Below, one piece after another: positions 1-38,287 of a DNA stretch of 38,287 nucleotides (the stretch's first letter is position 1; each line of letters opens with the position of its first letter). The DNA is taken from assembly GCA_945980035.1 (NCBI GenBank), contig CAMFQG010000003.1, positions 1 through 38,287 on the forward strand. Reading direction: 5' to 3'. Position numbers and translations under genes: made by a program. The notes below the pieces were generated by a model. It saw nothing but the letters and a program-made list of their open reading frames with translations, made no database searches and was not told the DNA's origin. The DNA comes from an uncultured Clostridia bacterium. Lineage in GTDB: Bacteria > Bacillota > Clostridia > Oscillospirales > Acutalibacteraceae.

Positions 1-28
1 TATTGACGGAATCACTGTAATCGAGTAA
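1..28 (+). CDS. 3' end of an upstream CDS, probably BMP-family (PnrA-like) nucleoside-binding lipoprotein
   Basis: Frame 2 reads ..IDGITVIE* ending taa at 26-28. It lies directly upstream of a nucleoside-type ABC ATPase and is followed by a hairpin. Only about 8 codons are visible, so the family is inferred from context. Confidence 0.4.
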
Positions 29-68
29 TTTTAAAATATCGGGTCACTATTATATTGATTGTTAAACC

Positions 69-105
69 TGCCGTGACCGTTTATTAAACGGTCACGGCAT
101 AGTTT
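69..105 (+). terminator. Stem-loop followed by a T-rich tract between the upstream CDS and the ABC ATPase (terminator/attenuator)
   Basis: tgccgtgaccgttt (69-82), att loop, aaacggtcacggca (86-99): perfect 14-bp stem followed by tagtttta. Confidence 0.75.
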
Positions 106-122
106 TATTGAGGGAGAATATT

Positions 123-1667
123 ATGGCTGAAGCTTTGGCATTGGAATTAAAGGGTATAACCAAAACCTTTGGCAGTGTTGTTGCAAATAAAGATGTTGAC
201 CTAAAGGTGAAAAAGGGAGAGATTCTCTCTATTCTTGGTGAGAACGGCTCCGGCAAAACAACACTTATGAATATGGTATCGGGCATTTACTACCCCGATG
301 CAGGTGAGATTTACGTTAACGGACAGAATGTAGTTATCAGCTCGCCTAAGGATGCTTTTGAATACAAAATCGGTATGATACATCAGCACTTTAAACTTGT
401 TGACGTATTTACCGCTACTCAAAATATTGTCCTTGGTATTAAGGACGGCACAAGATTTAATATTAAAACAGCCGAAAAAAAGGTTAAAGAGATTACCGAA
501 AAGTACGGTTTTTCAGTTGACCTTAACAAAAAGATTTACGAAATGTCTGTGTCAGAAAAGCAGACTGTAGAAATTATCAAGGTGTTATACAGAGGGGCGG
601 ATATTCTTATTCTTGACGAGCCTACCGCTGTTTTGACACCCCAAGAAACACGAAAGCTATTCGACATTCTCCGCAAAATGAAAAAAGACGGAAAGTCGAT
701 TATTATAATTACTCACAAGCTTCACGAGGTTTTGGAAATTTCCGACAGAGTTACAACCCTGAGAAAGGGAGAATACGTAGGCACTGTGGAAACGAAGGAT
801 GCAACCGAGCAGTCCCTTACCGAAATGATGATGGGAGAAAAGGTTGAGCTGAATATTTCCCGTGAAGAGCCTAAAAATCCTGTTGAAAGACTTGTTGTAG
901 ATAACCTGACTGTAATCAAGCGTGACGGTACTGTTGCCTTGGATAACGTGAAATTTAACGCATACGGCGGAGAGATTCTTGGCATTGCAGGAATTTCAGG
1001 CAGTGGTCAAAAGGAGCTTCTGGAGGCTATTGCAGGACTTCAGGTAACAACAAAAAAATCAAGTATTCTATACAAACCTGACGACTTAGGCCCTCAACAG
1101 CTTGTGGGAAAAACCCCTAAGGAAATCAGAAAATTAGGTGTTGCACTTTCCTTTGTACCTGAGGACAGACTGGGTATGGGCCTTGTGGGAAATATGGACA
1201 TTATCGACAATATGATGCTACGTTCCTACAAGTCAGGCAGAGGTACATTCCTAAACAGAAAACAGCCTAAAGGACTTGCAGAGGAAGTTATTGAGAACTT
1301 GGAAGTAGTTACTCCAAGCGCTACAACTCCCGTTAGACGACTGTCAGGCGGTAATGTTCAAAAGGTGCTTGTAGGCAGAGAAATCGCCTCTGCTCCAAAG
1401 GTGCTTATGGTGGCATATCCTGTAAGAGGTCTTGACATTAACTCGTCATACACTATATATAACCTACTTGCCGAGCAGAAAAGAAACGGTACGGCTATCA
1501 TATTTGTAGGTGAGGATTTAGACGTACTTTTGGAACTTTGCGACAGAATTATGGTTATTAACTCAGGCAAGATTACCGGCATTGTTGACGGCAGAACTGC
1601 CACAAAAGAAGAAATCGGTTTGCTTATGACAAAAAGTGTAGAAAGGGAGGATGAAAATGAACAGTAA
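123..1667 (+). CDS. ABC transporter ATP-binding protein with two ATPase domains, nucleoside/BMP-type importer (YufO/RnsB-like)
   Basis: Walker A GENGSGKTT, ILILDEPTA, second domain GISGSGQKELL and LSGGNVQKVLVGREIA. ATG at 123 is preceded by gagggag; the tracked start at 108 is less likely. Confidence 0.92.
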   Translation: MAEALALELKGITKTFGSVVANKDVDLKVKKGEILSILGENGSGKTTLMNMVSGIYYPDAGEIYVNGQNVVISSPKDAFEYKIGMIHQHFKLVDVFTATQNIVLGIKDGTRFNIKTAEKKVKEITEKYGFSVDLNKKIYEMSVSEKQTVEIIKVLYRGADILILDEPTAVLTPQETRKLFDILRKMKKDGKSIIIITHKLHEVLEISDRVTTLRKGEYVGTVETKDATEQSLTEMMMGEKVELNISREEPKNPVERLVVDNLTVIKRDGTVALDNVKFNAYGGEILGIAGISGSGQKELLEAIAGLQVTTKKSSILYKPDDLGPQQLVGKTPKEIRKLGVALSFVPEDRLGMGLVGNMDIIDNMMLRSYKSGRGTFLNRKQPKGLAEEVIENLEVVTPSATTPVRRLSGGNVQKVLVGREIASAPKVLMVAYPVRGLDINSSYTIYNLLAEQKRNGTAIIFVGEDLDVLLELCDRIMVINSGKITGIVDGRTATKEEIGLLMTKSVEREDENEQ

Positions 1668-2763
1668 AACAAAGAATCACGAGCCTCTCTTTCACATAGC
1701 AAAAAGAGATACCCTGCCTATGTATAAATCCTGGGCAATACGTGGATTGGCTATCCTTTTTGCATTGATAGTTGCAGGTATTGTAACAATGCTTTTAACA
1801 GGGGAAAATCCTCTGAAAGTTTACTCAACTATGGTAAGCGGTGCTTTCGGCTCAAGCAGACGTATATGGAGTTTGCTCCAAAGCCTTGCGATGTTGCTTT
1901 GCGTATCTTTGGCTGTTACTCCTGCATTTAAGATGCGATTTTGGAATATCGGCGCTGAGGGACAGGTGCTTATCGGCGGACTTGCTACTGCCGGTTGTAT
2001 GATTACCCTTGGGGATAAAATTCCAAACGCTCTGCTTATTTTGGTTATGATAGTTGCAAGTATTGTTGCCGGTGCAATCTGGGCGCTTATTCCTGCGTTT
2101 TTCAAGGCGAAGTTCAACACTAACGAAACCTTGTTTACACTTATGATGAACTACGTTGCTATTCAACTTGTATCCTACTTTGAGATGCTGTGGGAAAATC
2201 CAAAAGGCTCAAGTAACATAGGTATTATCAATCAGTCAACCCACGCAGGCTGGCTGCCTACAATCGGAAATTTTGAATATCTTTTGAATGTGCTTGTAGT
2301 TTTGGGATTGACGATATTTATGTATATTTACCTTAAGTACAGCAAGCACGGATATGAGCTTACTGTTGTGGGCGAAAGCGAAAACACAGCAAGATATATC
2401 GGACTGAATGTTAAAAAAGTAATTATGAGAACAATGCTTTTATCCGGTGCAGTTTGCGGTATTGCAGGTTTGCTCCTTGTAGGCGGTACTAACCACACTA
2501 TCACCACTACAACAGCAGGCGGCAGAGGTTTTACGGCAATTATGGTATCATGGCTTGCAAAGTTTAATCCTATATATATGATTTTGACGGCATTTTTGAT
2601 TGCTTTTCTTGAGGCAGGTTCAGGAGCAATCTCAACGGTATTCGGACTAAACGAATCTTTTGCGGATATTATTACAGGTATTATCCTGTTCTTTATTATC
2701 GGCTGTGAGTTCTTTATTAACTATAAACTGCATTTCCGCAGTAGGCATAAGGAGGTAAAGTAA
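1657..2763 (+). CDS. ABC transporter permease (YufP-like)
   Basis: Polytopic hydrophobic protein with LAVTPAFKMRFWNIGAEGQVLIGGLA and ARYIGLNVKK motifs. gggagg sits about 6 nt before ATG 1657 (the ORF track starts at 1651). Confidence 0.9.
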   Translation: MNSKTKNHEPLFHIAKRDTLPMYKSWAIRGLAILFALIVAGIVTMLLTGENPLKVYSTMVSGAFGSSRRIWSLLQSLAMLLCVSLAVTPAFKMRFWNIGAEGQVLIGGLATAGCMITLGDKIPNALLILVMIVASIVAGAIWALIPAFFKAKFNTNETLFTLMMNYVAIQLVSYFEMLWENPKGSSNIGIINQSTHAGWLPTIGNFEYLLNVLVVLGLTIFMYIYLKYSKHGYELTVVGESENTARYIGLNVKKVIMRTMLLSGAVCGIAGLLLVGGTNHTITTTTAGGRGFTAIMVSWLAKFNPIYMILTAFLIAFLEAGSGAISTVFGLNESFADIITGIILFFIIGCEFFINYKLHFRSRHKEVK

Positions 2764-2764
2764 G

Positions 2765-3751
2765 ATGGTTGCAACATTTATTCAACGTGCTGTAATGCAG
2801 GGTATTCCTCTGCTGTTCGGCTCAACAGGTGAAATCATCACAGAAAAATCCGGCAACCTGAACTTAGGTATCCCCGGAATTATGTATGTGGGCGGTATCA
2901 GCGGTGTAATCGGTGCATTCCTTTACGAAAATTCTCTTGCTGCTCCTGAGGACGCAAATGCTTTTCTTGCTATTTCCATTCCGCTGCTTTGCAGTATTTT
3001 AGGTTCTCTTATTATGGGACTGATTTACAGTTTCCTGACAGTTACTCTGAGAGCTAATCAGAATGTAACCGGTCTTGCGATTACTACCTTCGGTGTTGGT
3101 TTTGGTAACTTTTTCGGTGGTTCACTTATCAAGCTTGTTGATTCAGACGTTCCTTCAATCGCTCTTACAACAACAAGTAACTTCTTCAGAACTACCCTGC
3201 CCTTTGCAGGGTCAACAGGCTGGTTTGGAAAAATTTTCCTGTCATACGGATTTCTGGCATATGCGGCAATTATTATTGCTATTGCCTGTTCAATCTTTTT
3301 AAACAGAACACGTGGCGGTCTGCATTTAAGAGCAGTAGGTGAAAACCCTGCTACAGCAGACGCAGCTGGCATTAACGTAGAGAGAACAAAGTACCTTGCA
3401 ACCTGTGTGGGCAGTGCAATCGCAGGTCTTGGCGGTCTGTATTATGTTATGGACTATGCTAACGGCGTATGGTCTAACGACGGCTTCGGTGACAGAGGTT
3501 GGCTTGCTATTGCCCTTGTAATCTTTGCTATTTGGCGACCAAGCTCAAGTATTTTAGGCTCTATCCTGTTTGGCGGTCTGTATATTATTTATTTGTTTAT
3601 TCCGGGACTTGCTCTTAGAACACAGGAATTGTTCAAGATGTTGCCGTATGTTGTAACAATTATTGTTTTGATATTTGTCAGTATCAGAAACAAGAAAGAA
3701 AATCAAGGACCACAGTCACTTGGTCTTTCATACTTCCGAGAAGAACGGTGA
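2765..3751 (+). CDS. ABC transporter permease (YufQ-like)
   Basis: GSTGEIITEKSGNLNLGIPGIMYVGGISG and LRAVGENPATADAAGINV are typical of the second permease. Adjacent to the previous permease. Confidence 0.9.
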   Translation: MVATFIQRAVMQGIPLLFGSTGEIITEKSGNLNLGIPGIMYVGGISGVIGAFLYENSLAAPEDANAFLAISIPLLCSILGSLIMGLIYSFLTVTLRANQNVTGLAITTFGVGFGNFFGGSLIKLVDSDVPSIALTTTSNFFRTTLPFAGSTGWFGKIFLSYGFLAYAAIIIAIACSIFLNRTRGGLHLRAVGENPATADAAGINVERTKYLATCVGSAIAGLGGLYYVMDYANGVWSNDGFGDRGWLAIALVIFAIWRPSSSILGSILFGGLYIIYLFIPGLALRTQELFKMLPYVVTIIVLIFVSIRNKKENQGPQSLGLSYFREER

Positions 3752-3754
3752 TAC

Positions 3755-3788
3755 AAAACGCTCTGCCGAGAAATCAGCAGAGCGTTTT
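3755..3788. terminator. Bidirectional intrinsic terminator between convergent genes
   Basis: aaaacgctctgc (3755-3766) / gcagagcgtttt (3777-3788): perfect 12-bp stem with A/T flanks on both sides. Confidence 0.85.
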
Positions 3789-3791
3789 AAT

Positions 3792-4433
3792 TTATATGTG
3801 TTTCTTTACTTCCGTCAAGTCCCGGCACAAAGCAAAAAGCATAGGGCGGATTTCTTTAGTAGGCTCTATTAAGTCAGGCACCATTATACATTTCAGTCCT
3901 GCATTGTAGGCACTCTTAATTCCGTTAATGCTGTCCTCCAATGCAATGCAGTCCTGTGGCTTTTCCCCTAATTCCTTAACAGCGGTAATGAAAATTTCGG
4001 GGTTGGGCTTGCTGTTTTTCACCATATCCCCGCAAATCAGCTTGTCAAAATAATCTATAACCTTTGCTCTTGTTAAAATCTCTGTTGCACTTTTTGTTGT
4101 AGTAGAGGTTGCAAGGGCAATTTTTATATTCCTGCCTTTTAGGTAAGAAAGAATTTCAAACAAACCTGTTTTTATTGGAACGCCCTGTTCTTCTGTATAT
4201 TTCCAAAAGCGCTCCATAGCCTCAACTTTTATTTTATCGTAGTCAAAGTTATTTCCGTAAAGGTTTTCGTAAAAGGTCTTAACCTCAGCGGAGCGGATGC
4301 CTATGGTCTTTTTGTAAATGTCAAAGCTATAGCTGTAGCCTTTTTCTGTTAAGATTTCATTCCAAATTTTGTATGTAAGGTTTTCAGTGTCAAACATCAA
4401 ACCGTCCATATCAAAAACTGCGCCTTTAATCAT
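3792..4433 (-). CDS. HAD superfamily hydrolase, beta-phosphoglucomutase/phosphatase-like
   Basis: AVFDMDGLMFDTE, ALATSTTT and KPNPEIFITAVKELGEKPQDCIALEDSINGIKSAYNAG. Confidence 0.9.
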   Translation of the reverse strand: MIKGAVFDMDGLMFDTENLTYKIWNEILTEKGYSYSFDIYKKTIGIRSAEVKTFYENLYGNNFDYDKIKVEAMERFWKYTEEQGVPIKTGLFEILSYLKGRNIKIALATSTTTKSATEILTRAKVIDYFDKLICGDMVKNSKPNPEIFITAVKELGEKPQDCIALEDSINGIKSAYNAGLKCIMVPDLIEPTKEIRPMLFALCRDLTEVKKHI

Positions 4434-4989
4434 ATTGCTTTTCGTAATCCTCTTTTAAAATACCGTAGTAACAGCAATCGCAAATACCCTGATTGTTTAA
4501 GTCGGACTTTCGCAGAGTGCCCTCGTACACCATTCCGCACTTTTCCATAACCTTGCCGGAGTTTGGATTGTTTACATCGTGTCTGCTTTCAATCCTCAAA
4601 GCACCCACCTCATCGAACAGGTATTTTATAACCATACTCAGTGCTTCTGAGGTTATGCCCTGACGCCACCATTTTCTGCCGATGCAGTAACCTATGTGGA
4701 GCATACCGATACTGTCGTTTTTGCTGACAACACCGATACTGCCAACAGGCTCGTTTGTATCTCTAAGGACTATAATCCATTGGTAAAAGTCCTTTTGGCT
4801 GTAGGATTTTATCCATTCATTTACCACAAATTCCGTTACTGAAATGTCCTTGTGAGGTTGCCATGTAAGGAATTTTGTTACCTCGCTGTCATTAGCCCAG
4901 TTGTTGAACATAGGCCGGGTGTCCTTACGGCTGAATTTTCTCAAACACAGCCTTTGGCTTTTCAGAGTTTTTGTTCCCTTATGTTTCAT
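4426..4989 (-). CDS. GNAT family N-acetyltransferase (RimJ/RimL-like)
   Basis: TKTLKSQRLCLRKFSRKD... IGYCIGRKWWRQGITSEALSMVIKYLFDEVGALRIESRHDVNNPNSGKVMEKCGM. Overlaps the HAD gene by 8 nt. Confidence 0.9.
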   Translation of the reverse strand: MKHKGTKTLKSQRLCLRKFSRKDTRPMFNNWANDSEVTKFLTWQPHKDISVTEFVVNEWIKSYSQKDFYQWIIVLRDTNEPVGSIGVVSKNDSIGMLHIGYCIGRKWWRQGITSEALSMVIKYLFDEVGALRIESRHDVNNPNSGKVMEKCGMVYEGTLRKSDLNNQGICDCCYYGILKEDYEKQYD

Positions 4990-6332
4990 TTTAGTTTCTT
5001 TAATTCATCAACAATTTTTTCAAATTCCATACTGTGACTTGCCTTTACCAAAACAACGTCACCCTTTTCAATTATTGCAGGAAGCTCTGATATTGCATCT
5101 TCCTTTGTTTCAAAATAAAACTTGCTTTCTGCACCCTTTGCAAGCTCCTTTGCCAGAGGTCCGATTGCAACAACAATGTCCGCCTTTTTTGCGTACTGTC
5201 CTGTTTCAAAGTGGAGTTTAAGCTCGTTTACACCAAGCTCCTTCATATCTCCTAAAACGCATACCTTTCTACCGGTGAAATTCATCAGCGTGTCAATAGA
5301 GGCTTTCACGGAAGTAGGGTTGGCATTATAGCAGTCATCAATGATTTTGATAAAGCCGTTGTCTATAAGATTAGCGCGACTGCCTACGGTTTTGTAGCTT
5401 TCTACACCCTTTACAATTTGTTCATCACTAAGCTGTAATTCCTTGCCTACAGCAGCGGCCGCAAGAGCGTTGCTGACCATATATGTGCCGATTGCAGGGA
5501 TAACAACATGGTGAGCTTTACCGCCGAAAATTAAGTCAGCCTCAACGCTTTCGCCGTTGTTGCTCTTTATGTTTTCTGCTTGATATTCTCCGTTGCTTAT
5601 GCCGTAAAAAATCGGAGCTTTGCCTTTTACTTCTTTTACATTTCTGAGCTTGTCATCGTCTATATTCAGCACAACAGTACCGCCCTGACGGAGATTTGCA
5701 AACATTTCTGTTTTAGCTCTGAAAACCCCATCTCTGTCACCTAAGTTTTCAATGTGACAGTCGCCGATGATTGTGATAACCTCAACGGTGGGCTGTACCA
5801 TTTTTGAAATCCTGTCCATTTCGCCAAAATCTGAAATGCCCATTTCTACAACAGCTACTTCAGTGCTGTCATCCATACCGAACAGGGTTAGTGGAACACC
5901 TAACTCGTTGTTGAGGTTGCCTGCGGTTTTATGCACCCTGTACTTTTGTGCCAGTACAGATGCAATCATCTCCTTTGTAGAGGTTTTTCCTACACTTCCG
6001 CTTATTCCCACAACAGGAATATCAAAAAGCTCTCTGTAGGCTTTGGCTATCTGTTTAACAGCAACCAGCGTGTTATCAACCAGGATATAGGGCTTTGTGG
6101 GATTTTTGGGGGGATTTTCGCACAAGGCACAAATTGCCCCCATTTCAAAGCACTTTTCAATAAAATCGTGTCCGTCAACCCTTGCACCCTTAATAGCTAA
6201 AAACAGGGAGTTTTCCTTTATATTTCTGCTGTCACGTTCAATAGAGCTGACAGCAGTATCTTTTAAATTTTCGTCGCCTATGTACTTTCCGTTGCAGGCG
6301 TCTGCAATTTGCCTAAGTGTAAAAGCTTTCAT
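4986..6332 (-). CDS. murF: UDP-N-acetylmuramoyl-tripeptide--D-alanyl-D-alanine ligase
   Basis: VVGISGSVGKTSTKEMIASVLAQKYRVHKTAGNLNNELGVPLTL, DDCYNANPTSVKASI, VLGDMKELG. ATGA overlap with the GNAT gene. Confidence 0.95.
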   Translation of the reverse strand: MKAFTLRQIADACNGKYIGDENLKDTAVSSIERDSRNIKENSLFLAIKGARVDGHDFIEKCFEMGAICALCENPPKNPTKPYILVDNTLVAVKQIAKAYRELFDIPVVGISGSVGKTSTKEMIASVLAQKYRVHKTAGNLNNELGVPLTLFGMDDSTEVAVVEMGISDFGEMDRISKMVQPTVEVITIIGDCHIENLGDRDGVFRAKTEMFANLRQGGTVVLNIDDDKLRNVKEVKGKAPIFYGISNGEYQAENIKSNNGESVEADLIFGGKAHHVVIPAIGTYMVSNALAAAAVGKELQLSDEQIVKGVESYKTVGSRANLIDNGFIKIIDDCYNANPTSVKASIDTLMNFTGRKVCVLGDMKELGVNELKLHFETGQYAKKADIVVAIGPLAKELAKGAESKFYFETKEDAISELPAIIEKGDVVLVKASHSMEFEKIVDELKKLK

Positions 6333-6343
6333 ATAAATCTTTC

Positions 6344-7381
6344 CTAATTATATTTTTCAAGTGACAGCTCAACTATTTTGTCACAAAGGGTAGGGTAGTC
6401 CATACCCTCAACTGCCGCCTCCTGTGGCAGCAGGCTTGTAGGCGTCATACCCGGCAGGGTGTTAGCCTCCAAGCAGTAAGCCTTGCCGTCCTCAGCAAGA
6501 ATAAAGTCAACACGTCCGTAGCAGGACAGCTGTAAAACCTTGAATACCTCATATGCGCTGTTTCTCAGTACTTTGTCCTCTTCTTCTGTAATATCCGCAG
6601 GACATACTTCAACGGTCAGTCCTGCCTGATATTTTGACTTGTAATCGTAAAAGCCTGTTGTTGGGATAATTTCAATAGGCGGTAAAACCTTATCGCCAAG
6701 GACACCTACGGAAAATTCTCTACCCTTGATAAACTGCTCTACGATGATTTTATCATCAAATGAAAAAGCCTCTTTAACAGCGTTGTTAAGCTCTTCAGGG
6801 TTTTCTGCCTTTAAAATACCTACACTGCTGCCTCCTGAGCAGGGCTTGATAACGCAAGGGAAGTGAGTCCAGGAGCTTGTATCGTCACCTTTTTTGAATA
6901 CTTCCCCCTGTGCAGTGTCTATTTTGTTTTGAATAAACAATGCCTTTGTAATGGCTTTATCCATAGCAAGAGCCGAACCCAAATGACCGGAGCCTGTGTA
7001 TTTGATTCCTAAAATATCAAATGTTGCCTGTATCTGACCGTTTTCGCCCTCTCCGCCGTGGAGAGCAAGGTAAGTAATATCTGCGTATTTGCAAATTTCT
7101 ACTACATTTGCTCCTAAAAAGCTACTGCTTTTATCCCTACGCATAGCTTCAACTTCTGCTAAATCGGGAATGCTTTCAGCAACTCCTATGTTTTCTGCAA
7201 AGCTGTAGTTCTGTTCGAAAAGCTCTGCGGGATTGCAGTTATCTTCCTCATATCCCATAAAAACGTCAACTAAAACTACCCTGTGACCTTTACTGCGTAA
7301 TGCGTGGGCAATTTTAATTCCTGATGAAATTGAAACGTCACGCTCTGTACTAAGACCGCCTGCAAGAACTGCTATATTCAT
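6344..7381 (-). CDS. ddl: D-alanine--D-alanine ligase
   Basis: ATP-grasp protein: LAGGLSTERDVSISSG, LALHGGEGENGQIQ, PCSGGSSVGI, FYDYKSKY, CLEANTLPGMTPTSLLPQEA. Confidence 0.95.
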   Translation of the reverse strand: MNIAVLAGGLSTERDVSISSGIKIAHALRSKGHRVVLVDVFMGYEEDNCNPAELFEQNYSFAENIGVAESIPDLAEVEAMRRDKSSSFLGANVVEICKYADITYLALHGGEGENGQIQATFDILGIKYTGSGHLGSALAMDKAITKALFIQNKIDTAQGEVFKKGDDTSSWTHFPCVIKPCSGGSSVGILKAENPEELNNAVKEAFSFDDKIIVEQFIKGREFSVGVLGDKVLPPIEIIPTTGFYDYKSKYQAGLTVEVCPADITEEEDKVLRNSAYEVFKVLQLSCYGRVDFILAEDGKAYCLEANTLPGMTPTSLLPQEAAVEGMDYPTLCDKIVELSLEKYN

Positions 7382-7400
7382 AGTTTACCTCCCCAAGATA

Positions 7401-7742
7401 TTAAAACATAAATTTGTTGTAGCCCCAATATTCAACCTCTTCAAATTTCACGTAACAGTAATCGGGGGAAACACCGATTTCCTCCTGAAGTATGGTGCAG
7501 ATTTCCGCTGTCAGATTTCCGTAAGCCTCTTTTGTGGATTTTCCCAGCAACTTAACCTCTACAAAAGCTGTGGGAGCCTTGTCACCGTGGAACATAAAGC
7601 TGATGTTGTCCTCAACGGAGCACATAAAGTAGGCTGAAGTTTTGCCCGGAATAATTGAAATTGCTTCTGTCAGCCTTTTTTCAATGGCTGTTTTTTTAAT
7701 TTCCTCAACCTTTTGCGATGTTTTAACTTGAATATACGGCAT
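7401..7742 (-). CDS. MIF/phenylpyruvate tautomerase-family protein
   Basis: 113 aa beginning MPYIQVKTSQK with Pro after Met; SAYFMCSVEDN and FVEVKLLGKSTKEAYGNLTAEICTIL resemble the MIF superfamily. Confidence 0.75.
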   Translation of the reverse strand: MPYIQVKTSQKVEEIKKTAIEKRLTEAISIIPGKTSAYFMCSVEDNISFMFHGDKAPTAFVEVKLLGKSTKEAYGNLTAEICTILQEEIGVSPDYCYVKFEEVEYWGYNKFMF

Positions 7743-7813
7743 AATAACCCTCCAAAAAATAATACTCCTTTAATTATATTACGATTTCCTTTTATTTTCA
7801 ACTATATAGCAAC

Positions 7814-7842
7814 AAAAAGAGGCTGTAAAAAAACAGCCCCTT
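7814..7842 (-). terminator. Intrinsic terminator downstream of leuD
   Basis: On the minus strand aaggggctgt tttttt acagcctctt tttg: 10-bp stem with one G-U, followed by a T tract. Confidence 0.7.
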
Positions 7843-7855
7843 TGCAATGTATTAA

Positions 7856-8335
7856 TTATTTAATTGAATTGATAAGTCCGCCTTTTTCGATGATGTTCTG
7901 AATGAAAGGTGGGAACGGCTCGCCTTGGAATGTAGCACCTGTTGTTTCGTCGGTAATAATACCTGTGTTAAAATCAACTGAAACTGTGTCGCCGTTGCTG
8001 ATAGCCTCGGCAGCCTCAGGACACTCTAAAATAGGAAGACCGATATTGATAGCATTTCTGTAGAAAATACGCGCAAAGCTTGATGCGATAACACAGCTGA
8101 TGCCGGAAGCCTTAATAGCGATTGGTGCGTGCTCACGGGATGAACCGCAGCCGAAGTTCTTGGTGGCAACCATAATGTCGCCCTCCTGAACATTGTTTAC
8201 AAAGTCCTTGTCTATATCCTCCATACAGTGAGTTGCAAGCTCTTTGTGAGATGCAGTGTTAAGATAACGAGCAGGGATAATTACGTCTGTATCTACGTTA
8301 TCGCCGAATTTATGTACTTTACCTTTTACGTTCAT
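7856..8335 (-). CDS. leuD: 3-isopropylmalate dehydratase small subunit
   Basis: [56 protein letters not shown] about 7 nt before ATG 8335; the ORF track starts at 8341. Confidence 0.93.
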
Positions 8336-8347
8336 AATCATTCCTCC

Positions 8348-9613
8348 TTAAACCTTTGCAGGATCTGTAATATATCCTGTAACTGCACTTGCAGCGGCAA
8401 CAGCCGGACTTGCAAGGTAAACTTCGCTGTCAACGTGACCCATACGTCCTACAAAGTTACGGTTTGTTGTAGAAACTGCCCTTTCGCCTGCTGCAAGGAT
8501 ACCCATATGACCTCCGAGACAAGGTCCGCATGTAGGTGTTGAAACTATTGCGCCTGCGTCAATAAATATGTCAAATAAGCCCTCGTGCATAGCCTGTTTC
8601 CAAATATTCTGTGTGCCGGGAATCACTATACAGCGCACGCCCTTGGCTAACTTTTTGCCCTTTAATATTTCAGCCGCTGCTCTTAAATCAGAGATTCTTC
8701 CGTTAGTACAGGAGCCGATAACAACCTGGTCGATTTTTACTTCGGTTTCGCCGATTTCGTCAACTGTTTTTGTGTTTTCAGGAAGATGAGGGAATGATAC
8801 GGTTGGTCTGATTTCTGACAAATCTATTGTATATTCCTCGTCATACTCTGCGTCATCATCAGCAACATATTCAACAGGTGTGCCTTGGTATCTTCCGTTG
8901 CAGTACTCACGGGTTACATCGTCAACAGGGAAAATGCCGTTCTTTGCGCCTGCCTCAATAGCCATATTTGCAATACAAAGTCTGTCGTCAATATTCAGGT
9001 ACTGAACGCCCTCCCCTGTAAATTCCATTGACTTGTACAAAGCACCGTCAACACCGATTTTGCCGATAATGTGCAAAATTACGTCTTTACCGGATACAAA
9101 GCCCTGTGGCTTGCCGATTAAGTTGAATTTAATGGCGGATGGAACTTTAAACCAAGCTTTTCCGCTAATCATTCCTGCACACATATCTGTTGAGCCTACG
9201 CCTGTTGAAAAAGCACCCAAAGCACCGTATGTACAGGTGTGAGAGTCAGCACCAATGCACAGACATCCGGGACCTACAAGTCCCATTTCCGGAAGCAGAG
9301 CGTGTTCAATGCCCATCTGACCTACGTCACGATAGTTTTTAATATCGTACTTGTCAGCAAATGTTCTAACCTGCTTTACAAGAGTAGCCGCTTTAATATC
9401 CTTATTTGGAGCAAAGTGATCCATAATCATTGCAATTTTTGTGTTGTCAAAAACCGATGTTGCATTGTTTTCCTCGAATACGTTTATAGCAACAGGGGTT
9501 GTAACGTCGTTACCTAAAACTAAGTCAAGCTGTGCTTCGATAAGCTGACCTGCTTTTACACTTGAAAGTCCTGCGTGTGCCGCAAGAATTTTCTGGGACA
9601 TAGTCATTCCCAT
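8348..9613 (-). CDS. leuC: 3-isopropylmalate dehydratase large subunit
   Basis: [53 protein letters not shown] upstream of ATG 9613; the ORF track starts at 9622. Confidence 0.94.
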
Positions 9614-9736
9614 ATCTATCAACTCCTTTTATAATATACCTATTATATTAAATTTTTCCTACTTTAGCAATAGAGTACGGTAAAAAATATTAAATTAACT
9701 TGTCTTAATATCCAATAAGTTCCACTCCCTTTTTGT

Positions 9737-9765
9737 TGACCAATTATTTTTTGTATGATATAATT
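9737..9765 (+). promoter_or_regulatory. Sigma-A type promoter for the CHAP/Big2 gene
   Basis: TTGACC (9737-9742), 17-nt spacer, TATAAT (9760-9765), upstream of ATG 9832. Confidence 0.7.
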
Positions 9766-9831
9766 ATATATATATTTGTCGAATTATGTATGAATAAAAA
9801 CTATAAATAACGGAATTTAAGGAATGACATT

Positions 9832-12030
9832 ATGGCAGTAAAAATAAAGCGTTCAACTGCTTTGTTTATAAGTATAATACTATTATTTGCAGTTGTATTT
9901 TCACAAACAGGCGTGTCCGCCGCTTCATATCCCACTACTCACCCAAACACCTATAAAAATACAGGTAACGGTGCGCTGGATATAGTTGGAGTTGCACGGA
10001 CGCAAATTGGATATAAACAAGTTGGTGGCACAAAGTACGGACATTGGTACAATAAGCTTTTTGTAAATCAGCCCTGGTGCGCAATGTTTGTCAGCTGGTG
10101 TGCCGATCAGGCAGGCGTGCCTCAAACTATTTTACCGAAACACGCGTCCTGTAGTGCTTGGGTAAAATGGTTTAAAGATCAGGGATTGTGGCAGGACAGC
10201 CAATATTACGGTGGTAAATACACTCCAAAAGCAGGCGACGTTGTGTTTTACCGCAACTCGGGAAGCAGTGCTGTGTCGGACCACACAGGTGTAGTTGTAG
10301 GTACAAACGGAAGTTACCTCCACGTAATCGAGGGTAACTCTACAAATGTTTCGGTGTGTGAGTTTAAAACTAATTCAAGCAGAATGTTAAAAAGCAGTTA
10401 TGTAATCGGTTACGGTACACCAAAGTACGACGGTAATGTCAGCACTCCTCCTGAGGACGAGCCTACCGACCACGAGCAATGGCAGCTTACCGACACCGAT
10501 GTGCTTATGCTTAGGAGCAGTTATTCAACAAGCTCCGAGAAGCTGACCACCATTTCAATAGGACAGCTGTTGAAGGTTACAGATTTCAAGCAAAACGGCG
10601 GTTATTTGTGGGGTTACACAAAGCACAACGGAAAAACAGGATGGTGTGCTCTTGATTACTGCACATATATTCAAGGCAACATTGACGGAGAATATTATCA
10701 GCTTCCGCCGTCAGTATCTCCTACTTCTCTGACCTTGTATGCAACTAATACCAAAAAGCTCTCCGTTACAAACGGACTTGGAGGAAAGTACTCAAGCTCT
10801 GATAAGGCAGTGGCAACCGTCAACAAAAACGGCAAGATTACCGCTGTCAGCAAGGGCAGTGCAACTATTACCTGTAAAACAAATACAGGCAGTGCAAAAT
10901 GCAAGCTCACTGTAAACAATCCGGAGATTGACCAGGAAAAGCCTACGGTTTGCATCGGCGATAAAATCCAACTGACTGTCAACGCAATGTCAATAATTGA
11001 TACTTGGGAAAGCTCTGACAAAACCATAGCAAAGGTTGACGCAAACGGAAATGTAAGGGGTATAAGCGAAGGTAAGGCTACTATAACTGCATCAAGGGGA
11101 GAAGTAAAGGCAAGTGCTGTTGTTACCGTTACAAAAGAGCCTACTACATATCAAAACTTTACTGTAAAGAGCCAAAACACCTATCTTTACGACAACTATA
11201 TGGGCAACAAAAAGGTGCTTATTCCTGTGGGAACGCCATTAAAGGTTAAAAGTGTTAAATACTCCGATACCTACACATGGGGAGAAACTACTTATAAATC
11301 CACACCGGGCTGGGTTATTATCAGCAAATGTACGTATGAAAACGGTTCTATCGGCGGAAAGGTATATTTAAAACGTCCGTTCCTAAAGAAAACCGAAAGT
11401 ACAATTTACCTGAAGGCTACTTATCCGATTACGGTTAAGGCAAAAACTGGTGCAAGCACCTTTAAAAGTCAAAATCCAAAGATAGCCTCTGTTGACAAGG
11501 ACGGAGTTGTTACTGCACTTTCTGCCGGTACAACAACCATTGACGTTGTAAACAACAACACGAAGCTGAAATTCAAGGTGACTGTGCTGAACCCTGTTTT
11601 GTCAAACACTCAGCTTGACTTGTTCAAGGGGAAAAAATTTACCCTTACCGTTAAGGGCGGAGACGGAGAAATCAAGTGGGGCAGTACCAACAAGGAGGTT
11701 GCCAAAGTAAATAAAAAAGGTGTTGTTACACCGATAGGTTACGGTACGGCAACAATAAAAGCAAAAAGAAACGGAATTTTGACAACCTGTGAGGTTACTG
11801 TTTTTGATCCGATTTTGTCAAAAACTACTCAAAAGCTAAAGGTTGGGCAAAAGCTTTTCCTTACCGTATCTCAAAACAAAAGCGACAGCATTGTCTGGAA
11901 AAGCTCAAACAAAAAGATTGTGAAGGTTGGCGCAAAGGGTAAGCTGACAGGTGTTGCAAAAGGAAAAGCAACCGTAACTGCTGCAGTTGACGGATACACC
12001 CTCAGCTGTGTTGTAAAGGTTGTAGAATAA
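9832..12030 (+). CDS. Secreted CHAP-domain peptidoglycan hydrolase-like protein with SH3-like and Big2 (Ig-like group 2) domains
   Basis: Signal peptide, CHAP region with QPWCAMFVSWC and SDHTGVVVG, two SH3-like segments (DTDVLMLRSSYSTSSEKLTTISIGQLLKV; NTYLYDNYMGNKKVLIPVGTPLKV), and about five Big2 repeats (SSDKAVATVNKNGKITAVSKGSATIT etc). Confidence 0.88.
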   Translation: MAVKIKRSTALFISIILLFAVVFSQTGVSAASYPTTHPNTYKNTGNGALDIVGVARTQIGYKQVGGTKYGHWYNKLFVNQPWCAMFVSWCADQAGVPQTILPKHASCSAWVKWFKDQGLWQDSQYYGGKYTPKAGDVVFYRNSGSSAVSDHTGVVVGTNGSYLHVIEGNSTNVSVCEFKTNSSRMLKSSYVIGYGTPKYDGNVSTPPEDEPTDHEQWQLTDTDVLMLRSSYSTSSEKLTTISIGQLLKVTDFKQNGGYLWGYTKHNGKTGWCALDYCTYIQGNIDGEYYQLPPSVSPTSLTLYATNTKKLSVTNGLGGKYSSSDKAVATVNKNGKITAVSKGSATITCKTNTGSAKCKLTVNNPEIDQEKPTVCIGDKIQLTVNAMSIIDTWESSDKTIAKVDANGNVRGISEGKATITASRGEVKASAVVTVTKEPTTYQNFTVKSQNTYLYDNYMGNKKVLIPVGTPLKVKSVKYSDTYTWGETTYKSTPGWVIISKCTYENGSIGGKVYLKRPFLKKTESTIYLKATYPITVKAKTGASTFKSQNPKIASVDKDGVVTALSAGTTTIDVVNNNTKLKFKVTVLNPVLSNTQLDLFKGKKFTLTVKGGDGEIKWGSTNKEVAKVNKKGVVTPIGYGTATIKAKRNGILTTCEVTVFDPILSKTTQKLKVGQKLFLTVSQNKSDSIVWKSSNKKIVKVGAKGKLTGVAKGKATVTAAVDGYTLSCVVKVVE

Positions 12031-12044
12031 ATTTGTACAAATAC

Positions 12045-12110
12045 AAGTGTCTGTAATTGTTAATATTTACGATTGAAGTTAAATATTAACAATTTTACAG
12101 GCACTTTTTT
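12045..12110 (+). terminator. Long stem-loop terminator after the CHAP/Big2 gene
   Basis: aagtgtctgtaattgttaatattta (12045-12069) pairs with taaatattaacaattttacaggcactt (12080-12106) apart from a 2-nt bulge and one G-U; T-run follows. Confidence 0.8.
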
Positions 12111-12185
12111 GTTATACGGCTAATAAATTGAGATATATAATTGTTATTAGTAAACATATTTTATTATAAAATGAGGCGACTGTTT

Positions 12186-12873
12186 ATGAGTAAAGCTAAA
12201 AGAATGTCAAAAAAGACATTGGCAATTATTATGTCTATGATGTTAATGTTGTCGGCAGTTTCTGTTTTCGCTGTTACTGCAAATGCAGTAACAGGTACAA
12301 CTATTGATTACGTTTTCACAGGAAATGACAAGGATACCTCCGGCTATGCTGAGGGTACAATTACACTTTCATCTGACACAGACGGAACATACAGTTTGTA
12401 TTGGGCAGATGATACAAAGGCTCTCGATGGCTACTATGCCATAACTTCTCTTACTGTATCTGAAAATAACCTGTGGCACAGCTTCTGTTGAACCGACAGA
12501 AGCTACACAGCCTACTACAGAAAGCACTCCTACTACCCAGGTAAGCTACACTGTATATATGGTGCCTGATGCAGATTCACAGGCTTCAAAAAACACCTTT
12601 AAGCTGAATGTTAAGGATAGCTCCAACACTTATCACCCATATTGGTTTACAAAAACCGATACACTTTATTCAGAGGGTAGATATGTGTATAAAACAGTTA
12701 TAGAAAACCCAACATACACAGACGTTATAAAGGTGCAGTTCCAGACCTATGACTCAACTCAGCAAACCTGGATTGGTCAGGTTGTTGATGAAAAGAGTGT
12801 CCCGCTGTCTTACTATGACGGAAAATGTATGGTATGCACATCTGTAAGCGCAGGTGCTTTGCAACAGCAGTAG
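12186..12873 (+). pseudogene. Secreted protein gene disrupted by a frameshift or deletion; two frames joined near 12445-12491
   Basis: Frame A (from ATG 12186): signal peptide then IDYVFTGNDKDTSGYAEGTITLSS..YAITSLTVSENN, stop at 12491. Frame +1 reads GTASVEPTEATQPTTESTPTTQVSYTVYMVPDADSQ... from 12475 through 12873 with no own signal peptide. Confidence 0.65.
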
Positions 12874-12903
12874 AGACAATAAAAGACATAATATTATAAG
12901 TTA

Positions 12904-12932
12904 TTGCAAAAAAATTTCTGCTATGGTATAAT
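12904..12932 (+). promoter_or_regulatory. Sigma-A type promoter for the AraC-family gene
   Basis: TTGCAA (12904-12909), 17-nt spacer, TATAAT (12927-12932). Confidence 0.65.
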
Positions 12933-12982
12933 ATGAATGTGGATTTTATACACAAATGATTTAGAAGTTTATTGGTGTTAAA

Positions 12983-13825
12983 ATGAAATATCTATACGAA
13001 AAAGTAAATTACGAGAAAAACATTCCTGCAAAAATTTTGATGCAGGACAAACCCGGATGGCGCTGTCGTACTGAGCTTCACTGGCATAAAGAGCTTGAAA
13101 TGATTTATATGATAAAGGGCCATTTGGACGTTACTGTTAACGGCAAAAAAAGAAGTTTGGATGATGACGGATTGCTGTTTTGCAATTCTGAGGATATTCA
13201 TACCACAAATATTGAGGATGACAATATGCACAACAGATATATTGTTGTACAGTTATCCTATGAGTATCTTCGTGAATTTTGCGACAAGGCTGACGGATTA
13301 TTCTTTAATGTGGATTCAAACCCAAAGGCTGTGGAGAAAATCAAGGAGTCCTTGCTGAAGCTTGTGGACTACAGTGAAAACGGCAAATATCAGTACGTTG
13401 ATTTGTTAAAGTACAGTGAAATCCTAAAAATTTACCACGTACTTTTAAGTGAGTGTTCAACAAGTAAAAAGAATGCTTACATTTCAAAAGCTCCAAGCAA
13501 TTTCAGCTATGCAAAGAGAGTGTTGGAGTATATAGGCAAGAATTATAAAAACGAGATTTCACTTAACGATATGGCCGACCTTGTAGGCTTATCCCCTGCA
13601 TATTTTTCAAAGTATTTTAAGAATATTACAGGAACAAGCTTTACCCATTACCTTAACGGTATCAGGCTTGATTACGCAATTAAGGATATGCTTGCCCGTA
13701 ACAGCTCTGTTACTGAGGCGGCTCTTGAAAACGGTTTTCCAAATGTTAAGTCATTTATCACAATGTGTAAAAAGGTTTATGGCTCAACTCCTGCTCAGTA
13801 CAAAAAACATTATAACGATGATTAA
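12983..13825 (+). CDS. AraC-family transcriptional regulator with N-terminal cupin domain
   Basis: RTELHWHKELEMIYMIKGHLDVTVNGKKRSL (cupin) and a C-terminal double HTH: VLEYIGKNYKNEISLNDMADLVGLSPAYFSKYFKNITGTSFTHYLNGIRLDYA. Confidence 0.92.
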   Translation: MKYLYEKVNYEKNIPAKILMQDKPGWRCRTELHWHKELEMIYMIKGHLDVTVNGKKRSLDDDGLLFCNSEDIHTTNIEDDNMHNRYIVVQLSYEYLREFCDKADGLFFNVDSNPKAVEKIKESLLKLVDYSENGKYQYVDLLKYSEILKIYHVLLSECSTSKKNAYISKAPSNFSYAKRVLEYIGKNYKNEISLNDMADLVGLSPAYFSKYFKNITGTSFTHYLNGIRLDYAIKDMLARNSSVTEAALENGFPNVKSFITMCKKVYGSTPAQYKKHYNDD

Positions 13826-13857
13826 TAAAGACGTGTGCTTTTGCACACGTCTTTATT
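13824..13857 (+). terminator. Intrinsic terminator after the AraC-family gene
   Basis: aataaagacgtgtgc / gcacacgtctttatt: perfect 15-bp stem, tttt loop. Confidence 0.75.
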
Positions 13858-13884
13858 GACTTTTGCAGAAAACCGTAATAAAAT
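13856..13884 (+). promoter_or_regulatory. Sigma-A type promoter for the DHHW gene
   Basis: TTGACT (13856-13861), 17-nt spacer, TAAAAT (13879-13884). Its -35 overlaps the end of the preceding terminator stem. Confidence 0.6.
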
Positions 13885-13921
13885 GTAAACGGAATTATTA
13901 TGCAATTAAAGAGGGTAAAAA

Positions 13922-15439
13922 ATGAACAATCAAGAGGATAACTTTTCAAGGCTTTTTGACGAGGATTATTACCGTCAGCTGGAAAATGAAATAAAAAATC
14001 ACGGGCAGAGTGGTGCTCCTACACCGCCGATAAATGCAACAAAAAGTACAGAAACCTTTGTAAATAAGGACGAAAACACAGAATCTTCCGTAAATGTAAA
14101 AGTAAATACAAAAAAACGTCCCACACCTAAAAGCTCTGTTTATGATGAGATTTTCAGCAGTCACGAAAATAACCGTCACCACGATATTTATCAGACCTTT
14201 TCAATTCCAAAGATTTCTGAGGATATGGAAACACAAAGACCTAAGCAGAAAATTGATTTCAGCAAAGCAGAGGACTACGACGTTTTCAATGACGGCACAA
14301 AGAGAAAGAAAAGCCACAAAGGGTTGTTGATTACCCTGATTATAGTAGCAGTAATTTTGCTGTTAGCAGGCGGTGTGTTTTTATGCTATCAGCAGGGATA
14401 CCTTGATGCTGTTTTTCCAAAAGCCGATACTGCACAAGAGGAAACAACGGCTACTGTATCTACAGAGGCTCCTACAGAAAAGCCAACGGAAAATTTGCTT
14501 GACAACACTTATTTTATTACCCCTGAGCCTAAGGATAACAAGGCAAAGGGACACTTTGACAACAGCAGTTTTATATGGAATGACAAGGCGTTTGAGCTTT
14601 TCTACGGCGATGACACTCTTGCTAAAAATTACGCAAAGGGCATAAATTACTGTGCTGACAAGCTGGGTGATAACTTTACCGTCTATGATATGATTGTGCC
14701 TACTCACGTAGAAATGGGCTTGCCAAGTAGGTTAATTGAGGACGGCACGGTAAATTCTCTATCGCAGTCAAGAAATATCGGCACAGCCTACAAGAATATG
14801 AACGATAGTGTAATACCTGTAAACTGCTACAATTATCTTGCAAATCACTGTAATGAATATATTTACTACAACACCGACCACCACTGGTCAGGCTTAGGCT
14901 CCTATTACGCATATCAGGCATTTGCCGAAAAGCTGGGACTTCCTGCGCTTAATCTTAAAGATTGTGACGAAAACACAATCGAGGGATTTTACGGAACACT
15001 TGCAAACAATGTTTCCGCAGATTTACCTGCCGATACTGTTACTTTCTGGACTTTCCCATACGATACCTCAAACACAATTTATTACAACGGACCTAACAAA
15101 TCCGGCACCCCCTCAACTGTTTACTATATGAACGGCGTAGGCGGTCCAAATACCTACGGAGTATTTTTGTGGGGAGATCAGCCCCTTGAGGTTTTAAAAT
15201 CCCAAAGTCCAAAGGCAAAGGGTAAAATAGCTCTTGTAAAAGAGAGCTTCGGCAACGCATTTGCACCTTATTTAACATATAATTATGAGGAAGTACACGT
15301 TGTTGACTTTAGGTATTTTGACAGTAACCTAAAAGAATATTGTGAGAAAAATAAGATTGACACTGTCATATTTATGAACGGTGTTATGTCGGCAAATACA
15401 CCAATGCAGGTGGATAAAATTAAAGGACTGTTTAAGTAA
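13922..15439 (+). CDS. DHHW-family (AlgX/AlgJ-like SGNH) membrane-anchored protein
   Basis: Long hydrophilic N-terminus, one TM (GLLITLIIVAVILLLAGGVFLCY), T/E/P-rich linker, YYNTDHHWSGLGSYYAYQAFAEKLGLP and KESFGNAFAPYLTYNYEEVHVVDFRYF. Confidence 0.85.
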   Translation: MNNQEDNFSRLFDEDYYRQLENEIKNHGQSGAPTPPINATKSTETFVNKDENTESSVNVKVNTKKRPTPKSSVYDEIFSSHENNRHHDIYQTFSIPKISEDMETQRPKQKIDFSKAEDYDVFNDGTKRKKSHKGLLITLIIVAVILLLAGGVFLCYQQGYLDAVFPKADTAQEETTATVSTEAPTEKPTENLLDNTYFITPEPKDNKAKGHFDNSSFIWNDKAFELFYGDDTLAKNYAKGINYCADKLGDNFTVYDMIVPTHVEMGLPSRLIEDGTVNSLSQSRNIGTAYKNMNDSVIPVNCYNYLANHCNEYIYYNTDHHWSGLGSYYAYQAFAEKLGLPALNLKDCDENTIEGFYGTLANNVSADLPADTVTFWTFPYDTSNTIYYNGPNKSGTPSTVYYMNGVGGPNTYGVFLWGDQPLEVLKSQSPKAKGKIALVKESFGNAFAPYLTYNYEEVHVVDFRYFDSNLKEYCEKNKIDTVIFMNGVMSANTPMQVDKIKGLFK

Positions 15440-15711
15440 TGAAAAAATTTATTATAACTTTGTTAATTACAATTATTGCTTGCTTTTCCATATTTGCAGT
15501 TAGTGGGTTAAATATTAATGATGCTACCGCTATACAAAAGTACCTTGCAGGTTTTTCTGTAGAGAATTTTGACAAGAATTCTGCCGACTATAATAAAGAC
15601 GGCGAAATTAATATTCGTGACGTAACCGCTATCCAAAAGGAACTTGCAAAAGTTACTGACACTATACCAAAGGAAACTGAGGATATAGGGGAGATATTAA
15701 TGGGAAATTGA
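15439..15711 (+). CDS. Small secreted dockerin-like protein with a truncated first repeat
   Basis: Signal peptide MKKFIITLLITIIACFSIFAVSG, then LNINDATAIQKYLAGF and ADYNKDGEINIRDVTAIQKELAKV (complete type I dockerin-like loop). Start overlaps the upstream stop (taATG). Confidence 0.75.
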   Translation: MKKFIITLLITIIACFSIFAVSGLNINDATAIQKYLAGFSVENFDKNSADYNKDGEINIRDVTAIQKELAKVTDTIPKETEDIGEILMGN

Positions 15712-15731
15712 AAATGGAAAATGGAAAATGA
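15711..15731. repeat. Short tandem repeat, unit aaaatgg, 3 copies (last one aaaatga)
   Basis: aaaatgg aaaatgg aaaatga directly after the dockerin-like stop. Confidence 0.85.
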
Positions 15732-15881
15732 AGGTCGAGCAGAAAAATTCATCTGTAAATAAACTTCTATTCCCGACCGAATCAATAACAATCCCTCAGT
15801 CGGGCAGAAATGTTTTTTGTAAAAACAAAGCTGTCTGCTCGAAATGGATGCAACGTCACGTTGCCCCGACCGGATTCAAAA

Positions 15882-15913
15882 ATAAACTCCACAGCCGACG
15901 CTGTGGAGTTTAT
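15882..15913 (-). terminator. Intrinsic terminator downstream of tatD
   Basis: ataaactccacag (15882-15894), ccgacg loop, ctgtggagtttat (15901-15913): perfect 13-bp stem; T-tract follows on the minus strand. Confidence 0.85.
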
Positions 15914-15914
15914 G

Positions 15915-16673
15915 TTATATTCCGTAAAATTTTCTCGCGTTTTCTGCGGTAATATCAAGGACCTCCTGTGGACTGATGCCCTTAATTTCCGCAATTTTTT
16001 CCGCTACATAGACAATGTTTCTGCTGTCGTTTCGCTGTCCTCTAAAGGGAACAGGACTTAAATATGGCGCGTCGGTTTCAAGCATAAGCCTGTCCATTGG
16101 CACATACTCGGCACATTCTACGCTGTGACGTGCGTTTTTAAAGGTAACTACGCCCCCCAAGCTGATGCTCATACCAAGCTTTAGCACTTCCTTTAGCATC
16201 TCTACACTTCCGCTGAAGCAGTGAACCAAACCCTTTGGCTTATACTTTTTTAAGTATTCCATAGTGTCCTGATGAGCCTCTCTGTCGTGAACGATAACCG
16301 GCACATCAAGCTTGTTTGCAAGGATAAGCTGTTCTTCGAAAATTCTTTTTTGTAAATCCCTTGGTGTGTCCCAATGATAGTCAAGGCCGATTTCACCTAA
16401 TGCTACGCATTTGGGGTGAGCTAAAAACTTTTCAAGCCTGTTTAAATAATCCTCAGGCACGTCGTCCAAACATTCCGGATGAAATCCTGCGGTAAAGTAA
16501 ATGTGGGGATATTTTTCTGCGTAAGCTTGCAGAAATTCTGCGGTTTTTAAATCTGTAGCATTGCTTACTACTCCTACAACTCCGTTGTTTGGCAAGGCTT
16601 CAATTATACTGTCCCTGTCCTCGTCAAACCATTTATCGTCGTAATGTGCATGTGCGTCAAATATATTTTCCAT
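15915..16673 (-). CDS. tatD: TatD-family metal-dependent hydrolase
   Basis: NIFDAHAHYDDKWF, AGFHPECLDD, ALGEIGLDYHWD, PVIVHDREAHQDTMEYL, LVHCFSGS, LMLETDAPYLSPVPFRGQRN. ATG at 16673 preceded by GGTGAT; the ORF track start at 16817 looks too far upstream. Confidence 0.93.
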   Translation of the reverse strand: MENIFDAHAHYDDKWFDEDRDSIIEALPNNGVVGVVSNATDLKTAEFLQAYAEKYPHIYFTAGFHPECLDDVPEDYLNRLEKFLAHPKCVALGEIGLDYHWDTPRDLQKRIFEEQLILANKLDVPVIVHDREAHQDTMEYLKKYKPKGLVHCFSGSVEMLKEVLKLGMSISLGGVVTFKNARHSVECAEYVPMDRLMLETDAPYLSPVPFRGQRNDSRNIVYVAEKIAEIKGISPQEVLDITAENARKFYGI

Positions 16674-16713
16674 AAAATCACCACACATATTATAACTTGA
16701 TAACCTTGATTTT

Positions 16714-16854
16714 TCAAGGTTTGTGGGTTTCTTTATGCTGATTAAAAAGCTTTCGTTCCCTTTGCTCTGCTTTTGCTCCCGCCCTGACACAGCAGTAAAG
16801 CAAAACCACAACGGCAATAAGCACTGAAATTATAATAGCTACAATCATTTGCAT
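16714..16854 (-). CDS. Small single-TM protein (46 aa), not in the ORF track
   Basis: Minus-strand translation MQMIVAIIISVLIAVVVLLYCCVRAGAKAEQRERKLFNQHKETHKP*: hydrophobic helix then basic tail. GGTG upstream; Met at 16848 is an alternative start with better spacing. Confidence 0.5.
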   Translation of the reverse strand: MQMIVAIIISVLIAVVVLLYCCVRAGAKAEQRERKLFNQHKETHKP

Positions 16855-16974
16855 CACACCTAATACTATTTATTAGTATGCAATCATAAGAAAGTTTTAT
16901 GTGTTTTTGTAATAATTGTCCTTTACTATGCAATTTATATCCTCTTTTAGCCTTAGTGTAAAGGAGGTGAGAAA

Positions 16975-18507
16975 TTGATAAAAATTGACAGTAACAAAAA
17001 TTTAATTGTAACTGATGATGACCTTTTTATCGGATATACAGGGGATAACCTGAATGTGACAAAGGAAATTTTAATTGAAAAGGAAACCGATATAAGCTTG
17101 ATTTACAGAATGTATCTGAAGTTTGATGACGGCACCTGCAACTTCTTTTTGTTAGACAAAACAGAAAGTGACAACGGTACAAAATTAATTTGGAAAATAA
17201 CATCCGACCAGATTTATAAGGACGGAATTGTAAAGGTACAGATAAAAGCCTCTAATTCAAGCGGTGAGGTGTTCCATACAAACTCAATAAATATGCTTGT
17301 TCAGTCCTCTATTGAATTCTGCGACAGCTTTGCTGAAAAAAAGGTGTCGGAATATCTGCAACACGAGGAGCGATTAAACCAGATTGTACGAAAGGGGCAG
17401 GAAATATACGATAATTTATCACCCTTTGAGTTTGACTCCGAGCCAACAGAGAACAGCAACAAGTTGATTTCCAGCGGTGCGGTTTACAACTCACTTGCAA
17501 AAAAGGCTAACTTCAAAAACACCTACTATGATGTGGGAGGAACAGGTGGACTTACCTTTGCCTGTGACCCTGACACAATTTATAATGTATATTTTAGAGC
17601 TCCCTGCAACAATGTTCCTCAGGGTACAAGGGGCATTCTCTTTGCTACTGATGAAAATACGCAGATATTTATTGCAGACAACGGTAATATCTATCACAGA
17701 TATTATAACCTGACAGATGATATGTGGAGCGAATTTACTTCCGTTATCAGCCAAAAGGTAAATTCAGTAAACGGTGTATTTCCTGATAATTTAGGAAATG
17801 TGGATTTATTAGTTGAATGTGGCTATGGAACAGATTTAGCTGATTGCACCGACAAAAGTAAAATTTACTATTTTAACACAGGAATAGTTGGGTTAAGAGG
17901 CAGTACAGCCGATTTTGGCGGAGTAGGTATGTATGTAGGCTTTGTCAAGAAAGTAAATAACGGTTGGCTGTTTATTTCTACCGGAGAGGGTAACAAGAAA
18001 TCAAACTATAGAATTTTTGAAAACGGCGAAACAAAGTTTATCGGTTCATCATATGACTATAACAATTTAAGCAACAAGCCTGCGATTAACAACGTGGAAT
18101 TAACAGGCAATAAAACTTTATCGGATTTAGGTTTATACACCAAAGAGCAAGTTGATGAAATTATTGCTAACCAAAGTGTCAGCGGTTCAGGAACACTAAG
18201 CATCAACAGTTCTAACGGTCCCTCTAATATAATATCATCGGCAACCTACTATTATGTAAAGCGAGGGAAATTGGTAACATTATTCTGTAGCATAAAGTTT
18301 AATGCAGGTACCTGTAACTACGCAGACTTTAACGGTTTGCCTTTTAATTACAACAATAAAGTAGGTCAATTAAGAACATACGCAGCAACAAATAAGGGCG
18401 AAATGTTTAGAATAGCAGTCAGCTCAGGTATGTTATTTATTGCATCATCAACAGCAACACGTACACAGGATGAGGAACTGAATTTTTCAATTTCCTACTT
18501 AGTATAG
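16975..18507 (+). CDS. Phage tail-fibre/receptor-binding-like protein (solitary)
   Basis: aaaggaggtgag then TTG start. BppU-like N-terminus (MIKIDSNKNLIVTDDDLFIGYTGDN...), KKVSEYLQHEERLNQIV coiled segment, NSVNGVFPDNLGNVDL and YNNLSNKPAINNVELTGNKTLSDLGLYTKEQVDEII phrases typical of tail fibres. Confidence 0.75.
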   Translation: MIKIDSNKNLIVTDDDLFIGYTGDNLNVTKEILIEKETDISLIYRMYLKFDDGTCNFFLLDKTESDNGTKLIWKITSDQIYKDGIVKVQIKASNSSGEVFHTNSINMLVQSSIEFCDSFAEKKVSEYLQHEERLNQIVRKGQEIYDNLSPFEFDSEPTENSNKLISSGAVYNSLAKKANFKNTYYDVGGTGGLTFACDPDTIYNVYFRAPCNNVPQGTRGILFATDENTQIFIADNGNIYHRYYNLTDDMWSEFTSVISQKVNSVNGVFPDNLGNVDLLVECGYGTDLADCTDKSKIYYFNTGIVGLRGSTADFGGVGMYVGFVKKVNNGWLFISTGEGNKKSNYRIFENGETKFIGSSYDYNNLSNKPAINNVELTGNKTLSDLGLYTKEQVDEIIANQSVSGSGTLSINSSNGPSNIISSATYYYVKRGKLVTLFCSIKFNAGTCNYADFNGLPFNYNNKVGQLRTYAATNKGEMFRIAVSSGMLFIASSTATRTQDEELNFSISYLV

Positions 18508-18574
18508 AGCAACCGGTTTTGCACACATATTTTTCTATAGATATTCCTGTGTTTTCACAATATCAAATATAACA

Positions 18575-18610
18575 AAAAACGTCTGATGCTGTCACGCATC
18601 AGACGTTTTT
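18575..18610. terminator. Intrinsic terminator between convergent tail-fibre-like gene and wzx
   Basis: aaaaacgtctgatgc / gcatcagacgttttt: perfect 15-bp stem, tgtcac loop, T-run. Confidence 0.9.
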
Positions 18611-18665
18611 GTTTTACAATATAAATATTTATAAGAAAAACGCTGCAATATGTATTATACTACTT

Positions 18666-20123
18666 CTAACTCGCATTGTCCTTTTTACGCTTTTTCTTTA
18701 AACTATTAATTATTTTTCCAATATCTTTATCTTTTGATATAAGAAAAATAAGAAGCGTAAGGGTTATATATATAAAGGCTCCGGAAAATACCTGTACTAC
18801 AAGAGTAATTATACTTTCGCCCATATACTTGCCGATTATAATTGTGGCAGCTGCCATGATAATACCAGCTATTGAAAACCCTATACTTGGCATTAAATAT
18901 TTCTTTAAATCCATTTTCTTTCTTACTGATACAGCCTGAACAAAGAAAACTGTAAATTCTGCCAAAATTGTACCGATTAACGCACCTTTTGCTCCAAATT
19001 TTGATATCAAGATTAAGTTTAAAGTCAGGTTAATAATCGCACCCAGAATAGTTGAAACAACATACGGTTTATCAAGTTGATTGGGGATAAGATATTGAGT
19101 TCTTATAATGTTTGCCCATGTCATAAAAATTAGTGTTACACTAAGTCCTGCAATCAAAGGAGCGGAACCGATAAATTCCTCACCAAAGTATGTTGGAGAT
19201 AAAATTTCGCTGACTCCTATAAGTCCGAATGCCATACCTATTGCAATTAATGAAAAATATTTAAAGGACTGTTGCATATAGTTAGAAATTTTTCCCTCCG
19301 CTTTGTTTGCCACCAAAGCAGAAATTCTTGGCATCATTACTGTACCGAATGCATTTATTATTCCCACAGGAATATTTATTATTTTTTCTGCATTTTCATA
19401 TAGTCCTAACTGCGTAACTGTTGACAATGAGCCAAGCATTATTTTGTCCATTACTTTATATATGCTATAAGCAATAACAGGAATAAATAATATCAGCATT
19501 GGTTTTATGTGTTTTTTCATCTCACTAAAGGTTGGTCTTACAAAATGAATATATTTCCTCACATTTAACCATAAATATATCTGACTGCAAACCGTACCCA
19601 AAGCCATAATCAACATATATAGCCATAAGTCATAAGCCTTTTTGACAAACAAAAATATACATACAACCGTGCATAGTTTTATTATCGTGTTCCTTGTTAC
19701 TGTTATTTTAAATTTTTCAAGTCCAAAGAATAACCAGTTAATATCCAATACATAGGATATAACAAACAGGATTGAAATAATAGCGACCGTTTTATCAAAA
19801 GAAGAAAAGAATATCACATAGAGCAAAAAGAACAATAACGCTAAAGCCGTCGTTGAAAACTGTATGGAATAAATATTCCAAAATGTTGAACTTAACTTAT
19901 CCTTGTCATTTCTGACTAATGCAACGCTTCTGTTTCCATGATTTGATACACCCAACATTCCGCATAATCCGAAATAATATGCAATCGAATGTACATAAGA
20001 ATATGTACCTATTCCCTCTGCTCCAAGCACACGGGATATGTAGGGGGCTGTAATTAACGGAAGAATGATAACAAGGATTTGATACAATAAGTTATATATT
20101 ATATTTTTTTTCAGACTTGTCAT
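18666..20123 (-). CDS. wzx: Wzx-type polysaccharide flippase (oligosaccharide flippase family)
   Basis: NIIYNLLYQILVIILPLITAPYISRVLGAEGIGTYSYVHSIAYYFGL N-terminus; about 12-14 hydrophobic segments. Confidence 0.93.
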   Translation of the reverse strand: MTSLKKNIIYNLLYQILVIILPLITAPYISRVLGAEGIGTYSYVHSIAYYFGLCGMLGVSNHGNRSVALVRNDKDKLSSTFWNIYSIQFSTTALALLFFLLYVIFFSSFDKTVAIISILFVISYVLDINWLFFGLEKFKITVTRNTIIKLCTVVCIFLFVKKAYDLWLYMLIMALGTVCSQIYLWLNVRKYIHFVRPTFSEMKKHIKPMLILFIPVIAYSIYKVMDKIMLGSLSTVTQLGLYENAEKIINIPVGIINAFGTVMMPRISALVANKAEGKISNYMQQSFKYFSLIAIGMAFGLIGVSEILSPTYFGEEFIGSAPLIAGLSVTLIFMTWANIIRTQYLIPNQLDKPYVVSTILGAIINLTLNLILISKFGAKGALIGTILAEFTVFFVQAVSVRKKMDLKKYLMPSIGFSIAGIIMAAATIIIGKYMGESIITLVVQVFSGAFIYITLTLLIFLISKDKDIGKIINSLKKKRKKDNAS

Positions 20124-20206
20124 AAGAATTTCTGGTGAGGTAATTCCTCGCCTCTCCTTTCATATCAAGTTCTTTAATTTATACATATTACAGGTGAAAA
20201 TCTATG

Positions 20207-20404
20207 TTAATTTTTTGCCTTTATAGGACAAACCTTGATACACTGCCGACAACGAATACACTTACTTTCGTCAATCTTTGGATACTGAAATCCCTCTTCG
20301 TCATCAACCATACTTATCGCCTTTTTGGGGCAAATAGTATAACAAGCCGTACATCCGCAACATTCTTCTTTTTTACTATACAAAACAGGAATATTTTTTT
20401 CCAT
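20207..20404 (-). CDS. Small 2x[4Fe-4S] ferredoxin-type protein
   Basis: CCGCTACYTICPKKAI and CIRCRQCIKVCPIKA: two CxxCxxCxxxCP motifs in 65 aa. Confidence 0.88.
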   Translation of the reverse strand: MEKNIPVLYSKKEECCGCTACYTICPKKAISMVDDEEGFQYPKIDESKCIRCRQCIKVCPIKAKN

Positions 20405-20438
20405 TATTCATACCTCTGATTTTTTAAATATCATAAAA

Positions 20439-21422
20439 TTACGCAAATCGTCTTGCAAGTTTTTCCAAATGCAGTATTTTGAGCATCTGTTTAGCCCTGT
20501 ACTTGATGCTTTTTTTGATGGGAATTTTTTTGTATTTCCCCCAAAATTCTTGGGTGCTTAAACTGTTAAAATCCTCAAAGAACTCCCTGCGACCTGCTGC
20601 CTTGTTAGTTGCATACACAATGGAGGGGTTAAAAGCAACCCATTTTTCGTAATCGGTTTCAAGGGTCAAAAATGAGTTGGAAACAGAATTTATCAGGTTT
20701 TGCCCCTTGTCGGTTCTCACGATAAACAATGACGTTCCTTTATCATCTGCCCATTGGGGCTTGTCCTTTTCAACTTTCCAAGCGTCGCCCATAGTTATAT
20801 CGGACAGGTAATTTTTACCCTTAAACGGGCATTGATAACAGGAAGGTCGTATGTTTTTATCACTTAAAAAACCTCTCATATAGGGGTCTAATTCGTGACT
20901 GACAGATTTTGTTTTGCCGTTTTTGTATGCTATATGAAAGGAAAAATCGTGCCAGCCGTGATTTTTATGCCTGAAAGAAACACCTGCTATTTCTCCGTTA
21001 TTGCCTAGATACTCCAAATATGATTTCCAAATTTTTGGAGAAGGCACACCGTGACAGATGAAATCCACGGTTATAAGTTGTTCAGTTGAAATATTAATTT
21101 TCTCAAGCAGAGTTTTTAATCCGTAAACCTGACAGGGTGTACCGGAAAACAAAACCGTATGTTTTTCCTTTAAATCATTGGCGACCATAGAGTAAACATT
21201 GTTCATGTTACTTTGAACGTATTTTGAACAAAGGAGTTTTTTTAACTGTTTTTTATCCGTTACCCTGATGTGATTGACTTCAAAATTCTCGTTAAATCCA
21301 GCGCCGTATATTACACCGGACTGATTTAATACGCTGATTGCCAGCTCGTAAAAAAGTCCTCCTGATGAACTTTTCTTTCTGATATTATCATCGGAGTTGT
21401 ATCCTAAATATGTTTTTTTCAT
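20439..21422 (-). CDS. Coenzyme F420 hydrogenase/dehydrogenase beta subunit-like (FrhB-type) protein lacking the N-terminal ferredoxin domain
   Basis: YLGYNSDDNIRKKSSSGGLFYELA, VLFSGTPCQVYGLKTLL, DFICHGVPSPKIWKSYLEYL, CYQCPFKGKNYLSDITMGDAW. ATG at 21422 overlaps the acyltransferase stop. Confidence 0.87.
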   Translation of the reverse strand: MKKTYLGYNSDDNIRKKSSSGGLFYELAISVLNQSGVIYGAGFNENFEVNHIRVTDKKQLKKLLCSKYVQSNMNNVYSMVANDLKEKHTVLFSGTPCQVYGLKTLLEKINISTEQLITVDFICHGVPSPKIWKSYLEYLGNNGEIAGVSFRHKNHGWHDFSFHIAYKNGKTKSVSHELDPYMRGFLSDKNIRPSCYQCPFKGKNYLSDITMGDAWKVEKDKPQWADDKGTSLFIVRTDKGQNLINSVSNSFLTLETDYEKWVAFNPSIVYATNKAAGRREFFEDFNSLSTQEFWGKYKKIPIKKSIKYRAKQMLKILHLEKLARRFA

Positions 21423-22483
21423 TATTGATTCCTTTTTGTAATTAATCTGCCGCCACAAATAAACGAATAAAATTTAGGAGCGAATTTTTTTAACAATAGA
21501 CTTATTGCAAAACAAGCCGTAAATGATACTACTCCTGTTGCAAAGAAAACTAATGTTATTCCGAAATTACTCTTTCCCAATAATGCGATAAATATTTTTT
21601 TGAAGATAATTACAAAATAAATATGGGCACAAAATGAGAAAAATGAAAAATTGAGTTTTTCGTTTAAATGCCGTTTGTTTATATTCGAAAACAAATCCAT
21701 TGTAATCCACAAAAGAAGGGGTGATATCATCCTGTATAAGTAGTAGATTGTGCTTTGTTCTTCTATATCGAACAATATTATTAACGCCACAAAAACCAAC
21801 AGTAATATCAAACTGATAACCGAAAGTATTTTTGACGGCTCTTTGTATTCTTTGCTTTTGTAATATCCAAATCGGGCTGCGATAATACAAACAGGAAGCC
21901 AGAATATTGCATATGAATAGTTGATATTGAAAAAAGCAAGAAACAAAGTTATTGCCAAAAGTAATAAACCAAAGAGTATCTTGTTGAGTTTTTTAACCAT
22001 CAAATAAATAACAGGGGATATAAGTATCAGCACAAACAATGACCGCAAAAACCAGATAGGGGAATTATACTTTGCGAATAATAAGGATCGCATAATTTCC
22101 AATGGGCTAAAGGAAACTGTTTCTGCCTGCACAAGGTTACTCAACATAGGAATGTTGGTAAGGGTTGCATAGAAAATCCAGCCGAATATTCCCCAAACTA
22201 AAAAGGGCAACAAAACTGATTTTGTTTTTTTCTTTATTAAAGAACCGTAATTTTTGATTTCATATCCTGAAAACAGCAAAAACATTGACATCATAAAGAA
22301 CAGGGGTACTGCTGTATCAGCGATAATTAGTATCGACTTTTGGATAACATAATTAATTGAGTAAAATGAAGTTTTTGTGTTTAGAGAACCTAAACAGGAG
22401 GAGTGAATCAGCACTATAAAAAATGCCAATATAAAATTCATATTACTTATTTTATTTGATACTGTTTTCTGTATTTGTTTCAT
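21422..22483 (-). CDS. Acyltransferase family 3 membrane protein
   Basis: NFILAFFIVLIHSSCLG, DTAVPLFFMMSMFLLFSGYE, SPIWFLRSLFVLILISPVIY; about 10 TM segments. Confidence 0.85.
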   Translation of the reverse strand: MKQIQKTVSNKISNMNFILAFFIVLIHSSCLGSLNTKTSFYSINYVIQKSILIIADTAVPLFFMMSMFLLFSGYEIKNYGSLIKKKTKSVLLPFLVWGIFGWIFYATLTNIPMLSNLVQAETVSFSPLEIMRSLLFAKYNSPIWFLRSLFVLILISPVIYLMVKKLNKILFGLLLLAITLFLAFFNINYSYAIFWLPVCIIAARFGYYKSKEYKEPSKILSVISLILLLVFVALIILFDIEEQSTIYYLYRMISPLLLWITMDLFSNINKRHLNEKLNFSFFSFCAHIYFVIIFKKIFIALLGKSNFGITLVFFATGVVSFTACFAISLLLKKFAPKFYSFICGGRLITKRNQ

Positions 22484-22551
22484 TTACTACCCACCAACAA
22501 CTAAACCTAATTTATTATGCAACAACTGTTGCACTTTTACGGAAACAAACT

Positions 22552-23706
22552 TTAGATATCCGAAGTTAATGCACCCTCAAGGAATTCTATTGAATCTTTC
22601 CTCAATTTTTGAAGATTTTCCTCAACGGTTTTGTAATCAATTTTTTTATCAATGTATTGTTGTAATTTTTCCACTGAATACAGGCGGTCATCAAGATTTA
22701 AGGCTTTTAACAAGTCGTAAATTCTGGAGTTTTTCGAAGCGGTATGGCTTTTTTTATCTCTTTCGTAAACAACAAAGTCTTTGTTGAAAATAATTGAAAA
22801 AACCGTACCGTGAAAAGAATCTGTGAACACAGCCTCTGCATTGTTAATCAACGACAAAAATTCAACAGGGCCCACATTTTCCTGTTTGATTCCTTTGCCT
22901 TTACCGTCGCCGTGCACATAGCATTGATTTGCATAGGGAATATAGTATAAATCCAAGTTGTTATTTTTGCAGTAATCGTCAATTTCTTCCCTGTATTTTC
23001 TGTTTTCGGAAAAGAAATAACACAGCACATATTTTCTTTTTTTCTCAACAGGTCGACATAATTTCTGCCATTCCGTCTTATCTAAAATCAATGTAGGGTC
23101 AAGAACCGTTTTTACATTTTCTACTCCCTTTTGGGCAAGTAGTTTCCGGGCTGTGTTTTCTCTGACGGAAACAGAATCATACCTTTTAATCAAAGGAATC
23201 ATAACTTCCGATTCGTGGGGGGAAAGTACAGAGCGACCTATACTTGCGGCATAGGCGATTTTTTTATGGTTGTCGTCTATCATTGACAGCAAAAATCCCT
23301 CTCTTGCCGCATTTGGATTCCATATCTGGTCTGAACCGCTTATGTATGCAAAATATTTATCCTGGCTTTTTACCAAGGTGTTATCATCAAAAGGTCCGTT
23401 TGTGGAAATATACTCTTTTCTGAATTTATCAAACAAAACTGCTCTGTTGACAAAAATATTATTTACCTTACCGTTAAAAATTTTTGCCTGAGTTTTTTCT
23501 GTGACTTTTTTCAGAATATCCTTAACACCATATTGTTTCAGTTGCTCTTTTGCGGAGGGATAAACAGGATTTTTACCGTTTACGTAATACAAAACATCTG
23601 CGTTATAGCCAAGCTCCTTAACCTTTTTATGCAGGGCAAATGCCTGTAAAACTCCGCCGTAATTATTGTTGTTATTGAATATTGTTAATATTGCAACATT
23701 TTTCAT
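22552..23706 (-). CDS. Polysaccharide pyruvyl transferase family protein (copy 2)
   Basis: MKNVAILTIFNNNNNYGGVLQAFALHKKVKELG, ISGSDQIWNPN, AVFTDSFHGTVFSIIFNKDF. Confidence 0.9.
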   Translation of the reverse strand: MKNVAILTIFNNNNNYGGVLQAFALHKKVKELGYNADVLYYVNGKNPVYPSAKEQLKQYGVKDILKKVTEKTQAKIFNGKVNNIFVNRAVLFDKFRKEYISTNGPFDDNTLVKSQDKYFAYISGSDQIWNPNAAREGFLLSMIDDNHKKIAYAASIGRSVLSPHESEVMIPLIKRYDSVSVRENTARKLLAQKGVENVKTVLDPTLILDKTEWQKLCRPVEKKRKYVLCYFFSENRKYREEIDDYCKNNNLDLYYIPYANQCYVHGDGKGKGIKQENVGPVEFLSLINNAEAVFTDSFHGTVFSIIFNKDFVVYERDKKSHTASKNSRIYDLLKALNLDDRLYSVEKLQQYIDKKIDYKTVEENLQKLRKDSIEFLEGALTSDI

Positions 23707-23707
23707 T

Positions 23708-24850
23708 TCAGTTCGCCTTATGTGTCATAAATGTATTTATATAGTCCATTGCTTTACTGCGCATCTGCGCAATTTTCTCGTTAACCGAAGCATAGTCGGC
23801 AGGAATATTGAAATCATCCTTATTCAGCTTTGCTCCCAAAACGTAGTGATTTTCAAGTCCTAACTGCTTTAGCAGTGCAGCGGATCTGTCGTCGTCAGGG
23901 TCAATTTCAATATTATGCTTAAAATTGCAGAAGTTCTTATTAAATAAAGCAGAAAACAGAGTTCCGTGGAAAGAATCGGTTACAACAGCGGTTGCCTCGT
24001 TTATCATCTTTAAGAAACCGTAAGGGCCTGATTGCTCATAAAGCTCAAATCCGTATTGCTGTAGATTATTTATCGCATATCCTTTTCTGTCGATTACTAA
24101 TACCTTTAAGCCGAGCTCCTTTGCAACATCTCTCAGCCTTTCGTTTAATTCTCTGTTGCTGTGAGAGAACGCATAGTAGAAGATAAATTTATCCTTGATG
24201 CCTGTTGGCTGAATGTTAAGCGTTTCAAGCCACTGTTCCGGGGTAAAAAGCATTGTGGGGTCTGCAATAATCGGTATATCCTTGCCTGTTAAATCCCCTA
24301 ACCATTTTTTGCCGTTTGGCTCTCTTACTGACAGGTAGTCGAATTTTAACAGCAAGTCCCTGTAAATTTCAGGGTTCTGTGCAAATTTATTCAGGTTAAC
24401 TGCACCCAAGCTTGGTGAATAAGCAACCTTTAGTCCCTTGTCTGCAAAGTTTAAAAAGTAAGCAAGGTCTGTATCACGGCATCTTACGTTCCACACCTGA
24501 TCACCGCCGGCAATTAAAATATCGTATTTGCCGTTTAGCTCAAAAAGCTGACGGTTTCTCTTGTAGTATTTCTTTGTAAGATTAAAGTTTTTCGCAGAAA
24601 ACTCCGCGTAATCTTTCTTCATTTTTTTGATTGTACCCCAATGGGGGAGAGTTCTGATATTGGATTTTAATATTCTGGGACGCAGTCTTGTATCCCAAAG
24701 TGAATACATCTGCCTTTGTCCTCTGCTTGAAAAATTTATTATTTCTGCTTTGCAGTCATAATTTTTTTCAAGAACTGTTTGCAGTGCATATGCCTGTAGC
24801 ATTGAACCGCAGTTATCCGGATTATGAAATGTTACAATTCCTATTTTCAT
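23708..24850 (-). CDS. Polysaccharide pyruvyl transferase family protein (copy 1)
   Basis: MKIGIVTFHNPDNCGSMLQAYALQTVLEKNY, IAGGDQVWNVRCRD, AVVTDSFHGTLFSALFNKNF. Confidence 0.9.
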   Translation of the reverse strand: MKIGIVTFHNPDNCGSMLQAYALQTVLEKNYDCKAEIINFSSRGQRQMYSLWDTRLRPRILKSNIRTLPHWGTIKKMKKDYAEFSAKNFNLTKKYYKRNRQLFELNGKYDILIAGGDQVWNVRCRDTDLAYFLNFADKGLKVAYSPSLGAVNLNKFAQNPEIYRDLLLKFDYLSVREPNGKKWLGDLTGKDIPIIADPTMLFTPEQWLETLNIQPTGIKDKFIFYYAFSHSNRELNERLRDVAKELGLKVLVIDRKGYAINNLQQYGFELYEQSGPYGFLKMINEATAVVTDSFHGTLFSALFNKNFCNFKHNIEIDPDDDRSAALLKQLGLENHYVLGAKLNKDDFNIPADYASVNEKIAQMRSKAMDYINTFMTHKAN

Positions 24851-24853
24851 ATA

Positions 24854-25738
24854 TTATCCTTTCTTTACCATTTTATCTATCTCATTTATAATATCTGTGT
24901 CAACTTCGTTATCAAACTTTCTTGCAAATAAGCAATTTGAGTTATTTATCATATCTATGTCCTCTATGCGGAATACATATGGATTTCCTCTGTTCCAATC
25001 AATAAGCCTACGGCTTGCAGGCTCATTATCCTGTGGTTTATACAGGTTGCTTTTAAAATCAGAGTTATATACAATAGTCTGTAAAAAAACTTCATCTGCA
25101 CAAAAGGTATATTTAAAATGTTTCTTTATTACATCTTCATAACTTACAATATATTTTGCTAAATCACCTGTAATACTAAACCACTCTGTGCCTTTTTTTA
25201 CTTCTATTTGCTCGGGTATTCTGTTAACCTTAAAGGTTCTTTGAATCCTTACATTCAAGCCCTCAAGCAACCTTAATACAGAATTTTTTGTATGTCTTCC
25301 GTTATAATGCTGGAACAACCAATAATATCTGCATCTGGCTCTTGTGTGCCTATCGTTTTCTTCAACCTCAATATCCAAAAATTCCTTACCCTTATTGTTA
25401 TCAAAGAAGTTGTGGATTTCATCCTGAGATTTAACAGGCAAGTCAAGTCCGGATATTAAATGCAGATAACCGTAATTTCCGTTAGAAACAGCAGCCTTTA
25501 AAAGCTCCATTTCACATTCAACCAGCGTATAATCACCCCATACGGTATTTATCCTTTTTATAAAGGTCAAAGAAGATTTTTCCACCGATTTTTTTATTTC
25601 ATCATAAGGAATATTCTGTGCTTTTAAATCTATATGTAGATATATATCATTTCGCTCATCGTCTAACAATGTCAGCAAATGACACAACATATCGAATTTA
25701 TTGTGAGCCATTATGAGATAGGCGTGTTTTTTCTGCAT
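24854..25738 (-). CDS. GT14-type glycosyltransferase (core-2/I-branching beta-1,6-GlcNAc transferase-like)
   Basis: KHAYLIMAHNKFDMLCHLLTLLDDERNDIYLHIDLK, LISGLDLPVKSQDEIHNFFDNNKGKEFLDIE, GTEWFSITGDLAKYIV, FCADEVFLQTIV. Confidence 0.88.
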   Translation of the reverse strand: MQKKHAYLIMAHNKFDMLCHLLTLLDDERNDIYLHIDLKAQNIPYDEIKKSVEKSSLTFIKRINTVWGDYTLVECEMELLKAAVSNGNYGYLHLISGLDLPVKSQDEIHNFFDNNKGKEFLDIEVEENDRHTRARCRYYWLFQHYNGRHTKNSVLRLLEGLNVRIQRTFKVNRIPEQIEVKKGTEWFSITGDLAKYIVSYEDVIKKHFKYTFCADEVFLQTIVYNSDFKSNLYKPQDNEPASRRLIDWNRGNPYVFRIEDIDMINNSNCLFARKFDNEVDTDIINEIDKMVKKG

Positions 25739-25740
25739 TT

Positions 25741-26901
25741 TTATGCTCCTATCATTTTATCAATTTCTTTGTATATATCCATTAATTGATTACCGGAAAT
25801 TTCCCTGTCAAAGGATTTAGCTTTATTGATGCAGTTGTGTTTCATCTTTTCTCTTACGGGTTTGTCAAGTAACTTTGAAATTCCTTCTGCAAAACCGTTA
25901 TAGTCAAAGGGGTCTGCCAAATAACCTGTGATTTCAGGGATTACATAATCCTTGATTCCCTGAACAGAAGAGCCTACAACGGGAATACCGCCGGATAACA
26001 TTTCAATTCCTGCCAATCCTAAGCCCTCTCTGTTTGAGGGGATTACTCCTATATCCGAACAGGCTATTATCTGCGGTATATCTTTTCTGTAACCGAGAAA
26101 CATAACATTGACATCCAAGTCCTTTGCCAACTGTTTTAACTCCCCTGCTATACCGTCGCCCACAAGTCCTTTTCCGCAAATCAGATAAACTAAATTATTA
26201 TCCTTTAACTTGGACAATGCACGGATAACTACCTGATAGTTTTTTCTGTAGGATATTTCTCCCACAGAGAGCAATACAGTCTGATTTTCAGAAATTCCAA
26301 GCCTCTTTCTGTAGGCTGTCCTGTCAAATTTATCAAGTATGTATTTTTGTGTATCTACACCTACTCCGTTTATGTGATATACCAAAGGGGAGTGCATTTT
26401 CTTTGCCACAGTGAAATCTTCGTTGTTTATTGTAACGATTGCATCTGAAAAACGCGACATAAATGTTTCAATAGTGCGGTAAATTATATTCTGCTTTTTA
26501 CTTCCCTTTTCGTGAAAATAAAAGCCGTGTGTAGTGTAAATTACCTTTGTGCCTTTTTTTCTGTATTTTCTTGCCGCCATTCTTACAACAACGCCCGGTA
26601 TAGGGGTGTGGACAGCAATTAAATCAAAGTGCTGTTCCTTTAATAAAGCTGAAACCTGTTTGTAGGTTGTCAGAGTGCTTTTGCTGAAGGGGTTGTTAGA
26701 GGAGAAATCAATCTGATGAAATTCAGCCCCTAAGTTTTTAAAATATTCCACATTCATAGAAACGGTGTCATCATCGCCTATGCCGTTGGCGGCACAATGA
26801 ACATCGTACCCCAATTTCTGCAATATCTTTATATCCTGCAACAAAAATGCACGGACAAAACCTGTTAATGCAGTAATAATTAACGCTTTCTTTTTATACA
26901 T
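25741..26901 (-). CDS. Glycosyltransferase family 4
   Basis: FDLIAVHTPIPGVVVRMAARK, VIYTTHGFYFHEKGSKKQN, INGVGVDTQKY, VLLSVGEISYRKNYQVVIRAL, IPSNREGLGLAGIEMLSGGIPVVGS. Confidence 0.93.
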   Translation of the reverse strand: MYKKKALIITALTGFVRAFLLQDIKILQKLGYDVHCAANGIGDDDTVSMNVEYFKNLGAEFHQIDFSSNNPFSKSTLTTYKQVSALLKEQHFDLIAVHTPIPGVVVRMAARKYRKKGTKVIYTTHGFYFHEKGSKKQNIIYRTIETFMSRFSDAIVTINNEDFTVAKKMHSPLVYHINGVGVDTQKYILDKFDRTAYRKRLGISENQTVLLSVGEISYRKNYQVVIRALSKLKDNNLVYLICGKGLVGDGIAGELKQLAKDLDVNVMFLGYRKDIPQIIACSDIGVIPSNREGLGLAGIEMLSGGIPVVGSSVQGIKDYVIPEITGYLADPFDYNGFAEGISKLLDKPVREKMKHNCINKAKSFDREISGNQLMDIYKEIDKMIGA

Positions 26902-28189
26902 TAACTTTCCCCAACTTTACGTTTCTGTATTTTCGTTCTAACGCAATATAAATTCCAAAGGCAACAAGATAGGTGAGCAATTCCCCTGTTACGTAGAAAG
27001 AGTTTTCGGTAGAGCCTACCAATAAGAACACACACTGCATACCCAAGGAAATAAGACACAACTGTTTGTGGTCAGGATCTTTTATCCTGCGATACAGCAT
27101 AAATGTATGAACCAAAAGGAATAGAAATAATGAAAAAATTAATACTCCGCCGATAATACCTGTTTCAGCTAACAGTTGCAGGAAAATATTATGGGCATTG
27201 GAGATCCAGGAGGAAATTACGGAATTGTCAAAGGTACCCAAAGAATTTACATATGAGTTGTAGGAGCATAGTCCGTTGCCTATAATGGGGTGCTCTTTGA
27301 ACATATCCTGTGCCATTGGCCAGAGCAGAGAGGCCCGGTTACTCGTTACATCATCTGAGGTATCGGAAAACATTGTAGTAAATAATTTATCCAACATTCC
27401 CTGTACCTGTGGGATAAAGATGACGCTGATTATAAATAAAACAAAGAGTATGATTAGATATTTTCCGGCACGTTTAAATATCCTTGAATCCCTTTTATTA
27501 ACAATTATCGAGATTATCATTACAGCAATAGGAATAAGTACAGCAGTTCTTTTCCCGGTCAGGAAAATTGCCATAATATAAAATAATGATAATATCAAAT
27601 ATTTTACCTTAGATTTTTTAAGGTATTGGCTATAAGCAAAAACAAACCCCAGACTTGCACCGTATGCGGCGGCAAGTTTTTCTGCGAATAATCCGGAATA
27701 TACACCGGCAGATACTTCTTTGGCAATAGTTTCCTTTGCTGCGTCTAACAGTAAAAAGTTCAGCGGTCCTGTCATAAGATTAGGAATAATCAAATTTATA
27801 TACATTGACAGGACAAAAATGAAGATAACGATATTAAAAATCCCTATTAACCGTTCATAGAAAACGGCGTCAAAGGCGACTATTAATAAGGATGAAAAGC
27901 ACCAAAGAGAAATCAAAAGCGCATTTGCATCTTTATTATTTAAAACCAACGCAGTGACGGTAACATATATTAAAAAAGAAAACCACAGGACTTGCTCTAT
28001 AGTTTTAAAGGTAAGCTGTTTGCAGGCAATGATAGTAAACAGTAAAATACCAATCAGATATATTGCTCTAAAGAGAACATTATACCTCATTAGCGTTGTA
28101 TATGAATTTATCATTATTAAGCACAGCGGAAAAATAATTATAGAAGAAAGCCTTAGTTTATTAAATTTGATTAGCTCTGTATCAAACAT
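26894..28189 (-). CDS. wzy: O-antigen ligase/polymerase-type membrane protein (Wzy-like)
   Basis: Polytopic; MAQDMFKEHPIIGNGLCSYNSY and SNAHNIFLQLLAETGIIGGVLIF. Confidence 0.85.
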   Translation of the reverse strand: MFDTELIKFNKLRLSSIIIFPLCLIMINSYTTLMRYNVLFRAIYLIGILLFTIIACKQLTFKTIEQVLWFSFLIYVTVTALVLNNKDANALLISLWCFSSLLIVAFDAVFYERLIGIFNIVIFIFVLSMYINLIIPNLMTGPLNFLLLDAAKETIAKEVSAGVYSGLFAEKLAAAYGASLGFVFAYSQYLKKSKVKYLILSLFYIMAIFLTGKRTAVLIPIAVMIISIIVNKRDSRIFKRAGKYLIILFVLFIISVIFIPQVQGMLDKLFTTMFSDTSDDVTSNRASLLWPMAQDMFKEHPIIGNGLCSYNSYVNSLGTFDNSVISSWISNAHNIFLQLLAETGIIGGVLIFSLFLFLLVHTFMLYRRIKDPDHKQLCLISLGMQCVFLLVGSTENSFYVTGELLTYLVAFGIYIALERKYRNVKLGKVNV

Positions 28190-28190
28190 A

Positions 28191-29204
28191 CTATATTCTC
28201 CTGAATATGCAATACAATAATTTCCACCTTTTAGCCTTGATTAGTAAAAGCGGTATATTTTTTAATATTAAAGAACGGTTATTTTTTAATTTACCCGAGA
28301 ATTTTGTTTTGTTTACTATTTTTTTAAAGTATTCTTTTTCGCTTTCAACTGAAAGCAAGTTAACGGTTTCTTCCTTTTCAAATTGCCTACAGGATTGCCT
28401 TACATAGGAAATTAACATTCCCCCTAAGGTTATGAACATTCTTTTTTCTGTTTCGGTCAATTCAGTGGCATCGCATTTTTTAAGCAAATCATTTCTAAGG
28501 TAATACTCCTGTTCCAAATCACGGAATTTAGACTTATCAAAACGGTGCATTACACTGTTTTGCCCTTGATAATAATTCACAAGGGAAAAATCTCGGTAAA
28601 GCATTTTTGCGTTGCTTTCAAGAATTGCAATCTGAAAATCAACGTCCTCACCGATATCTTTGCCTACAGGAAACTTAATGTTATTTGTCACTAAAAATTC
28701 TCTGCTAATCAGTTTTCCCCAGCAGAAGTTCATATAAGTTGTGGAGGCTAATGTTTTATACACATCTGTTGCTGACAATTCGCCGTTTTTAAATGGGGAA
28801 ATCCTGTAATTACTTTGAGGATTAGGATATACAACATTGTAGGCAAAAGCGACCATATCCCAATTTTCAGAAAGAAAACTGTTTACGTTTTTACTCCAGC
28901 CTGTTTCAAGCCAGTCGTCGGAATCAAGAAATAGTATATACTTGCCCTGTGCGTTCTCAATTCCAACATTACGTGCAACAGAAACTCCTTCGTTTGTCTT
29001 GTGAATTACACGGATATTGCTGTATTCATTCTCATATGCTTTGCATATTTCGTATGTATTGTCGGTACTTTCGTCATCAATTATTATTATCTCCCTATTA
29101 TCGGCAAATTCATTGATAATTGATTTTAAGCAGCGGTCAATAAAATTTTCTGCATTATATGCAGGAATAATAATACTAAGAAGTATATTGTCTTTTACTT
29201 CCAT
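28191..29204 (-). CDS. Glycosyltransferase family 2
   Basis: LSIIIPAYNAENFIDRCLKSI, EIIIIDDESTDNTYEICKAY, GVSVARNVGIENAQGKYILFLDSDDWLE. Confidence 0.94.
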   Translation of the reverse strand: MEVKDNILLSIIIPAYNAENFIDRCLKSIINEFADNREIIIIDDESTDNTYEICKAYENEYSNIRVIHKTNEGVSVARNVGIENAQGKYILFLDSDDWLETGWSKNVNSFLSENWDMVAFAYNVVYPNPQSNYRISPFKNGELSATDVYKTLASTTYMNFCWGKLISREFLVTNNIKFPVGKDIGEDVDFQIAILESNAKMLYRDFSLVNYYQGQNSVMHRFDKSKFRDLEQEYYLRNDLLKKCDATELTETEKRMFITLGGMLISYVRQSCRQFEKEETVNLLSVESEKEYFKKIVNKTKFSGKLKNNRSLILKNIPLLLIKAKRWKLLYCIFRRI

Positions 29205-30157
29205 CTGTTAGTTCTCCTGTATATCAGTTTAAGCATAAAGGGTAAATAAAAATAAAAAAACAGTCCTAATTTGGTTTTTCTGCGGACCTTTTTATTTTTT
29301 AAGGTTTTACGGCCGTATTTTTCTATGCCGTTTTTTGCCTGCTTTATATATCGGGCGTATTCCTCTGTATCGGGGGCGTTTAAAAATACCCTAAAGCATC
29401 CTACAGTGTAATATGCCTCAGCCGCTTCCTTTAACTCCTTGCTTTGTGAATTGGCATAATTAATAAGTTCCTGACAAATATCCAAAATTCCGCAGTCTTT
29501 TATGGAAAATTGCTGTGTTGTGATGCTGTTTTCCCTGTGAACATATCCGTATAATTTTGAGGGAATATACACTATTTTGTCTGCCTGTTCAAATACTCTG
29601 TGCATCATCTGCACATCTTCAAAAATAATGCCTTTTTTAAATTGAACCTTATCAAAAAAAGCTCTTTTGTAAAGCTTGCCCCAGGCTGATACAAGAAAGG
29701 ACTTTTGATACCACATTTCCTCAATTGCATCAAAGGGAGAGAATACTCTAATATCATTACTACTTTGGTAATTCCATTTCTGTCCGTTAAAAATATGTAC
29801 AGGGTCGCAAATTGCAATATCGCAGTTATGTTCTGTAGCATTTTTCAGCAGGGTGCTGATGTAATCGCAGGCAATACGGTCGTCGCTGTCGATAAATGTT
29901 ACCCATTCGCCTTTGGCAAATTTCAATCCGTAATTTCTTGCGTCTGATAAACCGCCGTTTTCCTTGTGGAGAGAAACAGTCCTTTTGTCCTTTTCTGCCC
30001 AACTGTCGCAAACTGCTCCGCTGTTATCCTTTGCTCCGTCATCAACAAGTATAATTTCAATGTTTTTATAGTCCTGATTAACAACATCCTGCATACACAA
30101 ATCTAAATATTTTTCAACATTATAAACAGGAATAATTACGCTGATTAACGGTTCCAT
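29195..30157 (-). CDS. Glycosyltransferase family 2
   Basis: ISVIIPVYNVEKYLDLCMQDVVNQDYKNIEIILVDDGAKDNSG, GGLSDARNYGLKFAKGEWVTFIDSDD. Confidence 0.94.
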   Translation of the reverse strand: MEPLISVIIPVYNVEKYLDLCMQDVVNQDYKNIEIILVDDGAKDNSGAVCDSWAEKDKRTVSLHKENGGLSDARNYGLKFAKGEWVTFIDSDDRIACDYISTLLKNATEHNCDIAICDPVHIFNGQKWNYQSSNDIRVFSPFDAIEEMWYQKSFLVSAWGKLYKRAFFDKVQFKKGIIFEDVQMMHRVFEQADKIVYIPSKLYGYVHRENSITTQQFSIKDCGILDICQELINYANSQSKELKEAAEAYYTVGCFRVFLNAPDTEEYARYIKQAKNGIEKYGRKTLKNKKVRRKTKLGLFFYFYLPFMLKLIYRRTNRWK

Positions 30158-30185
30158 ATTTTTAACCCCTTTAGTTGAGAATCCT

Positions 30186-31421
30186 TTAACTTAAAAATAC
30201 TTCCTTGTATCGGTCACAAATATATTGCCAGCTGTAGGCGTCAGCAATTCTTTGCTTTGCCTTTTTGCCATATTCGGCGCAGATTTCAGCAGAAAATCCG
30301 TCAGCCTTGTCAATAAGTTTTGATAAATTGCCCTCTTCCTTTGTCCAGTAGATTGCATTATCCTCTGCTACTTCTCGGTTAAAGCCAACGTCCAACAGCA
30401 GGTTAAGCTCCGTAGAGCCTAAAGCCTCTAACAGGCTTGGATTTGTGCCTCCAACCTCATGGCCGTGGAAGTAGCCGTAGGCATTTTCTCTGATTTTCCA
30501 AAGTAATTCTTGGTCATAAACCGTACCTACAAATTTGATTCTGCTGTCCCTTTTAAAGTTTAGCCTTTGTTCAAGCTCATTAAGGAATTTCTCGTTTACG
30601 TTTGTTATAATAGCAAAATCTCTTTTGCTGTTGCTTTTCATATACTCACGAATCATAGTTTCGTAATTGTTTTCGGGAACAAATCTGCCCACAACAAGGT
30701 AATAATTTTTCTTTGACAGACCTTTTTCTTTGTACCAATTTTGCAGCTTTTCGTCATTATCTGCAAGGGTGCTTTTCTTTGTTTCAGCACCGTAGGCAAT
30801 AAAGGTAGTATTTGGATTTGCTCCTTTTATGCCCTTGCCGTCGTAGCATTTGTGGATATATTTTTCAATATTTACCGAGTCGCAAATGCAAAGGTCAGAC
30901 CACTTTACCATCATCTGTTCGGAAATTTTCCAATATTTCCTGATAGGTGCGCTCCACTTTGCTCTCATCCACTCGTGACCGTCAGGGTTAAGGTAAACCT
31001 TGCCCCCTAATTTATGTATCCTTTTATAATACTTCTTCATAAAAGGTCCGATTCTACAAGCCATTATATAAACGATAGGATGCTGAATATTGTTTATTTC
31101 AATATATTTGCAACATTCCTTTAATGCCTTTACGTCATAGTAAATCGCCTGTGCAGGGCCTAACTTTTGGGGAATATGGATTCTGAAGCAATGGGCGTTA
31201 TGATAAATAAACTCATTTTCGTTTATTATTTTTGCACCCTCTGTTGTATAGGGATCCATACAGCCCTCGCCGTTTGCCTTGCAGGCAACGTGATACTTTA
31301 GACTGTTGTCACTTTGATGATATTCGGTTAACTTGTTTATAAAGGTTTCGTATCCTCCGTAAGCCCCCAAAGACTTTGCGCCTACAAGAAATACGTGCTG
31401 TGTATTGGTAGCAGATTGCAT
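30186..31421 (-). CDS. DUF1972/GT4 glycosyltransferase, beta-1,4-rhamnosyltransferase (Cps2T/WchF)-like
   Basis: HVFLVGAKSLGAYGGYETFINKLTEY, LNPDGHEWMRAKWSAPIRKYWKISE, GRFVPENNYETMIREYM, YFHGHEVGGTNPSLLEALGS. Confidence 0.88.
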   Translation of the reverse strand: MQSATNTQHVFLVGAKSLGAYGGYETFINKLTEYHQSDNSLKYHVACKANGEGCMDPYTTEGAKIINENEFIYHNAHCFRIHIPQKLGPAQAIYYDVKALKECCKYIEINNIQHPIVYIMACRIGPFMKKYYKRIHKLGGKVYLNPDGHEWMRAKWSAPIRKYWKISEQMMVKWSDLCICDSVNIEKYIHKCYDGKGIKGANPNTTFIAYGAETKKSTLADNDEKLQNWYKEKGLSKKNYYLVVGRFVPENNYETMIREYMKSNSKRDFAIITNVNEKFLNELEQRLNFKRDSRIKFVGTVYDQELLWKIRENAYGYFHGHEVGGTNPSLLEALGSTELNLLLDVGFNREVAEDNAIYWTKEEGNLSKLIDKADGFSAEICAEYGKKAKQRIADAYSWQYICDRYKEVFLS

Positions 31422-31434
31422 TTACATTCTCCTA

Positions 31435-32043
31435 TCAAAATTTGAAAGTATCTTTAATTCCAAGCCATTTTTGGTCTTTTTCAGATAGATTTAAAGGTGT
31501 GCCGTCTGTTAAGCGGTAGTTTCCTACCTGACAGTTGCCCTGATAATCGCCCACTGTTTGAGGCCACTCTATGCCGATTTCGGGATCATTCCAAGCAAGA
31601 CCGCCCTCGTCGTTGGGGTGATAGAAGTCGTCGCATTTATAGCAAAACTCCGCTGTGTCGGACAGCACTAAAAATCCGTGAGCAAAGCCCTTTGGAATTA
31701 AAAACTGCTTTTTGTTTTCCTCTGTTAGTTCAACACCGTACCATTTTCCGTAGGTTTTGGAATCTGCCCTTAAATCAACCGCAACGTCAAAAACAGAGCC
31801 TTTGATTGCACGGACAAGCTTTGTCTGGGGAAATTCCTTTTGAAAGTGAAGTCCTCTGAGCACACCCTTTGTACTCATACTTTGATTGTCCTGCACAAAG
31901 GTGATGTTAATTCCTGCCTCTTTCATATCGTTTTCGTTGTAGGTTTCCATAAAATATCCGCGATTATCTCCGAATACCGACGGGGTAATAACGCAAAGGC
32001 CCTCTATTCCGCCTACGTTTTTTTCAACAGTAATCTTTCCCAT
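31435..32043 (-). CDS. rmlC: dTDP-4-dehydrorhamnose 3,5-epimerase
   Basis: GYFMETYNENDMKEAGI, FVQDNQSMSTKGVLRGLHFQ, VRAIKGSVFDVAVDLRADS, LIPKGFAHGFLVLSDTAEFCYKCDDFYHP. Confidence 0.95.
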   Translation of the reverse strand: MGKITVEKNVGGIEGLCVITPSVFGDNRGYFMETYNENDMKEAGINITFVQDNQSMSTKGVLRGLHFQKEFPQTKLVRAIKGSVFDVAVDLRADSKTYGKWYGVELTEENKKQFLIPKGFAHGFLVLSDTAEFCYKCDDFYHPNDEGGLAWNDPEIGIEWPQTVGDYQGNCQVGNYRLTDGTPLNLSEKDQKWLGIKDTFKF

Positions 32044-32054
32044 AGTTTTACCTC

Positions 32055-32945
32055 TTAATAATCTATCTCTTTTAAATATCTTTTTAGTGCGTCCTGCCAG
32101 GTTGGAAGCGGTGTAAAGCCCTTTTCCGCAAGCTTGCTTTTATCAAGCCTTGAATTGAAAGGACGCTTTGCCTTTGAAATTCCGTATTCCTCTGTAGTAA
32201 CAGGCAATACATTTGTTGTGTAGCCTGCCTGCTTAAATATTTCTACCGCAAAGTCATACCAGCTGATATATCCGCCCTCATTTGTTGCGTGATAATATCC
32301 GTATTTTTCGCTTTCAACCATATCTACAAGTAGTCTTGCAAGGTCATAAGTATATGTGGGCGTACCGATTTGGTCATTAACAACCTTTAAGGTGTCAAAT
32401 TTTTTGCCAACATTCAGCATAGTTTTGATAAAGTTATTTCCGTTGATGCCGAACACCCAGGCTATGCGCACAATAAAGTACTTGTCAAGAATTTCGCTGA
32501 CATTGAGTTCACCCTGCAACTTGCTTTCACCGTAAACATTCAGCGGTGCGTAGTCCTTGCAATCAGCCTTCCAAGGCTCAGTGCCCTGTCCGTCAAATAC
32601 ATAGTCGGTGCTAATGTAAATCATTTTGCAGTCCGTTTCTTTGCAGGCCTTTGCAATATTCTTGGTGCCGTCAACATTGATAGCCATTACCTTCGGCTTG
32701 TTTTCCCTGTCCTCTGCATTGTCAACGGCTGTCCATGCGGCACAATGAATCACAGCGTCAGGCTTGATATTATTAATTGTATCGAGTACGGCCTTTTCAT
32801 CGGTAATGTCAAGCTTTGTGTATGACATATCAAGAGGTACAGACTCTAAAATATCAGAGCCTATACCTTCGTGATTTCTTTTATTAAGTTCAAGCATTAC
32901 ATCGTATCCAAGCTGTCCGCCTACACCTGTAACTAAAACCTTCAT
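32055..32945 (-). CDS. rmlD: dTDP-4-dehydrorhamnose reductase
   Basis: MKVLVTGVGGQLGYDVMLELNKR, MIYISTDYVFDGQG, YGESKLQGE. ATG at 32945; the ORF track start at 33062 overlaps rmlB. Confidence 0.95.
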   Translation of the reverse strand: MKVLVTGVGGQLGYDVMLELNKRNHEGIGSDILESVPLDMSYTKLDITDEKAVLDTINNIKPDAVIHCAAWTAVDNAEDRENKPKVMAINVDGTKNIAKACKETDCKMIYISTDYVFDGQGTEPWKADCKDYAPLNVYGESKLQGELNVSEILDKYFIVRIAWVFGINGNNFIKTMLNVGKKFDTLKVVNDQIGTPTYTYDLARLLVDMVESEKYGYYHATNEGGYISWYDFAVEIFKQAGYTTNVLPVTTEEYGISKAKRPFNSRLDKSKLAEKGFTPLPTWQDALKRYLKEIDY

Positions 32946-32946
32946 T

Positions 32947-33966
32947 TTATCTGTCCTTGTACATTTTTTCGTAGTAATTCTGATATTCACCGCTGATGAT
33001 AGTTTCCCACCATTCTTTATTATCAAGATACCACTGAATTGTCTTTTTGATACCGTCCTCAAACTTTGTTTCAGGCAACCATCCTAATTCATTGTGAATT
33101 TTTGTAGGGTCGATAGCATAACGCATATCGTGTCCCTTTCTGTCGGTAACATATGTGATAAGGCTCTCGGGCTTGCCAAGTGCCTTGCAAATAATCTTAA
33201 CAATATCAATGTTAGCCATTTCGTTGTGACCGCCAACATTGTAAACCTCGCCGACCTTACCCTTGTGAATGATTAAATCAATAGCCTTGCAGTGATCCTC
33301 AACATACAGCCAATCGCGAACATTCTCGCCCTTGCCATATACAGGTAACGGCTTGTCATTTAATGCATTTGCAATCATTAAGGGGATTAGCTTTTCAGGG
33401 AAGTGGTAAGGGCCGTAGTTGTTTGAGCAACGGCTGATTGTAACAGGAAGTCCGTATGTTCTGTGGTATGCAAGTACAAGCAAATCTGCTCCTGCCTTTG
33501 AAGAGCTGTATGGACTTGAAGTGTGAATAGGAGTTTCCTCAGTGAAGAATAAGTCAGGTCTGTCAAGTGGCAAATCTCCGTAAACCTCGTCGGTGGAAAC
33601 CTGATGATAACGTGTGATACCGTACTTTCTGCAAGCGTCCATTAAAACAGCAGTGCCCTTGATGTTTGTATCAAGGAAAATCTCAGGGTTTTCAATGGAA
33701 CGGTCAACGTGGCTTTCTGCTGCAAAGTTTACAACCATATCAGGTTTTTCCTCTTCAAAAAGCTTATATACAGCCTCTCTGTCAGTGATGCTTTCCTTAA
33801 CAAAACGGAAGTTAGGGTTGTCCATTACAGGCTCAAGGGTAGAAAGATTACCTGCATATGTCAGGCAGTCAAGACAAATGATTCTGTAGTCCGGATATTT
33901 GTTAAGCATATGGAACACAAAGTTTGAGCCGATAAAGCCTGCTCCGCCTGTTACGATAATTGTCAT
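32947..33966 (-). CDS. rmlB: dTDP-glucose 4,6-dehydratase
   Basis: IIVTGGAGFIGSNFVFHML, NFAAESHVDRSIENPEIFLDTN, YHQVSTDEVYGDL, SSSKAGADLLVLAYHRTYGLPVTISRCSNNYGPYHFPEKLIPL. Confidence 0.97.
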   Translation of the reverse strand: MTIIVTGGAGFIGSNFVFHMLNKYPDYRIICLDCLTYAGNLSTLEPVMDNPNFRFVKESITDREAVYKLFEEEKPDMVVNFAAESHVDRSIENPEIFLDTNIKGTAVLMDACRKYGITRYHQVSTDEVYGDLPLDRPDLFFTEETPIHTSSPYSSSKAGADLLVLAYHRTYGLPVTISRCSNNYGPYHFPEKLIPLMIANALNDKPLPVYGKGENVRDWLYVEDHCKAIDLIIHKGKVGEVYNVGGHNEMANIDIVKIICKALGKPESLITYVTDRKGHDMRYAIDPTKIHNELGWLPETKFEDGIKKTIQWYLDNKEWWETIISGEYQNYYEKMYKDR

Positions 33967-33979
33967 AATACTGTTCTCC

Positions 33980-34867
33980 TTAGTCTATGTATTTTCCTTC
34001 AAGTACATCCATCAAATATTGTCCGTACTGATTCTTCTTAACTTCCTCATAAACCTCAAGCACCTGCTCTTTGGTAATCCAGCCGTTAAGATAGGCTATT
34101 TCCTCAAGACAGGCTATTTTTCTGTGCTGATGAGTTTCAACGGTATATACAAAGTTTGTAGCCTCTACTAAGCTTTCGTGAGTACCTGTGTCAAGCCATG
34201 TAAAGCCCTGACCTAAAAGCTCAACATTCAGCTTGCCCTCTTCAAGATAAATTTTGTTAAGGTCGGTAATTTCCAGCTCACCGCGGGCAGACGGCTTTAA
34301 ATTTTTTGCATACTCTACAACCTTGTTGTCGTAGAAGTAAAGACCTGTTACGCAGTAGTTTGACTTTGGTTTCTGTGGTTTTTCTTCAATGGAAATTGCC
34401 TTGCCGTTTTTGTCAAATTCAACAATGCCGAAACGCTCCGGGTCGTCAACATAGTAGCCGAATACCGTAGCACCTTTACCGCTTTGAGCATTTGTGACAG
34501 CTTCTTTCAGCCTTTTTTTCAGTCCGTGACCGGCAAAGATATTATCGCCCAGTACCATAGCAACACAGTCGTCGCCGATAAAATCTGCACCGATAATAAA
34601 TGCCTGAGCAAGTCCGTCAGGAGATGGCTGTACTTTATATGAAAGGTTTACACCGAATTGATGACCGTCACCTAAAAGTGCCTCAAAGCGAGGAGTGTCC
34701 TGAGGGGTAGAGATGATTAAAATATCACGAATACCTGCATTCATAAGCACAGACATTGGATAGTAAATCATCGGCTTGTCGTAAACCGGCAACAGCTGTT
34801 TACTTGTTACCTTTGTAAGAGGATAAAGGCGGGTTCCGCTTCCTCCTGCTAAAATTATACCTTTCAT
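33980..34867 (-). CDS. rmlA: Glucose-1-phosphate thymidylyltransferase
   Basis: [69 protein letters not shown]. Confidence 0.97.
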
Positions 34868-34879
34868 AAAAACCTCCTT

Positions 34880-36331
34880 TTACATTGAGCCTTCCTTTTT
34901 AAATACCACCGCTATTGTTTTAAACAGTATTTTTATATCAAGACCGATAGTCCATTGGTTAATATAATCTGTGTCAAGCTTTACCACTTCTTCAAAGTCG
35001 GTAATATTGCTTCTTCCGCTTACCTGCCACATTCCCGTAACTCCGGGCTTTGTAGCAAGCCTTGCCCTGTGGTGAAGCTCATATTTTTCCCATTCATCAA
35101 CTGTAGGAGGTCGAGTGCCTACAAGACTCATATCACCCTTCAGTACGTTTATGAACTGCGGAAATTCATCCAAGGACCAGTCACGGATAATATTGCCGAT
35201 ACCTTTCTTTTTAGTGCCGTCAGGCAATATTTTGCATCCGATAATACGTGGGTCCCATTCAGCCTTAAACATCATTCCGTCGGACATAATATTGTCCTCT
35301 ATAAGCTCTTTCTTTCGCTCTTCAGCGTCCATATACATACTTCTGAACTTGTACATTTTGAATTTTTTACCGTTTTTGCCGATTCTTTCCTGTTTAAAAA
35401 ATATAGGTCCGGGGGATTTTATGTAAATAATAGGGCCTAATATCAGACAGAGGAACAAAGTGGCAATACAGCCAAATAACCCTCCGATAATATCCATAGT
35501 ACGTTTTAAAAACAGCTGTCCGGGAGTTGCAAAGTTTATGCTTGTAGTAAGCACGTTGTATTGACCGAATTTCTCAACAATTTGATTTATTCCCGACTTG
35601 CGGTGCTGTGAACCGATGTTCGTGTGGACTACTACACCCATTTCTATAAATTTTTCAAAAAGATTGTCAAAATTCTTGTAATCCTGAGGAAGATCAATGA
35701 ACACTTCATCAACCCATTGACGGCAAACGTAGCTTGTAACATTACCGATATTGGCAACTACCTTTACTCCTCTGATTTTTTTGCCCACCAAATCCTTATC
35801 AATGACTGCAATGCCTGCAATACGGAAAGAATTAAAGTTGTATTTTTCAATGCTTTTTACAATGGAGGAAACATTTTTTTCCGTTGTAATAATAAGCAAT
35901 GACCGTTTGTTTGTTTTGAAAAAACCTTTTCTTGCGATTTTTTTCCACAACACCCTGGTAACGTAGCTTAGCACCAGGTAAAAACCGCCCATTAAAAACA
36001 GAGTTATCTTTGAGTAGTTATTGTTGTCTAAAATAGCATAGGCGTAAAAAACTACTACCAATTCCACAAGGCAAACGTGCTTTAATGTTATAGCAAATTC
36101 TTTATAAAAGCCTCTGCGTAAAACGTGCTTCAGAGTTTCCGAGAACACATGGACTAATATATCAACAAGGGTAATAAATACAGAGAGATGTATAAAAATT
36201 TTATCTGAAAAATCAAGACCGAAATATTTTGAAACAATAATTGCGCCCCAGGAAGCAAGGTGTAAACATAGTAGATCTATCAAAAGAAAGTCTAAGTGTT
36301 TTACCCAGTTTGGGGAGCTCTTTTTATACAT
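34880..36331 (-). CDS. Polyprenyl-phosphate sugar phosphotransferase (initiating EPS transferase, WbaP/CpsE-like)
   Basis: N-terminal TM region; KRTMDIIGGLFGCIATLFLCLILGPIIYIKSPGPIFFKQERIGKNGKKFKMYKFRSM, DEFPQFINVLKGDMSLVGTRPPTVDE, KPGVTGMWQVSGRS. Confidence 0.94.
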   Translation of the reverse strand: MYKKSSPNWVKHLDFLLIDLLCLHLASWGAIIVSKYFGLDFSDKIFIHLSVFITLVDILVHVFSETLKHVLRRGFYKEFAITLKHVCLVELVVVFYAYAILDNNNYSKITLFLMGGFYLVLSYVTRVLWKKIARKGFFKTNKRSLLIITTEKNVSSIVKSIEKYNFNSFRIAGIAVIDKDLVGKKIRGVKVVANIGNVTSYVCRQWVDEVFIDLPQDYKNFDNLFEKFIEMGVVVHTNIGSQHRKSGINQIVEKFGQYNVLTTSINFATPGQLFLKRTMDIIGGLFGCIATLFLCLILGPIIYIKSPGPIFFKQERIGKNGKKFKMYKFRSMYMDAEERKKELIEDNIMSDGMMFKAEWDPRIIGCKILPDGTKKKGIGNIIRDWSLDEFPQFINVLKGDMSLVGTRPPTVDEWEKYELHHRARLATKPGVTGMWQVSGRSNITDFEEVVKLDTDYINQWTIGLDIKILFKTIAVVFKKEGSM

Positions 36332-36368
36332 TCTGTTTTACCTCCTTACTGATTTTTAGTTTATTATC

Positions 36369-37043
36369 TTAATAGCCTTTATAATATGAACCCTTTGAAG
36401 TGTCAACAGAAGAAGCTTTGTTGACAATAACACCGAGAATTTTGCTTTCATTTCTTTTTAAAACGCTGACCGCTTTGTTAAATTCCGTTGTTGTTGATTT
36501 GTTGTGTGTAATTACAAGCACTACTCCGTCAGCAAGCTTTGCGATAGGCAGAACATCTACTACCACATTTACAGGGGGAGTATCAAAAATGATATAGTCG
36601 TACATTTCTTCAAGCTCAGCAATAAGCTCTGACATACCTGTGCTTGACAGAAGCTCTGAGGGGTTTGGGGGAATTACGCCAAATGAGATAATATCTAAGT
36701 TGTCTAAATTAGTATGGGTGATAATATCTTCCACACTGCATTCATTATTTAAAAAATGCGCCAAACCAAGCTTTGGAGTAGCATCAAAGTGTGTGTGCAC
36801 ACTGGGACGTCGTAAATCACAGTCAACAATAACAACCTTAGTGTTAACCTGTTGGGCAAGAGCTTTTGAAACATTTACGGTTGTAGTTGTTTTTCCCTCA
36901 CCCTTTAAAGGACTTGTAAAAAGAATTTTTTTACATCCCTTTTTTATAAGAGAATACACAAGGTTTGTTCTTGCTTTTTTGTAAGATTCCTCTACCTGAA
37001 AGTTAAGCGCACGGCTTCTTTCTTCGTTTAGTTTTTTAGCCAT
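36369..37043 (-). CDS. CpsD/CapB-type tyrosine-protein kinase
   Basis: ILFTSPLKGEGKTTTTVNVSKALAQ, VIVDCDLRRPSVH, YDYIIFDTPP, C-terminal tyrosine cluster GSYYKGY. ATG at 37043 is preferred over the tracked 37064. Confidence 0.92.
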   Translation of the reverse strand: MAKKLNEERSRALNFQVEESYKKARTNLVYSLIKKGCKKILFTSPLKGEGKTTTTVNVSKALAQQVNTKVVIVDCDLRRPSVHTHFDATPKLGLAHFLNNECSVEDIITHTNLDNLDIISFGVIPPNPSELLSSTGMSELIAELEEMYDYIIFDTPPVNVVVDVLPIAKLADGVVLVITHNKSTTTEFNKAVSVLKRNESKILGVIVNKASSVDTSKGSYYKGY

Positions 37044-37044
37044 A

Positions 37045-37785
37045 TTATTTGCCCTCACTTTCATTTGTATCTATATTTGTATTAATATCTCCCGGCTTTA
37101 TAGAGGACAGGCTGAAATCCGGAACAGCCGCAAGAATAGGAATATTTTCGATTTCAAGCATATCCTGATTATACTTGATTTTAATATCTAACGCTTCCTT
37201 AACAAACACATATATGAGCGCAAGGATAAATCCTAACGCAAAAGCCAACAGGGTGTTTTTGGTAACATTGGGAGAGGTGGGGTATGCAGGAATTGTTGCG
37301 TTATCAACTATTTTTAAGGTTGCGCTGTCCTCAAGTGCAGAAATTACACTTGGTGCTACATTAGCAACACTGTCTGCAATAATTTTTGCTTCTGTTGGAG
37401 ATTTTGCCGCAATAGAAGCGGTAAAGACTTCTGTTTCGCTTTCGTTGCTGAACTTAACCATTGAGCCGATCTGAGACGGGGTATATTTATTATCAAGGTT
37501 GCTTGCTACTTTTTCATAGAAGTTATTTGTCTGCAACATCTCAATGTATGTATTTACAAGATTTGTAGCAAGATTATATGAGCTTAAATCATTGTAGGAG
37601 CTTTCGCCCTTTTTGCTTGTTTCTACATACAGCTTAACGTGAGAAGTATATGTTTTTGGTATAAAAAATTTAGAATACCCAAAGGTTACGATTGCAAAAA
37701 CTACAGCAACAGTCAGCATAATCCACAACCCATGAGTAAAGGTTTTGAAAATATCTTTTATTGAAAATTCAATCTCTTTTTCCAT
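37045..37785 (-). CDS. Wzz/CpsC-type chain-length determinant (capsular polysaccharide biosynthesis protein)
   Basis: Two TM segments flanking an external domain, PTSPNVTKNTLLAFALGFILALIYVFVKEALD. GAGGTG 6 nt before ATG 37785. Confidence 0.9.
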   Translation of the reverse strand: MEKEIEFSIKDIFKTFTHGLWIMLTVAVVFAIVTFGYSKFFIPKTYTSHVKLYVETSKKGESSYNDLSSYNLATNLVNTYIEMLQTNNFYEKVASNLDNKYTPSQIGSMVKFSNESETEVFTASIAAKSPTEAKIIADSVANVAPSVISALEDSATLKIVDNATIPAYPTSPNVTKNTLLAFALGFILALIYVFVKEALDIKIKYNQDMLEIENIPILAAVPDFSLSSIKPGDINTNIDTNESEGK

Positions 37786-37959
37786 TAGTAACACCTCATT
37801 GTAATTACACAGTAATATCTACCCAATTTTACAACAATATATGTCTAAAATCAACTTATTCCGGGTAATTGTAAAGATTTTCTACTATTTTACCAAACCA
37901 TATAAATATAGAAACATAATATTAATACAATAAGACAAGGGACTATCAGCTTTTTCCAC

Positions 37960-37988
37960 TTTACATTTTATTGTGTATATGATAAAAT
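37960..37988 (+). promoter_or_regulatory. Sigma-A type promoter for the small secreted protein at the window end
   Basis: TTTACA (37960-37965), 17-nt spacer, TAAAAT (37983-37988). Confidence 0.6.
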
Positions 37989-38020
37989 TTTAATTTAGGA
38001 TACGGATAATAATAAAAAAG

Positions 38021-38075
38021 GAGAATAGAGATATGAAAAAGTTAGTATCAGCTGTTTCGGTTATACTCATAATTT
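38021..38075. repeat. Exact 55-bp direct repeat, copy 1
   Basis: gagaatagagatatgaaaaagttagtatcagctgtttcggttatactcataattt, identical to 38233-38287. Confidence 0.95.
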
Positions 38076-38248
38076 TTGCGTCATTTATTACAGCCTTTGC
38101 CGCAGGAATAAATGCTAATGAGCAAAGCGTTCTTGCACAGATGAGAACTCCAGCAAATATGAACGGGAATATGGTGTATGTGCCTTCTTCATATGTAAAT
38201 CAGGCAGAGGCACACTTCAACACTATTGATATGAGAATAGAGATATGA
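38033..38248 (+). CDS. Secreted small protein, 3' end probably disrupted by a direct repeat or assembly break
   Basis: Signal peptide MKKLVSAVSVILIIFASFITAFAAG followed by INANEQSVLAQMRTPANMNGNMVYVPSSYVNQAEAHFNTIDM. The last residues RIEI* lie in the second repeat copy. Confidence 0.55.
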   Translation: MKKLVSAVSVILIIFASFITAFAAGINANEQSVLAQMRTPANMNGNMVYVPSSYVNQAEAHFNTIDMRIEI

Positions 38249-38287
38249 AAAAGTTAGTATCAGCTGTTTCGGTTATACTCATAATTT
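38233..38287. repeat. Exact 55-bp direct repeat, copy 2, ending at the window edge
   Basis: Identical to 38021-38075. The preceding base differs (g at 38020 vs t at 38232). Confidence 0.95.

What the first reader, a model, noticed from the sequence alone, without database searches (positions are those of the whole stretch)
20207..21422. Split, order-reversed FrhB-like protein and ferredoxin inside an EPS operon
Seen: the FrhB-type catalytic protein begins directly at YLGYNSDDNIRKKSSSGG with no N-terminal [4Fe-4S] domain, and a separate 65-aa 2x[4Fe-4S] ferredoxin gene lies downstream (20404-20207, minus). Known: many EPS-locus FrhB-like proteins carry a ferredoxin domain at the N-terminus of one polypeptide. 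Inference: a two-component version in which a dedicated ferredoxin feeds a flavin-type redox enzyme acting on a sugar or lipid-linked intermediate. Its chemistry in polysaccharide synthesis is, to my knowledge, poorly characterised.
Basis: partly seen in the sequence, partly recalled or inferred. Interest (0 to 1): 0.62.

Follow-up and report, generated by a model that had tools for sequence, protein, structure and literature searches.

The report
Split ferredoxin–flavoenzyme pair in polysaccharide operon
A gut-type anaerobic bacterium carries, as two neighbouring genes, an iron-sulfur electron donor and a probable flavin enzyme that are normally one protein; this enzyme nearly always sits beside, or is fused to, a pyruvate-attaching enzyme, which suggests that the two together put ether-linked lactic acid on surface sugars, a decoration whose making is, to my knowledge, unexplained.

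Summary
A 327-aa FrhB-family protein (21422-20439, minus) without its usual N-terminal ferredoxin is followed 34 nt later by a 65-aa 2x[4Fe-4S] ferredoxin gene (20404-20207), inside an EPS operon. It is not an assembly error. Most relatives are fused (136 of 151 distinct FrhB domains), but the split recurs independently. A separate ferredoxin gene was found for nine unfused FrhBs, including the closed Ruminococcus albus 7 plasmid pRUMAL02, which has the same FrhB-then-ferredoxin order. The window's ferredoxin is 83% identical to another stand-alone one whose FrhB partner is only 31% identical, so the two genes have separate histories.

The stronger finding is the partner. In 45 of 50 loci with enough flank, FrhB lies within 6 kb of, or is fused to, a polysaccharide pyruvyl transferase (21 fusions in all, in both domain orders). 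I propose a MurA/MurB-like pair: the transferase makes an enolpyruvyl ether and the ferredoxin-fed flavoenzyme reduces it to a lactyl ether. Published Klebsiella data fit: the three capsule types with O-lactyl groups (K22, K37, K66) carry "pyruvyl transferases" but no pyruvate. The chemistry is inferred, not shown. The split itself is a variant of a known kind.

The parts
20439..21422 (-). FrhB-family oxidoreductase without N-terminal ferredoxin domain (327 aa); C97, C123, C195, C198 proposed ligands of one [4Fe-4S] cluster, probable FAD site
   Evidence: Pfam PF04422/PF04432; four Cys at 99-100% in 151 relatives; AlphaFold model pLDDT 80.8 matches Frh, Fsr and HCAR chains
20207..20404 (-). 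stand-alone 2x[4Fe-4S] ferredoxin (65 aa), proposed electron donor of the FrhB protein
   Evidence: Fer4/Fer4_7; 83% identical to stand-alone ferredoxin of G121; nearest relatives all stand-alone
22552..23706 (-). polysaccharide pyruvyl transferase family protein 1, proposed enolpyruvyl/pyruvyl transferase partner
   Evidence: PF04230 E 1e-34
23708..24850 (-). polysaccharide pyruvyl transferase family protein 2
   Evidence: PF04230 E 9e-29
21422..22483 (-). Acyl_transf_3 membrane acyltransferase between PyrT1 and FrhB; its stop overlaps the FrhB start
   Evidence: PF01757 E 3.5e-23
18666..20123 (-). Wzx-type flippase, last gene of the operon
   Evidence: PF01943 E 2.3e-28
18575..18610 (-). intrinsic-terminator-like hairpin after Wzx, probable operon end
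   Evidence: 15-bp stem plus T tail; consensus match only

Best explanation
The two genes are a split form of the ferredoxin-FrhB oxidoreductase found in many EPS loci. Reduced ferredoxin (for instance from pyruvate:ferredoxin oxidoreductase) passes electrons to the [4Fe-4S] cluster and flavin of the FrhB-like protein. That protein works in sequence with the neighbouring pyruvyl transferases: the transferase puts an enolpyruvyl group from PEP on a sugar hydroxyl, and the flavoenzyme reduces its C=CH2 to give an ether-linked lactate (O-1-carboxyethyl sugar), as MurA and MurB do for muramic acid, before the repeat unit is flipped out. Shown here: the split, its recurrence, the conserved Fe-S cysteines and fold, and the fusion and linkage to pyruvyl transferases. 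Inferred: flavin content, ferredoxin-FrhB electron transfer, the enolpyruvyl intermediate and the lactyl product.
For: Linkage: of 50 distinct FrhBs with at least 4 kb flank on both sides, 45 have a PF04230 gene fused or within 6 kb on the same strand; 21 of 151 are single polypeptides, 13 PyrT-FrhB and 8 FrhB-PyrT. In the genus sample 23/23 FrhB-bearing genomes have PF04230 against 19/37 others (Fisher p 1.9e-5). Split copies keep the link: R. albus 7 PyrT-Wzx-FrhB-Fd, G748 PyrT-Wzx-Fd-FrhB and G820 PyrT-FrhB-Wzx-Fd. Chemistry precedent: BciB, annotated frhB, is an FAD/Fe-S protein that takes electrons from reduced ferredoxin and reduces a vinyl group (PMC4836224). Product correlation: among 79 Klebsiella K types O-lactyl groups occur only in K22, K37 and K66 (PMC6856556), and pyruvyl transferase genes without pyruvylation were reported only in K8, K22, K37 and K66 (PMC4616057; p 2.6e-4). 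That paper also lists nitroreductase (n=2) and coenzyme F420 hydrogenase (n=1) among the cps genes. F420 ligase is absent and pyruvate:ferredoxin oxidoreductase present in the host.
Against: No structure is known for this organism's EPS. Which Klebsiella types hold the F420-hydrogenase and nitroreductase genes is not stated in the main text and could not be checked. Many pyruvyl transferases lack an FrhB neighbour, and the FrhB-linked ones fall into two sequence types ('SFHG' and 'ARTH'), so no sequence mark of an enolpyruvyl product was found. Five of the 50 loci, including split pairs L074 and L067, show no PF04230 gene nearby. The window has two PyrTs for one FrhB.
Confidence: 0.48

Rival explanations
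1. The ferredoxin-FrhB pair does a redox step on another part of the glycan (for example oxidation or deoxygenation of a sugar ring, or reduction of a keto sugar or lipid-linked sugar), and the link to pyruvyl transferases reflects shared life in acidic EPS loci.
For: FrhB-superfamily enzymes act on very different substrates (F420, sulfite reductase systems, chlorophyll derivatives). Five of 50 well-flanked loci lack a nearby PF04230 gene.
Against: Covalent PyrT fusions in both domain orders and 23/23 genome co-occurrence are hard to explain by shared neighbourhood alone.
Confidence: 0.27
2. FrhB modifies the pyruvyl group differently, for example by reductive opening of a pyruvate ketal, or by making another reduced ether-linked acid such as a nononic or dihydroxypentanoic acid ether.
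For: Ether-linked 2,4-dihydroxypentanoic acids occur in Providencia O-antigens (PMC10609480). Two PyrTs accompany one FrhB here.
Against: Reductive ketal opening by flavin hydride has no precedent known to me; reduction of a C=CH2 group has one in this superfamily (BciB).
Confidence: 0.15
3. The split is a local accident: a decayed FrhB that lost its ferredoxin domain, with an unrelated ferredoxin picked up nearby.
For: The nearest FrhB relatives are fused, and ferredoxin and FrhB have different relatives. A G192 locus has the ferredoxin without any FrhB in the genome.
Against: All four Fe-S cysteines and the SxSGG, GxPC and DITxGDxW motifs are intact. Splits recur in several families of Clostridia and on a closed plasmid with the same order. 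A six-member split lineage with SH-aLRT 95 persists.
Confidence: 0.1

Closest known systems
Fused EPS-locus ferredoxin-FrhB proteins ('Coenzyme F420 hydrogenase/dehydrogenase, beta subunit C-terminal domain' proteins)
   Same: Same FrhB domain, same cysteines, same PyrT/Wzx neighbourhood
   Different: One polypeptide with the ferredoxin at the N-terminus; here two genes, ferredoxin second
Ruminococcus albus 7 pRUMAL02 FrhB (WP_013483814) plus 4Fe-4S protein (WP_013483813)
   Same: Split, FrhB first, ferredoxin directly downstream, PyrT and Wzx upstream
   Different: FrhB of the SRSGG split lineage; ferredoxin is 166 aa with an N-terminal extension and an insert
BciB, ferredoxin-dependent 8-vinyl reductase
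   Same: FrhB family, FAD plus Fe-S, ferredoxin as donor, reduces a vinyl group (PMC4836224)
   Different: Acts on chlorophyll precursors; no EPS link
HCAR (5DQR), FrhB of F420-reducing hydrogenase, F420-dependent sulfite reductase
   Same: Same fold by Foldseek, E 1e-8 to 1e-12
   Different: 11-17% identity; F420 or chlorophyll substrates; the host genome has no F420 ligase
MurA/MurB
   Same: Proposed two-step logic: enolpyruvyl transfer from PEP, then flavin-dependent reduction to a lactyl ether
   Different: Different protein families; the likeness is in the proposed chemistry only

Membership tests
FrhB superfamily (PF04422/PF04432) | N- and C-terminal domains over the Pfam cut-offs | tested here: met
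   27.0 and 91.3 bits against cut-offs 22 and 23.3
FrhB superfamily (PF04422/PF04432) | four cysteines for a [4Fe-4S] cluster | tested here: met
   C97, C123, C195, C198 at 99-100% in 151 sequences; cluster itself not shown
FrhB superfamily (PF04422/PF04432) | bound FAD | not testable with these tools
   Fold matches FAD-containing relatives but no cofactor modelled
F420-dependent enzymes (FrhB, FpoF) | host makes F420; equivalog model scores | tested here: not met
   No PF01996 match in the 94.5%-complete genome; FpoF/FrhB equivalog scores about 20 against cut-offs 331-475
Fused EPS ferredoxin-FrhB architecture | ferredoxin domain at the N-terminus of the same chain | tested here: not met
   Separate downstream gene
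PyrT-FrhB lactyl-ether pathway (proposed) | FrhB linked to a polysaccharide pyruvyl transferase | tested here: met
   Two PF04230 genes just upstream; 45/50 relatives
PyrT-FrhB lactyl-ether pathway (proposed) | EPS carries O-(1-carboxyethyl) sugars | not testable with these tools
   No structure for this organism; only the Klebsiella correlation
2x[4Fe-4S] bacterial-type ferredoxin | two CxxCxxCxxxCP motifs in about 55-65 aa | tested here: met
   Sequence; Fer4_7 5e-11

The most novel reading that the evidence does not exclude
The FrhB-pyruvyl transferase module, fused or split, is a widespread second MurA/MurB-like route, unrelated in sequence, that makes ether-linked lactate (O-1-carboxyethyl) sugars in bacterial exopolysaccharides and capsules. 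In some lineages the ferredoxin feeding it has become a separate, exchangeable subunit.
Probability: 0.42. Interest if true: 0.75.

Novelty: new variant of a known kind. Interest (0 to 1): 0.55.

Why it matters
Lactyl-ether sugars have been reported from capsules, O-antigens and EPS since the 1970s, but I know of no assigned pathway for them outside peptidoglycan. If the FrhB-pyruvyl transferase pair makes them, many 'coenzyme F420 hydrogenase' and 'pyruvyl transferase' annotations in polysaccharide loci of organisms without F420 would get a function, and product prediction from sequence would change (lactyl ether instead of pyruvate ketal). The split pair is the handiest form for testing, because donor and reductase can be deleted or purified separately.

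Tried and rejected
(1) Frameshift or assembly error: no ferredoxin remnant in any minus-strand frame upstream, and the same order in a closed isolate plasmid. (2) F420 as cofactor: no F420 ligase in the genome. (3) A sequence mark separating FrhB-linked pyruvyl transferases: the expected loss of the RxH motif does not hold, since both 'SFHG' and 'ARTH' types occur beside FrhB. (5) Viral contigs: no relatives of either protein. (6) Papers: no held paper names FrhB-like proteins as lactyl-ether enzymes; the Butyrivibrio EPS papers are not held. (7) Single-sequence PDB search of FrhB and PyrT: no relevant hit; the profile and fold searches were needed.

Full report
Observation. On the minus strand of the window the FrhB-like gene runs 21422-20439 and the ferredoxin gene 20404-20207. 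FrhB begins at its own ATG, which overlaps the stop of an Acyl_transf_3 gene; a purine-rich ribosome-binding site precedes each start. Pfam assigns PF04422 plus PF04432 to the first protein and 4Fe-4S dicluster families to the second. No ferredoxin remnant lies upstream in any minus-strand frame. The genome has no second PF04432 gene. The order along the transcript is GT4, Core-2/I-branching-like, PyrT2, PyrT1, acyltransferase, FrhB, Fd, Wzx, followed by a terminator-like hairpin.

Is the split real and conserved? I collected 151 distinct FrhB domains from related genomes, plasmids and fetched loci. 136 carry the ferredoxin domain on the same chain, 12 do not, and 3 are cut by a contig edge. 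For nine of the 12 a separate EPS-type ferredoxin gene was found in the same locus. Order FrhB then Fd: window, G219 (L074), R. albus 7 plasmid pRUMAL02 (L179); with one gene between, G820 (L242); further apart, G121 (L068). Order Fd then FrhB: G748 (L240), G207 (L073), G230 (L072), G024 (L067). The remaining three (L069, L213 and L244) had none seen. On a maximum-likelihood tree of the FrhB domains, unfused rows need 7 changes, of which supported branches force at least 5. Six of them, including R. albus, form one lineage (SH-aLRT 95), while the window's FrhB and L074 stand apart among fused relatives (quick tree, SH-aLRT only).

Mosaic history. The window's ferredoxin is 83% identical to the stand-alone ferredoxin of G121, whose unfused FrhB is only 31% identical to the window's. 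On the short ferredoxin alignment its four nearest rows are all stand-alone proteins (weakly resolved). The ferredoxin therefore looks like an exchangeable subunit. One genome (G192) carries such a ferredoxin after Wzx without any detectable FrhB, so exclusive service to FrhB is not proven.

What the protein is. C97, C123, C195 and C198, together with the SxSGG, GxPCQ and DITxGDxW motifs, are nearly invariant in fused and split forms. The AlphaFold model (pLDDT 80.8, eight sequences) matches F420-reducing hydrogenase FrhB chains, F420-dependent sulfite reductase and 7-hydroxymethyl chlorophyll a reductase, and the fused homologue L007 matches the same set including the ferredoxin-bearing 8rja and 8riu chains. 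The host lacks F420 ligase and has pyruvate:ferredoxin oxidoreductase, so a ferredoxin-driven, F420-independent enzyme is the likeliest reading.

The partner. In loci with enough flank FrhB is linked to a polysaccharide pyruvyl transferase in 45 of 50 cases. In 21 of 151 the two are one polypeptide, in both domain orders (an example by Pfam is the 747-aa Fd-FrhB-PyrT of Pseudobutyrivibrio sp. 49). A frequent gene order is PyrT, Wzx, FrhB. In the genus sample every genome with FrhB has PF04230 (23/23 against 19/37). The same pair is seen in Bacteroidota (B. finegoldii).

Mechanism. Pyruvyl transferases use PEP. MurA also transfers from PEP, giving an enolpyruvyl ether (PMC6801904), and MurB reduces it with flavin (own knowledge). 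BciB shows that an FrhB-family protein can reduce a vinyl group with electrons from ferredoxin (PMC4836224). Put together: PyrT makes an enolpyruvyl ether and Fd-FrhB reduces it to a lactyl ether. Independent support comes from Klebsiella. O-lactyl substituents occur only in K22, K37 and K66 of the tabulated types (PMC6856556 Table 1; K22 also by the Parolis 1988 title cited in PMC3857182). These three are among the four types reported to hold pyruvyl transferase genes without pyruvylation (K8, K22, K37, K66; PMC4616057), and K8 is listed with pyruvylated galactose in the other table. The same paper counts two nitroreductases and one coenzyme F420 hydrogenase among all cps genes. I suspect these are the reductases of K22/K37 and K66, but their assignment could not be checked here.

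From memory, not verified: the EPS of Butyrivibrio fibrisolvens strain 49 was reported to hold 4-O-(1-carboxyethyl)-D-galactose and -L-rhamnose. The genome named Pseudobutyrivibrio sp. 49 has two PyrT-FrhB modules, but I could not confirm that the strains are the same.

Verdict. The split is confirmed, recurrent and interesting as a variant. The biochemical proposal is the valuable part and rests on linkage, fusion, precedent and one published correlation; no step of the chemistry is shown.

Noticed in passing
window 15439-15711 (+): A 90-aa secreted-type protein consisting of a dockerin type I domain (Pfam E 2.5e-7), directly after a DHHW protein (13922-15439); suggests a cellulosome-type organism.
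   Followed up: partly
window 16975-18507 (+): 510-aa protein with no Pfam match, convergent with the EPS operon end; by eye it resembles phage baseplate/tail-fibre proteins.
   Followed up: partly
L112:9620-9826 (G192): EPS-type stand-alone ferredoxin (72% identical to the window's) as last gene after Wzx, in a genome with no FrhB match; its partner is unknown.
   Followed up: partly
L074:7211-7408 (G219): Split-pair ferredoxin whose second cluster motif has lost its fourth cysteine (CIRCLKCLKAAPC), next to an unfused FrhB with no pyruvyl transferase nearby.
   Followed up: partly
L068:1560-6825 (G121): One EPS operon with an unfused FrhB, a fused Fd-FrhB, two PyrTs and a stand-alone ferredoxin, so one ferredoxin may serve two reductases.
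   Followed up: no
L179:5188-6431 (R. albus 7 pRUMAL02): The PyrT gene upstream of the split FrhB-Fd pair is annotated as two ORFs (broken) in the reference plasmid.
   Followed up: no
L248:8359-9320 and L243:8535-9700: FrhB genes broken into fragments in G606 and G515, next to intact PyrTs in G606.
   Followed up: no
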